Positions 1-64,000 of a DNA stretch of 64,000 bases are shown piece after piece. The stretch comes from Spirochaetota bacterium (GTDB taxonomy: Bacteria; Spirochaetota; Spirochaetia; Treponematales; Rectinemataceae), in contig JAKLFE010000005.1 in assembly GCA_022711355.1 (NCBI GenBank), forward strand, positions 1 through 64,000, in the 5' to 3' direction. Made by a program: the position numbers and the translations under genes. The notes under the pieces are model-generated. The model did no database searches. It saw nothing but the letters and a program-made list of their open reading frames with translations, and was not told the origin of the DNA. Positions within the stretch are counted from its first letter, which is position 1. Every line of letters begins with the position of its first letter.

Positions 1-1
1 C

Positions 2-364
2 CAGATGGGCAAGAAGGGCGAGGGCTACGACATGATCGTCACCGGCTGGTACACGCCGACGATGGACCCCGACTACACCTGCATCATCTTCAACGGGGAG
101 TCCATCGGCACGGGCATGAACTCCGCCTTGTACAACAACGACCTCGTCAACGAGAGCATCCAGAAGGGCCGCTACTCGATCGACCAGAAGGCCAGGGCCG
201 CCGCCTACGTCGCCGCCCAGAACCAGCTCATGGCCGACAAGCCCTACTTCCCCATGGTCAACGAGAAGGCCATCTTCGGGACCCACCCCCGCCTGGGCAA
301 CCTCGAGGCGGCCCTGTTCAAGACCAAGCTCGTCGACGTGCACAAGCTGACCAGGAAGTTCTAG
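2..364 (+). CDS. Peptide ABC transporter substrate-binding protein, C-terminal fragment
   Basis: The frame is open from the left edge, so only the last 120 or so residues are present. The end has the look of family 5 (DppA/OppA-type) extracytoplasmic solute-binding proteins: a segment with DYTCIIFNGES, a run of residues on aborted dosing of helices, and a tail with PYFPMVNEKAIFG. It is followed by two permease and two ATPase genes in the order usual for dipeptide/oligopeptide importers, which is the main support. Signal peptide and lipobox would lie outside the window. Substrate cannot be told from this piece. Confidence 0.8.
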   Translation, partial: QMGKKGEGYDMIVTGWYTPTMDPDYTCIIFNGESIGTGMNSALYNNDLVNESIQKGRYSIDQKARAAAYVAAQNQLMADKPYFPMVNEKAIFGTHPRLGNLEAALFKTKLVDVHKLTRKF

Positions 365-383
365 CCCGAAGGCGCCCTCGGGA

Positions 384-442
384 GCCGGGGCCCCGCGCCC
401 CGGCCTCCCCGGCGCCGCCCCCCGCCGCCCGCGGCGGGGGGC
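384..442. repeat. Two GC-rich hairpins between binding-protein and permease genes
   Basis: Two inverted repeats lie in the 100-base gap. The first has 8-base arms at 384-391 and 397-404. The second has 11-base arms at 417-427 and 432-442 around a 4-base loop. Neither is followed by a T run, so they do not look like full terminators. Hairpins here could hold the 3' end of the abundant binding-protein mRNA and reduce permease expression, as known for malE-malF; that role is inferred. Confidence 0.5.
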
Positions 443-464
443 ATCCCTTCCCCAGGATAAAGCG

Positions 465-1487
465 ATGCTCAAGTACGCTGCACGTCGCGTCCTCATGCTG
501 GTCCCGGTCCTGCTCGGCGTGACCTTCATCGTGTTCTCGCTCATGTACCTGACGCCGAGCGATCCGGCGCAGATCGTGCTCGGCTCCAACGCGACTCCAG
601 CCGCCTACGCCCAGATGCGCGCCGACATGGGCCTCGACCGCCCCTTCCTCGCCCAGTACCTGCACTTCCTCTTCGGCTACAAGCATCCCGAATTCGGCTA
701 CCGCGGCCTCGCCTTCGGCGACCTCGGCCGCTCTTACGTCACGAACCGCATCGTGTTCGAGCTCATACTCTCGTCCTTCCCGAACACGGTCATCCTCGCG
801 ATCGGCGCCCTCGCGCTGGCCCTCGCGGTCGGCGTGCCCGTGGGCGTGATCTCCGCCACGAGGCCCTACTCGACCGTCGACATGGCCTTCACCGTCCTCG
901 CCCTCCTGGGCGCGTCCATGCCGGTCTTCTGGTTCGCGATGGTCCTCATCTACTTCTTCGCGAACAGGCTGGGGATGCTGCCGGCCATGGCGAACCCCTC
1001 CAACGCCCTGTCGCTCGCGCTGCCGATAGTCACGCTCAGCATGAACTCGATGGCCATCATCATGAGGATGACCCGCTCCTCCATGCTCGAGGTCATGCGC
1101 CAGGACTACATCCGCACCGCCCGCGTGAAGGGCCTGGGCGAGCGGCTCGTCGTGCGCAAGCACGCGCTGCGCAACGCGCTCATACCGGTGATCACCGTGG
1201 CCGGCCTGCAGTTCGGGCACCTGCTCGGAGGAGCCGTCCTCACCGAGAAGATCTTCTCCTACCCCGGCATCGGCTCCATCATGGTCGACGCCATCTACCA
1301 GAAGGACACCCCGCAGATACTCGGGTCGGTCTGCTTCGTCGCGATCATCTTCACCCTCGTGAACCTCTTCGTCGACATCATGTACGGCCTCATCGATCCG
1401 CGCATCAAGACGGCCGTTCAGAGCGGGAGGAAGAAGGCCCCCGGAAAGGAGCTCGCCGATGCGCTCAAGCGCCTCTTCAGGAAGTAA
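465..1487 (+). CDS. Peptide ABC transporter permease, DppB/OppB type
   Basis: A 340-residue inner-membrane permease of the binding-protein-dependent transport family. The first membrane segment is at about residues 9-30, with further hydrophobic segments through the protein. The EAA-type loop that docks on the ATPase is seen around residues 205-245 (QDYIRTARVKGLGE). The length and N-terminal region fit the DppB/OppB subfamily. It is the first permease after the substrate-binding protein, and its 3' end overlaps the next permease gene by 29 bases, indicating one operon. Dipeptide, oligopeptide and nickel importers share this architecture, so the substrate is open. Confidence 0.92.
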   Translation: MLKYAARRVLMLVPVLLGVTFIVFSLMYLTPSDPAQIVLGSNATPAAYAQMRADMGLDRPFLAQYLHFLFGYKHPEFGYRGLAFGDLGRSYVTNRIVFELILSSFPNTVILAIGALALALAVGVPVGVISATRPYSTVDMAFTVLALLGASMPVFWFAMVLIYFFANRLGMLPAMANPSNALSLALPIVTLSMNSMAIIMRMTRSSMLEVMRQDYIRTARVKGLGERLVVRKHALRNALIPVITVAGLQFGHLLGGAVLTEKIFSYPGIGSIMVDAIYQKDTPQILGSVCFVAIIFTLVNLFVDIMYGLIDPRIKTAVQSGRKKAPGKELADALKRLFRK

Positions 1488-2394
1488 GCCCCTCCGCGCG
1501 CTGGCCAGGGCGGGCAGGAACCTCGGCCAGTTCTGGAGGCGCTTCTCCCGGAACAAGCTCGCCACCGCGAGCCTCGCCGTGGTCCTCGTGTTCGCCTCCG
1601 TCGCGGCCCTGGCGGACGCGTTCTTCGACTACGGCTTCGTCACCTCGAACCAGCTCGACAACGCCTTCCTCAAGCCCCTGGAGTCGGGCACGGTCTACGA
1701 GGGCGAGGCGGAGCTCGAGCACCGCTACCTGCTGGGGGCCGACAACTACGGCCGCGACATCCTCGGGCGCATAGTCCACGGGGCGCGGGTGTCCATGGTC
1801 ATCGGCTTCGTCACGGTCGCCATGGCGCTCGTCTCGGGCGGCGCCCTCGGGGCCCTGGCAGGGTACAAGGGCAAGGCCTTCGACACGATCATCATGCGGG
1901 CCACGGACATCCTGCTCTCGATCCCGACGATCCTCCTGTCCATCGCGATCGTCGCGGCCCTGGGCAACAGCTTCTTCAACCTCCTCATCGCGATCAGCGC
2001 CTCCATGGTGCCGGGCTACATCCGGATCGTCCGCGCCTCGATCATCACGGTGAAGGACCAGGAATTCGTCGAGGCCGCCCGGTGCATCGGCGCCTCCGAC
2101 TCGCGCATCGTCTTCAAGCACATCCTCGTCAACATCGCCTCGCCCCTCATCGTCCAGTCGACGCTGAACGTCGGCTCCTCGATACTGTGGGCCTCGTCCC
2201 TCTCCTTCCTCGGCCTCGGCATCCTTCCGCCCAAGCCCGAGTGGGGGAACATGCTCTCGGAGGCGCGCGAATTCATCCAGTACGCGCCCCATACCCTCTT
2301 CGCCCCCGGCCTGGCGATCGTCGTCACGGTCCTCGCCTACAACCTCATAGGCGACGGCCTGCGCGACGCGCTCGACCCCAAGCTGAAGCGTTAG
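1459..2394 (+). CDS. Peptide ABC transporter permease, DppC/OppC type
   Basis: A 311-residue permease that pairs with the upstream DppB-like protein. It has the cytoplasmic N-terminal stretch of OppC N-terminal domains, a first membrane segment at about 33-55, a periplasmic part with YLLGADNYGRDILGR typical of this subfamily, and the EAA loop near residue 205 (EAARCIGASDSRIVFKHIL). The start inside the previous gene is preferred because AAAGGAG lies 8 bases upstream. The 29-base overlap suggests translational coupling, which would keep the two permeases in equal amounts. Confidence 0.92.
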   Translation: MRSSASSGSKPLRALARAGRNLGQFWRRFSRNKLATASLAVVLVFASVAALADAFFDYGFVTSNQLDNAFLKPLESGTVYEGEAELEHRYLLGADNYGRDILGRIVHGARVSMVIGFVTVAMALVSGGALGALAGYKGKAFDTIIMRATDILLSIPTILLSIAIVAALGNSFFNLLIAISASMVPGYIRIVRASIITVKDQEFVEAARCIGASDSRIVFKHILVNIASPLIVQSTLNVGSSILWASSLSFLGLGILPPKPEWGNMLSEAREFIQYAPHTLFAPGLAIVVTVLAYNLIGDGLRDALDPKLKR

Positions 2395-2403
2395 GCGGCT
2401 ACC

Positions 2404-3381
2404 ATGGCAGCTATACTCGACATCCGGGACCTCGTGGTCCACTACTCCTCGGACCGCGAGACGGTCCGGGCGGTCAACGGCCTCTCCCTGTCGCTGGAGC
2501 GCGGCAAGGTCCTCGGCCTGGTCGGCGAGACGGGCGCGGGCAAGACCACCACCGCGCTCTCCGTGCTCGACATGGTGCAGGAGCCGCAGGGCAAGATCGT
2601 CTCCGGCACCATCCTCTTCGAGGGGCGGGACATCCGCGCCCTGCGGCCCGAGGAGATGCGCGAGGTCAGGGGCAAGGAGATCGCCATGATCTTCCAGGAC
2701 CCCATGACCGCGCTGAACCCCCTCATCACCGTCGGCGAGCAGATCGCCGAGACGGTCCGCAGGCACGAGGGCCTGCCGCGCGAGGATTCGGAGCGCAGGG
2801 CGGGCGAGATGCTCGAGCTCGTGGGCATCCCCGCCTCGCGCTCGCGCGACTACCCCCACCAGTTCTCCGGCGGCATGAAGCAGCGGGTGGTCATAGCGAT
2901 CGCCCTCGCCTGCAACCCGAAGCTCCTCCTCGCCGACGAGCCTACGACGGCGCTCGACGTCACGATCCAGGCCCAGGTCCTTGAGATGATGAGCGAGCTC
3001 ATCAAGAAATTCGGGACCTCGGTCGTCATGATCACGCACGACCTCGGGATCGTGGCCGAGAACTGCGACCACGTCGCCACGATGTACGCCGGCGAGGTCG
3101 TGGAGTACGGCACGGTGGACCAGGTCTTCGGGGACCCCCGCCACCCCTACACGATCGGGCTCTTCGGATCCCTGCCGAACCTCGATGAGGAGAGCGACCG
3201 CCTGACGCCGATCCCCGGGCTCATGCCCGACCCGACGGACCTTCCCGCGGGCTGCTTCTTCTCGCCCCGCTGCCCGCGGGCCACCGAGCGCTGCCAGGCC
3301 GAGCGCCCCTCGGACTCGGAGGAGGGCGGCCATCGCGTGAAGTGCCACCTGTTCGGCGGCGGCAAGGAGGAAGGACGATGA
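2404..3381 (+). CDS. Peptide ABC transporter ATP-binding protein, DppD/OppD type
   Basis: A 325-residue cytoplasmic ATPase. Walker A is GETGAGKTT near residue 41, the signature is FSGGMKQRV near 154, and Walker B with its glutamate is LLLADEPTTALD near 176. The C-terminal oligopeptide/dipeptide extension is present, including the cysteine-bearing stretch CFFSPRCPRATERC. It ends in an ATGA overlap with the partner ATPase gene. Together they power the permease pair. Confidence 0.94.
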   Translation: MAAILDIRDLVVHYSSDRETVRAVNGLSLSLERGKVLGLVGETGAGKTTTALSVLDMVQEPQGKIVSGTILFEGRDIRALRPEEMREVRGKEIAMIFQDPMTALNPLITVGEQIAETVRRHEGLPREDSERRAGEMLELVGIPASRSRDYPHQFSGGMKQRVVIAIALACNPKLLLADEPTTALDVTIQAQVLEMMSELIKKFGTSVVMITHDLGIVAENCDHVATMYAGEVVEYGTVDQVFGDPRHPYTIGLFGSLPNLDEESDRLTPIPGLMPDPTDLPAGCFFSPRCPRATERCQAERPSDSEEGGHRVKCHLFGGGKEEGR

Positions 3382-4355
3382 GCGATCCCGTTCCGGGCGG
3401 CGGCCCCCTCCTCGAGGTCCGCGACCTGAAGAAGTACTTCGACGTCCCCAAGGGCAGGCTCCACGCGGTCGACGGCCTGAGCTTCTCCATCGACGCGGGC
3501 AAGACCCTCGGCATGGTCGGCGAGTCGGGCTGCGGGAAGTCCACGACCGGCAGGGTCCTCCTCAGGCTCCACGAGCCGAGCTCGGGCTCCGTGCGCTTCG
3601 ACGGGGTCGAGGTGACCGGGCTCCCGCCGGATCGCCTGAAGGAGCTCCGCTCCCGGATGCAGATGATATTCCAGGACCCCTACGCCTCGATCAACCCGAG
3701 GCACACGGTCGCGACGATCATAGGCGAGCCGCTCAGGATCTTCCGGAAGGTCAAGGGCGGCGCGGAGCACGAGGCCAAGGTGCGCGAGCTCATGGAGACG
3801 GTCGGGCTCGCCGGCAGGCTCTACGACGCCTATCCCCACGAGCTGGACGGGGGCCGCCGGCAGCGGATCGGCATCGCCCGCGCCCTCGCCCTCGAGCCGC
3901 GCTTCATCGTCTGCGACGAGCCCGTCTCCTCCCTCGACGTGTCCATCCAGGCGCAGATCCTCAACCTCCTGCAGGACCTCCAGGAGCGCTTCGGGCTCAC
4001 CTACCTCTTCATCACCCACGACCTCTCCGTCGTCAAGCACATCTCGGACGACATCGCCGTCATGTACCTGGGCCAGCTGATCGAGAAGGCCCCGACGCGG
4101 GAGCTGTTCCGCAAGCCCCTCCACCCCTACACCCAGGCCCTGCTCTCCGCGATCCCCGTCCCCAAGGCGGGGGCGAGGAAGAAGCGCATCATCCTCCGGA
4201 GCGAGATCAGCTCGCCCATCGACCCCAAGCCGGGCTGCCGCTTCGCGCCGCGCTGCGAGTTCGCCCGGCCCGAATGCCTCGAGTCGGACCCCCCGCTCGC
4301 GGAGGCGGCCCCCGGGCATTTCGTCGCCTGCCGCCGCGCGGCTGATTTCGAATAA
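3378..4355 (+). CDS. Peptide ABC transporter ATP-binding protein, DppF/OppF type
   Basis: The second ATPase of the importer, 325 residues from the ATG at 3378. A start 36 bases upstream is possible, but AAGGAGG sits just before 3378 and the ATGA overlap with the preceding gene is typical of coupled ATPase genes. Walker A is GESGCGKST and Walker B is FIVCDEPVSSLD. The ABC signature reads LDGGRRQR rather than LSGGQ, with aspartate replacing the usual serine. The C-terminal oligopeptide domain is present (GCRFAPRCEFARPEC). Confidence 0.93.
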   Translation: MSDPVPGGGPLLEVRDLKKYFDVPKGRLHAVDGLSFSIDAGKTLGMVGESGCGKSTTGRVLLRLHEPSSGSVRFDGVEVTGLPPDRLKELRSRMQMIFQDPYASINPRHTVATIIGEPLRIFRKVKGGAEHEAKVRELMETVGLAGRLYDAYPHELDGGRRQRIGIARALALEPRFIVCDEPVSSLDVSIQAQILNLLQDLQERFGLTYLFITHDLSVVKHISDDIAVMYLGQLIEKAPTRELFRKPLHPYTQALLSAIPVPKAGARKKRIILRSEISSPIDPKPGCRFAPRCEFARPECLESDPPLAEAAPGHFVACRRAADFE

Positions 4356-4372
4356 CTTTCCAAGGAGCGATC

Positions 4373-5467
4373 ATGATTCCCGACAAGGAGCAGCTCCGGC
4401 TGTTCGAGACCCTCACGCAGATCCCGGGCGTCGCCGCCCACGAGATGGCCGTCCGCGACTTCATGAAGGCCGAGCTGTCCAAGCACGCGGACGAGCTCGT
4501 CTACGACAACCTTGGCTCGGTCTTCGCGGTCAAGCGCTGCGGCGTGAAGGGCGCGCCCCGGCTCATGATGTCGGGCCACATGGACGAGGTCGGCTTCCTC
4601 GTCAAGCAGATCACGCCCAAGGGGCTCATCAGGATATTCCCGGTCGGCAGGACCTGGGAGCACGTGATCATGGCCCAGCGGGTCAAGGTCTACTCCGGCC
4701 AGACCGGCCTGGCCTACCCGGGAGCCGTAGCCTCCATCCCGCCGCACCTCCTCCCGGAGGACTCGGCGAAGCGCCTGCTCTCCGTCGACCAGATGCTGGT
4801 CGACATCGGGACGGAGAGCCGCGAGGAGGTGCTGTCCCTCGGGATCAGGCCCGGCGACATGATCGTCGTGGACGGCCCCTTCGTCCCCCTCCTGGGCGGC
4901 AAGAAGCTCCTGGCCAAGGCCTGGGACAACCGCTTCGGCTGCGCCCTCGCCGTCGACGTCCTCCGGGAGGTCGCCGCGGATAGGCTCGCCGTGGACCTCT
5001 ACATCGGCGCCACGGTGCAGGAGGAGTCGGGGCTCCGCGGGGCGCGCACCTCGGCCTTCGCCATCGAGCCCGACGTGGCGATCGTCTTCGAGTCCTCGGC
5101 CGCCAACGACAACCAGGGCGACGAGCTCGAGTTCGGCCAGCAGGGCAAGGGAGCCCTCATGCGCTTCATCGACCGGACCTCGATCACCCATCGCGGCCTG
5201 TTCCGCTACGCGGTGGGCCTGTGCGAGGAGCGGAAGATCCCCCACCAGTACTTCATGGCACTCGGGGGGACGGACTCCGGGGAGATCCACACCGCACGCT
5301 CGGGCTGCCCGTCCATGACCGTCGGGGTGCCCTCCCGCTATATCCACACGAACTCGAGCATCATGGACTACTCCGACTACGCCGCCGCGAAGGACTTCGC
5401 GCTGGCCTTCGTCCGGAGCCTCGACGCGGCCGCCTACCGCGACCGTATCCTTTCGTACAGCAGGTAA
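4373..5467 (+). CDS. M42 family metallo-aminopeptidase
   Basis: A 364-residue cytoplasmic peptidase of the M42 (glutamyl aminopeptidase/tetrahedral aminopeptidase) family, normally a dodecamer with two metal ions. Metal-site motifs are visible: SGHMDEVG, AWDNRFG, QEESGLRGA with the catalytic and ligand glutamates, and GGTDSGEIH near the C-terminus. AAGGAG precedes the ATG by a short spacer. It follows the peptide importer by 17 bases, which fits a role in trimming imported peptides. Substrate preference cannot be judged from sequence. Confidence 0.93.
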   Translation: MIPDKEQLRLFETLTQIPGVAAHEMAVRDFMKAELSKHADELVYDNLGSVFAVKRCGVKGAPRLMMSGHMDEVGFLVKQITPKGLIRIFPVGRTWEHVIMAQRVKVYSGQTGLAYPGAVASIPPHLLPEDSAKRLLSVDQMLVDIGTESREEVLSLGIRPGDMIVVDGPFVPLLGGKKLLAKAWDNRFGCALAVDVLREVAADRLAVDLYIGATVQEESGLRGARTSAFAIEPDVAIVFESSAANDNQGDELEFGQQGKGALMRFIDRTSITHRGLFRYAVGLCEERKIPHQYFMALGGTDSGEIHTARSGCPSMTVGVPSRYIHTNSSIMDYSDYAAAKDFALAFVRSLDAAAYRDRILSYSR

Positions 5468-5477
5468 GGGAGGAAGC

Positions 5478-6206
5478 ATGTACCTAGACCGCATCCGCTC
5501 GGGCCGCTACGCCGAGGAGACCCGCGGCGCCGAGGCCTTCATCGTCCCGGTGGGGAGCCTCGAGGCCCACGGGCCCCACTGCCCCCTCGGCACCGACTGC
5601 ATGATCCCCGAGCGGCTCTGCGCCGACCTCGAGGCCCGGCTCGGCGACCGCGTCGTCGTGGCGCCCCCGATCCACTACGGCTACACCCCCTCCCTCGCGG
5701 CCTTCCCGGGCACGGTCAGCATCGCCGCCGAGACCCTGATCTCGCTCTACGCCGAGGTCGGGCTCGGCCTCGCGAAGTGGGGGGCCAAGCGCGTCGTCTT
5801 CATGAACGGGCACGGGGGCAACATCGCCATGCTCTCCGTCGCCTGCGACCGGATCGGCGCGGCGGGGACGGTGGCGGCGGCGATATCGTACTGGCTCCAC
5901 TACTCCCGCGACATCCTCGGAGTCTGCGGGACCCAGGGCCACGCCGGCGAGGACGAGACCTCCCTCGTCCTCGCCCTCGACGAGTCCCTGGTCGAGATGG
6001 GCGCGGCCCGCCGCCACATGCGCAAGGGCTTCCTGAGCCCCCTCGCCGGCCCGGGCACCCTCGAGTCCCGCTTCCCCGAGGCCCTGAACGGGGATCCGGG
6101 AGCCGCGAGCGCCGACAAGGGCCGGCGGCTCTACGAGCTCATCCTCGAGCGCAACGTCCAGGCCATCGAGCGGATCATCGCGGGAGACTACGCGGACGAC
6201 CTGTGA
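5478..6206 (+). CDS. Creatininase family amidohydrolase
   Basis: A 242-residue metal-dependent amidohydrolase of the creatininase superfamily. Family motifs are present: PVGSLEAHGPHCPLGTD near the N-terminus, MNGHGGN in the middle, and GHAGEDETS for the further metal ligand. GGGAGG lies before the ATG and the gene begins 10 bases after the M42 peptidase, so the two are co-transcribed. The family covers creatininase, formamide hydrolases in riboflavin and mycofactocin pathways, and many uncharacterised members. The operon suggests a small peptide or amide substrate, but this is inference. Confidence 0.87.
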   Translation: MYLDRIRSGRYAEETRGAEAFIVPVGSLEAHGPHCPLGTDCMIPERLCADLEARLGDRVVVAPPIHYGYTPSLAAFPGTVSIAAETLISLYAEVGLGLAKWGAKRVVFMNGHGGNIAMLSVACDRIGAAGTVAAAISYWLHYSRDILGVCGTQGHAGEDETSLVLALDESLVEMGAARRHMRKGFLSPLAGPGTLESRFPEALNGDPGAASADKGRRLYELILERNVQAIERIIAGDYADDL

Positions 6207-6333
6207 GCCGCGGCCCCGGGCCGCGCGGCGCCTCCCCGGGGCAGGATCCCGGGGCGGCGCGGCCTTGCGGCCCTGGCCGCCCGGCGTGTAGTATCGGGCT
6301 GCGGCCCCGCCCGCGGGGAGGGGCGCGAAAGGC

Positions 6334-7017
6334 ATGGCCGTGGACGAGAGCCCCGAATTCCCGGCGCGCTGGACCCCGATCTTCGCGCGGCTGCCGGAGG
6401 ACAAGCGCGCGCGGGTCCTCTACGCGGCCAAGCGCGCCTTCGCGGAGCGGGGCTTCGCGGGGGCCAACGTCAACGACATAGCCCGCGCCGCCGGCATCAG
6501 CGTCGGGGCCCTCTACAAGTACTTCCGCACGAAGCAGGACATCTTCCTCGCCATCATCGAGCGGAGCCACGAGTACCTCGAGGAGACGATAGGCGGCATC
6601 ATCGGGCGCGAGCGCGGCTTCCGCGCCCGGGTGCGGGCCCTCCTCGAGGCGGCGGTGGAGTCCTCCCGCTCCGATCCCGACATGGTCCGCATCTACATCG
6701 ACTGCACGACCGAGGAGCTCGGCCCCCTCGCCCTGGGCCTGTCGAGGAGCATCGAGAGCGTGGCGGCTACCCGGTACCGGGCCATGGTGGCCGAGGCGAA
6801 GCTGGCGGGCGAGGTAGCCCCCGGCTGCGACGAGGCCGCCGCGGCCTTCTGCCTCGACGACCTCTTCCTCATGGTGCAGTTCTCCTTCGGCTCGGAATAC
6901 TACAAGCAGCGCCTCCGGCTCTTCCTCGGCGAGGGGGCGGACGAGGATCCGGCCTCCGTGGTCGAGGCGGTCTCGGCCTTCATCTACCGGGCATTGGGCG
7001 CCGCCGAGAGGCCCTGA
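6334..7017 (+). CDS. TetR/AcrR family transcriptional regulator
   Basis: A 227-residue DNA-binding protein. The N-terminal TetR helix-turn-helix is clear at about residues 28-75 (RVLYAAKRAFAERGFAG, then NDIARAAGISVGALYKYF and RTKQDIF). The rest is an alpha-helical ligand-binding domain. It stands alone, 128 bases after the importer operon, and faces the minus-strand aminotransferase operon. A 24-base palindrome at that operon's promoter (10877-10900) has the look of a TetR-type operator, so this protein is a candidate to bind it; that link is a guess from location. Confidence 0.9.
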   Translation: MAVDESPEFPARWTPIFARLPEDKRARVLYAAKRAFAERGFAGANVNDIARAAGISVGALYKYFRTKQDIFLAIIERSHEYLEETIGGIIGRERGFRARVRALLEAAVESSRSDPDMVRIYIDCTTEELGPLALGLSRSIESVAATRYRAMVAEAKLAGEVAPGCDEAAAAFCLDDLFLMVQFSFGSEYYKQRLRLFLGEGADEDPASVVEAVSAFIYRALGAAERP

Positions 7018-7045
7018 GCCCCCCGATCCTTCGCGCCTGCCGCGC

Positions 7046-7101
7046 TCCCTCCTTCCTCCTTCGCTTTCCGCGCCCTCCGCGTTTACGCCTTTTCTTTTTC
7101 C
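7046..7101. repeat. CTCCGCG-rich intergenic repeat, related to 63602-63711
   Basis: The gap between the convergent TetR and kinase genes holds a pyrimidine-rich stretch with CGCGCCCTCCGCGTTTACG followed by a T/C tract. A similar string (CTGCGTCCTCTGCGTTTATC) is present near the right edge of the window. It resembles a dispersed intergenic repeat, and its T-rich end may also help termination from the TetR gene. Confidence 0.45.
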
Positions 7102-7105
7102 TGCC

Positions 7106-8716
7106 CTATGAAGTCGCGTTCAAGGCCTTGAAGCTCTTCTTGTTATCGCGGTACAGGCTCTTGAAGACCTCGAACTGCCGCTCGTAGACCTCCCGGTTCC
7201 CGGCTCGAGGCTCGTAGGCGGCGGCGGCCGGCACGAGCTCGCCCGCCTCGGCCAGGGAGCCGATCGCGCCGAGGCCGGCCGCGCAGAGGAGGGCCGCCCC
7301 GAGGGCGCCCGCGTTCTGGGGGCTGGCCGTGGTCTCGACGGGCTCGCCGAGGATGTCGGCGAAGACGCGGGCGATCTGGGGCGAGCGGGCGCCCCCGCCC
7401 ACGAAGCGCAGGGGGCCGGCGACCGGGACCTTGCGCCGGATCGAATCGAGCTGCCAGCGGCTGTGGAAGGCCACGCCCTCGACCACGGCCCGAACCATGG
7501 CCCGCTTGCCCGTGCCCAGGCCGATGTTGAAGAAGACGCCGCGGGCGCAGGGGTCCTCGAAGGGGGAGCGGTTGCCGTGGAGCCAGGGCGCGAACACCAG
7601 GCCTCCCGAGCCGGCCGGAACCTCCTCCATCTTCTCGCTGAGGAAATCGAAGAGGGACTCGTAGCGGCGCTCGGGCTCCTCGGCCACGGTGCGGGCACCG
7701 AGGTAGATCCCGATCTCGTCGAGGGCGAGGTGGTCGCGGACCCACTCGAGGCACTTGCCCGCGGTCTCCTGCTCGGACATGTAGTTGTAGCGGCCTTCCA
7801 CCGCGCCGAGGACCGAGGCGATCATGGCGTCGGTGTCGACCCGGCGCCGGTCCGTGACCGCGGCGACCCAGCCGGAGGTGCCCATGTAGACGTGGGCCCG
7901 GTCGAGGCCGACGGCCCCCGAGCCCAGGGCGATGAGGGAGAGGTCCCCTCCCCCGCCGAACACGGGGGTCCCCGGCTCGAGGCCGAGGTCGGCGGCGGCC
8001 TTGGGCAGGAGGGGCCCCGCCAGGTCGGTCGCGCCGATCACCTCGGGCAGGATGCCCATGTCCACCTCGAAGAGGCGGCATAAAAGGGCGCTCCAGCCGT
8101 AATGGCCCGGCCTCGTGTCGTAGAGGAAGGTCGCGTTGGCCGAATCCGGCGTCATGCAGGCCCGGCCCGTGCAGCGCAGGACGAGGTACTCCTTGGCGTC
8201 GAGCCATTTCCTGGCGCGGGCGAAGGCCTCGGGCTCCTCGTCCCGGACCCAGTGGTGCTTCCACAGGGGATCCTTGGCGCTGGCCGAGGCCCCCCCCGTG
8301 ACCAGGAGGGAGGGCAGGAGCCTCGTCACGTCCATGCCCGCCACCTTGAGGCCCCGCTCGATGCCGCGGCGCTTCTGCTCGCCCGAGCGCTGGTCCATGT
8401 AGCTCATGGCGGGGCGGACGGGCAGGCCCTCGGCGTCGACCAGGATGAGCCCCTGCATCTGGCAGCAGAAGGCCATGCCGCGGATGGAGGAGGCCCGCAG
8501 CCCCGAGCGCTCGAGGGCCGCCCTCGTGGTGCGGCCCAGGGCCGCCCACCACTCCTCGACCTCCTGCTCTACCCCCCCGTTGGGAAGGAAGCGCAGGCCG
8601 TACTCCGCCGAGGCGCTCGCGACGAGCCGGGCCCCGGAGCTCTCGATGGCGTAGACGCAGGTCTTCACGCCGGTGGTTCCGAGGTCGCAGGCGAGGACGT
8701 GGAGGGCCTCGCTCAT
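7106..8716 (-). CDS. FGGY family carbohydrate kinase
   Basis: A 536-residue cytoplasmic kinase of the FGGY (xylulokinase/glycerol kinase) family, which phosphorylates sugars or polyols with ATP. The N-terminal phosphate-binding motif is ACDLGTTGVKT; a C-terminal ATP-site glycine-rich motif is FVGGGARSPQIARVFADIL. It is the last gene of a three-gene minus-strand operon and overlaps the upstream aldolase gene by 4 bases. In such sets the kinase makes a keto-sugar phosphate that the class II aldolase cleaves. The true substrate is unknown; xylulose- or fuculose-like sugars are only examples. Confidence 0.92.
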   Translation of the reverse strand: MSEALHVLACDLGTTGVKTCVYAIESSGARLVASASAEYGLRFLPNGGVEQEVEEWWAALGRTTRAALERSGLRASSIRGMAFCCQMQGLILVDAEGLPVRPAMSYMDQRSGEQKRRGIERGLKVAGMDVTRLLPSLLVTGGASASAKDPLWKHHWVRDEEPEAFARARKWLDAKEYLVLRCTGRACMTPDSANATFLYDTRPGHYGWSALLCRLFEVDMGILPEVIGATDLAGPLLPKAAADLGLEPGTPVFGGGGDLSLIALGSGAVGLDRAHVYMGTSGWVAAVTDRRRVDTDAMIASVLGAVEGRYNYMSEQETAGKCLEWVRDHLALDEIGIYLGARTVAEEPERRYESLFDFLSEKMEEVPAGSGGLVFAPWLHGNRSPFEDPCARGVFFNIGLGTGKRAMVRAVVEGVAFHSRWQLDSIRRKVPVAGPLRFVGGGARSPQIARVFADILGEPVETTASPQNAGALGAALLCAAGLGAIGSLAEAGELVPAAAAYEPRAGNREVYERQFEVFKSLYRDNKKSFKALNATS

Positions 8717-9390
8717 CGAGCATCCTCGCCGCCCTCGGGCACGCTCTTGCGCGAGTACTTGCGCAGGTAGACCTCGTGCATGAGCCGCGCCTCGAAGCGG
8801 TTGATGCCCTTGGCCCCGCCGAGGAACTCGGCCTCGACGAAGGCACGGCAGCCCTTCTCGACGATGCGGGCGCAGGTGAGGGCCTCGCCCATGCTGCGGC
8901 CGAGGGCCACGGCCCCGTGGTTGGCCAGGAGGACGGCCATCCGGCCCCGGAGCCCCTTGAGCGCGGTCCGGCGCATCTTCCCGGTCCCGGGCAGGGCGTA
9001 GTCGGCGACGCGGAGGCTCGGCCCCACGATCTGGGCGAGGTCGTCGAGGATGGGCGGCACCTCGCGCCTCGCCGCCGCCACGGTGGAGGCGCTCATCGAG
9101 TGGGTATGGATGACGGCGTTCACCTCGGGGCGGCTGCGGTATATCTCCCGGTGGAGGTCCTTCTCGGATGAGGGCTTGCCCCCCCTCGCCTCGCCGGTCT
9201 CGAGGTCGACAAGGACGATGTCCTCGGCCTTCATGCTCAGGTAGTCCGTGCCCGTCGGGGTGATGGCCATGAGGGAAGGGCCGAGGCGTATCGAGACGTT
9301 CCCCCAGGTCCCCGCGACCAGGTCCTCCTCGACGAGCTTCACGCCGGCGGCGCGCACGGCCTCCTTGGCCTCGAGCTCGGTCATGCTCAT
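8713..9390 (-). CDS. Class II aldolase/adducin family protein
   Basis: A 225-residue zinc-dependent aldolase of the fuculose-phosphate/ribulose-phosphate epimerase family. The zinc ligands show as HTHS near residue 98 and ANHG near 159; the N-terminal TWGNVSIR is also typical. It overlaps the kinase gene downstream and the aminotransferase gene upstream by 4 bases each, so all three are translated from one message. The likely job is retro-aldol cleavage of a phosphorylated sugar or sugar acid to a triose or glycolaldehyde phosphate. Confidence 0.92.
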   Translation of the reverse strand: MSMTELEAKEAVRAAGVKLVEEDLVAGTWGNVSIRLGPSLMAITPTGTDYLSMKAEDIVLVDLETGEARGGKPSSEKDLHREIYRSRPEVNAVIHTHSMSASTVAAARREVPPILDDLAQIVGPSLRVADYALPGTGKMRRTALKGLRGRMAVLLANHGAVALGRSMGEALTCARIVEKGCRAFVEAEFLGGAKGINRFEARLMHEVYLRKYSRKSVPEGGEDAR

Positions 9391-10859
9391 GCCCCCCTCC
9401 CCGCCGCCGAGGCGGGCGCGTCGACGGCGTCGAAGACCCGCTCGAAGCGGGCGATGGCGTCGTCGATGACCTCGTCGGTATCGGCGGCGCTCGTGTACAT
9501 GCGCGAGCCGGCCAGGGTCACGAGGCCCTCGGCCGCGTAGGCCGCCCCGTACTCCTCCATCAGGTGCTTGCGCAGCTTGATCTCCTTGAGGACCTTGGCG
9601 ATGCGCAGGTAGTCGATCTTGAGGAACATGGCGCCCACGGTCTCGAGGTGGCAGATGGAGCCCTGGTTGTAGGCCACGAAGGGCAGGCCCCTCCGGGCTA
9701 TGGCCTCCTGCAGGCCCCGCGTGAGCCGGTCGCCCGCCCTGCCCGCGGCGGCGCAGGCGTCGCGCTTCTCGATCTCCCGCAGCGTGAAGTAGCCCGCCGC
9801 CGCCGAGAGGGGATTGGCCGCCATGGTGCCGCCGACGTAGGCCCGCTTCTTGCCGCTCTCGAGGCCGGCGGCCATGCGCAGCACGAGGTCGCGGCGCCCG
9901 CCCAGGCCGCCGGCCGAGGGGTAGCCCCCCGCGACGATCTTGCCGAAGCAGGTGAGGTCGGGCCTCACGCCGAAGTAGCCCTGGGCCCCGCCCAGGCCGA
10001 CGCGGAAGGCCGTGACGACCTCGTCGAAAATCAGGAGGGCGCCGTACTTGTCGCAGAGCTCGCGCGCGCCCTTGTTGTAGTCCTTGTCCAGGGGGCGGGT
10101 GCCGCTCTCGGGGCCCACGGGCTCGACGAGGACGCAGGCCGTGCCGCCGCGGAGGCGGTTGAGGCGGAGGAGGCGCTCGAGGGAGCCCAGGTCGTTCGGG
10201 GCGGCCTCGCGGGTCAGGCGCTGGGCCGAGGCGGGGATGCCGTGGGACTCGAAGCGGCGGGTCCTCGGCGCCTTCAGGCTGTAGACCAGCTGGTCGCTCC
10301 AGCCGTGGTAGGCCCCGCCGGCCTTGATGACGTTGCGCTTGCCCGTCGCGAGCCGGGCCACGCGGATGGCGGCCATGACCGACTCGGTGCCGGAGCCGAG
10401 CATGCGGAACATCTCGACCGCGGGCATGTGGCGGTTGATCTCCTTGGCCAGGGAGAGCTCGAACTCGTGGAAGAGGCCGGTGGAGGGACCGACGTGGTTG
10501 AGGAGCTCGATGACCTGGGCGCGGACCGCGGGGTCGTTGCCGCCGAGGATGGTCGGGCCGCCGGCCTGGAGGAAGTCGATGTAGCGATGGCCGTCGATGT
10601 CGTAGAGGTAAGCCCCCTCGCTCCGGTCGATGACCAGGGGGAAGGGGTAGTTGAAGGCGAGGTTGTGCTGGACCCCGCCGGGAATGTACTGCTTCGCCTC
10701 CTCGACCTTGGCCTTGGCCTTGGGGCAGCCTTCCGAGAAGAACTTCAGATAGCCGTCCATGGCTTCTTTCTTAATCGGGGTCGGAGCCTGGGCCATGAGA
10801 GCATCGATCTTGGTGTAAATCTCATGCGCGTCGGGGTAACTCGATATGGCGTAACTCAT
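9387..10859 (-). CDS. Class III (GSA-type) PLP-dependent aminotransferase
   Basis: A 490-residue fold-type I PLP enzyme, related to glutamate-1-semialdehyde 2,1-aminomutase and class III aminotransferases. The PLP lysine is K307 in CFGKIVAGGYPSAGG, and the cofactor-binding aspartate is in LLIFDEVVTAFR. It is too long, and too far from haem genes, to be a routine HemL: it has about 60 extra N-terminal residues and leads an operon with an aldolase and a sugar kinase. It may remove an amino group from an amino sugar or amino polyol before phosphorylation and cleavage. A ribosome site AAGGAGA precedes the ATG, and a strong promoter with operator lies just upstream. Confidence 0.88.
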   Translation of the reverse strand: MSYAISSYPDAHEIYTKIDALMAQAPTPIKKEAMDGYLKFFSEGCPKAKAKVEEAKQYIPGGVQHNLAFNYPFPLVIDRSEGAYLYDIDGHRYIDFLQAGGPTILGGNDPAVRAQVIELLNHVGPSTGLFHEFELSLAKEINRHMPAVEMFRMLGSGTESVMAAIRVARLATGKRNVIKAGGAYHGWSDQLVYSLKAPRTRRFESHGIPASAQRLTREAAPNDLGSLERLLRLNRLRGGTACVLVEPVGPESGTRPLDKDYNKGARELCDKYGALLIFDEVVTAFRVGLGGAQGYFGVRPDLTCFGKIVAGGYPSAGGLGGRRDLVLRMAAGLESGKKRAYVGGTMAANPLSAAAGYFTLREIEKRDACAAAGRAGDRLTRGLQEAIARRGLPFVAYNQGSICHLETVGAMFLKIDYLRIAKVLKEIKLRKHLMEEYGAAYAAEGLVTLAGSRMYTSAADTDEVIDDAIARFERVFDAVDAPASAAGRGA

Positions 10860-10876
10860 TACACTCTCCTTGCCGA

Positions 10877-10900
10877 TATGGTGAGTGATTGCTCACCATA
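10877..10900. promoter_or_regulatory. Palindromic operator of the aminotransferase-aldolase-kinase operon
   Basis: Perfect 9-base arms (TATGGTGAG and CTCACCATA) flank a 6-base centre. The palindrome begins directly after the -10 box of the minus-strand promoter and covers the transcription start region, where a bound protein would block transcription. The form fits TetR- or GntR-type operators. The regulator is not proven; the TetR protein at 6334-7017 is the nearest candidate. Confidence 0.8.
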
Positions 10901-10902
10901 CC

Positions 10903-10930
10903 AGTATACACCCAAGTCGAACGCTGTCAA
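10903..10930 (-). promoter_or_regulatory. Sigma-70 type promoter of the aminotransferase operon
   Basis: On the minus strand TTGACA (10925-10930) and TATACT (10903-10908) are 16 bases apart. This is close to consensus and stands out in a very GC-rich background. The start codon at 10859 follows after the operator and an AAGGAGA ribosome site. Confidence 0.8.
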
Positions 10931-10965
10931 TCGCATAGTGCATCGAGTCGGGAGCCCGCCGGAGC

Positions 10966-12321
10966 TCAGGCCTTCGGCTCATCGAGCCGAACGCTCCTGC
11001 CTTCGAGGCGGGAGCGTTCGGCGGCGAAGCAGATGCGGTGGCTCGCGAGGGAGACCTCGGCCGAGGTACGGGGCTCCGCCGGGCTTCGGCCGGCCTTTCT
11101 CGCCTCGACCGAGGAGAAGAAGGCGTCCATGAGGCCGGCGTCGCCCCCGCCATGGCCCCCGAGATCGGCCCGGCGCAGGAGGGTCCGACGGCGCCCGCTC
11201 CGATGCTCGTGGAGCACCAGGAGGGAGCCGGAGAGGCCGAAGCGCCCCTCCAGGCTGCCCTTGGAACCGTCGACGCGGATCCGCCTGGCCTCCTCGAAGG
11301 AGAAGCCGTGGAGGCAGAAGCTCGCCTCGACCCCGTTCTCGAAGCTGAGGCCGAGGGTCTGGCGGTCGACCACGTCGTTGTCGCAGCGGAAGACGCAGCG
11401 GCCATAGGGACCGGTCCGCAGGGCCTCGAGCCGGGCCTCGGGAGAGGGATCATCGGAGATGACCGAGGCCGGCCACTCCCGCCAGTCGACGCGGCCGCGG
11501 ATGAGGGGCGAGGTGGCGGCCCGGGCCAGGAGTCGAAGCGCGGGCACCGGCGAGTCCCGGTAGCTTTGGAGGAGGGGGGTCCCGTGGAGGTAGAGCCTGG
11601 TCGCCTCCCAGGGACAGTCGCCGGAGCGGGGGCAGCCCGCGAGGCAGCGCTCGGGGGCTCCGGGCGGGGCCTTCTCGGGCCTATAGAAGGAAAGGGAGCC
11701 CGAGGACTGGACGGAGCGCGCGGGCGAGTCCGCGAGCCAGGCTAGGATATCCATGTCATGGCAGGACTTGGCGAGGATGAGGGGATTGGAGTCCCGCGCC
11801 CGACGCCAGTTGCCCCGCACGAAGGAGTGGGCGAAGTGCCAGTAGCCGACGTTCTCGGAAAGCTGGATCGTCGCGACCGCGCCGATGGCTCCCGAGTCGA
11901 GGCAGCGCTTGATCGCCGAGAAGAAGGGCGTGTAGCGCAGGACGTGGCAGACCCGGAGCTCGACTCCCGCCTCGCGGGCGGCCTCGGCCATGAGGCGGCA
12001 CTCCTCCTCGGTCGGGGCCATGGGCTTCTCGAGGAGGACCTGGTAGCCCTTGGCCATGGCAGCCAGGGCAGGGGCCGTGTGGTCCCGGTCCTGGGTGGCC
12101 ACGATGCAGGCATCGGCCAGGCGGGGACGGTCGAGGAGCTCCTCCCCGCTCGAGAAGCGGTAGCCCGGCTCGATCCGGTGCTCGGCCGCGCAGGCCTCGC
12201 GGCGAGCCTCGGAGGGCTCGGCCAGGGCGACGAGCCTCGCGCGGTCCGTATGGGCCGCGATCCACTTCCCGTATGTGTCCTTGCCGCGCGCCCCCGCGCC
12301 GATGAGCACCGCCGTCACCAT
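10966..12321 (-). CDS. Gfo/Idh/MocA family oxidoreductase
   Basis: A 451-residue NAD(P)-dependent dehydrogenase-like protein. The N-terminal Rossmann glycine motif is VLIGAGARGKDTYG, followed by the family's VATQDRDH and LLEKPMAPTEEEC around residues 75-105. The chosen ATG at 12321 has AGGAGGT just upstream; the frame is open further but without family similarity. A cysteine group RCLAGCPRSGDC in the middle of the C-terminal domain is seen in some members and might bind metal. These enzymes oxidise or reduce sugars and cyclitols. The gene sits upstream of, but is separately promoted from, the aminotransferase operon. Confidence 0.9.
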   Translation of the reverse strand: MVTAVLIGAGARGKDTYGKWIAAHTDRARLVALAEPSEARREACAAEHRIEPGYRFSSGEELLDRPRLADACIVATQDRDHTAPALAAMAKGYQVLLEKPMAPTEEECRLMAEAAREAGVELRVCHVLRYTPFFSAIKRCLDSGAIGAVATIQLSENVGYWHFAHSFVRGNWRRARDSNPLILAKSCHDMDILAWLADSPARSVQSSGSLSFYRPEKAPPGAPERCLAGCPRSGDCPWEATRLYLHGTPLLQSYRDSPVPALRLLARAATSPLIRGRVDWREWPASVISDDPSPEARLEALRTGPYGRCVFRCDNDVVDRQTLGLSFENGVEASFCLHGFSFEEARRIRVDGSKGSLEGRFGLSGSLLVLHEHRSGRRRTLLRRADLGGHGGGDAGLMDAFFSSVEARKAGRSPAEPRTSAEVSLASHRICFAAERSRLEGRSVRLDEPKA

Positions 12322-12432
12322 GGCTGCTACCTCCTGGCTTGCGGCGGCCAGTATACGCCGCGTGAGCCCCGGCCGTGAACCTGCGGCGGCCCTTGTACCC
12401 CGGGCCCCCGGACGGCTATCCTGGACCCCGTC

Positions 12433-13524
12433 ATGGACAGGCCCCTCGACATACTCGGACTCTGCTCCGGCGAGCTCGCCGCCGAGGCCGCCCGCCGCCT
12501 CGGCTCGGGCGCGGGCGTCGCGGGCCGGGTCTACGCCCGGGCCTTCGAGACGGGGCGCCTCGAGCCCGAGGCCTTCGGCCTGTCCGCGGTCTCCTGCCGG
12601 GCCTGGAGGGAGTCCTTCCGCGTCGGCCTCCTCGAGCCGGTCGCCCTGGTCGAGGAGGAAGGCGGGGCCGGGATCACGGCCAAGGCCCTGCTCCGGGCCG
12701 AGGACGGCAGCGAGATCGAGTGCGTCCGCATCCCCATGCGCGGCGCCGCGGCCGGCGGGGGGCCCCGCTTCACCCTCTGCCTCTCCTCCCAGGTGGGCTG
12801 CCGCATGGGCTGCGCCTTCTGCGAGACGGGCCGGGGCGGACTCGTCCGCGGGCTCTCGGCGGCCGAGATCGTCTCCCAGGTCCTGAGCGCCCGCATCCTC
12901 CTGGGCTGGGACTGCCGCAACCTCGTGTTCATGGGCATGGGCGAGCCCTTCGACAATTTTCCCGAGCTCGCCCGGGCCCTCGCCGTCCTCCTCGATCCCC
13001 GGGGACCGGGCTACGCGCAGGAGCGGATCACCGTCTGCACCTCGGGCCAGGTCGAGGGCATCCGCGCCCTCCGGGCCCTGGGCTACAAGCGGCTCGGCCT
13101 CTCGGTGAGCCTCAACGCGGGCGAGGACGAGAAGCGGGCGCGGCTCATGCCCATCGCGCGGCGCTGGGGCCTTGCCGAGCTGGCCGCCGCCCTCCGCGAC
13201 TATCCCCAGCGCCGCAACTTCGCCCTCGGGGTGAACTACTGCCTCCTGCCGGGCATCAACGACGGCAGGGAGGACGCTGCGGCCGTGGCGCGCTTCTGCG
13301 CCTCGATCGGCCGCTGCCTGGTCAACCTCATCCCCTACAACCCCGGCCGCGCCCCTATAGCCCGCGCGCCGAGCGCCGAGGAGGAGGAGCGCTTCCAAGG
13401 CTGGCTGGCCGAGGAGGGCCTCTTGGTCAGGGCCCGGGAGGCCAAGGGCGGCTCGATCATGGCTGCCTGCGGCCAGCTGGGGGGAGGCCCCTGCCCGGCC
13501 GCGGGAGGAGCCGCGGGCGCCTAG
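12433..13524 (+). CDS. RlmN/Cfr-type radical SAM RNA methyltransferase
   Basis: A 363-residue radical SAM enzyme of the family that methylates A2503 of 23S rRNA and A37 of some tRNAs. The iron-sulphur cluster motif CRMGCAFC follows TLCLSSQVG, which carries the family's catalytic cysteine. The second catalytic cysteine is present in MAACGQLGG at the C-terminus. The sequence after the cluster (ETGRGGLVRG) differs from the standard RlmN TGKQG form, so this may be a divergent RlmN-like branch. It ends in a 4-base tail-to-tail overlap with the DHH gene. Confidence 0.88.
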   Translation: MDRPLDILGLCSGELAAEAARRLGSGAGVAGRVYARAFETGRLEPEAFGLSAVSCRAWRESFRVGLLEPVALVEEEGGAGITAKALLRAEDGSEIECVRIPMRGAAAGGGPRFTLCLSSQVGCRMGCAFCETGRGGLVRGLSAAEIVSQVLSARILLGWDCRNLVFMGMGEPFDNFPELARALAVLLDPRGPGYAQERITVCTSGQVEGIRALRALGYKRLGLSVSLNAGEDEKRARLMPIARRWGLAELAAALRDYPQRRNFALGVNYCLLPGINDGREDAAAVARFCASIGRCLVNLIPYNPGRAPIARAPSAEEEERFQGWLAEEGLLVRAREAKGGSIMAACGQLGGGPCPAAGGAAGA

Positions 13525-14717
13525 CCCGCCGCTTCCCGCGCGAGGCCCTCGATCCTGGCCACGAGCTCGAGGGCGAAGGCCTCGAAGTCGGCCACCTCGG
13601 ACTTGGGGAAGCGGAAGCCCACGGCCCCCGGATGCCCGCCGCCGTTCGCGATCTCGAGCCTCGCGAGGAGCTCGCGGAGGTCGATGCCGCGGAAGGCGTG
13701 GTTGCGCCGCAAGCGGAACTGGACGAAGTCGGAGGCGCCGGGGGGATCGGGGTAGGCGACGAGGCCGAGCCGTCCCCCTTCCTCGGCCAGGGCGTCGGCC
13801 ACGGACTTGGCCACGGCGGTGAAGGTCTCCTCGCCGTGGGCCGCCAGCATGCGGGCCGCCTCCCCGGCGGGGAGGAGGACGTAGCCCAGCGAGCCCGAGT
13901 CCCTGCGCCGGCCCATCATGCCCTCGTAGCAGTCCCTCTCCGCCCCCGAGAGGGAGGCGATGGCCGCGAAGACCTCCTCCTTCGAGGCGAAGTTGCCCGT
14001 GCCCGTCCTCGTCTTCTGGGCGAGGAGCTGGTCGAAGAGGGAGCTGAAGCGCTCGTAGAACCAGCGCTCGCGCCTGGTCTTGAGGTACTTGCCCATCCTC
14101 GAGTCGCCGATGATCCCGGTCAGCACGGCGAGGACGAGGTTGCGGCTCATGACCTCGCCGAGCTGCCAGCGCGCCTTGAAGCCTTCGTCCTCCTCGAGCT
14201 TGAGGGCGAGGTAGCCGACGAGCTCGCTCGCCGAGGAGGCCTGGGCGACGAGGCGGTAGCCGGGGTCGCCGATATAGCTCGCGTCCGCGCCGAGGTGGTG
14301 GTCGATCTCCATGATGAGGGGCGGCTCCTCCTCGATGAGTCGCCTAACCTGGGGGCCGAGCTCGAGCATGTCGGGCTTGGGCGTGTCGAGGACCACGACC
14401 GCCCCGACGGGCCCCGAGGGAGCGTCGAGCTCGCCGAAGACCTCGATGGAGTTGTAGCGGCAGATCTCGAGGAGGTAGCCGAACTGCTCGTGGACGGGCG
14501 AGCCGAGGTGGAGGTAGACCGCCTTGCTCATCTTCGCGGCGAGGAGGCCGAGGGCGACCATGGAGGCGACGCAGTCCTCGTCGGGGCCCTTGTGGCCGAC
14601 GAGGAGGAAGCCGTCGCGCTCCTCGAGGGCGCGGAGGATGGCCCCCGCCGTCCGCTTCTTAGCCGCGAGGCTGGGGAAATCCGCCTTGGCCTCAAGCTCC
14701 CGCGCTTCCATTCCCAC
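13521..14717 (-). CDS. DHH family phosphoesterase (NrnA-like)
   Basis: A 398-residue protein with a DHH domain and a C-terminal DHHA1 domain. Motifs are VGHKGPDEDCVASM, VVVLDTPKP, EIDHHLGAD and the DHHA1 GGGHPGAVGF. Family members degrade short oligoribonucleotides (nanoRNA) or 3'-phosphoadenosine-5'-phosphate, and some cleave cyclic dinucleotides. At nearly 400 residues it is longer than typical 310-340-residue NrnA, with extra sequence between the domains, so the exact substrate is open. Confidence 0.87.
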   Translation of the reverse strand: MGMEARELEAKADFPSLAAKKRTAGAILRALEERDGFLLVGHKGPDEDCVASMVALGLLAAKMSKAVYLHLGSPVHEQFGYLLEICRYNSIEVFGELDAPSGPVGAVVVLDTPKPDMLELGPQVRRLIEEEPPLIMEIDHHLGADASYIGDPGYRLVAQASSASELVGYLALKLEEDEGFKARWQLGEVMSRNLVLAVLTGIIGDSRMGKYLKTRRERWFYERFSSLFDQLLAQKTRTGTGNFASKEEVFAAIASLSGAERDCYEGMMGRRRDSGSLGYVLLPAGEAARMLAAHGEETFTAVAKSVADALAEEGGRLGLVAYPDPPGASDFVQFRLRRNHAFRGIDLRELLARLEIANGGGHPGAVGFRFPKSEVADFEAFALELVARIEGLAREAAG

Positions 14718-14757
14718 CCCCGCCTCGTCCAGTCTTTTAAGATCGAGTGTAGCGCCC

Positions 14758-15804
14758 TCACCGGGCGCCGTCGAGGGCCTCCCGCACGAGGCGGGCCTGG
14801 TCGCGCAGGTCCTCCAGCTCCTTGATCCAGAAGGCCTCGCCTCCCCAGTCGGGGAAGCTCCCGCGGAACCAGAGGTCCCTCCGCTGGCGGGCCCTCCAGG
14901 CGAGGAAGTGGATCATGCGCATGAAGCGGAGGGGCTCGACGAGCTCGAGCTCGCGGCGGTCGAAGGGGCGGAAGGCCTCGTAGCCGTCGATGAGCATCGC
15001 CAGCTCGCGGCCGCAGGAGGCCGCGTGGTCGGGGAGGAGGAGCCAGAGGTCCTGGGCCGCCGGCCCGGTCATCATGTCGTCGAAGTCGATGAGGACGAGG
15101 CCCTCGCCGGGCCGGTCGAGGATGTTGCCCCGGTGGCAGTCGCCGTGGATCCGCAGGCTTCGGCGCCCCTCGAAGAGGGGGGCGATCTCCTCGAGGAGGC
15201 CCCGGCAGAGCTTCTCGAAGGGACGCCGATGGTCGGGGTGGAGGTGGCCGCCCTCGAGGAGGTAGGCCAGCTGGGGCAGGGAGAGCTCCCGGGGACCGCA
15301 GCGCTCGCGGGCGGGGGCGCTCCCGGCGGCGCCGGCGGCGTGGACCCTGCCGAGGAGGGAGCCGAGCCTGGTCCAGTCCTCGTCTCCCTCGGCGTCGAAG
15401 TTGCGGCCGCCCATCTTCGGGAAGAGGGCGAACAGGAAGGCTAGGTCGGGACCGCCGGCCTCGTCCTCGAGGATGAGCTCGCCGAGGCTCTCCCCGCCGG
15501 CGAGCTCGAGGGGGATGACGACGGGTATCTCCGCGGCCGCGCAGTCGCGGAGGAAGCGGTGCTCCTCGGCTATCGCGGCGCGGGACCAGCGGCCGGGACG
15601 GTAGAACTTGGCGACGAGCTCCCCGCCTTCCTCGCTCCGCAGGCCGTAGACGCGGTTGACGTAGCTCGGATAGGCGCTCACCGTCCCGTCGAGGCGGAGG
15701 CCCGGGAGGGAGCCTTCCGCGGCCTCGACGACGAGCTCCGGCCCGAGGAGGTCGAAGGAGCCGGCCTTCCCGGGGCGCGGAGGCTCAGCCACGGGGAGAC
15801 CCAT
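14758..15804 (-). CDS. srkA: SrkA/YihE-like serine/threonine protein kinase
   Basis: A 348-residue kinase of the aminoglycoside-phosphotransferase fold. The catalytic loop IHGDCHRGNIL and the metal-binding IDFDDMMTGPAAQDLW closely match stress response kinase A, as does the length. The ATG at 15804 is chosen over an upstream one because it gives the family's N-terminus; it overlaps the preceding ABC-F gene by 20 bases, so the pair is probably coupled. In enterobacteria SrkA counters MazEF-linked death under stress; whether that holds here is unknown. Confidence 0.87.
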   Translation of the reverse strand: MGLPVAEPPRPGKAGSFDLLGPELVVEAAEGSLPGLRLDGTVSAYPSYVNRVYGLRSEEGGELVAKFYRPGRWSRAAIAEEHRFLRDCAAAEIPVVIPLELAGGESLGELILEDEAGGPDLAFLFALFPKMGGRNFDAEGDEDWTRLGSLLGRVHAAGAAGSAPARERCGPRELSLPQLAYLLEGGHLHPDHRRPFEKLCRGLLEEIAPLFEGRRSLRIHGDCHRGNILDRPGEGLVLIDFDDMMTGPAAQDLWLLLPDHAASCGRELAMLIDGYEAFRPFDRRELELVEPLRFMRMIHFLAWRARQRRDLWFRGSFPDWGGEAFWIKELEDLRDQARLVREALDGAR

Positions 15805-17626
15805 CCTCGCGCGCGGCCAGCTCCTCCCAGCGCGCGGTCCTCGCCTCGATGAGGGAAGCGAGGCCGGGATAGCGCCGGTTCGCCTCGGCAAGCTCGGCGG
15901 GCCCGGGCGAGGGCGAGGAGAAGAGGGACTCGAGGGCCGATTTCTCCGACTCGAGCCCCTCGATCTCCTCGAGGAGGGATTCCAGCTCCCGCTTCTCGGC
16001 GAAGCTCAGGCCGGCCTTGGCGCGCCGCGCCGGTCTCCCCGCCCCGCTCCCCTCCCCCTCGGCCGGCCCGCGCCGGGGCGGGACGGCCGCGGCCTCCCGC
16101 TCGGGCCCGGAGCGGAGGAGGGAGCGGTAGTCGGCGTAGCGCCCGACGAACTCCTCGACCCGGCCGGCGCCGTCGAAGGCCAGGATGGAGTCGGCCATCC
16201 CGTCGAGGAAGGCCCGGTCGTGCGAGACCGCGAGCACGCAGCCGGGGAAATCGGCGATGAAGTCCTCGAGGAGCTCGATGGTCTCGATGTCCAGGTCGTT
16301 CGTCGGCTCGTCGAGGAGGAGGAAGTTGGGCGAATCCGCCAGGAGCCTGACGAGCTGGAGGCGCCGCAGCTCGCCGCCCGAGAGCCGGGATATCGGCAGG
16401 TCGAAGGAGGCCCGCGGGAAGAGGAAGCGCTCGAGGAGCTGCTCGGGGCTCAGGACCGAGCCGTCGCTCATGGGGATGCGCTCGGCCTTGCCGCGCAGGA
16501 GGCCGAGGAGGGTCTGGGAGGGGTCGAGGGAGGCGGCGGTCTGGTCGAAGTAGGCGAAGTGGGTATTGCTGCCCGCGTCCACCCGGCCCGAGTCGGGGCG
16601 CACCCGGCCGGAGACGAGGTCGAGGAAGGTGGTCTTGCCCGAGCCGTTCGGCCCGACGACGCCGACCCGCTCCCCGGCCTTGAAGCCCCGCGAGAAGGGC
16701 TTGACGATCTCGCGCCCGTCGTAGGACTTCGCGACCGCCTCGAGCTCGAGTATCTTCTTGCCCAGGCGCCTTCCTAAGGTCGAGAAGCCCTCCATGCCCT
16801 CCTCCCGCTCGAGGACGTCGGCCTGCATGCCGCGGATGAGCTCCTTGCGCCGCTCGCTCTTGCCGGCCCTGGCCCGCGCTCCCCGCCCGAGCCAGGCGAG
16901 CTCCCGCTTCAGGTTCGTGAGGCGCCGCGACTCGGCCTTCTCGAGGGAGGCCTCGCGCTCGATCCGCCGCGCGAGGTAGTCGGAGTAGCCCCCGGGGTAC
17001 TTCCGGACGCCGCGGCGGTCGATGTCCATCATCGTCCCGCAGACCGCGTCGAGGAACCAGCGGTCGTGGGTCACCAGGACGAAGGCGGAGCCCCCCTGGG
17101 CCAGGCGGCGCTCGAGCCACTCGATGGTCTCCACGTCGAGGTGGTTGGTCGGCTCGTCCAGGAGGAGGAGCTCGGCCCCGGGGGCCAGGGCCCGGGCGAT
17201 GGCGGCCTTCTTCACCATGCCCCCGGAGAAGGAGGAGAGGGGGCTCTCCGGCCCGGGCAGGCCAAGCTCGGTGCAGAGCGAGGCGTAGCTCAGCTCGAGG
17301 GCCCGGGCCTCCTCCCCCGAGCGCCGGGAGGCGAGCGAGGCGACGAGGCTCGACTCGGCCCCGTACAGGAACTCCGCGAGGCTTTCCCCGGGGGCGAAGG
17401 AGGGGCGCTGGGGAAGGAGGCTCGTCGAGAGGCCGCGCTTGCGGGCGACGCTCCCCGCGTCCGGCTCGAGGGAGCCGGCCAGGATGCGCAGGAGGCTGGA
17501 CTTGCCCCTGCCGTTGCGTCCGACCAGGCCGATGCGCTCGCCCGAGTCGACGCCGAAGCTCGCGCCCTCGAAGAGGGGCGCTTCGCCGAAGGTCTTGGAA
17601 ATCCCGTCGAGGGAGATGAGGTTCAC
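15785..17626 (-). CDS. ABC-F family ATPase, Uup-like
   Basis: A 613-residue soluble protein with two ATPase domains and no membrane part. Walker A motifs are GRNGRGKSS and GPNGSGKTT; signatures are FSGGMVKKA and LSGGELRRL; Walker B motifs are LLLLDEPTNHLD and LLLDEPTNDLD. An arginine-rich linker lies between the domains, and a predicted coiled-coil tail from about residue 530 is like that of Uup. ABC-F proteins act on ribosomes, and Uup also affects branched DNA stability. The start is followed by normal spacing to a divergent small gene. Confidence 0.92.
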   Translation of the reverse strand: MNLISLDGISKTFGEAPLFEGASFGVDSGERIGLVGRNGRGKSSLLRILAGSLEPDAGSVARKRGLSTSLLPQRPSFAPGESLAEFLYGAESSLVASLASRRSGEEARALELSYASLCTELGLPGPESPLSSFSGGMVKKAAIARALAPGAELLLLDEPTNHLDVETIEWLERRLAQGGSAFVLVTHDRWFLDAVCGTMMDIDRRGVRKYPGGYSDYLARRIEREASLEKAESRRLTNLKRELAWLGRGARARAGKSERRKELIRGMQADVLEREEGMEGFSTLGRRLGKKILELEAVAKSYDGREIVKPFSRGFKAGERVGVVGPNGSGKTTFLDLVSGRVRPDSGRVDAGSNTHFAYFDQTAASLDPSQTLLGLLRGKAERIPMSDGSVLSPEQLLERFLFPRASFDLPISRLSGGELRRLQLVRLLADSPNFLLLDEPTNDLDIETIELLEDFIADFPGCVLAVSHDRAFLDGMADSILAFDGAGRVEEFVGRYADYRSLLRSGPEREAAAVPPRRGPAEGEGSGAGRPARRAKAGLSFAEKRELESLLEEIEGLESEKSALESLFSSPSPGPAELAEANRRYPGLASLIEARTARWEELAAREDGSPRG

Positions 17627-17727
17627 GGCTAAGGACTATACCTGCTCGGCGGCAGGAGCTTCAATCGCCGGGCGCGCGGGGAGGGCCGCGGCTTTCCAGC
17701 CCCGCCCCTTTCGGGTACTATCCCAGC

Positions 17728-18192
17728 ATGAAGCTGCGCCGTGCGGCCGGGTTCGGCTGCGTTATCTTCGGCATCCTCAACATCCTCGACCTCGGGAATC
17801 CCGCCATCCCCACGATGGGCCTCCAGGCCATCGTCGTCGGGGCCCTGTTCATCGCCGGCGGGGCCTTCCTCCTCAGGCCCGAGGGCTCGCCCCGGCCCCG
17901 CCTCTCCTCCCTCTTCGCGCGGCGGAAGGGGCTCGGCGAGGGACGGCGCGCGAGCCTCGACCCCCTCCTCCCCGTCCGGGTCCTCCGGCTGGCCGAGCAG
18001 CGCGGCGGCTCCCTCACGGTGAGCGCGGTCGCCATGTCCCTCGAGGTCGGCCTCGACGAGGCCCAGGCCGCCCTCGACGAGCTCGTCCGGAAGGGGGCCG
18101 CCGGGGTCGACATCGACCTGGCCACCGGCATAGCCACCTACCGCTTCCCCGAATTCCTGCCGCGGCCGGGGGAGAGCGGTGCGGGAAGCTGA
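17728..18192 (+). CDS. Small membrane protein with a helix-turn-helix-like tail
   Basis: A 154-residue protein I do not recognise. Two hydrophobic segments lie at about residues 6-24 and 30-50, followed by a proline/arginine-rich stretch. The C-terminal part (about 75-140) has LRLAEQRGGSLTVSAVAMSLEVGLDEA, which resembles the winged-helix repeat seen in small membrane-linked proteins. It overlaps the next gene by 14 bases and is probably co-expressed with it. No function is assigned. Confidence 0.7.
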   Translation: MKLRRAAGFGCVIFGILNILDLGNPAIPTMGLQAIVVGALFIAGGAFLLRPEGSPRPRLSSLFARRKGLGEGRRASLDPLLPVRVLRLAEQRGGSLTVSAVAMSLEVGLDEAQAALDELVRKGAAGVDIDLATGIATYRFPEFLPRPGESGAGS

Positions 18193-19402
18193 GCTCATCG
18201 TCGTCGGGGGCGGGCCGGCCGGCCTCTTCGGGGCCCTGCGGGCGGCCGAGGCCGGCGCGCGGGTCCTCCTCCTCGAGAAGATGCGCAGGCCGGGGACCAA
18301 GCTCCTGGCCAGCGGCTCGGGTCGCTGCAACTTCAGCCACGCGGGCCCCGTCGAGGATTTCCTCGGGCATTACGGCAAGGCCGGCCGCTTCCTCAAGCCG
18401 GCCCTCCTGGGCTTCACCAACGCCGACCTGGCCGCCTTCCTCCAGTCGCGCGGCCTCGCCGTCCTCGAGGAGGAGGGCGGCAAGCTCTTCCCCGCGAGCG
18501 GCAGGGCCGGGGACATCCTCGAGCTCCTCCTGCGGGAGCTGGGCCGGCTCGGGGTCGAGCTCAGGACCGACTGCGCGGTCCGCGGGGCCGCGCTCTCGGG
18601 CGGCCGCTTCGTCGTCGAGGCGGCGGGCGGCCCCTGGGAGGCCCCCGCCCTCCTCCTCGCCACGGGCGGGCTCTCCTACCCGGGCACGGGCTCCTCGGGC
18701 GACGGCTACGCCCTCGCGGCAGCCTTCGGCCACGCGATTGCCCAGACCGCTCCCTGCCTCGCGCCCGTCGCGGTCGAGGGCTGGGCCTTCGCCGCCTGCG
18801 CGGGCATAGCCCTCCGCGGCGCCCCCCTCGAGCTGCGCCGCGGCGAGGGCGGCAAGCTCGCTGCCCGGGGCCGCGGCGACGTCCTGTTCACCCACCGCGG
18901 CCTCTCCGGCCCCGGCATCCTCGACCTCTCGCGCTCGATCCTCCCCGGCGACGAGCTCCGCGTCCGCCTCGCGAGCGGCGAGGGGGATCCCGACGAGCTC
19001 CTCCTCGCCGAGCTCGGGGCCCACGGCAAGCGCGGCCTGAAGTCCTGCGTCCAGGCCCTCGGCCTCCCCGAGCGCCTCGCCCAGGCCCTCCTCGCGGGCC
19101 TGGGGATCGAGCCCTCCACCCCGGCGGCCCTCCTCGGCCGCGAGGCCCGCAAGCGGGTCTCGGCCGCCCTGGCCGGCTTCCCCTTCCGCGTCGCCTCCCT
19201 CGGGGGCTACGGCGAGGCCATGGCCACCCGGGGCGGGGTCGCGCTCGAGGAGGTCGATCCCAAGTCGATGGGCTCGCGGCTCGTCAGCGGCCTGTACTTC
19301 GCCGGGGAGCTCCTCGATATCGACGGGGACACGGGGGGCTACAACATCCAGGCCGCCTGCTCCACGGGCGCCCTCGCGGGGAGCCATGCGGCCGCGCGCT
19401 GA
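18179..19402 (+). CDS. NAD(P)/FAD-dependent oxidoreductase, HI0933/YhiN family
   Basis: A 407-residue flavoprotein. The FAD-binding motif VVGGGPAGLFGALRAAEAG is at the N-terminus, with LASGSGRCNFSHAG next, a hallmark of the YhiN family. The C-terminal motif GLYFAGELLDIDGDTGGYN completes FAD binding. The start is a GTG inside the previous gene. The family is widespread but its reaction is poorly defined; a link to RNA modification has been considered because similar folds act on tRNA. It overlaps the downstream TrmH-type gene by 17 bases. Confidence 0.9.
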   Translation: MREAELIVVGGGPAGLFGALRAAEAGARVLLLEKMRRPGTKLLASGSGRCNFSHAGPVEDFLGHYGKAGRFLKPALLGFTNADLAAFLQSRGLAVLEEEGGKLFPASGRAGDILELLLRELGRLGVELRTDCAVRGAALSGGRFVVEAAGGPWEAPALLLATGGLSYPGTGSSGDGYALAAAFGHAIAQTAPCLAPVAVEGWAFAACAGIALRGAPLELRRGEGGKLAARGRGDVLFTHRGLSGPGILDLSRSILPGDELRVRLASGEGDPDELLLAELGAHGKRGLKSCVQALGLPERLAQALLAGLGIEPSTPAALLGREARKRVSAALAGFPFRVASLGGYGEAMATRGGVALEEVDPKSMGSRLVSGLYFAGELLDIDGDTGGYNIQAACSTGALAGSHAAAR

Positions 19403-20177
19403 GGATCCGGGGCCCGGCCTCCGCGCCGACCGCTCCCGCGAGGCACTCGGCCTCCTCGCCCTCGAGGGCGCCTTCCTCATCGAGCGGGGGCTCCGGGCCG
19501 GGCTCCGCCTCGAGGCCCTCCTCTGCGTCCCCGCCCGCGAGGCCTGGGCGCGGGGCCTGGGCATCCCGGGACTCGAGCCCGAGCTCCTGCCCGAGGCCGA
19601 GCTGGCCGCCGAGGCAGGCTATCCCTTCCATCGCGGGGCCCTCGCCCTCGCCCGCCGCCCCGCCGAGCGGGGAGCCGGGGAGCTCGCGGCGATCCTGGCC
19701 GGCCCTCCGGAGCCCGGGGCCCGGGCCTCGACCATCCTCGTCCTCCCCGAGCTCTCCGACCCGGCCAACCTCGGCTCGGCCTTCCGCAGCGCGGCCGCCC
19801 TCGGCTGCGAGGCCCTCCTCCTGGGGCCGGCGGGCCCCGACCCCCTCTGCCGCCGGGCCCTCCGGGCCTCGATGGGCGCCAGCCTCTCCCTGCCCTGGGC
19901 CCGCCTCCCCGGGCCCGAGGGGCTCCGCCCCTTCTCCGAAGCCGGCTACGAGGCGGCGGCCTGCGTCCTCGACCCCGGGGCGGCGGACCTGCGCAGCTTC
20001 CGCAGGCCGCCCCGCCTCGCCCTGGTCCTCGGCAACGAGGCCTTCGGCCTCTCCCCTCCCTGGCGCGCGGCCTGCCCCCTCTCCCTGACCCTCCCCATGC
20101 GCGGGGGAGCCGATTCGCTCAACCTGGCGGCGGCGGCGGCCGTCTTCCTCTACGCCCTCGCGGCCGCCTCGCCCTAG
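19386..20177 (+). CDS. TrmH/SpoU family RNA 2'-O-methyltransferase
   Basis: A 263-residue methyltransferase of the knotted SPOUT class, using SAM to methylate ribose 2'-OH in rRNA or tRNA. The three family motifs are visible: NLGSAFRSA near residue 122, LVLGNEAFGLS near 215, and LPMRGGADSLNLAAAAAVF near 238. An N-terminal part of about 100 residues probably recognises RNA. It ends the three-gene overlapping run that starts at 17728. The target nucleotide cannot be stated. Confidence 0.88.
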   Translation: MRPRAEDPGPGLRADRSREALGLLALEGAFLIERGLRAGLRLEALLCVPAREAWARGLGIPGLEPELLPEAELAAEAGYPFHRGALALARRPAERGAGELAAILAGPPEPGARASTILVLPELSDPANLGSAFRSAAALGCEALLLGPAGPDPLCRRALRASMGASLSLPWARLPGPEGLRPFSEAGYEAAACVLDPGAADLRSFRRPPRLALVLGNEAFGLSPPWRAACPLSLTLPMRGGADSLNLAAAAAVFLYALAAASP

Positions 20178-20196
20178 CGGTAATCGCCTTTTCACC

Positions 20197-20225
20197 TTGT
20201 GAAGGGCGCCTCGGCACGCTACACT
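20197..20225 (+). promoter_or_regulatory. Probable promoter of the cyclase operon
   Basis: TTGTGA (20197-20202) and TACACT (20220-20225) are 17 bases apart and end 10 bases before the cyclase ATG. A small inverted repeat, TTCAC-CTT-GTGAA at 20191-20203, overlaps the -35 box and could be a regulator site. Confidence 0.5.
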
Positions 20226-20235
20226 TCCAGGCAAC

Positions 20236-21924
20236 ATGGACCCGCTCAAGTCGGTGCTCGGGCCCCGCGTGGCCGGAACGCGCGTCGTCCCGATGGTGAC
20301 GAAGATCGTCGCGCTCTTTACCGTCTTCCTCCTCGCCTCGAACTTCGCGACGAACTACATCAACCTAATCCTGAACCGCGGCGAGCTCCTCCGCCTCGCC
20401 AACCGCCTCCTGGTCAAGGACCTGACGGAGATCTACAGCTTCTCCGCCAACCAGTACGAGATCTACCAGTTCCAGGGCGACCTCGACGCGGCGGTGCGGA
20501 CGATGGAGGAGAGCGCGGCCAAGCCCCTGACGGGCCTGTACTCGGCCGCCTTCGCCCTCAAGCGCGACGGGAGCTTCCTCTTCTGGGCCTCGAAGCAGCC
20601 AAAGCCCGCGGCCTTCGACGATCCCGCCGCCCTCGAGCAGCTCTCCTCCCCCGAGGAGAGGCCGGAGGGCAAGCTCGCCTTCTCCCTCGGCGGCTCCAGC
20701 TACTTCGGGGTCTACAAGTACAACGCCAAGTGGGACGCCTTCCTCGTCCGGGCCGAGGAGATCACCGAGTTCAACGCGGACACGAACGCGATCTTCGCGC
20801 GGGTATCCGGCATCATCCTCGCCATGACCCTGCTCTGCCTCGCCGTGGGGACCCTCCTCGTCCGGCGCATCCTGCGCTTCGTCGGCCGCATAACGCAGCG
20901 CATCATGGAGATGCAGGCGGACCAGCGCCTCGAGATCGTGGACCTCGAGGGGGCGCCCAACGACGACGTGACCTACCTCGGCGCCTCGCTCAACTCCCTC
21001 TCCTCGTCGATCGACAACCTCATGACGATCTTCCGCAGGTTCGTCACCCAGGACATCGCGCAGCGCGCCTACCGCGAGCGCTCGGTCAAGCTCGAGGGCA
21101 CGACCCGGGAGCTGACGATCCTGTTCTCCGACATCAAGGGCTTCACCTTCATGACGGAGACCCTCGGCAACGACATCATCGACGTGCTCAACCTCCACTA
21201 CCAGCGCGCCATCGGCCGCATCCACGAGCAGCGCGGCATCGTCGGCTCCATCATCGGCGACGCCCTCCTCGCGGTCTTCGGCACCATGGACGGTAGCGGC
21301 AACAAGTCCCTCGACTCGCTCAACGCCGCCTACCTCATCCAGGACGTGGCCGCCGAGCTCCGCCGGGACATAGCCGCCAAGCGCGAGGAGGTCGTGCGGC
21401 GACGCGGCGCCCTGAGCGACGCCGAGGACCGCGTGTACCGCGCCGTCCTGCTCGAGGTCGGGGTCGGCATCGACGGAGGCGACGTCTTCTACGGCAACAT
21501 CGGCTCCTACGAGCGCATGGCCAACACGGTCATCGGCGACAACGTCAACTCGGCGAGCCGCCTCGAGGGGCTGACGCGCATCTACCGCGTGCCCGTGATC
21601 TGCTCCGAGTTCGTCGTGCGGGACGTAGGGGCCGCGGGCGTCGCCTACCGCTTCGTCGAGATCGACAAGGTCCAGGTCAAGGGCAAGACCGAGGGCAAGC
21701 GCGTCTTCTGGCCCGTCAGGACCGAGCTCCTCGACGACGCTCTCGAGGCCGAGCTCCGCGCCTTCTCCTCGGGGCTCGAGGCCTACTACGCCGGGGACTG
21801 GCCGCGCGCGCAGGCGGCCTGGGAGGGCGTCACCCTGCCCCTCGCGGAGGTCTTCCGCGGACGCATCTCGGGCGGCTCCGCTCCCGAGGACTGGAACGGC
21901 ATATGGGCGATGACAACGAAATAA
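20236..21924 (+). CDS. Membrane-bound class III nucleotide cyclase
   Basis: A 562-residue protein with a membrane segment near residues 15-38, an extracytoplasmic sensory region, a second membrane segment near 190-215 followed by a HAMP-like linker, then a class III cyclase domain from about 290. The metal aspartates are present (FSDIKGF and IGDALLAVFG), as are the transition-state asparagine and arginine in VNSASRLEG. The usual purine-specifying lysine before IGD is replaced by serine (GSIIGD), so the product (cAMP, cGMP or other) is uncertain. It overlaps the next gene by 22 bases. Confidence 0.88.
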   Translation: MDPLKSVLGPRVAGTRVVPMVTKIVALFTVFLLASNFATNYINLILNRGELLRLANRLLVKDLTEIYSFSANQYEIYQFQGDLDAAVRTMEESAAKPLTGLYSAAFALKRDGSFLFWASKQPKPAAFDDPAALEQLSSPEERPEGKLAFSLGGSSYFGVYKYNAKWDAFLVRAEEITEFNADTNAIFARVSGIILAMTLLCLAVGTLLVRRILRFVGRITQRIMEMQADQRLEIVDLEGAPNDDVTYLGASLNSLSSSIDNLMTIFRRFVTQDIAQRAYRERSVKLEGTTRELTILFSDIKGFTFMTETLGNDIIDVLNLHYQRAIGRIHEQRGIVGSIIGDALLAVFGTMDGSGNKSLDSLNAAYLIQDVAAELRRDIAAKREEVVRRRGALSDAEDRVYRAVLLEVGVGIDGGDVFYGNIGSYERMANTVIGDNVNSASRLEGLTRIYRVPVICSEFVVRDVGAAGVAYRFVEIDKVQVKGKTEGKRVFWPVRTELLDDALEAELRAFSSGLEAYYAGDWPRAQAAWEGVTLPLAEVFRGRISGGSAPEDWNGIWAMTTK

Positions 21925-23315
21925 GGCAGCTCATCAGGCGCGAGTCGGAGAGCTTCCTCGCGAAGGCCCTCAAGGAGGCCGAGGGCACGGGCCACTCCTA
22001 CGACTTCGAGCGGGAATTCGCCAAGACGGCCAAGAACCGCTCCTTCGTGGTAGTGGCGGCCACCCTCGCCACGATCGCCGCCCTCGGGGCGGCGGCCCTC
22101 GGCGTCACGCGCATCATCGAGGGCCGGGCCGCGGCGGCGCCGGTCGACGTCGCAGCCTTCGAGGCCCTCAACCTGCGCGACCTTCTCGACACGGCCAAGC
22201 GCAACGAGTCGGAGATGGAGCAGGCGAGGCTCGAGCTGAACCGCCTCGACTACGACCTCAGGGCCGGGATCGAGTCGATCGACCGGGACTACCAGGCCGC
22301 GGTCCAGTCGATCGCGGCCCGGGACTACCAGGCCGGCGAGGAGGCGAGGCGCCTCAAGGAGGCCGCCGCCGCCGCCGCCCGCGAGAAGCAGGCCCTGCGC
22401 TCATCCTACTCGCCGCGCATCAAGGCCAAGCAGGCCCAGATCGACGAGATCCAGGGGCGCATGGACCAGTACGACCAAAGGCTCACCGACCAGGCCCGCA
22501 GGCAGCAGGAGCTCCTGGACAACGAGCGCCGCGTCTTCGAGGTGGACAAGAAGCGGCAGGCGGCCTTCTACGAGGCCCGCATAGCCGAGCTCAAGGCGGC
22601 CCGCGCCAAGGACGTCGCCGCCCTGCAAAGGCAGCGCGACTCCCTCGCCGACTCCCTGACGGCCCGCTACAACCCGAAGTTCGAGGACGAGCGCTCGGCC
22701 GCCCTCCTCGCGGGCTGGAAGGAGCCCGAGGCCCCGGGCCCCCAGCTCGCCCTCCCGCCCTACCTCGCGCAGGCGGGGCTCGCCGAGCCCGGCCTGGGCG
22801 AGCGGCTCGAGCGCTCCTTCCAGGACTACCTCTACCTCTCCTCGAAGCTCCGCTCCGTGCCCTACCTCAACTCGGTGCCGCCCGCGCTCTCGCGCATGGA
22901 GGCCGAGGCCAGGGGGGCCGTGGCCCTCTACAGCCAGGCCCTCGCCGCGGCCGGCGAGGGCCTCAGGGAGCGCGACGAGCGCATCGCCGAGCTCGCCGCG
23001 CGCGCCGAGGCCGCCGAGAAGGCCCTGGCCTCCTACGGCTGGGCCGTAGGCGAGTACCTCCGCGAGAACCGCGAGGGCGGCTACCTCCTGGATCCCCGCG
23101 ATCCCGAGGACCTCTCCCTCGCCCTCGGCCCCGGCCTGCCGGCCCCGGAGGGCTCGGCCGGCTACGTCGTCAGGGGCGACAAGGCCATAGCGAGGATCTC
23201 GTTCTTCACGAGGGGCGGCGAGACCAGGGCCCGGGTCACCGAGCTCGTGGCCGGCGAAGCCCTCAGGCCCTTCGACGTCATCCTCGTCGAGGCCCAGCCA
23301 GGAGCGGCGAAATGA
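21903..23315 (+). CDS. Single-pass membrane protein with long coiled coil
   Basis: A 470-residue protein I do not recognise. A charged cytoplasmic N-terminus of about 40 residues is followed by one hydrophobic segment (about 43-65) and a long alanine/glutamate/arginine-rich coiled coil from about 95 to 265, broken by a proline-rich part (PEAPGPQLALPPY). A short globular end follows. The gene starts inside the cyclase gene, so the two are probably coupled, and the protein may scaffold or modulate the cyclase at the membrane; this is inferred from position alone. Confidence 0.75.
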   Translation: MGDDNEIRQLIRRESESFLAKALKEAEGTGHSYDFEREFAKTAKNRSFVVVAATLATIAALGAAALGVTRIIEGRAAAAPVDVAAFEALNLRDLLDTAKRNESEMEQARLELNRLDYDLRAGIESIDRDYQAAVQSIAARDYQAGEEARRLKEAAAAAAREKQALRSSYSPRIKAKQAQIDEIQGRMDQYDQRLTDQARRQQELLDNERRVFEVDKKRQAAFYEARIAELKAARAKDVAALQRQRDSLADSLTARYNPKFEDERSAALLAGWKEPEAPGPQLALPPYLAQAGLAEPGLGERLERSFQDYLYLSSKLRSVPYLNSVPPALSRMEAEARGAVALYSQALAAAGEGLRERDERIAELAARAEAAEKALASYGWAVGEYLRENREGGYLLDPRDPEDLSLALGPGLPAPEGSAGYVVRGDKAIARISFFTRGGETRARVTELVAGEALRPFDVILVEAQPGAAK

Positions 23316-23329
23316 AGGGAGCTCTTCCG

Positions 23330-24154
23330 ATGAAACGCTTCGCGCTTGCGGCAGCCATGGCCGCCGCGGCCCTCGCCGCGGCCGCCTACGACCTCTCGGG
23401 CAGCATCTTCACCGCCCAAGGGGAGCGAGCCGAGGAGGGCAGGACCTTCGCCGTCCTCGCCGACGGCTCGGGCGGGGAGCTCCTCTTCTTCGCCGAGGCC
23501 GAGCCCGACCCCGCCAGGATGAAGGCCCTCGAAGCCCTCTACGAGTCCGCGCGCTCCTGGCCCGGCTTCGCGGCGGCCTCCGTCCGCGCGGTGAACTACC
23601 CGGATCGCCTCCAGATCGTCCTCATCCCCGAGCGCTTCGAGGTCGAGGGAACGGATCTCGTCCAGGCGGTGCCGAGCGGGATACAGCTATTCCGCGGGGC
23701 GGCGACCGAGTACGACTTCAAGGTCAAGTCCGGCCAGAGCGTGCTCCGCGTCCGCGGCGCCTACACCGGTTGGGACGAGCTCTCGGCCGCGGCCCTCGCC
23801 GCCTACCGCGACCCCGCCGCCTTCATCCAGGCCCGCGATCCCCTCTACGTCCTCAAGCGCTTCGCCGAGCTCGAGGCCAAGGTCGCCGCCCTCGAGGGCA
23901 TCCTCCTCGGCCCGGCCGGGGCCGAGGGCGCTCCCGCCGGGGACGGCGCCTCCCGGATCGAGCGGAGCCTCCTCGCGGCCCTCAACGGCGGCGTTCCCAT
24001 CGCCGAGGCCTCCGTCGCCAAGCTCGTCGAGCTCAAGCGCTCCGAGCCCTCCCTGAGCCAGAAGTCGGCCGCCCTGGCCCTGAAGGCCGCGGGGGTGAAG
24101 ATGAGCGCCAAGGAGATCTCCGCGGTCTACCTCGTCAAGTTCGGAGAGTACTGA
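23330..24154 (+). CDS. Exported protein of unknown function
   Basis: A 274-residue protein with a cleavable-looking signal peptide (MKRFALAAAMAAAALAAAA). An ATG at 23312 overlaps the previous stop, but GAAGGGAG at 23313-23320 is well placed for the start at 23330, which begins the signal directly. The mature part has no motif I can name; it is rich in alanine and charged residues and ends with about 50 helical residues. It is the third gene of the cyclase operon, so it may be an envelope partner. Confidence 0.75.
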   Translation: MKRFALAAAMAAAALAAAAYDLSGSIFTAQGERAEEGRTFAVLADGSGGELLFFAEAEPDPARMKALEALYESARSWPGFAAASVRAVNYPDRLQIVLIPERFEVEGTDLVQAVPSGIQLFRGAATEYDFKVKSGQSVLRVRGAYTGWDELSAAALAAYRDPAAFIQARDPLYVLKRFAELEAKVAALEGILLGPAGAEGAPAGDGASRIERSLLAALNGGVPIAEASVAKLVELKRSEPSLSQKSAALALKAAGVKMSAKEISAVYLVKFGEY

Positions 24155-24223
24155 GGCCGGGGCCTTAGAATCGCCTAACGCGGACAGGGATCGCCGCGCG
24201 CTTCGGGAACGGCCACGCCCCGC

Positions 24224-25798
24224 TCAGTCCGGGTGCTCGACGGAGTGCGGGGCGTGCCCCGCGAGAAGGCGCAGCTTCTCCTTCGCCTCTCCCGCGTCCT
24301 TCGCGGCGACGAGGACCTCGACGAGGTCCCCCGGCCTGATCTCCATATCGGGCCGGGCTATGCGCTCCTCCTCCCCGCTGACGACGCCCACCAGGACGCA
24401 GCCCTCGGGCATCGCCGCCTGGGCGTCCTCGCAGAGATCCAGGACCGATCCCTCGAGGACCGGCACGTGGAGCACAACTGCCTCCCCGCGCTCGACGGGC
24501 GCGTAGCCAGCGGGAGCCAGGAGCGCGAGGAGGGAGTCGTAGATCGGCTCCGAGCCTAGAAGGCTCGCGACGAGGGAGGCGGCCACCGCCGCTAATATGA
24601 AGGCGGGGAAATGCCCGAAGCTGCCGGCCATCTCGGTGACGAGTATCGCCCCGGTGATCGGGGCGCGGACGACGGCAGTGAAGAAGCCGACCATCCCGAG
24701 GAGGACGAAGTTGGGAAGGTAGAGCTCCGCGAGGCCGCATGCGGAGCATAGGCCGCTGGCGAAACCGCCAGCCAGCGCGCCGAGGGCGAGCATGGGGAGG
24801 AATATCCCCCCGGGGCTCCCCGATCCGTAGGACACGAGGGTGAACAGGAGCTTGCCGACCGCGAGGGCGGCGAGGGCGGACAAGGCTAGGCCGCCCCCCG
24901 CAACCGCCTCGACGAGGGCGTGCCCTCCGCCCGCGATCCGCGGCGCGAGGAGGGCGACGATGCCCCCGGCGACGAAGACGGCGAGGATCCGCGCTCCCTC
25001 GCGGGGCAGGAGCCGCCTCAAGGCCGACTGGGTCCCGAGAAGGGCCGCGTTGAAGCCCGCCCCGAGGAGGCCGCAGGCCGCTCCGAGGGCGAGGACGAGG
25101 GGATAGAGCCGCAAAGGCAGGGTCGCGGCCAGGCTGAAGCCGAAGACGCTTCCGTCTCCGAGGAGGAGGCGGGAGACCCCGTCGGCGGCGAGGGCGGCGA
25201 GCATCGAGCAGCCGAGCATCACGGGAGAGAAGCAGCGATGCAGCTCCTCGAGGCAGAAGAGGACCCCGGCCAGGGGGGCGTTGAAGGCCGCTGCGATACC
25301 CGCCGCCGCCCCGGCGGTCAGGAGGTAGCGCCGCGTCTCCGGGCGTCCCGAGAGCTCGGCCAGGGCCGCGCCGGCGAGGGAGCCGAGCTGTATGGAAGGA
25401 CCTTCGCGCCCGAGGGAGAGCCCAGCCCCGAGAGCGAGGGATCCCCCCGCGAATTTGAGGGGGAGCTCCTTCCGCCAATCGGAACGGAGCTTGCGGGCGA
25501 GCTCGGCCTTGACCTGGGGTATGCCCGATCCCTTGATGAGGGGGGCCTTCCGGACCATGAGGGCCGTGGCCGAGCCGGCCAGGGCGCAGGCGCCGAGCCA
25601 GGCGAGGACCCGCGGCCAGCCGGCGCCCGAGCCGAGGGAGAAGCTCGCGGCGCGAAGGGCCTCGAGGGCCGCCGCGAGGGCGCGGTAGGCGACCGCCACG
25701 AGGCCGGCGACCAGGCCGGTGGCGAGGCCGAGGCCGTAGATCCAGGCCCTCCTCGCCCGGCGGGAGCCCAGGGCGCTTTCGATGCTGCCGATAGTCAT
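24224..25798 (-). CDS. ClC family chloride channel/antiporter with RCK_C domain
   Basis: A 524-residue membrane protein. ClC selectivity-filter motifs are GSGIPQV, GREGPSIQ and GGIFLPMLALG; helix N-like hydrophobic segments follow. About 70 C-terminal residues (EGCVLVGVVSGEEERIARP and RPGDLVEVLV) form a TrkA_C/RCK_C-like domain that may bind a ligand. The glutamate in GREGP is the proton-gating residue of exchangers, suggesting a Cl/H antiporter. The frame is open far upstream, but family similarity begins at this ATG. The gene is tail-to-tail with the cyclase operon. Confidence 0.88.
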   Translation of the reverse strand: MTIGSIESALGSRRARRAWIYGLGLATGLVAGLVAVAYRALAAALEALRAASFSLGSGAGWPRVLAWLGACALAGSATALMVRKAPLIKGSGIPQVKAELARKLRSDWRKELPLKFAGGSLALGAGLSLGREGPSIQLGSLAGAALAELSGRPETRRYLLTAGAAAGIAAAFNAPLAGVLFCLEELHRCFSPVMLGCSMLAALAADGVSRLLLGDGSVFGFSLAATLPLRLYPLVLALGAACGLLGAGFNAALLGTQSALRRLLPREGARILAVFVAGGIVALLAPRIAGGGHALVEAVAGGGLALSALAALAVGKLLFTLVSYGSGSPGGIFLPMLALGALAGGFASGLCSACGLAELYLPNFVLLGMVGFFTAVVRAPITGAILVTEMAGSFGHFPAFILAAVAASLVASLLGSEPIYDSLLALLAPAGYAPVERGEAVVLHVPVLEGSVLDLCEDAQAAMPEGCVLVGVVSGEEERIARPDMEIRPGDLVEVLVAAKDAGEAKEKLRLLAGHAPHSVEHPD

Positions 25799-25846
25799 GG
25801 CGCCATAGTAGCGGCTCGGCCCGGCCCCGCTCAAGATAGCGCCGGG

Positions 25847-25881
25847 AAAAAGCGCCGCCGCCCCTCGTCGGGACGGCGGCG
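25847..25881 (-). terminator. Rho-independent terminator of the pot operon
   Basis: On the minus strand a GC-rich stem (8-base outer arms at 25853-25860 and 25874-25881, with further inner pairs) is followed by a run of five T. It lies 25 bases after the potD stop codon. Confidence 0.75.
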
Positions 25882-25905
25882 CGGCGCGCGGGACGGGAGG
25901 GGAGC

Positions 25906-26967
25906 TTACTTGCCCACCCTGATCTCCTGCCAGATGGCGTTGTACTTCTCGAGGTCGGCGCCGAGGTCCTTCTTCAGCTCGCAGGGCGCGAGGTCCTCGG
26001 CCTTGTACCACTGGGGCCCCTTCTTGAGCGGGCGGGCGGGCACGTTGCAGGTGGCGGGGAAGCCGAAGGCGTCGCAGAACTCCGCGTAGATCTCCGGCCG
26101 GTGGATGAAGTCCATGAATTTCAGGGCGAGCTCCTTGTTCTTCGAGCCCTTGAGGATCACCATCGAGTCGATGTACAGGGGCCCTCCCTCCTTGGGTATG
26201 AAGAAGTCCACCTCGGAGCGCCGCGCCTCCTCGTACTCGGCGAAGATCGACTCGGCGTAGCCCTGGGCCACCCAGAACTCCCCGGCGGCGAAGCCCTTGG
26301 CGAAGGCCTCGGCGTCGAACTTGAGGAGGTTCGGCTTCCAGGACTCGTTGACGAGCTTGCCCGCCGCGGCGAGATCCCCCGCGTCGACGCTGTTCACCGA
26401 CTTGCCCAGGGCTGCCAGGGCGTCGCCCATGACCTCGCGCATGTCGTCGAGCATAGTCATCTTGCCCGCGAGATCCTTGCGCCGGAAGATGGACCAGCTG
26501 GGCTCGTAGCCCTTGACCTTGGTCTTGTTGACCGCCACCCCCGCGGCGCCCATGTAGTAGGGCAGCGCGTACTTCATGCCGGGGTCGTACTCCTCGGCGC
26601 GGGCGAGGACGGCCGGGTCCACGTTCTTCAGGTTCATCAGCTTGGACTTGTCGATCTCGGCGAGCATGCCCTCCTTGATCATGATGGAGACGTAGTCCGC
26701 GGAGGGGAAGACGATATCGTAGTCGGAGCCGCCCGCCTTGAGCTTGGCGAACATCTCTTCGTTCGAGGCGAAGGAGTCGTAGACGAGCTCGACCCCGTAT
26801 TCCTTCTTGAACTTCTCGATCACCGAGTCCGGCGTGTAGTAGGTCCAGTTGAAGATGTACAGCTTCTTCTGGGCGGCGGCCTCGCCGCTTTTCCTGGCGC
26901 ATCCGCCTATGCAGAGCGCGATGGCGCAGGCCGCGAACAGGGCCGCGCCGCGGAGTCGACTTTTCAT
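25906..26967 (-). CDS. potD: Polyamine ABC transporter substrate-binding lipoprotein PotD-like
   Basis: A 353-residue lipoprotein of the spermidine/putrescine binding family. The signal ends in a lipobox (ALCIGGC), and the mature part begins with LYIFNWTYYTPDSVIEKF, characteristic of PotD. GGGAGGA precedes the ATG at 26967; an earlier in-frame start is less likely because it would bury the signal. It is the last gene of a potABCD operon and delivers polyamine to the permease. Spermidine versus putrescine preference is not clear. Confidence 0.92.
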   Translation of the reverse strand: MKSRLRGAALFAACAIALCIGGCARKSGEAAAQKKLYIFNWTYYTPDSVIEKFKKEYGVELVYDSFASNEEMFAKLKAGGSDYDIVFPSADYVSIMIKEGMLAEIDKSKLMNLKNVDPAVLARAEEYDPGMKYALPYYMGAAGVAVNKTKVKGYEPSWSIFRRKDLAGKMTMLDDMREVMGDALAALGKSVNSVDAGDLAAAGKLVNESWKPNLLKFDAEAFAKGFAAGEFWVAQGYAESIFAEYEEARRSEVDFFIPKEGGPLYIDSMVILKGSKNKELALKFMDFIHRPEIYAEFCDAFGFPATCNVPARPLKKGPQWYKAEDLAPCELKKDLGADLEKYNAIWQEIRVGK

Positions 26968-27028
26968 GTCGTCCTCCCTCTCATCCAGTGGAATGCGGCG
27001 ACCCAGGGCCGCCGCGCGCGACATCGCC

Positions 27029-27979
27029 CTAGCGGGCGGCGAAGCTCTTGAGGAAGCTGCGCAGCGGGTAGACCAGGAGGACCGTGCCCGCCACCATGAC
27101 CGCCGAGAGGGCGTTGATCACCGGAGAGACGCCGAAGCGGATCGCCGAGTAGATGTACAGCGGGAGGGTCGTCGAGCCCGGGCCCGAGACGAAGAAGGTG
27201 ATGACGAAGTCCTCGAGCGAGAGGGTGACCGCCGTGAGGAAGCCCGAGGCTATGCCCGGCACGGCCATGGGGAGGATGACCTTGAAGAGGGTCTGGGTCT
27301 CGGTGGCGCCCAGGTCGCGGGCGGCCTCCACGATGCTCGGGTCGGATTCCTCGAGCCGGGCCGAGACGAGGAGGTAGACGAAGGGGATGTTGAAGGTCGT
27401 GTGGGCTATCCACACGGTGAGCATGCCGAGCTTGAGGCCGACGCCCGCGAAGAAGACAAGGAGGGAGACGCCCACGACGATCTCCGGCATGATCATCGGC
27501 ACGAAGCTCATGGCAGCGACGTAGGGCCGGTACCAGAAGGCGTAGCGCTGGGTCCCCACCGCAGCCAGGGTCCCGAGGGCCGTGGCGCCGAGGGCCGAGC
27601 CCAGGGCTATGGCCAGGGAGTTGCCGAAGGCCCTCCACAGCTCGTCGGAGCCCAGGAAGAGTTTCTCGTACCAGACGAGGGAGAAGCCGGTCCAGCTCCC
27701 GCCCTTCGAGGCGTTGAAGGAATAGATGAAGAGGACCATGAGGGGGGCGAAGAGAAAGAGGATGACGGCGCCGAAGACGTAGTCGGAGAGGGAGGAGCCG
27801 CGCTTGCGCGGCGCCCCCGAGCGCTCGACGGTGGCGCGGCCGCGGCCGGCGCGGACGATGCGCGCCCGCCTGAGGAGGTGGACCAGGCGATGGGGCACGG
27901 CGATGGCGAGGCGGCGGAAGAGGGGCTTGCGGAGGCGGCCGGGCCCCTCCCCTGCCGCGCGGGTCTCCTCGCCGCTCAT
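27029..27979 (-). CDS. potC: Polyamine ABC transporter permease PotC-like
   Basis: A 316-residue permease. The first membrane segment, LFLFAPLMVLFIYSFNASK, is the PotC start, preceded by about 70 arginine-rich cytoplasmic residues that PotC usually lacks. The EAA loop is seen in VEAARDLGATETQTLFKVIL. The start codon overlaps the potB stop by 4 bases, supporting the long N-terminus, though a later start is not excluded. It works with PotB as the channel pair. Confidence 0.9.
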   Translation of the reverse strand: MSGEETRAAGEGPGRLRKPLFRRLAIAVPHRLVHLLRRARIVRAGRGRATVERSGAPRKRGSSLSDYVFGAVILFLFAPLMVLFIYSFNASKGGSWTGFSLVWYEKLFLGSDELWRAFGNSLAIALGSALGATALGTLAAVGTQRYAFWYRPYVAAMSFVPMIMPEIVVGVSLLVFFAGVGLKLGMLTVWIAHTTFNIPFVYLLVSARLEESDPSIVEAARDLGATETQTLFKVILPMAVPGIASGFLTAVTLSLEDFVITFFVSGPGSTTLPLYIYSAIRFGVSPVINALSAVMVAGTVLLVYPLRSFLKSFAAR

Positions 27980-28860
27980 GACGCGGCCCTCGTCGCCGCG
28001 GTGGCTTCGACGCCCGCGTCGATCTCCACGTGGACCGCCTTCCGCCGCGAGCGGAGGGCGAAGAGCATGGCGGCCACGGCCGTGAGGAAGGTCACGGTCA
28101 TCGAGATGGCCGAGGCCAGGGGCCAGTTGCGGGTCTTCGTCACCTGGTCGGCGATCACGTTGCCGAGCATGTAGGAATCCTTGCCGCCCACGAGGAGGGG
28201 CACGGCGTAGGCGCCGAAGATGGGGATGAAGGTGAAGAGGACCGCGGTCACCAGGCCCCCGCGGATATTGGGCAGGAGGACCTTGACGATGGCCTCGAGC
28301 CTGCTCGCCCCGAGGTCCCGGGCGGCCTCGAGGAGGGTGAAGTCGAACTTGTCGATGGTGGAGAAGAGTGGGAGGATCGCGTAGGGCAGGTACATGTACA
28401 CGAGCACCAGGATGACGGCCCCCTGGTTGTAGAGGAACTGGAGCGGCTCGCCCACGAGGCCCGCGAGCCGGAGGAAGTCGTTGAGGAAGCCCTCGTTGCC
28501 GAGGATGGCTATCCAGGCGTAGATGCGGACGAGGAAGTTGGTCCAGAAGGGCACGATGACGAGGAAGAGCCCGAGGGACTGGTTGCGGCTCCGCGCGATG
28601 CTGTAGCCGCAGGGCAGGGCGACGAGGATCGTGGCCGCCGTGGCCGCCAGGGAGACCCAGAGGGTGCGGAAGGCGACGAGGAGGAGGGTCGGGTTGGCCA
28701 GTGCCCGGTAGGCGTCCAGGCTCGCCTCGGGCTCGACCCCGCCGTAGAGGCCCTTCTTCATGAAGGAGTAGGCGACGATGATCGCGAGGGGGGCGGCGAA
28801 GAAGAGGCTGAGCCAGAGGGCCTGGGGGGCGGCGTAGAGGCCGCCGTAGTTGCGCTTCAT
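27976..28860 (-). CDS. potB: Polyamine ABC transporter permease PotB-like
   Basis: A 294-residue inner-membrane permease. Its N-terminus (WLSLFFAAPLAIIVAYSFMKKG) and EAA loop (LLEAARDLGASRLEAIVKVLLPN) fit PotB. The ATG at 28860 overlaps the potA stop codon as ATGA; longer readings upstream enter the potA gene in another frame and are not supported. It forms the membrane channel with PotC. Confidence 0.92.
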   Translation of the reverse strand: MKRNYGGLYAAPQALWLSLFFAAPLAIIVAYSFMKKGLYGGVEPEASLDAYRALANPTLLLVAFRTLWVSLAATAATILVALPCGYSIARSRNQSLGLFLVIVPFWTNFLVRIYAWIAILGNEGFLNDFLRLAGLVGEPLQFLYNQGAVILVLVYMYLPYAILPLFSTIDKFDFTLLEAARDLGASRLEAIVKVLLPNIRGGLVTAVLFTFIPIFGAYAVPLLVGGKDSYMLGNVIADQVTKTRNWPLASAISMTVTFLTAVAAMLFALRSRRKAVHVEIDAGVEATAATRAAS

Positions 28861-29996
28861 GCGGGCCGGCGGATGCCGCCGGAGGAGGGCGGCCGGGCGC
28901 TCGACTCGACGACGACGGCGTCCCTGGCGCTCCAGGAGACGTAGACCTCGTCCTTCCACTCGATGTCGGGCACGCCCTCCGACCAGTTGGCGTGCTGGCG
29001 GAAGACCGTCAGGCTCCCCCCCACGGCCAGCTTGACGATGTACTTGGTCTGGAAGCCCGAGTAGATCGGCTCGGCTACGAGGCCGGAGCGCACGTTGAGC
29101 TCGGGGAAGCCGAGCGGCTCGTCCGAGCCGATGCGGATCTTCTCCGGCCTGACCGCGACGCTCACGGTTGCGCCGACCGGGGCCTCGCCGTTGGCCTCGA
29201 CGAGGAGGGAGCCGAAGCCGGCCGCCTCCACCGTCGCGAAGCCGCCTTCCTTGGCGACGACCTTGCCGACGAAGATGTTCGTCTCGCCGATGAAGCGGGC
29301 GACGAAGTCGGAGGAGGGATTCTCGTAGATCTGCTGGGGGCTGCCCACCTGGAGCACGTCGCCCTGGTTCATCACCGCGATGCGGTCGGAGACCGAGAGG
29401 GCCTCCTGCTGGTCGTGGGTCACGTAGATGAAGGTGATGCCGACCTTGTCGTGGATCGCGTCGAGCTCGAGGAGCATGTGCTGCCTGAGCTTGGCGTCCA
29501 GGGCCGAGAGGGGCTCGTCGAGGAGGAGGACCGAGGGCTCGTTGATGAGGGCCCGGGCTATGGCCACGCGCTGCTTCTGCCCGCCGGAGAGCATGGAGGG
29601 CTTCTTGTCGGCGTGGGACTCGAGCTGGACGAGGGAGAGGTGGCGCATCACCATCTCCCGGACCAGGCGGTTCGGGACCCGCCTGATCCGCAGGGGGAAG
29701 GCGACGTTCTCGAAGACCGTGAGGTGGGGGAAGAGGGCGTAGCTTTGGAAGACCGTGTTGCAGCGCCGCTTGTCCGGGGGCAGGCCCGTGACCTCGCGGC
29801 CGTCGATCTTGACGGAGCCCGCGTCGGGATCCTCGAAGCCCGCGATAACCCGCAGGAGGGTTGTCTTGCCGCAGCCCGAGGGACCGAGGAGGGAGAAGAA
29901 CTCGCCCTTCCTGATCTCGAGGGAGACGTCCTTCAGCGCCTTGAAGTCGCCGAAGGACTTGGAAATACCCGAAACGGCAACGTCGGAACCTTTCAC
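28857..29996 (-). CDS. potA: Polyamine ABC transporter ATPase PotA-like
   Basis: A 379-residue ATPase. Walker A is GPSGCGKTTLL, the signature LSGGQKQRVAIARAL and Walker B VLLLDEPLSALD. The C-terminal part (about 240-379) is a TOBE regulatory domain, as in PotA and other CUT1-type ATPases. It is the first gene of potABCD and powers the permease pair. Confidence 0.93.
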   Translation of the reverse strand: MKGSDVAVSGISKSFGDFKALKDVSLEIRKGEFFSLLGPSGCGKTTLLRVIAGFEDPDAGSVKIDGREVTGLPPDKRRCNTVFQSYALFPHLTVFENVAFPLRIRRVPNRLVREMVMRHLSLVQLESHADKKPSMLSGGQKQRVAIARALINEPSVLLLDEPLSALDAKLRQHMLLELDAIHDKVGITFIYVTHDQQEALSVSDRIAVMNQGDVLQVGSPQQIYENPSSDFVARFIGETNIFVGKVVAKEGGFATVEAAGFGSLLVEANGEAPVGATVSVAVRPEKIRIGSDEPLGFPELNVRSGLVAEPIYSGFQTKYIVKLAVGGSLTVFRQHANWSEGVPDIEWKDEVYVSWSARDAVVVESSARPPSSGGIRRPA

Positions 29997-30033
29997 CGCT
30001 TCAGTCTCCTCGTCCGAGGTATCTTCTGCGCAT

Positions 30034-30063
30034 GGTATACGGAATGACGGCCGACTTCGTCAA
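30034..30063 (-). promoter_or_regulatory. Probable promoter of potABCD
   Basis: Minus-strand TTGACG (30058-30063) and TATACC (30034-30039) are 18 bases apart, ahead of potA. The surrounding 120 bases are clearly richer in A/T than the neighbouring genes. The region also follows the selB stop; no terminator is obvious, so some read-through from selB is possible. Confidence 0.55.
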
Positions 30064-30116
30064 GACTTTCCGGGGATAAATATCCAAATTTCTTGCATTC
30101 GGATACATCCCTTAAC

Positions 30117-31973
30117 CTATTCAGACATTGGGCGAAGTCCACTCCCCTCGCCTCCGATCCCTTTGAGAACCAGGCGGATCTCCCCCTTCCGGCGCAGCAG
30201 GCCGTCGCGCTCCATCCGGTTGAGCAGGGGAATGATCCACTTGCGGGACAGGCCCGTCGCGGCCTTGGCCTCCTGGAGGCTGAGCTCGGCTCCCGCGGGA
30301 CGGGAGCCGAGCGCGGCTTCGGCCAAGGCCCGATAGGCCTTCGCGGAGAGGAAGAGCCGCCCGTCGAGGCTGACCGCCCTCCCCCGCTTGCACAGGAGCT
30401 CGAGCTCGCGCCGCAGGCCCTTCCCCCCTTCGGCGGCCTCGTCCAGGCCGCCGCGATCGGCGAGATCGAGGCGCTCGGCGAGCTCGAGGGCGGAGCGGGG
30501 CAGCTCGGGCAGGCCTTTGGCGGAGACGAGGTTTCCTCCCTCGAGGCGGAGGGCGAGCTCGGGACCGAGCCGCGCCAGGGCGGCGGCGCAGGCGGCGGCG
30601 GGCAGGCCGAGGCGGCTCGGGAGGCTCGCCGCGGGAAGGCCGCCGGCCTCGAGCGAAGCCTCCTTCAGGGCAGCCGCGACCGAAGCCCAGCGCCTGGGTG
30701 AGAAGGCCCAGGCGCCCGCCGCCTCGGCCCGGGGGATCGGGGCTGCCCCTGTTGCAAGCTCGAGGCAACCGGCCAGCTCGAGCTTGAAGGCCCGCAGGAT
30801 CCCGTCGAAGGGCAGTTCGTGTTGGCACGGCGAGGCGGGAAGGACTCCTAGGGCGGCGGCGGCCTCGCTCAGAGCGGCCTCCAGCCTCGAACGCTCCTCG
30901 CGCTCCCCGCCCCCCTCGGCCAGGAGGAAGCCCGCGGCGAGTATGTCGGCCCCTCCCTTCCTGAGGATGATGATCGGCTGCCCCTCGTAGGCGGCGAAAG
31001 GCTCCTCGGCCGCGACGCGGAGGAAGCCGGGAGTCCTGGCCGGCCAGATCCGGAGCTCCCGATAGGCGCTGCCGCAGGCGGCCTCCGCCGCGAGGCCGGC
31101 CCGGGGCTTGAAGCCAGCGTAGCGGGGATCGAGGGCGAGGTAGGCCGAACGGAGCTCCAGGATCCCGGCCCCGGGAGCGCAGAGGCAGTCCCCGCGCCCG
31201 ATCTCCCGCTTCGGGCGGGAGAGGCCGATGGCCACCCGGCTTCCGGGAGCCGCCGCCTCGACCTCGGCGCCGTAGCTCTGGAGGCTCCGGACGCGCAGAG
31301 CCTCGCCGGAGGGGAGGCGAAGGAGCTCCTGGCCGAGGCTCAGCGGCCCGCCGCGGAGGCTCCCCGCCACGACGAGGCCCGAGCCGCGCAAGGCGAAGGA
31401 GCGGTCGACGAAGAGGTAGGCCCCCCGGCTCGGGCTCGAGGTCGGGCGCCCCGATTCGGCCAGGCGCCCGAGGGAGGTGGCCAGGAGGGAGCGGAGCTCG
31501 GCGATGCCCCTCCCCCGCAGGGAGTCGACGGCCAGCCAGGGAGGCTCGGGCGCCTCGGGGCCATAGAGGGCGGCGAGCCTCGCGCAGGCATCGGCGGCGG
31601 CCGCGGCGGCGCGCCCGGGCGGGGCGAGGTCGGCCTTCGTGATCGCGAGGGCGAGTATGGGGGCGCCCAGGGCGCGCAGGACCTCGGCGTGCCGTCCCGT
31701 CTGCTCCATCCAGCCGTCGTCGGCGGCGACCACGAGGAGGGCCCCGTCGACGCCCCAGGCCCCCGCGACCATGTTGCGGATGTAGCGTTCGTGGCCGGGC
31801 ACGTCGATGACGCCGATGCTCTCCCCCCCCTCCACGAAGCGGGCGAAGCCGAGATCGGTCGTCATGCCCCGGGCCTTCTCCTCCGGCAGGCGGTCGGGAT
31901 CGGTCCCGGTCAGGGCGGCGACAAGGGCGCTCTTGCCGTGGTCGACGTGGCCGGCTGTCCCGACGACGGGCAC
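30117..31973 (-). CDS. selB: Selenocysteine-specific elongation factor SelB
   Basis: A 618-residue GTPase that carries Sec-tRNA to the ribosome and binds the SECIS hairpin in mRNA; the E. coli protein is 614 residues. The GTPase motifs are GTAGHVDHGKS, the switch region RGMTTDLGFA, DVPGHERYIRNM and ITKAD. EF-Tu-like domains 2 and 3 follow, and winged-helix repeats that bind the SECIS fill the last 250 residues or so. The start is a GTG two bases after the selA stop codon; longer readings overlap selA without similarity. Confidence 0.95.
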   Translation of the reverse strand: MPVVGTAGHVDHGKSALVAALTGTDPDRLPEEKARGMTTDLGFARFVEGGESIGVIDVPGHERYIRNMVAGAWGVDGALLVVAADDGWMEQTGRHAEVLRALGAPILALAITKADLAPPGRAAAAAADACARLAALYGPEAPEPPWLAVDSLRGRGIAELRSLLATSLGRLAESGRPTSSPSRGAYLFVDRSFALRGSGLVVAGSLRGGPLSLGQELLRLPSGEALRVRSLQSYGAEVEAAAPGSRVAIGLSRPKREIGRGDCLCAPGAGILELRSAYLALDPRYAGFKPRAGLAAEAACGSAYRELRIWPARTPGFLRVAAEEPFAAYEGQPIIILRKGGADILAAGFLLAEGGGEREERSRLEAALSEAAAALGVLPASPCQHELPFDGILRAFKLELAGCLELATGAAPIPRAEAAGAWAFSPRRWASVAAALKEASLEAGGLPAASLPSRLGLPAAACAAALARLGPELALRLEGGNLVSAKGLPELPRSALELAERLDLADRGGLDEAAEGGKGLRRELELLCKRGRAVSLDGRLFLSAKAYRALAEAALGSRPAGAELSLQEAKAATGLSRKWIIPLLNRMERDGLLRRKGEIRLVLKGIGGEGSGLRPMSE

Positions 31974-31975
31974 CC

Positions 31976-33370
31976 TCAGTCCCCCTGCGATTCCAGGCCC
32001 AGGGCCTCGCGGAGGAGGCGGGCCAGGAGGGCCGGCTCCTCGCCCGCGAGGGCGGCGAGGTCGACGAGGAGGCGCCCTTCCCGCATGGCCGGCACGAGAG
32101 GCGGGCTGCCCTCCCGGAGCCGCGCGGCCAGCTTGTCGGCCCCGCCGGCCGCCTCGACCAAGGAAGCCTCGGGCTCGAGAGCCAGGGAAGGGAATGTCTC
32201 GTCGGGGGAGCTGCCCCCGCCCGTCGCCCCGCTCGAGTCGACCAGCCTGACCGACTCCTTGGGCAGGCGGCGCCTGATCGCCTGGCCGAGGCGCGAGAGC
32301 TCCTCGCGCTCGGGGATCCGCGAGGCCCGGTCCTCGCCGTTGAGGGCGCGGACGAGGCGCTCCTCGAGGAGGCTCACGACGGTCTTGCCCGGCCTGAGGG
32401 CGCGGAAGAGGGGATCGCGGCCCATGGCCGAGACGAGCTCGGCCCGTCCCGCCGCTATCCCGGCCTGGGGCCCTCCCAGGAGCTTGTCGCCCGAGAAGCA
32501 GACCAGGGAGGCCCCGTCGCGGAGGGCGCGGCGGACGGGGAGCTCCCCCGGCAGGCCGGCCTCCATGCAGCCCGAGCCCTGGTCGTGGATCAGGGGGAGG
32601 CTCCGAGGCAGGGCGGCGGCGAGCTCGGCGGTCGAGGGCCGCGAGGCGAAGCCGCGCATCGCGAAGTTGGAGAGGTGGACCGAGAGGATGCAGGCCGTCT
32701 CCGGCCCGATCGCGTCGAGGTAGTCCCTGACCGTCGTCACGTTCGTCGTGCCTACCTCGACGAGCCTGGCTCCCGAGAGGGCGAGGATCTCCGGGATGCG
32801 GAAGCCCCCCCCGATCTGGATCTGCTCGCCCCGCGATACCAGGACCTCGCGGCCCGAGGCCAGGGCGCGGAGGGCCAGGAGGAGGGCGCCCGCGTTGTTG
32901 TTCAGGAGGATGGCCGACTCGGCCCCGGCTGCCAGGGCGGCGAGCTCGCAGGCGAAGTAGCCGCGCCGTCCCCGCTCCCCGCTCGCGAGGTCGAACTCGA
33001 GGTTGGAGTAGCCCGTGTTGAGCTCCGCCGCGGCCTCCCACTCGGCCCGCCCCAGGGGCGACCGGCCGAGGTTCGTGTGGAGGAGGACGCCCGTCCCGTT
33101 GAGGACCCGCCTCGTCCTCCGCCGGGCGAGGGCGGCGAGCCGGGAGGCGATGGCGGCCGCCAGGGCCGCCTCATCGAGGATGAGCTCCGGACCAGCGCCC
33201 CCGGCGGCCTCCGCCCCGGGTCGGGCGGCCCGGGCGCGGGCGTAGTCGACCTCGGCCCGGACGGAGCGGAGGACGAGGGGCCGCGACAGGATCGGGAAGA
33301 AGGCCGCTATCTCCGGCCGCTCGAGGAGGGCGCCGACGGCGGGGGGATGGGGGGAGTCGCTTTCTTTCAT
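31976..33370 (-). CDS. selA: L-seryl-tRNA(Sec) selenium transferase
   Basis: A 464-residue PLP enzyme that turns Ser-tRNA(Sec) into Sec-tRNA(Sec) using selenophosphate; E. coli SelA is 463 residues. The N-terminal domain (AVGALLERPEIAAFF) and the NGTGVLLHTNLGRSPLG motif match SelA, and the PLP lysine is K296 in CFSGDKLLGGPQAG. The ATG at 33370 lies one base after the tRNA-Sec 3' end, with no ribosome site. A longer frame through the tRNA gene gives residues unlike SelA. Translation may rely on leaderless or weak initiation. Confidence 0.95.
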   Translation of the reverse strand: MKESDSPHPPAVGALLERPEIAAFFPILSRPLVLRSVRAEVDYARARAARPGAEAAGGAGPELILDEAALAAAIASRLAALARRRTRRVLNGTGVLLHTNLGRSPLGRAEWEAAAELNTGYSNLEFDLASGERGRRGYFACELAALAAGAESAILLNNNAGALLLALRALASGREVLVSRGEQIQIGGGFRIPEILALSGARLVEVGTTNVTTVRDYLDAIGPETACILSVHLSNFAMRGFASRPSTAELAAALPRSLPLIHDQGSGCMEAGLPGELPVRRALRDGASLVCFSGDKLLGGPQAGIAAGRAELVSAMGRDPLFRALRPGKTVVSLLEERLVRALNGEDRASRIPEREELSRLGQAIRRRLPKESVRLVDSSGATGGGSSPDETFPSLALEPEASLVEAAGGADKLAARLREGSPPLVPAMREGRLLVDLAALAGEEPALLARLLREALGLESQGD

Positions 33371-33371
33371 A

Positions 33372-33460
33372 CGGAAGAGGCAGGAATCGGACCTGCCGCC
33401 GCGCGAGGCGCGGCCGACGGTTTTGAAGACCGCGAGAGCCACCAGGCCCCATCAGCTTCC
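33372..33460 (-). tRNA. selC: Selenocysteine tRNA (UCA anticodon)
   Basis: An 89-base tRNA on the minus strand. It begins GGAAG and ends CTTCC-G. The D arm has a 6-base stem, as usual for tRNA-Sec; the anticodon arm has loop CTTCAAA with anticodon TCA; the long variable arm has a perfect 7-base stem (GCCGCGC/GCGCGGC); the T arm has stem GCAGG/CCTGC. CCA is not encoded. In the acceptor stem the first five pairs are sound, but the next two positions (C-T and T-C) do not pair. It directly precedes selA and selB. Confidence 0.9.
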
Positions 33461-33465
33461 GCGCT

Positions 33466-33495
33466 ATCCTAGGGGCCCGCGAGCCGGGCAGTCAA
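33466..33495 (-). promoter_or_regulatory. Promoter of tRNA-Sec, selA and selB
   Basis: Minus-strand TTGACT (33490-33495) and TAGGAT (33466-33471) are 18 bases apart. The -10 box ends 5 bases before the tRNA, so the transcript would begin at or near its 5' end. No other promoter is seen before selA. Confidence 0.65.
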
Positions 33496-33504
33496 GCGCG
33501 GGCG

Positions 33505-33538
33505 AAAAAAAGCGCGCGCCCGGAAGCCGGGCGCGCGC
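33505..33538 (-). terminator. Rho-independent terminator after the rhodanese gene
   Basis: A perfect 12-base stem (33512-33523 and 33527-33538) with a 3-base loop is followed on the minus strand by seven T. It lies just after the rhodanese stop codon and before the tRNA-Sec promoter, separating the two transcripts. Confidence 0.9.
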
Positions 33539-33559
33539 CGGAATGCGCGGCTAGCCGCC

Positions 33560-34438
33560 TCAGCGCCAGGTATGGGTCACGTACTTGACCGCGGGATCCG
33601 CGGCGAGGACCTGGGAGGAGCCGTCGAAGTTGCTCACGGCCTTCCACCCGAGCATCTCGGAGAAGATCCACCACCAGGTCGTGGCGAGGACCCCGGAGTC
33701 GCAGTAGACGATGGTCTCCTTCTTGGGGTCGAGGCCGACCTTGAGGGCCATGGCCTCGAGCTCGGCCCTGGGCCGCACGAGGCCGTCGACCGTGATCCAG
33801 GTGTTGGGCAGGGGATAGGCCCCGGAGAAGTGGCCGGCCTGGGCCACGAAGGCCTGCTTGGTGACGCCGAAATAGCTGTCATAGGTCCGGGCGTCGACGA
33901 GCTGGGCGGTCTTGGCGCCGAGGACCTTGGCCTTGTCGGCGAAGAAGGCCGCGACGGGCTTGGCCGCGAAGCTCCCGCCCTTCTTGAAGGCGGCCTCGGT
34001 CTGGGCTGCCTTGCCGGCCTTGGCCCAGGCCGCGTAGCCCCCGTCGAGGAGGGAGACATTCTCGAGGCCGGCGTAGCGGAGGGTCCAGGCCACGCGGGTG
34101 GCCCAGGCGAAGCGCGAGCCGTCCGATTCGACGACGACCACGAGGGAGTCGGCCTTGACGCCGGCATCGGTCAGGAGGTCGGAGAGATCGTCCAGCTCGG
34201 GCAGCTCGTTGTTGATATCGCCCTTCTTCACGTAGAGGCCCGCTCCGATGACGTTGACCGCCCCGGGGACATGGCCGGCTTTGTAGTCCTCGACCTTGCG
34301 TACGTCCATGACGACGAGCCGGGGGTTCGAGAGGTTGGCCTCGAGCCAGGCCGCGTCGACCACGGGCGCGATGTCCCGAGCGAAGGCGGCCGGGGCCAGG
34401 CTCAGCAGGAGGCAGGACAGGATCAGCAGCTTCTTCAT
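33560..34438 (-). CDS. Exported rhodanese-like sulphurtransferase
   Basis: A 292-residue protein with a signal peptide (MKKLLILSCLLLSLAPAAFA) and two rhodanese domains. The first domain (about 22-140) lacks an obvious catalytic cysteine; the second has C246 in YCDSGVLATTWW, at the active-site loop. The arrangement resembles SseA-type thiosulphate or mercaptopyruvate sulphurtransferases, but it acts outside the cytoplasm. It starts 14 bases after the cytochrome gene with AAGGAG before the ATG, so the two are co-expressed. In Geobacter ext clusters a rhodanese, ExtH, accompanies multihaem cytochromes; this comparison is from memory. Confidence 0.9.
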   Translation of the reverse strand: MKKLLILSCLLLSLAPAAFARDIAPVVDAAWLEANLSNPRLVVMDVRKVEDYKAGHVPGAVNVIGAGLYVKKGDINNELPELDDLSDLLTDAGVKADSLVVVVESDGSRFAWATRVAWTLRYAGLENVSLLDGGYAAWAKAGKAAQTEAAFKKGGSFAAKPVAAFFADKAKVLGAKTAQLVDARTYDSYFGVTKQAFVAQAGHFSGAYPLPNTWITVDGLVRPRAELEAMALKVGLDPKKETIVYCDSGVLATTWWWIFSEMLGWKAVSNFDGSSQVLAADPAVKYVTHTWR

Positions 34439-34452
34439 GCGATTCTCCTTTT

Positions 34453-35670
34453 TCAGTAGCCGAAATCGAAGATGAGCTTCTTGTTCGCCGCGGAGCCGCC
34501 GGCGGGGAGGCCCTCCTCCGTGAGCAGGCCCCGCTTCTCCGCGTGGCAGACCGCGCAGTCCCTGGTGCGCTCCGTCCGCTTCTTCGTATTGTGGGGCACC
34601 GCGTCCCAGAGGTTGGGGAGCTCGTCGAAGGAGGCCTGGGCTATCCCGGCCTTCTCGAAGGTTCCCCGGACCGTCGGCACGAGGCGGAGGGTCGTCAGCT
34701 GCCCCGGCTTGCGGGGATTGTCCCCGAGGATGAACTGGGGGCTCGAGGTGGCGCCCTCGCCCAGGTGGCAGGAGGCGCAGCCGCGGTACTCGGCGGAGGA
34801 GTGGCAGGCCGAGCAGGAGACCTTGTCGCCGTGGTCGGCGTGGGCCTCCTTGGCCTTGTCGGTCTTCTCCGAGCCGCTCGGGTGGCAGGCCGCGCAGGAA
34901 GGCCGGCCCGCCACCTCGCGGCGCCCCGCGTAGGCGGTCCCGTCGCCGTGCATCTCGGCGGCCTTGTGGCAGTCGGAGCAGGACATGCCCTTCTGGTAGT
35001 GGACGTCGGCGTTGCCGCCGTACTCGCCGGTGAACTCGGGATAGACCCTTCCCCCGTGGCAGAGGGCGCAGGTCTTGGCCTCGTCCTTGCGGACGAACTT
35101 GTGCCCGGCCATGAGGCCGAGGTTCACCCCGGAGATGATCGGGCTCTTCACGTGGCAGTCGCCGCAGGAGGCGTGGCAGGAGCGGCAGGATTGCTCGAAG
35201 ACCTTGGCGTCGAAGGCCTTGGCCTCCTGGGGCGAGAAGCGGGGCCTGACCCCGTTCTTCATGCCGGCGTTCGTGTAGTGGAGGGATAGCTTGTAGTTCT
35301 TGGCTATCGGCTGGTGGCAGCTCGCGCAGGAGGCGAGGTCGTCGGAGGGGCGCTTCACGAGGCCCTGGTGGGCCCGCGCCTTGTCCGAGGCTCCCGGGTC
35401 GCCGCGGTGGCAGCTCGCGCAGCCGTTCTTGAGGTGGGGATCTGTGGCGAGGAGGGAGGCGTCGACGACGAATCCCTTATACAGCTCTTCCGCCCGGACC
35501 GGGGGAGGGGCGCCAGCTCAGCCCTCGCCCTCGGAAGACGCTATGACCGGGGGCACGAAGAGCGACTTCATGGCCGCCTCGTTCGCATGGCATTTCACGC
35601 AGGACTGCTCGGCGCCGTAGGCGCCGAGGCCCGCGAGCAGGGCCGCCGCGATCGCGATGGACTTCTTCAA
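34453..35670 (-). CDS. Multihaem cytochrome c, probable selenoprotein with Sec at codon 51
   Basis: The frame begins at TTG (35670-35668) with AAAGGAGGT 6 bases upstream and runs 406 codons to a TGA at 34453. The single interruption is TGA at codon 51 (35518-35520). Before it lie a signal peptide (MKKSIAIAAALLAGLGAYGA) and the first haem motif, CVKCH. After it lie ten more CxxCH motifs, the next at about residues 84-88, before any possible new start. The 3' part on its own would have no signal peptide and could not receive haem. A SECIS-like hairpin follows the TGA, and selC, selA and selB lie downstream. The protein resembles ExtKL-type multihaem cytochromes. A sequencing error or a pseudogene remains possible. 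Confidence 0.82.
35483..35520 (-). promoter_or_regulatory. SECIS-like hairpin at the in-frame UGA
   Basis: Counting the U of UGA as 1, positions 9-13 (CGCCC) pair with 26-30 (GGGCG), closing a 12-base loop that holds GGU at 21-23. A lower stem pairs AGCU at 3-6 with AGCU at 35-38. The apical GU-containing loop at this distance from the UGA is what SelB recognises in bacterial SECIS elements such as fdhF. The pairing was read by eye. Confidence 0.7.
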
Positions 35671-35701
35671 GGGCTACCTCCTTTCTCGAAAGATGCCTCG
35701 A

Positions 35702-35730
35702 AGTATAGCCTGGGGAATCACGGCTGTAAA
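35702..35730 (-). promoter_or_regulatory. Promoter of the cytochrome-rhodanese operon
   Basis: Minus-strand TTTACA (35725-35730) and TATACT (35702-35707) are 17 bases apart. They lie in an A/T-rich stretch between the divergent cytochrome and maturation genes. The start codon follows about 30 bases downstream. Confidence 0.75.
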
Positions 35731-35774
35731 ATATAAAAATATCGAATTTATCCTATATTGCGCGGCGACGATCG

Positions 35775-35803
35775 TTGACAGCCCCCGGGCCGGGCCGTAT
35801 TGT
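35775..35803 (+). promoter_or_regulatory. Promoter of the cytochrome c maturation genes
   Basis: TTGACA (35775-35780) and TATTGT (35798-35803) are 17 bases apart on the plus strand, ahead of the ATG at 35836. With the minus-strand promoter at 35702-35730 it forms a divergent pair that may share a regulator. Confidence 0.75.
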
Positions 35804-35835
35804 ACCCTGGTCCGAGACCCGTGCAGGAAGGCGCC

Positions 35836-36780
35836 ATGCAGAAGCTCCTCAGGTTCTTCACGTCGATGCGGCTCGCGATCGCCCTGATAGCCCTCCTCGC
35901 GGCGGGCAGCGCCCTCGCCACCGCCATACCCCAGGGCCTCGGCGAGGCCGACTACCTGGCGCGCTATGGAAGGCTCCTCGGCGCCGTCCTGGTCCAGGCG
36001 GGGATGGACCGCTATTTCGGCTCCCTCCTCTTCATCGGGCCGGCCTTCCTCTTCTTCGCGAACCTCGCCGCCTGCAGCGCCAGCCGCTTCGCGAGGGAGC
36101 TCCGCAAGAAGAGCCGGCGCCGCCACGGGGCGGACATCCTCCATTTCGGGCTCATGCTCCTCGTCGTCGGCTCGGTCCTCTCCTTCTCCGGCCGCCGGGA
36201 AGGCTCGGTTCGCCTGGCCCCGGGCGAATCGGCCGAGCTGCCCGACGGGAGGATCCTCCGGCTCGAGCGCTTCGAATACCTGAGCTACGAGGACGGGAGG
36301 CCGCGGGACTGGATCAGCAGCGTCTCGGTGCTCAAGGACGGCGAGGCCCAGATCGAGGGCTACGCCCTCCGCGTGAACCACCCGCTCAAGCTCGGCAAGC
36401 TCTCGCTCTACCAGGCCTCCCACTCCGCCGAGGCGGCCCTCCTCGTCCGGGACGCCGCGGGGAAGGAGAGCCTCCTCGCGCGCGGGCAGGAGCTCGAGTC
36501 GGGCGGCTCCCGGCTCTTCCTCATGACGCCCGACGACGGGGCGGGCAAGGCCGTCTTCCGGCTCGAGGGCCCCGAGGGAAGCGGGGCCCCCCGCGTGCTC
36601 AGGGCCGCCCCGGGCGAGAGCGCCGGCCCCTTCGCCCTCCTCGCCATACGAAGCCTCGAGCGCTCGGGCATCCAGGCGGTCGCCGATCCGGGCTACGCCC
36701 TCGTCGTGGCCGCCCTCCTCGTCATCTGCGCGGGGACCTTCCTCGCCTTCATCCAGAAGCTCGGAGATACGAAGCCATGA
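35836..36780 (+). CDS. ResB/Ccs1-like cytochrome c biogenesis protein
   Basis: A 314-residue membrane protein. Hydrophobic segments lie near residues 15-33, 60-85 and 105-122, with a large extracytoplasmic part and a last segment near 290-310, the ResB layout, though it is shorter than most ResB proteins (about 450-550). AGGAAG precedes the ATG at 35836; an upstream TTG is less likely. It shares an ATGA overlap with the next gene. ResB and ResC together export haem and attach it to CxxCH cytochromes outside the membrane. Confidence 0.85.
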   Translation: MQKLLRFFTSMRLAIALIALLAAGSALATAIPQGLGEADYLARYGRLLGAVLVQAGMDRYFGSLLFIGPAFLFFANLAACSASRFARELRKKSRRRHGADILHFGLMLLVVGSVLSFSGRREGSVRLAPGESAELPDGRILRLERFEYLSYEDGRPRDWISSVSVLKDGEAQIEGYALRVNHPLKLGKLSLYQASHSAEAALLVRDAAGKESLLARGQELESGGSRLFLMTPDDGAGKAVFRLEGPEGSGAPRVLRAAPGESAGPFALLAIRSLERSGIQAVADPGYALVVAALLVICAGTFLAFIQKLGDTKP

Positions 36781-37565
36781 ACGCCCTGCCCACGATCGCC
36801 TTCGCCCTGATCCTCGCCTCGGCAGCCCTGCAGGCCCTCTTCCTGCTCCGGCCCTCCAGGCGGGAGGATCGCGCCTCGAGCCGCCTCCTCCTGGCGGCGG
36901 CCGCCTCCCTCCTCGCCTGGTCGGTCGGCCGCTCCCTCGAGATCGGCTTCCCGGCCCTCACCGGGACCTTCGAGTCCCTCGCGTTCTACGCCCTGGCCCT
37001 CTGCCTCGTCTGCTTCGCCTATCGCGTCCAGCGGGCTCTGCCCTTCCTGCCCCCGGTCCAGTTCGGGGCCACGATCGTCGCGGCGTCTCTCCTCGCCATA
37101 GCCAGCTCGCCCATCGCGCCCAAACAGGCCCTCCCCCCGATCCCGGCCCTCCGCTCGGGCTGGCTCGCCCTCCACGTCGCCTTCTCCTTCGTCGGCGAGG
37201 CCTTCTTCGCGCTCTCCTTCGCGGCTGCCCTGGGCTGCCTCGCGGCCAAGGACGAATCGAGGCGGCTGGCCTACGACCGCCTGACCTACGGCGCCATCGC
37301 CGTGGGCTACCCGATCTTCACCGCGGGGGCCCTCGTGTTCGGGGCCATCTGGGCACAGCGGGCTTGGGGGACCTGGTGGTCCTGGGACCCCAAGGAGACC
37401 TGGGCCCTCGTGACCTGGCTCGTCTACACCTTCTACCTCCACCTCCGCTTCGTCCGGAGGCGGGGCGACCGGCTTGCCGCAATCGTCGCCGTGGTCGGCT
37501 TCCTCTGCACGGTCTTCACCTTCTTCGGGGTGAACTACCTCCTGCCGGGGCTCCACAGCTACTAG
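36777..37565 (+). CDS. CcsA/ResC-like haem lyase for cytochrome c
   Basis: A 262-residue multi-pass protein with the tryptophan-rich haem motif WGTWWSWDPKETWAL near residue 200, the hallmark of CcsA/ResC/CcmC proteins. Histidines that could ligate haem flank the motif region (one in ALHVAFSF and one in YTFYLHLRF). Starts in overlap with the ResB gene and ends alone. With its partner it makes up a System II cytochrome c maturation complex, fitting the eleven-haem cytochrome next door. Confidence 0.9.
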   Translation: MNALPTIAFALILASAALQALFLLRPSRREDRASSRLLLAAAASLLAWSVGRSLEIGFPALTGTFESLAFYALALCLVCFAYRVQRALPFLPPVQFGATIVAASLLAIASSPIAPKQALPPIPALRSGWLALHVAFSFVGEAFFALSFAAALGCLAAKDESRRLAYDRLTYGAIAVGYPIFTAGALVFGAIWAQRAWGTWWSWDPKETWALVTWLVYTFYLHLRFVRRRGDRLAAIVAVVGFLCTVFTFFGVNYLLPGLHSY

Positions 37566-37675
37566 GGTAGGGAAAGCCGCCACGTAGCGGCTGATCAGGA
37601 GGCAGATTCCGAAATTTCGCCTTGCCGGGACGTCCAGGATTATAGAATGAGGCTATCGGACGCCGACATATCGCT

Positions 37676-37729
37676 ATAGTCCTCCTCATATCGGATCCGA
37701 TCGGGCGGATCCCCCGCATGGAGGACTAT
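37676..37729 (+). promoter_or_regulatory. Inverted repeat covering the ribosome site of the first lipoprotein
   Basis: Perfect 10-base arms, ATAGTCCTCC (37676-37685) and GGAGGACTAT (37720-37729), enclose 34 bases that themselves include the palindrome ATCGGATCCGAT (37690-37701). The right arm contains the GGAGG ribosome site of the gene at 37735. In mRNA this hairpin would hide that site, so it could be a translational control element, or the DNA could be a protein-binding site. Confidence 0.6.
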
Positions 37730-37734
37730 CAGGC

Positions 37735-38841
37735 ATGACCCCCCCCTACCTTCCTATCGCAGCGGCGCTCGCGCTCGCGACCCTGCTCGGCCTGTCGTCG
37801 TGCCAGACTCCGACGGCCGAAGTCGAGGACGCTTACGCCTACCTCGTGACCTTCGATTCACAGGGCGCGGCGGTGGCGGCTTCGCCTTCGATGAAGGCCG
37901 TGCAGAGTCCGGCCGGCACGATCGACGAGCTTCCAGCGGCACCGGAGGATGATGGTAGATCATTCCTTGGCTGGTATACCGAGCCTAACGGCGGCGGCAC
38001 CCAATTCACCGCGGCAACTGCCGTAACGGGCGACCTTACCGTGTACGCGAACTTCACGATCGAAGTCATCATACGCCAGGAAGCCTACAGTATTACCTAC
38101 AACTTGAACGGGGGAACGAACGACGCGGGCAATCCCGCGACCCAAGATATCAGCGTGGCCTTGACCCTCGCGGCCCCGACGAGGGAGCGTTTCAGGTTCG
38201 GCGGATGGTATACGAGCTCAACACTGTCGGGGAGCGCGGTGACCGAGATCCCCGCGGGTTCGATCGAGCAGTACGGAAGCGTCGAGCTGTGGGCCAAATG
38301 GGTCTATGACGACAGGTATAATCTAGGCCTCGGCGACGTCGGCCCCGCCGGAGGCCGCATCTGCTACGTGAACCTGAACGCGAACGCCGACGGCTGGAAA
38401 TACCTCGAGCTGGCGCCCGACTCGACCGAATGGTCGGGTGTCCCCTTTGGCAGCTACCAGTGGCACATCTGGGGAGCCGATGGGGTGATCGTCGGCACGG
38501 GAGCCCAAAACACCCAGGATATAGTCTCGCAGCACAACAGCGCGCATTACATGTTCGGGATTGCGGCGAGGCTCTGTTCCGAACTTTCGTTCAACGGCTA
38601 TGACGACTGGTTCCTGCCCTCGATCGACGAGCTGACCTACGCCTATCTCAATGTATGGAAGCCCGGCAAGGGCATCCACTCTGAAGGCCGCTACTGGTCC
38701 TCGACCGAGAAGGAGCCGGCGGCGGATGGGACTAAAGAGTCAACATACTGCTATGCCTGCTATTTCGATACTGCTCTCGGATGCGCCGGGGTAATGGACA
38801 GCTTCATTAGCAGATACGTTCGTGCCATGCGGTCCTTCTGA
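37735..38841 (+). CDS. Lipoprotein with Listeria-Bacteroides repeats and DUF1566/Lcl-like domain
   Basis: A 368-residue exported lipoprotein. The lipobox is LGLSSC near residue 23. Two Listeria/Bacteroides-type (InlB B) repeats follow, with VTFDSQG, FLGWYTEPNGGG and LWAKWVYDDRY as landmarks. The last 160 or so residues (GLGDVGPAGGRICYVN to the end, with YDDWFLPSIDEL and YWSSTE) resemble the DUF1566/Lcl C-terminal domain. The domain pair is common on spirochaete surfaces, but its function is unknown. A related gene follows directly. Confidence 0.85.
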   Translation: MTPPYLPIAAALALATLLGLSSCQTPTAEVEDAYAYLVTFDSQGAAVAASPSMKAVQSPAGTIDELPAAPEDDGRSFLGWYTEPNGGGTQFTAATAVTGDLTVYANFTIEVIIRQEAYSITYNLNGGTNDAGNPATQDISVALTLAAPTRERFRFGGWYTSSTLSGSAVTEIPAGSIEQYGSVELWAKWVYDDRYNLGLGDVGPAGGRICYVNLNANADGWKYLELAPDSTEWSGVPFGSYQWHIWGADGVIVGTGAQNTQDIVSQHNSAHYMFGIAARLCSELSFNGYDDWFLPSIDELTYAYLNVWKPGKGIHSEGRYWSSTEKEPAADGTKESTYCYACYFDTALGCAGVMDSFISRYVRAMRSF

Positions 38842-38871
38842 CGCGATATGCCATCTCGAGGAGATTCAGCT

Positions 38872-39963
38872 ATGAAGCGATACAGAATGCCTGTCCTGCT
38901 CTCTTGCGCCCTCGTATGCTGGGCGCTTGCGGCCTGCGACAACGCCCTGATCGATAGCGACTACGCCTATGTCGTGACCTTCGATTCGCAGGGCGGGACC
39001 AGGGAGGCGAGCCCGCAGCTCATGGTGGTCGAGAAGCCCGCCACGATGATCGCGGCCCTCCCCTCGGCCCCCGCGAGGGAGGGTTGCAGCTTCGCCGGCT
39101 GGTACACGGAGAAATCGGGCCAAGGAACGCCCTTCACCGAGACCAGCCCCGTGTCGGATGACATACGGGTCTACGCCAAATGGAACGACGCGACCGGGGT
39201 CGTCGTGCGCACCGACGACTACTCGATCACCTATAACCTGGACGGGGGGACGAATGCGCCGGCGAACCCGGCCCTCTACAACCCGGGAACGGCGACCATC
39301 ACCCTCCAGGCTCCTACGAGGGGCGCCTGGCTCTTCGGCGGATGGTTCGATAACGCGAGCATGCAGGGGACCGCGGTCACCGAGATTCCCCTCGGCTCGA
39401 GGGGCGACGTGGTTCTCTGGGCGAAATGGACCTACAACGATACCTACAAGCTCAGAGTCGGCGACATAGGTCCCGCGGGGGGCAGGATATTCTACGTCAA
39501 TGGAAACGCGAACAGGGACGGCTGGAAATACATGGAAGCGTCGTGGATTAACGACCAAGCAATGCACCTGCCATGGGGCGGCGGAAACGTAGCATTATGG
39601 GGCGCCGATGGGCGCGCCATCGGCACGGGCAAGCAGAACACAGCCGAAATAATCGCCCAGGTCGGCCAAGGCGGAAATTACGCCGCGCGATGGTGCGAGG
39701 CGCTTTCAGTGAATGGGTACGACGATTGGTTCCTTCCTTCGGCGGACGAGATGGTCGAGGTCATAAGGGCTCTCTACGCGAAACAGTATAATTGGTTCAC
39801 GAAAGGGTATTACTATACATCGACCGAGTGTTCGGCCGAAGAATACCTTGTAGTCTGGTTCGATAACGATTCCACCGATCCAGGAAACGCTACCCTCTTG
39901 GATATGCAAAAATCATCTGACAATATCTCCAACCTGTACATTCGGCCCATCCGCTCCTTCTGA
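38872..39963 (+). CDS. Second related lipoprotein with the same domains
   Basis: A 363-residue paralogue of the previous protein. Lipobox WALAAC near residue 20; matching landmarks are VTFDSQGGT, FAGWYTEKSG, YNLDGGTN, LWAKWTYNDTY, GDIGPAGGRIFYVN and YDDWFLPSADEM. GAGGAG lies before the ATG at 38872, which is preferred to one 24 bases upstream. The gene follows the first after 30 bases. Parts of both genes use more A/T-rich codons than the surroundings, suggesting separate history. The two probably arose by duplication. Confidence 0.85.
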   Translation: MKRYRMPVLLSCALVCWALAACDNALIDSDYAYVVTFDSQGGTREASPQLMVVEKPATMIAALPSAPAREGCSFAGWYTEKSGQGTPFTETSPVSDDIRVYAKWNDATGVVVRTDDYSITYNLDGGTNAPANPALYNPGTATITLQAPTRGAWLFGGWFDNASMQGTAVTEIPLGSRGDVVLWAKWTYNDTYKLRVGDIGPAGGRIFYVNGNANRDGWKYMEASWINDQAMHLPWGGGNVALWGADGRAIGTGKQNTAEIIAQVGQGGNYAARWCEALSVNGYDDWFLPSADEMVEVIRALYAKQYNWFTKGYYYTSTECSAEEYLVVWFDNDSTDPGNATLLDMQKSSDNISNLYIRPIRSF

Positions 39964-39979
39964 TCGAGCCTCCCCCTTG

Positions 39980-40007
39980 GCCCTCCGCGGCATGGCCGGC
40001 GGAGGGC
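39980..40007. terminator. Possible bidirectional terminator hairpin
   Basis: Nine-base arms (39980-39988 and 39999-40007) form a strong stem in the gap between the convergent lipoprotein and AraC genes. There is no clear T run, so this is only a candidate. Confidence 0.4.
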
Positions 40008-41099
40008 TCAGGGAGGAGGGGACGGCGCAGACCGGAATTCGCTCGGCGTCATCCCGGTCGCCTCGCGGAAGACCTTGTTGAAGGTGGCCTTCGAGTTGAA
40101 ACCGCTATTGAGCGCGATCTCGAGGATCGTCTCCCCCCCCGGTTCGCGCAGCAGGCGCTGGGCCTCCCTGACCCGGTAGCCGTTGACGTAGGCCTTGAAG
40201 GTCGTCCCGAGCTCGGCGTTGAGGAATTCCGAGAGCTGGTGGGCGCTGAGCGAGAGCCGCTCCCCGAGCTCCGCCAGGGTGAGCGCCTCGTTCAGGTAGA
40301 GCCTTTCCTTTTCCATCAGCCGCTCGAGCGCGCGTTTCCTGTCCTCCAGGTCGACGTTCTCGAGCTTGGAGCGGAGATAGCGCGAGGGCAGGTGGACGCG
40401 CGCGTCGTGGAGAAAAAACTCGGAGTTATGCAGCAGATAGAGGGCGAGCGCGAGCAGCGCCAGCGACAGGAACAGGAAGAGCCAGCCCGTCTGCACCGAG
40501 AAAAAAACAGAGAAAAGGTGCAGCAGTGCGCAAACCGCTATCAGGACGGAAAGCCACAGCGGGTAGGCGGGAGTCCCCCGATCCTCGAGCCATGCCCGCA
40601 GCTTCCCGAAGAAGAACAGCAGGGAGCAGAAGAGGAGCCATAGGTCGGCGGTCTGGCAGGTCAGGAACAAAAGCCAATGCTCCCGCTCGCGGCCGCTCAT
40701 GAAGGTATCGAAGATGGCTATCTTCTCTCGGGCTCCGAGCCTATAGAAGGGGAGCATCGAGGCGAGGAACAGGGCCGGCTGGACGAAGAGGAGGAGCTCC
40801 CGGACCGTCGGCTTCCGGTCCGGATCGTCGAGCCGGCGGAAATAGCCGAAGAGCAGGGGGCCCGAGAGCGCGAGCAGGAGGTAATCGATGAGGATAATAT
40901 GGGGGAAGGAGAGGTAGAGCCGCATGCTCTCGGCGGCCGCCAGGGCGAAGGCCAGGGCCACGGCGATGAAGAAGCCGCTGCCCCAGTAATGCACGGCTCT
41001 CTTTCGCCGTACAGTCAGCTGGGCGATCCCGAAAAAAAGCAGGGTAAGGCCGTTCCCGGCGACGATGATCTTGATCAAAAACGTAAGTGGCCGATCCAT
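40008..41099 (-). CDS. Membrane-anchored AraC-type regulator
   Basis: A 363-residue protein with about seven hydrophobic segments in the first 235 residues, followed by an AraC DNA-binding domain at about 265-363 (LGERLSLSAHQLSEFLNAELG, then LEIALNSGFNSKATFNKVFRE and TGMTPSEFR). This layout is a membrane sensor fused to an AraC output. It stands alone after the lipoprotein genes, tail to tail. The inverted repeat near its stop (39980-39988 with 39999-40007) may end transcription from either side. Confidence 0.87.
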   Translation of the reverse strand: MDRPLTFLIKIIVAGNGLTLLFFGIAQLTVRRKRAVHYWGSGFFIAVALAFALAAAESMRLYLSFPHIILIDYLLLALSGPLLFGYFRRLDDPDRKPTVRELLLFVQPALFLASMLPFYRLGAREKIAIFDTFMSGREREHWLLFLTCQTADLWLLFCSLLFFFGKLRAWLEDRGTPAYPLWLSVLIAVCALLHLFSVFFSVQTGWLFLFLSLALLALALYLLHNSEFFLHDARVHLPSRYLRSKLENVDLEDRKRALERLMEKERLYLNEALTLAELGERLSLSAHQLSEFLNAELGTTFKAYVNGYRVREAQRLLREPGGETILEIALNSGFNSKATFNKVFREATGMTPSEFRSAPSPPP

Positions 41100-41253
41100 G
41101 TCCCTCAGGACTGTATAGCAGCCCGAGGTTTTTTTCTAGGCAACCCAGTATTCGTACGATCATGGAGCTCGAACCATCTCCGCGACTCGGCGCCATGGGC
41201 TCCGCCCCTCCGCAGTGGCACGCGGAAGGGTGGAGCTGGAATGGTGGCAGGAG

Positions 41254-42936
41254 CTAGTCCGACTTGATCGCCTTCCGCACGAAGCCGATGGCCTCGTCGC
41301 GCCGGCGGTCCGCCTCCTCGAGGAGGGCCCTGGCCCGGGCGCCGAGCTCGGCGGCGAAGGCGGCGTCCTTCACCGAGCCGAGGTTGACCAGGACGTTGAG
41401 GACGGCCCCCTCGGCCCCCGCCCGCGCCATGAGGGCCCCGACGCCGGCGTCGGTGACCGAGCTCGCGTTGCCCGAGGCGGCGGCCAGGGCGCAGAGGGAT
41501 ATCGCCTCGAGGCAGGCGCGGGCCGTCTCGAGGGGCACGAGGCTCGCCTTCTTGTAGCCCTCCTGCAGGGCCGCCTCCCGGGCGGCCTTCTCGGCCTCGC
41601 CGCCCTTGGGCAGCTTCATCGCCTCCATGATGAGGTTGAAGGCGGCGGTATCCTCGTCGACGGCCCGGAGGAGGGCGGCCTTCACGCCCTGGGCCCTGAC
41701 CGCGAGCTCGGACAGCGAGGCCCAGGAGGGCTCGTAGCCTTTCTTGCCCACCGTGAGGTTGGCGACCATGACGGCGAGGGCCGCGCCGAGGCTCCCCGCG
41801 AGGGCCGCGACCGAGCCGCCGCCGGGGGCCGGCGAGTCGCGGGCCACCTCGTCGACGAAGTCGGCGACCCGGAGCGAGGCGAGGGGAGCAGGCTCCCTGC
41901 CGGCGTACTCGATGATCTTCTTGGCGGGGTCGAAGGGCGAGACCGAGGCGAGGCCCATCGAGCGGACCGCGGCCTCAACGAGATCCGACTCGTTCGCCCC
42001 CTCGCTCTTGCCCATGCGCTTGAGGAAGTGGCGCCCGGCCTGGAGCATGGGCTCGAGAGGCACGAGGCCCACGAGCTCGGAGCCCGTGACCATGAGGCCG
42101 AGCTTCTCGGCCTCCTCCTTGACCGTCAGGAAGACCTCGTGGAGGGCCGTGGCCTTGTAGTTGACGAGGTTGATCGAGACCTGGGCGCACCTGTAGGAGT
42201 CGATGTACCAGCCGATGGCCCGCACCTCCTTGAGCCTCCCCGGCAGCTTGACGGTGTTGCCAGCGGCGTCCTTGAGGAGGTTCCCGGCGGCGTCCTTGGC
42301 GGCCCTCCCGCCCTCGCGTATGCTGAGGGCGATCTCGTTGGCGAGCTTGCGGTCCCTCGTGTTCAGGTTGACGTTGTACGCTATCAGGAACTCGCGGGCC
42401 CCCACGACGCTGGCTCCCCAGGCCGGCACGAAGGCCGCGGGCCCGAAGTCCGGGGCCCACTCGGGGCGGGCGAGCTTGGCGGCGAGGCCCTCGTACTCGC
42501 CCGAGCGGATGTCGGCGAGGCTCCGTCGCTCGGGCCGGGTAGCGGCGGCCTCGTAGAGGTAGACGGGGACGCCGAGCTCCTCCGCCATGGCCTTCCCCAC
42601 CTTCCGCGACAACTCCACGCAGTCTTCCATAGAAACGCCGGAGACGGGCACGAAGGGGCAGACGTCGAGGGCGCCCATGCGCGGATGGGCGCCGGAGTGC
42701 TTGCCCATGTCGATGAGCTCGCGGGCGGTCCGGGCGGCGGCCAAGGCGGCCTCGGCCACGGCCTCGGGCGAGCCCACGAAGGTATAGACGGTGCGGTTGG
42801 TGTCGGCGCCGGGATCGACGTCGAGGAGGCTAGCCCCCGAGACTCCCGATATGGCGCGGGCTATGGCGTCGATGACGGCGTGGTCCCTGCCCTCGGAGAA
42901 GTTGGGCACGCACTCCACGATTTTCCTGTCTGGCAT
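41254..42936 (-). CDS. ftcD: Bifunctional formiminotransferase-cyclodeaminase
   Basis: A 560-residue enzyme joining glutamate formiminotransferase (about 1-300; IVECVPNFSEGRD at the start, HSGAHPRMGALDVCPFVP near 80) to formimidoyltetrahydrofolate cyclodeaminase (about 345-560; APGGGSVAALAGSLGAAL). It moves the formimino group from formiminoglutamate to folate and releases ammonia, in histidine breakdown. The fused form is usual in animals and in some bacteria. AAAGGAG precedes the ATG. No other histidine genes are adjacent. Confidence 0.93.
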   Translation of the reverse strand: MPDRKIVECVPNFSEGRDHAVIDAIARAISGVSGASLLDVDPGADTNRTVYTFVGSPEAVAEAALAAARTARELIDMGKHSGAHPRMGALDVCPFVPVSGVSMEDCVELSRKVGKAMAEELGVPVYLYEAAATRPERRSLADIRSGEYEGLAAKLARPEWAPDFGPAAFVPAWGASVVGAREFLIAYNVNLNTRDRKLANEIALSIREGGRAAKDAAGNLLKDAAGNTVKLPGRLKEVRAIGWYIDSYRCAQVSINLVNYKATALHEVFLTVKEEAEKLGLMVTGSELVGLVPLEPMLQAGRHFLKRMGKSEGANESDLVEAAVRSMGLASVSPFDPAKKIIEYAGREPAPLASLRVADFVDEVARDSPAPGGGSVAALAGSLGAALAVMVANLTVGKKGYEPSWASLSELAVRAQGVKAALLRAVDEDTAAFNLIMEAMKLPKGGEAEKAAREAALQEGYKKASLVPLETARACLEAISLCALAAASGNASSVTDAGVGALMARAGAEGAVLNVLVNLGSVKDAAFAAELGARARALLEEADRRRDEAIGFVRKAIKSD

Positions 42937-43002
42937 GGGCTCTCCTTTGTTTCAAGGCGAGCGCATTCTAGCACAGGGAAGGCCGATGGTGAACGCGCCC
43001 CG

Positions 43003-43090
43003 GCGCTGATCGGGCGCCGGGGCGGCGCTGATCGGGCGCCGGGGCGGCGCTGATCGGGCGCCGGGGCGGCGCTGGCCGGGCGCCGGGGGG
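43003..43090. repeat. Four tandem 22-base repeats
   Basis: The unit GCGCTGATCGGGCGCCGGGG plus CG occurs four times head to tail (starting 43003, 43025, 43047 and 43069); the first three are identical and the last is changed at a few positions. Each copy contains a GGCGCC palindrome and can pair with itself. The array fills most of the gap between the helicase stop codon and the next gene. It looks like slippage expansion and is too short and regular for CRISPR. Confidence 0.85.
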
Positions 43091-43095
43091 CGGAG

Positions 43096-44886
43096 CTAGC
43101 CCTGCCGCTTCCCCCGCGGGGGCGGAGCCTTCCCCGCAGGGCGCGGGGAGCGGGGGCCGGGGCCGTAGGGTTTGCGGCCGGGAGGAGCGCCGCGCGGCGG
43201 CCCCTCGCCGCGCGGGCCGGCTAGCCCCGAGCCGCGGGGGGTCGCCAGGCGGACGGCCGGCAGGCCGCCCGAGCGCCGGGCCTCGGCGATGACCTTCTCG
43301 GCGGCCTCGAAGGGGACCGTGGCGAAGGAGAAGTTCTCGTAGATCTCGATGCCGCCCACGAGGCGGTCGGGCAGGCCCGAGAGGCGCTTGACCAGGGAAG
43401 CCAGGCCGCGGGGCGTGGCGCGGTCGCGCTTGCCGACGCCGATGAAGAGCCGCGCGGTCGCGGCCGCGTCGACCGAGACCTCGGCTATCTCGCGGTAGCG
43501 CGCCGGGTCGAGTTCGGCGCCGAAGGCCTCCTGGAGGACGGCGGCCAGGGCATCGGGGGCGTCGAGGCGCTCGAGGAGGGAGGCCGCCATGTCGCGCCAG
43601 AGCCCGGGCGCGCCGCCATCGGCGGGGCCCGCCCCGGCCGCGGCGGGCTCGGAGGCCCCGGCCGGGGCCCCGCCCGCGGCGGCCTGGGCCTTGGCGGCCA
43701 TGGCCGCGGCCATGGCGAGGATCCTGCCGCGGATCCGCTCGCTGCGCGCGCCCAAGACCTCGCCCACCGCGGGGACCTTGGCCTTCTTGAGGCCGCCGCC
43801 CGCGGCCCGCTTGAAGCGGAAGAGCTTGCGGTACTCCTCGGGCGTGACGAGGGTGAGGGCCGTGCCCGCGTTGCCCGCCCGGCCCGTGCGCCCGACGCGG
43901 TGCACGTAGGCCTCGGGGTCGTGGGGCAGGGACCAGTTGACGACATGCGTTAGGCGCTCGATATCGATGCCGCGGGCGGCCACGTCGGTCGCGACGAGGA
44001 TGTTCACGCGCCGCTCGCGGAACTTCGCCAGGACCCGCTCGCGGCCCTCCTGGCTGATCTCGCCGTGCAGGGGCTCGGCCCCGTAGCCCCGCTCCTCGAG
44101 GGCCTTGGCGATGCGGTCCGCCTCGACCCTGGTCGAGGTGAAGACGATGCCGTAGAAGTCCTCCTCGACGTCGATGACCCGGCAGAGGGCCTCGAGCTTG
44201 TCGGCCTCGCGCACCTCGAGCCAGACCTGCTCGGCCAGCTCGGTGGCGACGGCCTCGGAGGAGTCCTCGACCGTCTCGTACTGGCCGAGGCGGCGCTTGG
44301 CGACCTGCGCGATGCCCGCGGGCATGGTCGCCGAGAAGAGCACGACCCGGCGGCCGGGGGCGCACTTCTCCATGACCTTCTCGATGTCCTCGATGAAGCC
44401 CATGTCGAGCATCTCGTCGGCCTCGTCGAGGACGAGGAACTCGAGGCCGGAGAGGTCGAGGGTCCCCCGGTCCAGGTGGTCGATGACGCGGCCGGGGGTG
44501 CCCACGACCACGTCGACGCCGGCGCGCAGGCGCCTGAGCTGCTCTCCCATCGAGGCCCCGCCGTAGACCGGCGCGACTCGGGGGGCCGGGCCCGAGCGGA
44601 GGGAGATCAGCTCTCCGGAGACCTGGAGGGCGAGCTCGCGGGTCGGCACGAGGACCAGGGCGCGGATCTTGGCCTCTGGCTCGGCGAGGAGCTCGGCGAA
44701 GGGTATGCCGAAGGCCGCGGTCTTGCCCGTGCCCGTGCGGGCCCGCGCGATGAGGTCGGGGCCCGGCTTCAGGAGGCGGGGTATGGTGAGGGCCTGGATG
44801 GGCGTGGGCTCCTCGAAGCCCTTGCGGGCTATGGCGGCGAGGGCCGCCGCTCCGAGGCCGAAGGATTCGAATGCGGGATTGGCCAT
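43096..44886 (-). CDS. DEAD-box RNA helicase with DbpA-type RNA-binding domain
   Basis: A 596-residue helicase. Motifs: ARTGTGKTAAFGIP (I), LVLDEADEML (II, DEAD), LFSATMP (III) and HRVGRTGRAG (VI). A DbpA/CsdA-type RNA-binding domain follows at about 470-545 (LFIGVGKRDRATPRGL) and the tail is rich in glycine, arginine and proline. Such helicases help 50S ribosome assembly or mRNA turnover. Its exact RNA target is not clear. Confidence 0.92.
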   Translation of the reverse strand: MANPAFESFGLGAAALAAIARKGFEEPTPIQALTIPRLLKPGPDLIARARTGTGKTAAFGIPFAELLAEPEAKIRALVLVPTRELALQVSGELISLRSGPAPRVAPVYGGASMGEQLRRLRAGVDVVVGTPGRVIDHLDRGTLDLSGLEFLVLDEADEMLDMGFIEDIEKVMEKCAPGRRVVLFSATMPAGIAQVAKRRLGQYETVEDSSEAVATELAEQVWLEVREADKLEALCRVIDVEEDFYGIVFTSTRVEADRIAKALEERGYGAEPLHGEISQEGRERVLAKFRERRVNILVATDVAARGIDIERLTHVVNWSLPHDPEAYVHRVGRTGRAGNAGTALTLVTPEEYRKLFRFKRAAGGGLKKAKVPAVGEVLGARSERIRGRILAMAAAMAAKAQAAAGGAPAGASEPAAAGAGPADGGAPGLWRDMAASLLERLDAPDALAAVLQEAFGAELDPARYREIAEVSVDAAATARLFIGVGKRDRATPRGLASLVKRLSGLPDRLVGGIEIYENFSFATVPFEAAEKVIAEARRSGGLPAVRLATPRGSGLAGPRGEGPPRGAPPGRKPYGPGPRSPRPAGKAPPPRGKRQG

Positions 44887-44976
44887 GGACTTCCTCGCGC
44901 GCTCCCCTGCGGGGCGCGCGAGGTGAAGTCTAGTCCGGAACGGGCCCCTTGCGCCAGGGGAGCGTCCCGGCCGCGC

Positions 44977-47676
44977 TCAGCGCCGGGACGAGGCCAGCCT
45001 CCGAAGGAGCTTGGCGAGCTCGTTGATCGCGAGCGCGAAGGCGGAGAAGGCCAGGACAATGAGCCAATCCCCGGCGCCGAGGGTCGCGACCTTGAAGAAG
45101 GAGGCGAGGCCGGGCAGGGTGATGACGACCCCCTGGAGGGCGAAGCCGAGGACGAAGGCCCCGACCAGGTAGGGATTGGAGAGGAGCCCCAGCGAGAAGA
45201 CCGAGCGGGTCGGGTGGCGGAGGTTGAAGGCGTGGAAGAGCTGGGAGAGGCTCAGGGTGGCGAAGGCCATGGTGCGGGCGAGGGTGAGGGCCTCCTCCCC
45301 GGCCAGACCCTCGATCCCGGCGCGGTACTGCCCGAGGAAGAAGCAGCCGAGGGAGAGGCCGCCGATCACCAGGCCGTTGAGGACGAGGAAGCGGAAGCCG
45401 CCGCGGGCGAAGAGGCTCTCCCTCGGGTCGCGGGGCCTCTCGTAGATGACCTTGGGGTCCCCCGGGTCCATGCCGAGGGCCAGGGCGGGGAAGGTGTCCG
45501 TCACGAGGTTGATCCACAGGATGTGGATGGGCAACAGGGGGATGGGGAAGCCGGCGAGGACGGCGGCCAGGACGGTGACGATCTCCCCGGCGTTGCAGGA
45601 CAGGAGGTAGTAGACCGCCTTCTTGATGTTGTTGTAGATGTTCCGCCCTTCCTCGATCGCGCGGACGATGGTGGCGAAGTTGTCGTCCGCGAGGATCATG
45701 TCCGATGCGCCCTTGGCGACGTCGGTGCCCGTGATGCCCATGGCGACCCCGATGTCGGCGGCCTTGAGGCTCGGGGCGTCGTTCACCCCGTCGCCCGTCA
45801 TCGAGACGATGTGGCCGAGGGAGCGGAAGGCCTTGACGATGCGGACCTTGTGCTCGGGCGAGACCCTTGCGAAGACGCGGACGGTCCGCGCCTTCTCGGC
45901 GAGGGCCGCGTCGTCGAGGCCGTCGATCTCGGCGCCCGACAGGGCCTGGTCCTCGCCCGTCGCGATGCCCAGCTCGCGGCCGATCGCCAGGGCGGTGAGC
46001 TTGTGGTCGCCGGTGATCATGGCGACGCCGATCCCCGAGGCCGCGCAGGAGGCGATGGAGTCCCGCACCTCGAGGCGGGGCGGGTCGATCATGCCCACGG
46101 CCCCGATGTAGCACAGGCCCCGCTCGAGGCCCTCCCCCGAGCCCGCCTCGCCGGGGCCGAGGGGGCGGTAGGCGGCGCCGAGGACGCGGAGGGCCCGGCG
46201 GGCCATGTCCTCGACCGAGGAGAGGATGGCGGCCCGGGCAGCCGCGTCGAGGGGAAGCTCCTCGCCTCCCCTGAAGTAGCGGTCGCAGCGCTCGAGGATC
46301 CGGTCGACGGCCCCCTTCGTGGCGACGAAGCGCTTCCCGCCCCGCTCGTGGGCGGTGCTCATCATCTTGCGGTCGGAATCGAAGGGCAGCTCGCCCACGC
46401 GGGGCGCCTCGGCGAGGAGGGCGGCGGGCCCGATGCCGTGGCCCTCCGCGAGCTCGAGGAGGGCTATCTCGGTGGGGTCGCCGGTCGAGGCCGCCGTCGT
46501 CCCGTCGGAGCAGGCCGCGCCGAGGCAGGCGTCGTTGCAGAGGGCCATGGCCTCGACCAGGAGGCGCTGGGCCGGGCGCTCGAGGTCGAGGGCGGCGGCC
46601 GAGCCCGAGGCGCCGTCGGCCTCGAAGGCCACGACGGACATCTTGTTGCGCGTGAGGGTGCCGGTCTTGTCCGAGCAGATCATCGTCACCGAGCCGAGGG
46701 TCTCGACGGAGGGGAGGCGGCGGATGATGGCCTTCTCGCGGCTCATGAGCTGGACCCCGATGGCCAGGACGATCGTGACGATGGCGGCCAGGCCCTCGGG
46801 GATGGCCGCGACCGCGAGGGAGACGGCGGTGAGGAAGAGCTCGAAGAGGGTGCCTTCCTTGATCGCGCCGTGGCGCAGCAGCTCCTCGCCGACGCCGAGG
46901 AGGAATATGAGCCCGCAGAGGACGAGGATGGCCGTGCCGAGCTTCTTGCCGAAGTCGTCGAGCTTGCGCTGGAGGGGGGTCTCCTCCTCGGGCTCTGCCT
47001 CGAGCATGGCGGCTATGCGCCCGAGCTCGGTGCCCATGCCGGTGGCGACGGCGAGGCCCCGGCCCCTGCCGTAGGTCGCGACGGTGGAGGCGTAGCCCAT
47101 GTTGAGCCGGTCGCCGAGGCTCGCGTCGGCGCCGGCGACGAGGGAGGCGTCCTTCTCGACGGGGACGGACTCCCCCGTGAGGGAGGCCTCCTCGATCTTG
47201 AGGTTGACGGCCTCGATCCAGCGCAGGTCGCAGGGCACGACGCGGCCGGCGTCCACGAGGACGATGTCGCCCGGGACGATCTCGGCGGCGTCCAGCTCGA
47301 GGGTCTGGCCCTCCCTGACCGCGATGGCCCGGGGCGCCGATAGCTTCTTGAGGGCCTCGATGGCCTTCTCGGCCTTGGACTCCTGGACGACGCCGACGAC
47401 GGCGTTGATGACGACGACGAGGAGGATGATGATGGCGTCGGATACCTCGCCGAGGAGCACGGAGATGGCCGCCGCGGCCATGAGGATGTAGATCAGGTAA
47501 TCCTGGAACTGCTCGAGGAGGCGGCGCAGGAGGCTTTTCGGCTTCTTGGCCGTGAGGCGGTTCGGCCCGTAGCGCTCGAGGCGGCGCTTGGCCTCCTCGA
47601 CCTCCAGCCCCCGCTCGCGATCCGAGCCGAGGGCCGACAGGGCCTCATCGATCGTCTTGCCATGCCACGCTTCCAT
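44977..47676 (-). CDS. Calcium-type P-type ATPase
   Basis: An 899-residue P2A-like cation pump. The phosphorylated aspartate is in CSDKTGTLTRNK near residue 335, the TGES-type loop is SLTGESVPVEKD, and the hinge TGDGVNDAPSL is near 640. Transport-site motifs PEGLAAIVTIVLA (M4), CNAGEIVTV (M5) and NLVTDTFPALALGMDP (M6) match calcium pumps. The N-terminal cation-ATPase domain is present (EEAKRRLERYGPNRL). GGGAGG precedes the ATG at 47676. Calcium export is likely, though manganese is possible in this group. Confidence 0.9.
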   Translation of the reverse strand: MEAWHGKTIDEALSALGSDRERGLEVEEAKRRLERYGPNRLTAKKPKSLLRRLLEQFQDYLIYILMAAAAISVLLGEVSDAIIILLVVVINAVVGVVQESKAEKAIEALKKLSAPRAIAVREGQTLELDAAEIVPGDIVLVDAGRVVPCDLRWIEAVNLKIEEASLTGESVPVEKDASLVAGADASLGDRLNMGYASTVATYGRGRGLAVATGMGTELGRIAAMLEAEPEEETPLQRKLDDFGKKLGTAILVLCGLIFLLGVGEELLRHGAIKEGTLFELFLTAVSLAVAAIPEGLAAIVTIVLAIGVQLMSREKAIIRRLPSVETLGSVTMICSDKTGTLTRNKMSVVAFEADGASGSAAALDLERPAQRLLVEAMALCNDACLGAACSDGTTAASTGDPTEIALLELAEGHGIGPAALLAEAPRVGELPFDSDRKMMSTAHERGGKRFVATKGAVDRILERCDRYFRGGEELPLDAAARAAILSSVEDMARRALRVLGAAYRPLGPGEAGSGEGLERGLCYIGAVGMIDPPRLEVRDSIASCAASGIGVAMITGDHKLTALAIGRELGIATGEDQALSGAEIDGLDDAALAEKARTVRVFARVSPEHKVRIVKAFRSLGHIVSMTGDGVNDAPSLKAADIGVAMGITGTDVAKGASDMILADDNFATIVRAIEEGRNIYNNIKKAVYYLLSCNAGEIVTVLAAVLAGFPIPLLPIHILWINLVTDTFPALALGMDPGDPKVIYERPRDPRESLFARGGFRFLVLNGLVIGGLSLGCFFLGQYRAGIEGLAGEEALTLARTMAFATLSLSQLFHAFNLRHPTRSVFSLGLLSNPYLVGAFVLGFALQGVVITLPGLASFFKVATLGAGDWLIVLAFSAFALAINELAKLLRRLASSRR

Positions 47677-47806
47677 GCTGCCTCCCTCTGAGGTCCCGAC
47701 TATAGACTCGCCCGATGGCCGGGGCAAGGGGCGGTTCAGGGCGGGAGCGCCCCTCGGGCCGCCGCAGGCTTGCCCGAAGGGCATCGCGATGCTACCCTCC
47801 CCTACC

Positions 47807-48841
47807 ATGCAGAGCTTCGCCAGCGACAACAACTCGGGCGCCTGCCCCGAGGCCCTCGCGGCCATCGCGGCCGCCAGCGCGGGCCACGCCATAGGCTACG
47901 GCGAGGATCCCTGGACCGCCCGGGCCGCCGCCCTGTTCAAGGAGGAGTACGGGGCCTCGGCCGAGGTCTTCTTCGTCCTCAACGGCACGGGCTCCAACGT
48001 CCTCGCCCTGTCCCTGGCCTCGGGCCCCGGCCAGGCCGTCCTCTGCTCGGACTGCGCCCACGTCCGGGTCGACGAGACCGGGGCCCCCGAGGCCTCGGTC
48101 GGCTGCCAGGTCCTCCCCCTCCGCTCGAGGGAGGGGAAGGTCCTGCCCGAGGCCCTCGAGGAGGCCCTGGGGGTCCTGGGCTCGGTGCACCAGGCCCAGC
48201 CCTCCTGCCTGAGCCTCTCCCAGCCCACCGAGCTCGGGACCCTCTACTCGCTCGAGGAGCTGCGGGAGCTGGCCGGCATCGCCCATCGCGCCGGCCTCGC
48301 CCTGCACCTGGACGGGGCCCGCATCGCGAACGCGGCGGCCGCCCTCGGCCTCCCCCTCGGGGCCTTCGGGACGGAAGCGGGAGTCGACCTCCTCTCCTTC
48401 GGGGGGATGAAGAACGGGCTCGCCTTCGGCGAGGTCCTCCTGGTCCTCCGGCCCGAGCTCGCGCGCCGGGCCCCCTACCTCCGCAAGGCCCGCCTCCAGC
48501 TCGCCTCGAAGATGCGCTTCGTCTCCTGCCAGTACGAGGCCTACCTCTCGGACGGGCTCTGGCGGCGCAACGCCCTGGCGGCCAACGCCTCGGCCGCCCG
48601 GCTCGCCCGGGCGGTCGAGGGCGAGCCCGGGATCGAGCTCGCCTACCCGGTCCGCACGAACGCCCTCTTCGTCCGGATGCCGCGGGAGGCGATAGAGTCC
48701 CTCCGCGCGACGCGCTTCTTCTACGACTGGGAGGGAGGCCTGGTCCGCTGGATGACGAGCTTCGACACGGGCGATTCCGAGGTCGACGCCTTCGCCGCCG
48801 AGGCGCGGGCCGCGGCCCGCGCCTCGGCCCGCCCGCGCTGA
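47807..48841 (+). CDS. Threonine aldolase family PLP enzyme
   Basis: A 344-residue PLP enzyme of the beta-eliminating lyase/threonine aldolase family. It begins with FASDNNSGACPEAL, typical of the family, and the PLP lysine is in FGGMKNGLAFGE. It splits L-threonine or allo-threonine to glycine and acetaldehyde. The frame is open further upstream, but the family's N-terminus fits the ATG at 47807. It stands between the divergent P-ATPase and the chemoreceptor. Confidence 0.9.
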   Translation: MQSFASDNNSGACPEALAAIAAASAGHAIGYGEDPWTARAAALFKEEYGASAEVFFVLNGTGSNVLALSLASGPGQAVLCSDCAHVRVDETGAPEASVGCQVLPLRSREGKVLPEALEEALGVLGSVHQAQPSCLSLSQPTELGTLYSLEELRELAGIAHRAGLALHLDGARIANAAAALGLPLGAFGTEAGVDLLSFGGMKNGLAFGEVLLVLRPELARRAPYLRKARLQLASKMRFVSCQYEAYLSDGLWRRNALAANASAARLARAVEGEPGIELAYPVRTNALFVRMPREAIESLRATRFFYDWEGGLVRWMTSFDTGDSEVDAFAAEARAAARASARPR

Positions 48842-48864
48842 GCCCGGCGGCGCGGGAACCCGCT

Positions 48865-48893
48865 TTGACAAGCCGCTCCTCATCTCCTAGCAT
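48865..48893 (+). promoter_or_regulatory. Promoter of the chemoreceptor gene
   Basis: TTGACA (48865-48870) and TAGCAT (48888-48893) are 17 bases apart, 32 bases ahead of the ATG at 48926. AAGGAG lies just before the start codon. Confidence 0.7.
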
Positions 48894-48925
48894 TATGTCG
48901 AGTCAGCAACGGCAAGGAGCGGAGA

Positions 48926-50845
48926 ATGAAGCGGCGTTCGTCGATAGCGGTCCGGCTCATCGCCCTGGTCGCGATCCTGTTCTGCCTCGTCATGGGGATC
49001 GTCTCGACCTTCATCTTCTTCACGTATAAGGCATCCCTGGACGCCGAGCTGCGGGATATCGCCCGGAGCACCATGTCCGCCATCAAGGGCGAAGTGCTCG
49101 CCTGGCTCCTGCCCAAGGACGCCCTCATCGACGCCTACTGCGACGCGAGCCCCTCCATATTCCCGGACGCGGCCAGGCTCCAGGCCGCCTTCAAGCGCAG
49201 CGTCGCCAAGGACAAGGACCTGAGCGACCTGTACCTCTTCGAGGCCAAGCCCTGGACCGAGGGCGGCAAGGTCATCATCGCCTCGGGCTGGGTGCCGCCG
49301 CCGGACTACGACCAGTACAAGCGCGGCTGGTTCACCGAGGCCCTCGCCGCCGAGGGCATGACCCACTCGGCGCCCTACGTCGACAGCATCACGAACCAGC
49401 TCGTCGTCACGGTCGCGCGCAGGGCCCTCTCCGACGGGAAGGCCATCGGCGTCGTCGGGGCCGATATGTTCATCACGCGCGTCGGGGAGATCATCGGCGG
49501 GAAGAAGATCACCCCCGCGGGGAAGACCCGCCTCATCTCCTCCGAGGGGCTTTTCATCACCCACGAGGAGCAGGACAGGATACTCAAGGCGAACGCCTTC
49601 GAGGGGAGCCCCCTCGCCGCCTTCAAGGACGGGATACTGAAGTCCGACGCCTCGTTCGGCACCATTCCCGAGGCCCGGATCTACTACGCCTCCATCAAGG
49701 TCCCCCAGTTCGACGACGACATCATCCTCACCTACGGGCCCCTCTCCGATATCTACGGCCCGCTCAACGAGTTCCTGCGGAAGCTCGCGATCATCGCCCT
49801 GGCCGGCCTCGCCCTCGCCGTCGCGGCCATCGTCGCCATTGCCCGCTCCATAGCCCGGCCCCTCGCCGGCCTCACCTCCCTCGCGGCGAGCATGGCCGAG
49901 GGGGACCTCGGCGTGAAGGTCGACGGGGCCCTGGCCTCCCGGGGCGACGAGCTCGGCCAGCTCGGCTCGGCCTTCGCCACCATGATCGAGCGCGTGGGCG
50001 GGGTCGTGGAGGAGGTCAAGGGATCGGTCGAGGTGCTCTTGAGGAGCAGCGGGAACCTGAGCGACGCCTCCGAGTCCATGTCCCAGGGCGCGACCGAGCA
50101 GGCCGCGAGCACCGAGGAGGTCTCGGCCTCCCTCGAGCAGATGAGCGGCAACATCCGGAACAGCGCCGACAACGCCTCCCAGACCGAGCGCATCTCGAGC
50201 AAGGCCGCGAAGGACACGGAGGAGGGGGCCGGCGCCGTCCTCGAGACCGTCGGCGCGATGAAGGAGATATCGTCCAAGATCCTCATCATCGAGGAGATAG
50301 CGCGGCAGACCAACCTCCTCGCCCTCAACGCGGCCATCGAGGCGGCCCGGGCCGGCGAGGCCGGGAAGGGATTCGCGGTCGTCGCGAGCGAGGTCCGCAA
50401 GCTGGCCGAGCGCTCGCAGAAGGCGGCCACGGAGATCGGGGAGCTCTCGGTCAGGAGCGTCGGCGTCGCGGAGAAGGCCGGCTCGATGCTCGGCCAGATC
50501 GTCCCGGACATCCAGCGGACCTCCCAGCTCGTCCAGGAGATCACCGCCTCGAGCAACGAGCAGAGCTCGGGCGCCGAGCAGATCACCAAGGCGATCATGC
50601 AGCTCGATCAGGTGGTCCAGGCCAACGCCGCAGCGAGCGAGGAGATAGCCGGCATGACGCAGGAGATCTCGAACCTCGCGAAGGGCCTTGCCGGGAGCGT
50701 CGCCTTCTTCAGGACCTCCGGCGCGACATCAGAACGGCCGGGGCCCGCGGCCCCGGGAGGGCGCGGGCCGGCCGGCCCCGCGCCCCGAGGCTCGAAGTCG
50801 ACCGCCTTGGCCATCGCGCGCGAGGATGGGCCCGAGATGGGCTGA
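48926..50845 (+). CDS. Methyl-accepting chemotaxis protein with cache sensor
   Basis: A 639-residue chemoreceptor. Membrane segments lie near residues 12-35 and 287-310, enclosing an extracytoplasmic dCache-type sensor ([17 protein letters not shown] and VVGADMFI). A HAMP region and the signalling domain follow, with the CheA/CheW contact hairpin [21 protein letters not shown] near 455. It signals to the flagellar motor. The ligand is unknown; cache domains often bind amino acids or organic acids. Confidence 0.93.
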
Positions 50846-50865
50846 GCTGCGGGATGAGCCGCCCC

Positions 50866-51786
50866 TCAACGTACCCGAGCGTGGGCGCCGGCCTGGAGGG
50901 GTGCCTTCCAGTACTCGTCCTCGGATTCGATCTCGAAACCCCGCCTGAGGTAGAGGCCCAATGCTCCCCGGTTCAGGGCGTCCACCTCGAGGCAGATCCT
51001 CTCGGCGCCCTCGGCCGCCGCGAGAGCGATGGCGCGGTCGAGGAGGGAGGAGCCGATGCCCCGGCGACGCTCCTCCTTGGCGGCGAGGAGGCCGTTGATC
51101 GAGGCTTCGCCGCCGTCGACGAAGACGGAGACCATGCCGAGGATCGGCCCCGCGGTCGCGCCGCGCGCGACGAGGACCCTCCGCTGGGGCACGGCGAAGG
51201 TCGCCTCGAGGAAGCTCCGCGCCTCCGCCTCGGAATCGCCGAAGGCCTGGGAGTTCAGGCTCGCGAGCTCCCCGAGATCGCCTCCGGAGGCGCGCTCGAT
51301 CAGGAGGCCTTCGGGAAGCTTCGCTTCCGGCGCGCCGCCCCCCTTAAGGACCATGGAGAACTCCCGATGATCGAGGCTCGCCCCCCGCCGCTCGCGCAGG
51401 AGCTCGACGAGCTTCCCGCCCGGCTCGGAGGCCGCGTCCCGCAGGAAGAGGAGCTCGCGGTAGCCGAGGCCCTCGAGCCGGGCTTCCGCGGCGGCGAGGA
51501 GGGCCGAGAAGAGGCCCCGACGGCGGGCCTCGGGCCTGACCAGGGCCGTGATCTCGGCCCGGTCGGCTTCGGGAGCGAAGATCGAGAGGATGCCGAGGAG
51601 CCTGCCCCCTTCGCCTTGGCCCTCGCGGGCCGCATGCCAGGCGGGCAGCTCCTGGCGGAAATTGAGGCTCGTATCGAAATCGACCGAGCTGGCGGTCCCG
51701 TCGGCGCGGTTGCAGGCCGCGACCAGATCCTCGACCTCTCCGCGGAGGGATTCGCTCGCCGCATGGGCGCTGCTGATGCTGAACAT
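50866..51786 (-). CDS. GNAT family acetyltransferase, two-domain
   Basis: A 306-residue protein with two acetyltransferase-like halves. The acetyl-CoA binding pattern is seen as ALVRPEARRRGLFSALL near residue 85 and LLAAKEERRRGIGSSLLDRAI near 235. The C-terminal half ends with NRGALGLYLRRGFEIE, typical of active domains. Substrate is unknown. It lies alone between two plus-strand transcription units. Confidence 0.87.
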   Translation of the reverse strand: MFSISSAHAASESLRGEVEDLVAACNRADGTASSVDFDTSLNFRQELPAWHAAREGQGEGGRLLGILSIFAPEADRAEITALVRPEARRRGLFSALLAAAEARLEGLGYRELLFLRDAASEPGGKLVELLRERRGASLDHREFSMVLKGGGAPEAKLPEGLLIERASGGDLGELASLNSQAFGDSEAEARSFLEATFAVPQRRVLVARGATAGPILGMVSVFVDGGEASINGLLAAKEERRRGIGSSLLDRAIALAAAEGAERICLEVDALNRGALGLYLRRGFEIESEDEYWKAPLQAGAHARVR

Positions 51787-51895
51787 GGCAGGATGATAGG
51801 GAGCCGGAGGCCTCGGGAGCTATAGCCCAATCTAGGTAATCGCCTCGCGGCGCATACTACTTGCGCGTATAGTGCAACATCCGTATAGTATTACC

Positions 51896-53155
51896 ATGGA
51901 GCTCGCCGACAAGCTTGCCCTCCTCGCCGGAGCCGCGCGCTACGACGCTTCCTGCGCCTCGAGCGGCTCCAGCCGCGGCGCGGGTCCGGGCGGCATCGGC
52001 GCCTCGAGCCCCGCCGGGGTCTGCCATTCCTGGACCGGCGACGGCCGCTGCGTCTCCCTGCTCAAGCTCCTGTATTCCAACGCCTGCCGCAACGACTGCG
52101 CCTACTGCGCGAGCCGCTCCTCGGCGGATACCCGGCGCGCGAGCTTCAGCCCCGAGGAGCTCGTCCGCATCACCATGGCCTTCTACCGCCGCAACTACAT
52201 CGAGGGTCTCTTCCTCTCCTCCGGCATCTTCTCCGATCCCGATATCGTCATGGAGCGCCTCGTCGAGGTCGCCCGCCGCCTCCGCGAGGAAGAGGGCTTC
52301 GGCGGCTACATACACCTGAAGGTCATCCCCGGCAGCAGCGAGAAGCTCCTCAGACGGGCGGGGGCCTACGCTGACCGGCTCTCGGCCAACATCGAGCTGC
52401 CGACCCAGGCCAGCCTCTCCCGCCTCGCGCCGCAGAAATCCGGGACCGAGATACTCGGGGCCATGCGGCTCATGAGCGAGGCAGAGGGCGAGAGCCGCGA
52501 GGAGTCGGGCCGGGCCCGGGGCTGGCGCCGCGCCGCCCCCCCTCCCTTCGCCCCCGGAGGCCAGAGCACCCAGCTCGTCGTGGGGGCCAGCCCCGAGGAC
52601 GACCGGACCATCGTCTCCCTGGCCTCCTCCCTGTATCGGCGCTTCGGCCTCCGGCGCGTCTACTACTCGGCCTTCCTTCCCGTAGCCCCGGATCCGCGGC
52701 TCCCCCCTCCCGCGGCCCCTCCCCTCCGAAGGGAGCACCGGCTCTACCAGGCCGACTGGCTCATGCGCTGCTACGGCTACGCGGCCGAGGAGATCCTCGG
52801 CGCGGCCGAGCCGAGCCTCGACGCCGAGCTCGATCCCAAGGCGGCCTGGGCCCTCCGCAATCCCGGCTTCTTCCCCGTCGAAGTCGAGAGCGCCGAGTAC
52901 GAGCGCCTCCTCCGCGTGCCCGGGCTGGGCATCACGGGAGCGCGGCGCATCGTGGCGGCCCGCCGCGGCTCGCGGCTCGAGGCCGAGGACCTCGGCAAGA
53001 TGGGGATCGTCATGAGGCGAGCCCGCTGGTTCCTCAGCCTCCGCGGCAGGCGGCTCGGGGAGGAGCTCGGGCCCGAGCTCCTCCGCCCCCTCCTCGCGGA
53101 AGGGGGCGGGGCGGCCAGGCCGCCGAGCTCCCAGCTCGAGCTCGCCTTCGCATGA
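51896..53155 (+). CDS. Putative DNA modification/repair radical SAM protein
   Basis: A 419-residue radical SAM protein of the family annotated as putative DNA modification/repair (TIGR03916). It begins ADKLALLAGAARYDASCASS, and the cluster motif is CRNDCAYC near residue 58. A helix-hairpin-helix DNA-binding motif is near the C-terminus (RVPGLGITGARRIVAAR). A GTG 24 bases upstream is possible, but the family N-terminus fits 51896. It overlaps the next gene as ATGA; the two are a known pair. Confidence 0.88.
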   Translation: MELADKLALLAGAARYDASCASSGSSRGAGPGGIGASSPAGVCHSWTGDGRCVSLLKLLYSNACRNDCAYCASRSSADTRRASFSPEELVRITMAFYRRNYIEGLFLSSGIFSDPDIVMERLVEVARRLREEEGFGGYIHLKVIPGSSEKLLRRAGAYADRLSANIELPTQASLSRLAPQKSGTEILGAMRLMSEAEGESREESGRARGWRRAAPPPFAPGGQSTQLVVGASPEDDRTIVSLASSLYRRFGLRRVYYSAFLPVAPDPRLPPPAAPPLRREHRLYQADWLMRCYGYAAEEILGAAEPSLDAELDPKAAWALRNPGFFPVEVESAEYERLLRVPGLGITGARRIVAARRGSRLEAEDLGKMGIVMRRARWFLSLRGRRLGEELGPELLRPLLAEGGGAARPPSSQLELAFA

Positions 53156-53937
53156 GCGCCACGAGCTCGGCCGCGCGAGCCTGGGCCTGGGACGGCTCTC
53201 TCGAGTCCCTCCTCATCCTCGCCGACCTGGCCCTGAGCGCGGGCTCCTGGCCGGGGAGCCTCCGCTCGCCCCAGCCCCCCGAGGCCGGGCTCTTCGACGA
53301 GGCCGAGGCCGGGGAGCCCTGCGGCGCCGATCCCCGCGCCGCGGAGGGGGCGCTGGGCCGCCTCCGAGCGAGGGGCGGGCCCCTCTACGGGCTCTGCCTC
53401 GAAGCCTGGATGAGCGAGGAAGGGGTGGAGCCCCAGCTCCTCTCCCTGGCTTCCGCCCTCGGCCGCGGGGAAGCCGGGGCGGCCGAGGACTATGCCCGTC
53501 CCGAGACCAGGATCCTCCGCGCCGCCTGCTCGCGGGTCGAGCGCGAGGTCCATAGGCTCCAGGGCCTCGCCCGCTTCTCTCCCCGTTCCGACGGCCTCTA
53601 CTCGGCCCTCCTCGAGCCCGACCACAATGTCCTGCCTGCACTCCTGCCCCACTTCGCCCGGCGCTTCGGCGGCCAGGCCTTCGCCCTCGTCGACCTCAGG
53701 CGCCGCGTCGCCTACCTGTCGAGGGGGGGGAGGATCGAAGCCCTAAGCGGCGAGGAGGCCATCGCCCTCGGCCCCGACCGGAGCGACGAGGATGCCCAGG
53801 CCCTCTGGCGCGGCTACTTCCAGGCCATCGAGAATCCCGCCCGCCGCAATCCCGGGCTCCAGAAGCGCCTCATGCCCGCGCGCTACTGGAAGCACCTGCC
53901 CGAGCTCGCTCGCATCGGCGAGCGAGAGAGCGTCTGA
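53152..53937 (+). CDS. DUF4130 (TIGR03915) probable DNA metabolism protein
   Basis: A 261-residue protein of the family that travels with the radical SAM protein just upstream. The ending (WRGYFQAIENPARRNPGLQ and RYWKHLPEL) is typical. Its fold is thought to resemble uracil-DNA glycosylases, which suggests action on damaged or modified bases, but no reaction is established. The start codon is shared in an ATGA overlap with the partner gene. Confidence 0.87.
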   Translation: MSATSSAARAWAWDGSLESLLILADLALSAGSWPGSLRSPQPPEAGLFDEAEAGEPCGADPRAAEGALGRLRARGGPLYGLCLEAWMSEEGVEPQLLSLASALGRGEAGAAEDYARPETRILRAACSRVEREVHRLQGLARFSPRSDGLYSALLEPDHNVLPALLPHFARRFGGQAFALVDLRRRVAYLSRGGRIEALSGEEAIALGPDRSDEDAQALWRGYFQAIENPARRNPGLQKRLMPARYWKHLPELARIGERESV

Positions 53938-53956
53938 GGGCGCCCGCGGCGGTGGA

Positions 53957-54724
53957 TCAACCGGCGGAGCTCGCAATTCCTCGCAGGTTGACGGCTATGA
54001 GGAGCAAGCCGGCGAAAGCCAAGAGCGCGATGGCCAGCCTCGCGGCGGGCCGCAATCCGCTCGGCCCCGCCCCTCGTCCCGCGGCCCGGCCCCGCGCTTC
54101 CGCTCGGATCCGCTTCCGCTGGGCGATGAAGCGCCGAATATAGAAAAAAAGCTTCCCTGGATTCGCCAGGAGCTTCTTGAGCTCGAAGGCGAGGCTTTTC
54201 TTCGTGCGCACGTTCTTCAAAGGCACGCGCCAGGTCTTGCCGTAGAGGCAGCGCATCAGGCCGGGGGCGTCGTGAGGGATCAGGAATTCCTCCCCGAGGA
54301 AAACGATCTTGTCCAGGGAATTCAGGTACTTTCCGGGAACCCTCACCCTGCCCCCCAGGTCCCACCTTTTACCCAAGAGCCCCTGAACCGGCTTCTCCCA
54401 GAAGATGTCGACCTGCTCCCCCTTACCCTCCTCGTCCTTGTTGACGAATTGGACGAGCCTTCCTCCCCAATCGTACTCGGGAATCCGCACGAGCCCGGCG
54501 GCCTCGAGCTCGGGGATGAGCCCAATGAGCTTCTCGTAGTCCTTCGCGTAGATCCCCAGGTCGGCGTCGTCGTCGTGGGCTATGAAGTTCCTTTCCCTGA
54601 TGGCGCCGAGGCAGGTGCCGTTGTGGAGCCAGCAGGGGATGCCGTGCCTCGCCAAGATGTCACGAATAAGCACCATGTTTTTCAATAACTGCTCGGGATT
54701 CCGGATACAAAATTCGCGGGCCAT
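53957..54724 (-). CDS. LicD family protein with C-terminal membrane anchor
   Basis: A 255-residue protein. The LicD core is clear: LHNGTCLGAIRERNFIAHDDDADLGI near residues 33-60 carries the DDD metal site of this nucleotidyltransferase-like family, which attaches phosphocholine or similar groups to glycans. A hydrophobic segment near the C-terminus (about 228-248) suggests membrane attachment. It is divergent from the next gene. The acceptor and donor are unknown. Confidence 0.85.
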   Translation of the reverse strand: MAREFCIRNPEQLLKNMVLIRDILARHGIPCWLHNGTCLGAIRERNFIAHDDDADLGIYAKDYEKLIGLIPELEAAGLVRIPEYDWGGRLVQFVNKDEEGKGEQVDIFWEKPVQGLLGKRWDLGGRVRVPGKYLNSLDKIVFLGEEFLIPHDAPGLMRCLYGKTWRVPLKNVRTKKSLAFELKKLLANPGKLFFYIRRFIAQRKRIRAEARGRAAGRGAGPSGLRPAARLAIALLAFAGLLLIAVNLRGIASSAG

Positions 54725-54774
54725 GGTCTTCCTGCTCCTGTAGTTTTGGTGGCGCTGCTCCGCTAGAATAAAAG

Positions 54775-54839
54775 TGAACGATGTTCAGTAATATATGAAC
54801 AATATTCATAAAGGGCAAGCACTTTCTGAACGACGTTCA
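54775..54839. promoter_or_regulatory. Three copies of a TGAAC-N3-GTTCA operator
   Basis: Three 13-base sites lie between the divergent LicD and phosphoribosyltransferase genes: TGAACGATGTTCA (54775-54787), TGAACAATATTCA (54796-54808, one mismatch) and TGAACGACGTTCA (54827-54839). Their centres are 21 and 31 bases apart, about two and three DNA turns, so a repressor could bind them on one face. The pattern is like TetR-type operators. A LexA box of the Bacillus type would have a 4-base spacer. Confidence 0.75.
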
Positions 54840-54857
54840 TACGAGCCCACGCCGCCC

Positions 54858-55817
54858 ATGCAGCGTGGCGCGAGGCGCCGCAGGCTTGAGCGCTCCACAG
54901 CCCAAGCGAGGGCTCCACTACCCAAGGTTCAGCATTCTTTCTACACTACGTTCTGCATGATCGACCGATTCCTGGCCGGCGAGGATTGGGAGGAGCCGCC
55001 CGCCGCCATGGCCTTCGCGGCTTCCTACGGCTCGATACTCGAGGAGGCCTCCTCCCTCGTCGCCGAGCTCCGCGGCCGCGGCGGGGAGGCCGCTCCCGGC
55101 GACGCCGAGCTCGCCGCCCGGCTCTATGTCCGGAGCCCCGCCCTCGTCAACGTCATGCTCAACTACAAGATCTGCGTCGAGCACGATCTCCCCCTCCATC
55201 CAACGGTCTACTACGAGCTCGCCGAGGCCCGGCGCTACCGCATCGAGCGCCCCATCGACGAGCTCGAGCGGGCCAACCGTCTCTATCGAGAGTCCATCGA
55301 GCTCGCCCGGGCCGCCTACCGCCTCGAGCCGGGCTGGGAGATCGCCGCCGCTGCCTTCCGTTCCCGGCTCCCGCCCGAGATACTCAGCTTCGTCTACACC
55401 GGCGGACTGGATAAATATACCTGGAGGGCCTCCGAGCCCGCGCGGATCGCCGCCCTCGCCGCCGCGGTCAGGAAGGCCTTCCATCCCGAGCTCCTCGTCG
55501 CGGCCGCCCACGGCTCGATCATCCCCGGCCTCCTCCTCGCGGAGTATCTCGGCATTCCTCTCTATTTCATCCGCTTCTCGATGTTCAAGCGCCAGGACGA
55601 GACGCCCATCGTCTCGATAGCGGACGAGGCCTGGCTGGCCGCGTGGCGGCAGGGCTCGGCCCTCCTCTTCGACGAGGACGTGGCCAAGGGCACCACCCTC
55701 GAGCGCTTCACCCGCTGCCTCCAGGATCGCTTCGCCGAGTCGAGGAGCGCCTGCGTCATCCGCCACGCGGGGGCTTCGATCCGGCCCGATTTCGCCGCGA
55801 GGGTCTGGTGGGATTGA
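54858..55817 (+). CDS. Phosphoribosyltransferase-like protein of unknown function
   Basis: The stop is firm but the start is not. ATG codons at 54795, 54858 and 54957 are in frame; the first lies inside the operator cluster and none has a good ribosome site. From 54957 the protein is 286 residues. The C-terminal half has VAAAHGSIIPGLLLAEYLGIPL and LLFDEDVAKGTTLERF, the latter like the PRPP-binding loop of type I phosphoribosyltransferases. The N-terminal half is helical with no known motif. The three operator sites suggest tight control. Confidence 0.7.
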   Translation: MQRGARRRRLERSTAQARAPLPKVQHSFYTTFCMIDRFLAGEDWEEPPAAMAFAASYGSILEEASSLVAELRGRGGEAAPGDAELAARLYVRSPALVNVMLNYKICVEHDLPLHPTVYYELAEARRYRIERPIDELERANRLYRESIELARAAYRLEPGWEIAAAAFRSRLPPEILSFVYTGGLDKYTWRASEPARIAALAAAVRKAFHPELLVAAAHGSIIPGLLLAEYLGIPLYFIRFSMFKRQDETPIVSIADEAWLAAWRQGSALLFDEDVAKGTTLERFTRCLQDRFAESRSACVIRHAGASIRPDFAARVWWD

Positions 55818-55930
55818 GCGGCAAGGCGGATTTCTCGCGAGGAGGGGCTGGGTTTACCGGTTTTTCTTGCGAATTCTGCGGTTGTTATGTATATTTATGT
55901 TAGAGCCTGGTAGGCTCTACGCTGTGCTCT

Positions 55931-55969
55931 AGCTCCGGGGTTTACCTCCTTTTTCCCCGGAGCTTTTTT
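55931..55969 (+). terminator. Rho-independent terminator before rex
   Basis: Arms AGCTCCGGGG (55931-55940) and CCCCGGAGCT (55955-55964) form a perfect 10-base stem with a 14-base loop, followed by six T. It ends the phosphoribosyltransferase transcript, which stops 114 bases earlier; the space between holds a smaller hairpin (55902-55918). Confidence 0.9.
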
Positions 55970-56008
55970 ATTTCATCAATATTTCGATACTTTCATATCG
56001 ATTGATTA

Positions 56009-56036
56009 TTGACATTTATATCGAATACACTATATT
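56009..56036 (+). promoter_or_regulatory. Promoter of rex
   Basis: TTGACA (56009-56014) and TATATT (56031-56036) are 16 bases apart in a strikingly A/T-rich stretch, 18 bases ahead of the rex ATG. I see no standard Rex operator (TTGTGA-type) here, so self-control by Rex is not supported. Confidence 0.7.
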
Positions 56037-56054
56037 TACAGCCCTGGAGTAATC

Positions 56055-56699
56055 ATGGCCAAGACAAAAGTCTCCTTCGCGCCTTCCGTGCGCCGCTTGC
56101 CTTCCTATTTGCACATCATCAGGCAAGCCCAGCGGAATGGGGACTACTATATTTCGGGGACGATCATAGCCAACGAGCTCAATCTCGAGCCCATCCAGGT
56201 GCGCAAGGATCTCGCCATCACGGGGATCATCGGCAAGCCCAAGAAAGGCTACCCGGTCGAGGCCCTGGTCGCGGCCATCGAGCATTACCTCGGCTGGGAC
56301 GAGTCCCACGAAGCCGTCCTCGTCGGGGCGGGCAACCTCGGCTCGGCCCTCATGGGCTACCAGGAATTCCAGCTCCACGGCCTCCATGTCATCGCGGCCT
56401 TCGATACCGATCCGGCCAAGGTCGGCGGCAAGATCCACGGCGTCCCCATCCTCTCGATGGACAGCCTCGAGGAGAACATCAAGCTCCTCCGCGCCGAGAT
56501 CGCCATCCTCACGGTGCCCTCCCCCTTCGCCCAGGCCACGGCGGAGACCCTGGTCAAGGCGGGCATCAGCTCCATCTGGAATTTCACGAACACCAAGCTC
56601 AAGGTCCCCGATTCCGTCGTCGTCCAGCGCGAGGACCTCTCCTCGGGCTACGCCATCCTCAGCGTAATGATGCAGACGCAGCGGGGCCGCCTCTCCTGA
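56055..56699 (+). CDS. rex: Redox-sensing transcriptional repressor Rex
   Basis: A 214-residue NADH/NAD-sensing repressor. The N-terminal winged helix is in YLHIIRQAQRNGDYYISGT and NLEPIQVRKDLAITG; the Rossmann domain starts with VLVGAGNLGSALMGY. When NADH is high Rex leaves its operators and fermentation or anaerobic respiration genes are expressed. It is followed at 7 bases by a methyltransferase gene. The length fits the family (about 210). Confidence 0.93.
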   Translation: MAKTKVSFAPSVRRLPSYLHIIRQAQRNGDYYISGTIIANELNLEPIQVRKDLAITGIIGKPKKGYPVEALVAAIEHYLGWDESHEAVLVGAGNLGSALMGYQEFQLHGLHVIAAFDTDPAKVGGKIHGVPILSMDSLEENIKLLRAEIAILTVPSPFAQATAETLVKAGISSIWNFTNTKLKVPDSVVVQREDLSSGYAILSVMMQTQRGRLS

Positions 56700-56706
56700 A
56701 CGCCTC

Positions 56707-57732
56707 ATGACCGATAGGGACGCGCGGCAGGCCGAATTCTTCCGCAATCGCCTGGCCAAGAACGAGCGGCAGCTCAGGCGCTGGGCCAGGAAGGAGGGGA
56801 TCGCCGCCCTCCGGCTCTACGACCGCGATATCCCCGAGGTTCCCCTCTCCGTGGATCGCTACCTAGGCTTCCCTCCCGGGGCCGCGGCCTCCGGGGAGCC
56901 CCTCGCCGCCCTCGTCCTGGCCCTCTACGAGCGGCCCTACGAGAAGGAGGAGGCCGAGGAGGAGGCCTGGCTGGGGCTCATGGCCTCCGAGGCCGCCGGG
57001 GCCCTCGGGATCGATCCCGCCTCGGTCTTCATCAAGACCAGGCGGCGCCAGCGGGGCCTCGGCCAGTACGAGCGCCTCGGGGCGCGGGAAAAGGAAGAGC
57101 CGGCGAAAAGCGCCGCCTCGGAGCTCTGGGTCGAGGAGGGCGGGCTCTCCTTCCTCGTCAAGCTCGAGGACTACCTGGATACGGGGCTCTTCCTCGACCA
57201 TCGGCCGACCCGTGCCCTGGTCCGCGCCGAGTCCGCGGGCAGGGATGTCCTCAACCTCTTTTCCTATACGGGAAGCTTCTCGGTCTACGCGGCGGCGGGC
57301 GGGGCCCGGAGCGTCACGAGCGTCGACCTCTCCAGGACCTACCTCGCCTGGGCCGGAAGGAACCTCGAGCGCAACGGCTTCGATCCCTCGTCCTGCCCCC
57401 TCCTGCGCGCCGACGTGCCCGCCTTCCTCGCCGAGGCCAGGCGCTCGGGCAGGCGCTGGGGCCTCATCGTGGCCGATCCGCCGACCTTCTCAAACTCGAA
57501 GATGACCGAGGCCGACTTCGACGTGAACCGCGACTGGCCCGCCCTCCTCGAGGGCTGCGCCTCCCTCCTCGAGCCGGGGGGAAGGCTCTACTTCTCCACC
57601 AACTCGCGGCGCCTCCGCTGGGAGGGGGAGCGCTGCCCCCTGCCCTGGGAGGACATCAGCGAGGCGAGCCTCCCCCCCGATTTCCGCGACCGCAAGATCC
57701 ACCGCTGCTGGAGGCTCAGCGCCCCGGCCTGA
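56707..57732 (+). CDS. RlmK-like 23S rRNA methyltransferase
   Basis: A 341-residue SAM-dependent methyltransferase resembling the C-terminal (RlmK) half of E. coli RlmKL. The start NRLAKNERQLRRWARKEGI and the catalytic ADPPTFSNSKM match; the SAM-binding motif is VLNLFSYTGSFSVYAAAGG. RlmK makes m7G2069 in 23S rRNA. As the N-terminal RlmL half is absent, this may be a stand-alone RlmK or an RlmI-like enzyme with a related target. Confidence 0.87.
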   Translation: MTDRDARQAEFFRNRLAKNERQLRRWARKEGIAALRLYDRDIPEVPLSVDRYLGFPPGAAASGEPLAALVLALYERPYEKEEAEEEAWLGLMASEAAGALGIDPASVFIKTRRRQRGLGQYERLGAREKEEPAKSAASELWVEEGGLSFLVKLEDYLDTGLFLDHRPTRALVRAESAGRDVLNLFSYTGSFSVYAAAGGARSVTSVDLSRTYLAWAGRNLERNGFDPSSCPLLRADVPAFLAEARRSGRRWGLIVADPPTFSNSKMTEADFDVNRDWPALLEGCASLLEPGGRLYFSTNSRRLRWEGERCPLPWEDISEASLPPDFRDRKIHRCWRLSAPA

Positions 57733-57785
57733 GGGAAACCGGGCCAAACTCGCCCCTTGCCTCGGTTAAAAAAAAACAATCTCCC

Positions 57786-57814
57786 TTGCCCCCTCCGGAG
57801 AATGTGGCTATCCT
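57786..57814 (+). promoter_or_regulatory. Probable promoter of the Rrf2 gene
   Basis: TTGCCC (57786-57791) and TATCCT (57809-57814) are 17 bases apart, 30 bases ahead of the ATG at 57845. A short run of A precedes it and could also act as a UP-like element. Confidence 0.5.
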
Positions 57815-57844
57815 AGCGAAAAGCCAGGGATCCGGAGCTAAAAA

Positions 57845-58249
57845 ATGAGAGTCACCACCAAGGGCCGCTACGCCCTCAGGGCGGTCATCGCCCTCGCCTC
57901 GACGAGCGTCAAGGGACAGCCGGTCTCCATCAAGTCCATCTCGGAGCGCGAGGATATCTCGGCCGAATTCCTCGAGCAGATATTCTTCCAGCTCAGGCGA
58001 GCCGGGCTCATCAACTCGGTCCGGGGGCCGGGAGGCGGTTTCTTCTTCGCCCGCCCCCTGGGCGAGATCAGCCTCATGGACATCCTCGAGGCCTCGGGCG
58101 AGGGCCTGGGCATCGCCCCCTGCAGCTGCGGCAAGAAGGAGCGCTGCGCCAATCCCGAGTCCTGCCTCGCGGGAGGGGTCTGGCGCGAGCTCCACGGGAA
58201 GGTCCAGGACTACGCCAAGACCCGCAGCCTCGCCGACATGCTGCGCTGA
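57845..58249 (+). CDS. Rrf2/IscR-family transcriptional regulator
   Basis: A 134-residue winged-helix regulator. The N-terminus RVTTKGRYALRAVIALA and the motif ISAEFLEQIFFQLRRAGLI are typical. C95, C101 and C107 are spaced like the three cysteines that hold the 2Fe-2S cluster of IscR, with an extra cysteine at 93, so it likely senses iron-sulphur or redox state. No isc genes are seen nearby. Confidence 0.9.
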   Translation: MRVTTKGRYALRAVIALASTSVKGQPVSIKSISEREDISAEFLEQIFFQLRRAGLINSVRGPGGGFFFARPLGEISLMDILEASGEGLGIAPCSCGKKERCANPESCLAGGVWRELHGKVQDYAKTRSLADMLR

Positions 58250-58286
58250 AAGCCCCTCCGCGGTTCGGGAGGCGCCTGCCTCCGGC

Positions 58287-59816
58287 CTACTCCTCGTCCA
58301 CGAAGCGCTCGAGCTCGGCGCGGCGGGCCGCGTCCACGAGGCCGAGCTCCTCGCAGGCGGCGAAGAGCTCCCTGACGTGGAGGAAGGCCCGGAGCCGTAT
58401 GCCCGCCGCCTCCATGTCGCGCCTGCCCTGCCTGCCCCGCTCGATGAGGACGACGAGCTCTTCCACCACGAGCCCCTCGCCTCGCAGGATCTCCGCCGCC
58501 TCGAGCTTGCTCGCCCCCGTGGTGATGAGGTCGTCGAGGAGGAGGAGCCGCTCGCCGGGAACGAAGGCGCCCTCGATCCGGTTCCCCGTGCCGTGCTCCT
58601 TGGCGGGCATCCGCGGCCAGGCCATGGGCTTGCCGAGGCGGAGGCTCGCGGCCGTGGCCAGGGGCAGGCCGGCGGCGGGAATGCCGGCTATCCGGTCGAA
58701 TACGGCTCCCTCGGCGGCGGCGGCGTAGGCCTCGGCCGCGAGGCGCATCGCCCCGGGCTCGGAGATGAGGCGGCGCAGGTCGATGTAGAAGGGGCTGCGC
58801 TTCCCGCTCTTCAGCACGAAGTCGCCCAGCTTGAAGCAGCCCGTCCCGATCAGGGCTGAGATGAGCTCGCGCTTGAGCTGGGCTCCCGCCCGGGGGGCTC
58901 CCGCGGGCGTCGCGGCGGCGGCCGATGGGCGAGGAGCCGGACCCGCGCTCGCGAGGCGCTCGCGGGCCGCCTCCATATCGTCGCGGAGCTTGCGGGCGGC
59001 GGCGGCCGGGTCGGCGGCCTCGGCCACCGAGCGGGCCGCGACGACGAGGACCCCGTAGCCGTCGGAACGGGCCCCCGCGGCGAGGGCCGCGTCCGCGGAG
59101 CCACCCTGGGCGCCGATGCCGGGGGCGAGGAACCAGGCCCGCGGGGAGGCGGCCCGGACCGCTCGAAGGGCGGGCAAGTCGTTCCCCGCCACGACGAGGC
59201 CTATCCTCGAGGCCGTCTCCCCGCCGTCCGGGAGGGCCCAGGAGGAGCAGTCCCTCGCTACTTTAATATACAGCGGCTCCGGGGAGACGGAGCTCATGCC
59301 GACTGCCGAGCCCTCCGCCTCCGAGGCGCGAGCCGGTGAGGATCCAGCCAGGAGGAGGTCCTGGAAGGTCCCGGCGCTGGCGTTGCTCGTCCGGCAGAGG
59401 ATGAACAGCCCCCGCTCGGGGTACTTGAGGAAGGGATCGACCGCGTCTCGGCCCATATACGGGCTCAGGGTGACCGCGGCGGCGCCGAGGGAGCCGAAGA
59501 GGGCCTGGGCGTAGGCCTCGGCGGTCGCGTCGATGTCGCAGCGCTTGGCGTCGAGGATCACCGGTATATCGCCGGGCACGAGGGCCAGGGTGGCTTCGAG
59601 GGCGGCGAGGCCGGCCCCGCCCCAGGCCTCGTAGAAGGCGACGTTCGGCTTGTACGCGATGGCGAAGGGGGCGGTCGCCTCGATCAGGCGGCGGTTCGCG
59701 GCGAGGATGGCGGCCTCGGGATCGGCCGTCCCGGCCGGGAGCCGGGGATCGAGCCCGACGCAGAGGCAGCTGCGCTTGTCCTTGGCCAGGGAATCCAGTC
59801 GATCGAAGAAGTTCAT
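58287..59816 (-). CDS. pyrFE: Fused orotidine-phosphate decarboxylase / orotate phosphoribosyltransferase
   Basis: A 509-residue bifunctional enzyme for the last two steps of UMP synthesis. The first half (about 1-280) is OMP decarboxylase, with CVGLDPRLP at the start and the catalytic ILDAKRCDIDAT near residue 92. The second half (about 310-509) is orotate phosphoribosyltransferase, with LKSGKRSPFYIDLR and the PRPP loop LLLLDDLITTGAS. The order is the reverse of animal UMP synthase. A linker rich in alanine and proline joins them. Confidence 0.94.
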   Translation of the reverse strand: MNFFDRLDSLAKDKRSCLCVGLDPRLPAGTADPEAAILAANRRLIEATAPFAIAYKPNVAFYEAWGGAGLAALEATLALVPGDIPVILDAKRCDIDATAEAYAQALFGSLGAAAVTLSPYMGRDAVDPFLKYPERGLFILCRTSNASAGTFQDLLLAGSSPARASEAEGSAVGMSSVSPEPLYIKVARDCSSWALPDGGETASRIGLVVAGNDLPALRAVRAASPRAWFLAPGIGAQGGSADAALAAGARSDGYGVLVVAARSVAEAADPAAAARKLRDDMEAARERLASAGPAPRPSAAAATPAGAPRAGAQLKRELISALIGTGCFKLGDFVLKSGKRSPFYIDLRRLISEPGAMRLAAEAYAAAAEGAVFDRIAGIPAAGLPLATAASLRLGKPMAWPRMPAKEHGTGNRIEGAFVPGERLLLLDDLITTGASKLEAAEILRGEGLVVEELVVLIERGRQGRRDMEAAGIRLRAFLHVRELFAACEELGLVDAARRAELERFVDEE

Positions 59817-59904
59817 GGGCCGAGCCTAGCATGGCGGGACCGGAGGGTCCAGCGGCGGCCCGCTTTGCCGGGAGCGACGCCGTGCTTTTCGGCGGTCAAG
59901 GTTG

Positions 59905-59910
59905 TATAAT
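59905..59910 (+). promoter_or_regulatory. Possible -10 box for the surface protein genes
   Basis: TATAAT lies 44 bases ahead of the ATG at 59954. No good -35 box is seen at 16-18 bases upstream, so this promoter is tentative. Confidence 0.4.
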
Positions 59911-59953
59911 TTGCTCAACAGTTGTAGATTGGGAGCCTAAGGAGGCCTACGAC

Positions 59954-61336
59954 ATGAGAGTAGGTATCGCGCTGGTCATGGCCCTTTCCCTAGCCGGAGC
60001 CCTCTTCGCCCAGGAAGAGGCGACCGAGCCCGCGGCGAAGAGCGCCTTCGCCTTCTCCGGCGGCATCGAGCTCGGCGCCGACGTGCTCGCGACCGGTCCC
60101 GACGACGCCGACGGCAATCCGACCAACGAGTCCTGGACCCGCTTCGGCTTCCAGCCCGACTTCTCCTTCGGCAAGTTCGGCATCGGCCTCGACCTCTCCC
60201 TCCGCTTCCAGCTCTACCCAGCGGAGGGGGACGACTTCGAGGTCTACGAGGGGGACTGGTACCTTTCGGACGGCGACTTCTTCGACTACCTCGACCTCTA
60301 CCTCTCCAAGGTCCTCTACCTCCGCTACGGCAAGAAGGGGGAGGATCCCCTCTTCGCCAAGCTCGGCTCGATCGACGACCTGAGCCTCGGCAACGGCTTC
60401 ATCGTCGGGAACTACTCCAACATGCGCTACCTGCCGCAGAAGCGGATCTTCGGCCTCGACTTCGGGGTCGACGGCTCCCTCTTCGGCTTCCCCTACGTCG
60501 GCTTCGAGGCCCTCACCGGGAACCTGGCCCGCCTCGACGTCGTGGGAGCCCGGCTCTTCGTGCGGCCCCTCGCGGGCACGGAGCTGCCCCTCCTCAAGAA
60601 CCTCCAGGCAGGCCTCAGCGCGGCCTTCGACGCCGATCCGCTCCTCTACGACGACGCGGCGAGCGACGACGAAAAGGACGATGCCGACACGATGGCCGCC
60701 TACGGCCTCGACCTGACCCTCCCCATCCGGACCGACAAGCTCTTCCCCCTCGTCGCCTTCGCCGACCTCGCGACGAACCCGAACGACAGCTTCGGCGCCA
60801 TGACGGGCGTGGCCGGCAGGCTCATCGGCATCTTCAGCTACGGGGCCCAGCTCCGCTTCCTCCAGGACGGCTTCATCCCCGGCTACTTCGACGCGAACTA
60901 CGACCTCTACCGGGCAGCGAAGTACTACTTCATGACGAACTACGACCCGGAGAGCTCCTTCTACGTCGGCTGGTACGCGAGCCTCGGCACCTCCCTCATC
61001 GAGGACAAGCTCGTCTTCACCGCCGCCCTCGACGGTCCCTTCGCCTCCGACGACGAGGGCAAGCAGACCGACTACCCCCACCTGCGGGCGGTCTTCCGCT
61101 TCGGCGAGGGCCTCCTCGGCGGCTTCTTCTTCGACGCCTCCTACGAGAAGTACTACATCGGCGCCGAAGACGGCTTCTTCGAGGACCTCGTCGACCCGAC
61201 GAACTCCGTAGCCGTCCTCGCGGTCAACTACAAGACCGGCGCCTCCGTCCTCACCCTCAAGTACAACGCCGTCTACGATCCCGACGCCGACGAGTTCAAC
61301 GTGAGCTCCAGCATCTCGGCGTCCATGAAGTTCTAG
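59954..61336 (+). CDS. Exported barrel-like surface protein
   Basis: A 460-residue protein with a signal peptide (MRVGIALVMALSLAGALFA). The mature part has many short strand-like segments with alternating aromatic and polar residues (DLSLRFQLYP, YLDLYLSKVLYLRYG, KLVFTAALDG) and ends in a phenylalanine (SASMKF), the usual end of outer-membrane barrels. AAGGAGG precedes the ATG. A segment near residues 135-160 (FAKLGSIDDLSLGNGFIVGNY) is shared with the next protein. I cannot name its function. Confidence 0.8.
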   Translation: MRVGIALVMALSLAGALFAQEEATEPAAKSAFAFSGGIELGADVLATGPDDADGNPTNESWTRFGFQPDFSFGKFGIGLDLSLRFQLYPAEGDDFEVYEGDWYLSDGDFFDYLDLYLSKVLYLRYGKKGEDPLFAKLGSIDDLSLGNGFIVGNYSNMRYLPQKRIFGLDFGVDGSLFGFPYVGFEALTGNLARLDVVGARLFVRPLAGTELPLLKNLQAGLSAAFDADPLLYDDAASDDEKDDADTMAAYGLDLTLPIRTDKLFPLVAFADLATNPNDSFGAMTGVAGRLIGIFSYGAQLRFLQDGFIPGYFDANYDLYRAAKYYFMTNYDPESSFYVGWYASLGTSLIEDKLVFTAALDGPFASDDEGKQTDYPHLRAVFRFGEGLLGGFFFDASYEKYYIGAEDGFFEDLVDPTNSVAVLAVNYKTGASVLTLKYNAVYDPDADEFNVSSSISASMKF

Positions 61337-61357
61337 GTCGACTGGGAGGAAATCCAT

Positions 61358-63532
61358 ATGAAGAGATTCGCCATCGGGCTCTGCTTCTCGCTTCTCTTGC
61401 CGGCCCTCCTGGCCGCGCAGGCCGGGGCCGCGCCGGGGCAGAAGCTCATCCTGGAATTCGTCGACGGCGCGGAGCTGACGGTTACCACCGCCAACCAGGC
61501 CGTCCTCAAGTACAACGCCGGCATCTTCGAGGGCGACGCCATCCCCGTCGGCGCCACCGTCGCCACGGGCCCCGGGACCTCGGCCGAGCTCCGCATCAAG
61601 CCCAACGGCTCGATCCTCAAGCTCTCCCGCGGCAGCGTCTTCAAGGTGAGCTCCCTCGGCACGGCAGCCAAGGACAAGAACGCCTTCACCCTGGCCTCGG
61701 GCAAGGTCCGCGCGGTGGCCGCCAAGGGCGGGAACTACGAGCTCCGCTCCCAGACCGCCGTCTGCGGGGTCCGCGGCACCGACTTCTCCTTCGGCGTCGA
61801 GGAGGGCTCGAAGGCCATCCTCATGGTCTCCGACGGCCTCGTCCAGTTCGACAAGCTCGACGCCTCGGGCGCCGTCCTCGGCTCCCTCCCCATCGGGGCC
61901 GGCCAGGCCGCGGACGCCTTCGCCGCGAGCTTCGCCGCCTTCGCCTTCGACATGGGGGCCTACGCCGAGGAGTTCGGCGACATGGCCTTCGCCCGCCTCC
62001 TCGAGAGCGACGTGCCGCCCGAGGCCCGCGGCGCCGAGCCCCAGGCCCAGCCCCAGCAGGACTTGAGCCCCAAGGAGGCCGCCGAGGCCCTGGAGCCCGA
62101 CCAGGCGGCCGTCGAGTCCGGCCTGGCCAAGTGGATCAGGGAGGCCCTCGGCATGGAGATCGGCTCCGTGACGATCAACGGAGCCACCTACTCCAAGGCG
62201 GTCATCCAGCCGAACATGAGGTTCGGCAAGGTCAAGCTCGGCCTCTACCTGCCCATCATCTACACGAGCGACCTCTTCGACCCGGACGACTGGTACCGCC
62301 CCGGCGGCAACGACGAGTGGTCCTTCGGCTCCGAGGGATTCGGCGACGGCGACTACGCCGACGGCGCGGCCGACCTGGCGAGGGACCTCGCCCTCAAGAT
62401 CAAGTACTTCGAGTACGGCGAGCAGATGGTCGATCCCTTCTTCCTGAAGGTGGGCAACCTCTCGAACCTCACCCTCGGCCACGGCCTGATCATGCGGAAC
62501 TACGCCAACGACACCGAGTTCCCGGCCGTCCGCCGCGTCGGCTTCAACGTCGGCCTCGATCGCGAGGGCGGCGGCTTCGAGGCCATCGTCAACGACCTGG
62601 CCGCCCCCGAGATCTTCGGCCTCCGCGGCTTCTTCCGCCCCATCTCGGGCTTCAAGCTCGCCCTGGGCGGCTCCCTCGTCGCCGACATCGCCCCCGCGGC
62701 CAACCTCGAGGACGGCGTGCGGGAGGGCCTGGGCGACCCGATGCTCCTCGGCGCCGGCATCGACCTCGACCTCCCCGTCATAGCCAGCGACGCCCTCAGC
62801 CTCCGCCTCTTCGCCGACGGCGCGGTGACCCTGCCCTACCTCCGCGAGGACATAGCGGGCGCCGACGCGGGACTCCAGTACGAGCTCGTGTACGACGAGG
62901 GCTCCGGCGAGCTCCGCAACTGGGGAGCCTCGGCCGGCGTGATGGGCAAGTTCCTCTTCATGAGCTACCGCCTCGAGTACCGCTACTTCACCGGCCTGTT
63001 CAGGCCCTCCTTCTTCGACGCCACCTACGACCGGAACCGCAGCGCCTACGCCATGGAGTACGCCTACCTGGCCGCGAACCCCGATTCCGGGGACGACCTG
63101 CCCAACATCATGGGCGTCTACGGCGAGGGCGGCTTCAGCTTCATGAAGGACAAGCTCGGCTTCAGCTTCGGCTACATGCTGCCCTGGGCCCCCGGCGAGT
63201 CCTTCAGCGAGGTGAACGGCTCCGACGAGTTCCGCGCGAGCTTCTACATCCGCAAGGGCCTCATCCCGATCTTCGACGCGGCGGGCTCGGTGAGCTACGA
63301 GCGCCGCGGCCTGGCCAAGGCCCTGGCCGACGGGGACTTCAGCCTCCTTGACGAGAACAGCTTCTTCGGCGGCGAGATACTCATCCCCGTGCCCAAGACC
63401 CCGACCCTCGACCTGGCCATCATGTTCAAGACCGTGCCCGTCTACCTCTACGACCTCGACGGCAATGTCACGAACATCGACAGCCCCGAGATCAAGCCGA
63501 GCGTCAGCATCGAGACCCGCTTCCATCTCTAG
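61358..63532 (+). CDS. FecR-domain surface protein with barrel-like C-terminal part
   Basis: A 724-residue exported protein. After the signal peptide (MKRFAIGLCFSLLLPALLAA) comes a FecR domain at about 35-165 (KLSRGSVFKVSS, VRAVAAKGGNYELRSQTAV, CGVRGTDFSFGV). A long region follows that shares segments with the preceding protein (FLKVGNLSNLTLGHGLIMRNY versus its FAKLGSIDDLSLG). It ends in strand-like repeats and a final FHL. FecR domains usually bind at the envelope; here it is fused to a putative barrel. It follows the previous gene by 21 bases. Confidence 0.83.
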   Translation: MKRFAIGLCFSLLLPALLAAQAGAAPGQKLILEFVDGAELTVTTANQAVLKYNAGIFEGDAIPVGATVATGPGTSAELRIKPNGSILKLSRGSVFKVSSLGTAAKDKNAFTLASGKVRAVAAKGGNYELRSQTAVCGVRGTDFSFGVEEGSKAILMVSDGLVQFDKLDASGAVLGSLPIGAGQAADAFAASFAAFAFDMGAYAEEFGDMAFARLLESDVPPEARGAEPQAQPQQDLSPKEAAEALEPDQAAVESGLAKWIREALGMEIGSVTINGATYSKAVIQPNMRFGKVKLGLYLPIIYTSDLFDPDDWYRPGGNDEWSFGSEGFGDGDYADGAADLARDLALKIKYFEYGEQMVDPFFLKVGNLSNLTLGHGLIMRNYANDTEFPAVRRVGFNVGLDREGGGFEAIVNDLAAPEIFGLRGFFRPISGFKLALGGSLVADIAPAANLEDGVREGLGDPMLLGAGIDLDLPVIASDALSLRLFADGAVTLPYLREDIAGADAGLQYELVYDEGSGELRNWGASAGVMGKFLFMSYRLEYRYFTGLFRPSFFDATYDRNRSAYAMEYAYLAANPDSGDDLPNIMGVYGEGGFSFMKDKLGFSFGYMLPWAPGESFSEVNGSDEFRASFYIRKGLIPIFDAAGSVSYERRGLAKALADGDFSLLDENSFFGGEILIPVPKTPTLDLAIMFKTVPVYLYDLDGNVTNIDSPEIKPSVSIETRFHL

Positions 63533-63554
63533 TCTCGCCTAACCTGTCCGCAAG

Positions 63555-63584
63555 GGCCGTCCCGGGCAACCGGGGCGGCCTTTT
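63555..63584 (+). terminator. Rho-independent terminator after the FecR-domain gene
   Basis: An 11-base stem (63555-63565 and 63570-63580, one G-T pair) with a GCAA tetraloop is followed by four T, 23 bases after the stop codon. Confidence 0.85.
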
Positions 63585-63601
63585 CTATAAAGAACTAAAA
63601 T

Positions 63602-63711
63602 AGAAACGCAGAGGGCGCGGAGGAACGCGGAGGATAAGAAAGAAGGCAATTCTATCCTTTCCTTATCTTTATTTATCTTCCCTCTGTGCCCTCTGCGTCC
63701 TCTGCGTTTAT
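63602..63711. repeat. Imperfect inverted repeat rich in CTCTGCG/CGCAGAG
   Basis: The left arm (around 63604-63642, beginning AAACGCAGAGG) and the right arm (around 63656-63711, with CCTCTGCGTTTATC) are inverted copies with several mismatches, around an A/T-rich centre. The right arm resembles 7046-7101. It looks like a dispersed intergenic element. No gene is seen in it. Confidence 0.6.
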
Positions 63712-63797
63712 CCATTCGTTCTTTACGTAGGGCCAACAGCGCTCTCGCTGTCGCCTGGGCGCTTGTAGGAAGGAGCGGGCGCGGGTATAAAGTCTTC

Positions 63798-64000
63798 ATG
63801 GGCATCATCAAGGTCCTGCCGCCCCCCGTCGCCCGGCTCATCGCCGCGGGAGAGGTCATCGATCGCCCGGCCTCGGCCCTCCGCGAGCTCCTCGACAACG
63901 CCATCGACTCGGGGGCGCGGGAGATAGCCGTCCGCATCGAGGAGGGGGGCATCGGCCTCATCCGCCTCTCGGACGACGGCTCGGGCATGGACGCCGAGGA
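63798..64000 (+). CDS. mutL: DNA mismatch repair protein MutL, N-terminal fragment
   Basis: The first 67 codons of MutL run to the right edge. The start [32 protein letters not shown] is the family's ATP-binding motif I, with the catalytic glutamate in the LREL-type context, and [12 protein letters not shown] is the second ATP motif (DGxG). MutL links mismatch recognition by MutS to strand cutting. The rest is outside the window, so a C-terminal endonuclease motif cannot be judged. Confidence 0.92.

Follow-up and report, generated by a model that had tools for sequence, protein, structure and literature searches.

Few selenoprotein cytochromes are known. A 2026 review that counts 119 selenoprotein families and subfamilies has, in its accessible parts, two cytochromes among them, ExtKL and TIGR04315; its table also holds a GSU2204-type CXXCH beta-barrel protein, and the selenocysteine (Sec) form of TIGR04315 is given as annotated in GenBank (PMC13188914). 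TIGR04315, the octahaem tetrathionate reductase family, resembles the cytochrome described here in being multihaem, in bearing the name of a sulfur compound and in having one Sec listed (PMC13188914, Table 1, in the accessible part of that source). The likeness of ExtKL lies in a multihaem cytochrome with a predicted Sec and in a rhodanese-like gene in its operon, going by the accessible portions of the papers concerned (PMC5877670, PMC1914089, PMC6148476). ExtM and ExtN (NF040943 and NF040967) belong to the same Geobacter operon as ExtKL, and their haem region is distantly homologous to that of our cytochrome.

The cytochrome considered here forms a family separate from these, with a fixed motif, GxGU[A/G], and a wide spread. 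Its gene lies in a window of 64,000 nucleotides (the whole stretch of DNA that was analysed) from a member of the Spirochaetota, and the features around it are collected in the table below. The earlier note on this DNA had described one continuous frame with a TTG start, a strong ribosome site, a signal peptide, one haem motif ahead of an in-frame UGA at codon 51 and ten CxxCH motifs after it. All of this is borne out, on the minus strand, which that note had not given: the gene comprises 405 codons, from a TTG at 35670 with a GGAGG ribosome site closely 5' of it to its own TGA at 34453, the leader is signal-peptide-like by inspection, and the protein has eleven CxxCH motifs, one before the UGA and ten after. 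Haem motif 1 occupies residues 24-28 and haem motif 2 residues 84-88, and the first in-frame ATG, GTG or TTG past the UGA in the list of open reading frames is a GTG at 35358, codon 105; haem motif 2 thus precedes any new start, as had been claimed. Eleven CxxCH motifs were also found in all ten sequences counted in the alignment and in all twelve members from a draw of the window's phylum, and nine to eleven in 13 distant members. From its sequence, and from the cytochrome c haem-attachment genes (ResB and CcsA) that run divergently from it, the gene product is supported as a putative exported multihaem c-type cytochrome.

Features of the window at and around the predicted selenocysteine-containing cytochrome gene
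Feature	Position	Strand	Remarks
selB	30117..31973	minus	GTG start (inspection); TIGR00475 219 bits, below the 242 cut-off; PF09107 SelB winged helix above cut-off
selA	31976..33370	minus	TIGR00474, 406 bits, cut-off 267.9; ATG 33370 right after tRNA-Sec (start by inspection)
tRNA-Sec	33371..33461	minus	anticodon tca; RF01852, 61.9 bits, gathering 47
Two-domain rhodanese	33560..34438	minus	PF00581; YCDSG motif, signal-like leader (inspection)
Predicted Sec-containing eleven-haem cytochrome c gene	34453..35670	minus	TTG start, UGA (putative Sec) at codon 51, TGA stop
Candidate bacterial SECIS stem-loop	35489..35506	minus	6 + 6 nt stem, 6-nt loop, invariant GU
In-frame UGA, codon 51, probably read as Sec	35518..35520	minus	GEGUAG motif
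Signal-peptide-like leader	35611..35670	minus	KK, hydrophobic stretch, AYGA (inspection)
ResB, cytochrome c haem-attachment system II	35800..36780	plus	PF05140; divergent
CcsA-type cytochrome c assembly protein	36780..37565	plus	PF01578; divergent; start approximate, domain from ~36966

A contig scan for relatives gave 113 matches, from which 80 loci were kept and aligned with the window gene (81 sequences). At the column of codon 51, 69 of the 81 have TGA, two have proline, two were scored as cysteine and eight do not reach the column; the cysteine score of L080 is discounted, this being a fragment whose match begins at residue 77. A chance frame is excluded because TGA stands in the same column in 69 of 81 sequences and homology spans it, and the single product across the UGA that the earlier note had argued for is matched by homology continuous on both sides of codon 51. 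That note had also reasoned that a sense codon other than those for Cys or Sec in homologues would speak against a selenoprotein. Such a codon does occur, as proline in L073 and L079, but the same assemblies also hold UGA copies (L051 and L018). The two proline forms (L073, positions 8061-9209; L079, positions 8010-9209) are paralogues and may have a Sec-free sister function.

A profile search of 392 genomes from the window's phylum found the gene in 12, with exactly one in-frame TGA in each, and three of these retain the UGA at only 32-36% identity. Ten distant members came from a draw of 377 genomes of the phylum to which the L082 genome belongs; TGA is present in seven and cysteine in three, which read GGGGCGGS, GECCGGE and GECCGGS at this place. 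The Cys forms are those of L082/L113 (one genome), L114 and L118. L114 and L118 (G463 and G628) read GECCGG, a second adjacent cysteine replacing the glycine of GEGU. UGA forms are present in the tree on either side of its midpoint root, and Cys forms at two separate points; the states were mapped by hand, on a tree with an arbitrary root and some long branches. Spirochaetota are the rows nearest to the window gene. Carriers extend over Spirochaetota, Syntrophaceae/Smithella, Geobacter kin, some MAGs labelled Bacillota and more distant lineages, and include a named strain, Geobacter sp. OR-1. The earlier note had suggested that homologues be searched for Sec or Cys at this column; UGA is kept in most of the aligned sequences and cysteine stands there in three distant relatives, and UGA 51 is very probably translated as selenocysteine. 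One could envision instead that the UGA is a genuine stop, with one short peptide bearing a single haem and another product made from the 3' part, or that the gene is broken; this would agree with the standard reading of UGA and with the use of TGA as the gene's own terminator, but it is opposed by the exact position of the UGA across the alignment, by homology on both sides, by the lack of a new start in the window gene between the UGA and codon 105 and by the Cys forms of distant relatives.

Sequences just downstream of the codon bear on the same question. A bacterial SECIS is a hairpin lying just past the UGA, with a G in its apical loop. The candidate found here has a stem that starts 14 nt past the U of the UGA. 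Standard pairs fill 370 of the 402 pair cells in 67 distinct hairpins (L071, in which the hairpin is shifted, was left out of this count), as against 37-67% once one side is slid; at least five of the six pairs can form in 66 of the 67 distinct sequences, L023 being the exception, and loop positions G22 and U23 are invariant (67/67). Codon choice is constrained over the same stretch: Pro55 is encoded by CCT in 64 of 67 sequences (entropy 0.33; the median over 12 conserved prolines is 1.71). In synonymous constraint Val58 heads the residues of its kind, as does Glu61, and Pro56 comes second. Gly53, not being part of the stem, comes 20th of 22; Gly50, ahead of the UGA, is also codon-constrained. 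Three distant members have a hairpin at the same place with a different sequence. A hairpin and codon constraint directly after the UGA are again difficult to reconcile with a genuine stop.

The candidate thus draws on pairing, the GU loop and codon constraint, and is weak in covariation and in its stability in the window. Fold energy is not separated from that of shuffles in three of six sequences (z -0.09, 0.40 and -0.23; the window, L071 and L031 are affected), and the predicted minimum-energy fold of the window's 39-nt hairpin, as stable as its shuffles, differs from the proposed one. One stem pair is mismatched in 20 of 67 sequences, as C.C in the window, and a bulged register repairs 19 of them. 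Covariation was computed on 32 hand-picked hairpins of the 67. The true register scores 0.082 and has double changes at two of six pairs, values reached by 1 and 6 of 500 column shuffles, respectively; since scores of up to 0.079 are obtained when the register is slid, and one such register has more double changes (8 cells versus 3), covariation adds little.

The genes for Sec insertion are close at hand. tRNA-Sec, selA and selB, which the earlier note had not mentioned, begin 1 kb downstream of the cytochrome gene, and selD is present on another contig of the same genome. With this further point against it, we regard a genuine stop at codon 51 as very improbable. In the phylum draw of 392 genomes, 92 have selA, namely all 12 with the cytochrome gene and 80 of the 380 without it (Fisher p 1.6e-8, relatedness not corrected), and in 8 of the 12, the window's own genome included, selA lies within 5.4 kb on the same contig. 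For 50 of the 80 loci the 50 source genomes were checked (49 with UGA forms and one, that of L082, with a Cys form), and selA was found in 46 of the 49; it was missing from three UGA genomes and from the Cys genome. Distant forms come from 13 genomes: nine of the ten with UGA have selA (three of these also belong to the 12 above, and one, G708, has it only as two pieces under the cut-off), as does one of the three with Cys. The UGA genomes without selA (3/49 and 1/10) are possibly incomplete assemblies. G628 keeps selA despite its Cys copy of the cytochrome. Formate dehydrogenase alpha (TIGR01591) was not found in the window's own genome, G000, which is 79% complete, and the Sec machinery may therefore serve few selenoproteins there. 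Taking the predicted identity of the product as a periplasmic eleven-haem cytochrome together with Sec insertion at UGA 51, and excluding the substrate from the figure, we put the probability of this reading, as it can be judged from sequence, at roughly 0.93.

A standard-code annotation would be expected to end such a gene at the UGA or to start it late, so that it is easily missed. The Sec eleven-haem cytochrome probably represents a new selenoprotein family. It looks new because no NCBIfam match reaches its cut-off in the 23 members that were scored (the window, L017, L082 and 20 more) and because the GxGU family is absent from the 119-family table in the accessible part of PMC13188914. All of those scores fall far short of the cut-offs, the best being 52 of 192 bits, for a DmsE-family cytochrome in L104; for the remaining 32 of 55 members, E-values alone were obtained. 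The only selenoprotein cytochromes named in the accessible parts of five further papers (PMC9312934, PMC1914089, PMC5877670, PMC6148476, PMC2702500) are ExtKL and a "cytochrome c family protein". A search of full-text literature, with subscription papers mostly excluded, gave no report of a Sec eleven-haem family among the matches listed. The "cytochrome c family protein" of the five papers is presumably ExtKL. A first structure model had a pLDDT of 71.5 and a second, made with distant members, 85.2, and Foldseek found for either model no solved structure at E < 0.001, the best being hydroxylamine oxidoreductase at E 0.47. A viral structure library gave no match at E < 0.001, and a sequence search of the PDB returned seven weak matches of 50-80 residues each.

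Most GxGU cytochrome genes have a rhodanese gene next to them, and in the window's phylum the genes for Sec insertion often adjoin them as well. Rhodanese adjacency was counted at 64 loci, four of the 68 UGA loci being too short. A rhodanese homologue lies directly downstream of the cytochrome at 45 of them by a strict rule, and at eight further loci an adjacent one was recognized by eye (upstream in three), which brings the count to 53 of 64 and leaves 11 without one. Other genes recur no more than 9 kb away at part of the loci: a multihaem cytochrome at 19, a second rhodanese at 16 and a multihaem-cytochrome b561 fusion at 17, or else NrfD at 12, a TtrB/NrfC-like FeS protein at 11 and an in-frame c7 extension at 11. 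Clusters of NrfD, FeS and c7 stand immediately before the Sec cytochrome in L046, L058, L063, L064, L065, L068 and L074. Domains and reading frame of the neighbour clusters were checked on one representative each, those of NrfD/FeS/c7 in L064, where positions 4419-5931 hold, after the NrfD and FeS genes, a cytochrome that is extended in frame at its N terminus by a further multihaem part of the c7 type. Both the NrfD/FeS/c7 and the multihaem-cytochrome b561 modules are possible feeds of quinol electrons to the Sec cytochrome.

Other neighbours are less general. A FAD_binding_2 flavoprotein, fumarate-reductase-like and with a TAT signal, and a small c3 cytochrome adjoin the gene in L024, L029, L038, L039, L045 and L047 (one representative of each of the two clusters was scanned). 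In the window, the open reading frames at 35674-36423 and 36693-37583 were considered as upstream genes and rejected, being antisense to ResB and CcsA on the plus strand. Beyond these, tandem genes on the plus strand (37735-38841 and 38848-39963) have Listeria-Bacteroides repeat (Flg_new) domains and weak Lcl_C-like matches. Neither the cytochrome nor the rhodanese had a match in a defence library.

Since its usual partner is a rhodanese, the cytochrome is most simply read as one that handles sulfane sulfur or selenium. We tentatively propose a periplasmic, quinol-fed cytochrome that would reduce sulfane sulfur or selenium together with the rhodanese, the substrate being guessed from the neighbouring genes. 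In this scheme, the SelA/SelB/tRNA-Sec set encoded downstream would insert Sec at UGA 51 by way of the SECIS hairpin. Sulfane sulfur derived from thiosulfate or polysulfide, or else selenium, would attach to the cysteine of the rhodanese as a persulfide or perselenide and would then be passed to the selenolate of the cytochrome. Quinol electrons would travel through the haems to Sec, and the haems would reduce the selenolate-bound sulfur or selenium to sulfide or selenide, so that the cytochrome would be the terminal catalyst of an electron chain in the periplasm. Some details of the protein suggest where such a reaction might take place. Nine histidines outside the haem motifs (79, 101, 131, 190, 224, 241, 277, 280 and 360) are invariant in 62 diverse sequences, and the other strongly conserved candidate ligands are Sec/Cys and Met229, each in 60 of 62. 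As there are nine such histidines for eleven haems, a haem might lack a second histidine, and Sec is a candidate to take that position. It might even be imagined that the selenolate is the sixth ligand of a catalytic haem, or sits directly at it, in a haem-selenolate sulfur/selenium reductase; this last step is doubtful, and we know of no precedent for an active site of that kind.

Two other roles deserve consideration. The cytochrome might reduce selenite or tellurite, either to detoxify it or to supply Sec, in the manner of the Geobacter ext operon and not in sulfur respiration. The distant relationship of its haem part to ExtM/ExtN and the closeness of selA in 8 of 12 genomes would fit such a role, as would the rhodanese-like gene that the ext operon also contains, according to the accessible part of PMC5877670. 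However, ExtKL was not found over its cut-off in the six carrier genomes tested, no ext gene over cut-off occurs among the scanned neighbour-cluster representatives (the ExtI porin lying outside that search), close linkage to selA is confined to the window's phylum among the loci examined, and at some of the Syntrophaceae-type loci possible quinol modules are found instead; a selenite role thus appears somewhat unlikely. The electrons could also flow the other way, from the oxidation of sulfide or sulfane sulfur to extracellular or interspecies electron transfer. Eleven haems and the occurrence in organisms of the Smithella and Geobacter type would suit this direction, and Cys-ligated haems are known in sulfur-oxidising cytochromes, but the NrfD/FeS module of L064 is most like tetrathionate reductase TtrB and nitrite reductase NrfC, and modules of this type usually oxidise quinol, so that we find oxidation rather improbable. 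Reduction of sulfane sulfur or selenium in concert with the rhodanese, tentative as it is, points to the cytochrome as a specific candidate where a periplasmic step of sulfur or selenium metabolism is sought in anaerobes that live in syntrophy or reduce metals.

How does the Sec cytochrome relate to the systems already described? The idea that it might be of the ExtKL kind, put forward in the earlier note, did not survive comparison. NF040886, the ExtKL family (cut-off 250 bits), has no match to the window protein at E 0.01 and is absent from the families matched by the 55 scanned members at E 0.001. The reference ExtKL of L107, found by its model with 614 bits, has five haems before a Sec that lies near residue 325 in the context PDGUPTPN, whereas the window protein has eleven haems and its putative Sec at residue 51; the best local similarity between the two is merely 23 bits. 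Filing under ExtKL was ruled out by haem number, Sec site and profile score. TIGR04315, for its part, is unmatched by the window protein at E 0.01 and is matched by one of the 55 members, at E 0.0009. As ExtKL and TIGR04315 are multihaem and Sec forms of both exist (PMC13188914, Table 1, accessible part), it might be suggested that the present cytochrome belongs to one or the other of these listed selenoproteins; in view of the profile results and of the different haems and Sec site of ExtKL, we consider this extremely improbable.

A distant kinship of the haem part is seen instead with neighbours of ExtKL. In alignment with the multihaem open reading frame that follows extKL in L107, 67 of 268 positions are identical, and the commonest matches in the 55-member scan (E 0.001), weak for ExtM and ExtN, were ExtM (45), ExtO (43) and ExtN (43). 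Against the curated cut-offs of ExtM and ExtN, though, the window protein falls far short (34 of 800 and 27 of 200 bits), and the N-terminal haem and GxGU loop of the Sec cytochrome lie outside the part that aligns with them. A different analogy is offered by the quinol-linked reductases of the Psr/Ttr/Nrf type, with which seven of the Sec cytochrome loci share NrfD and an FeS protein. By this analogy we infer that the Sec multihaem cytochrome may act there as the terminal subunit, in the place taken by the molybdoenzyme or by NrfA in the Psr/Ttr/Nrf systems.
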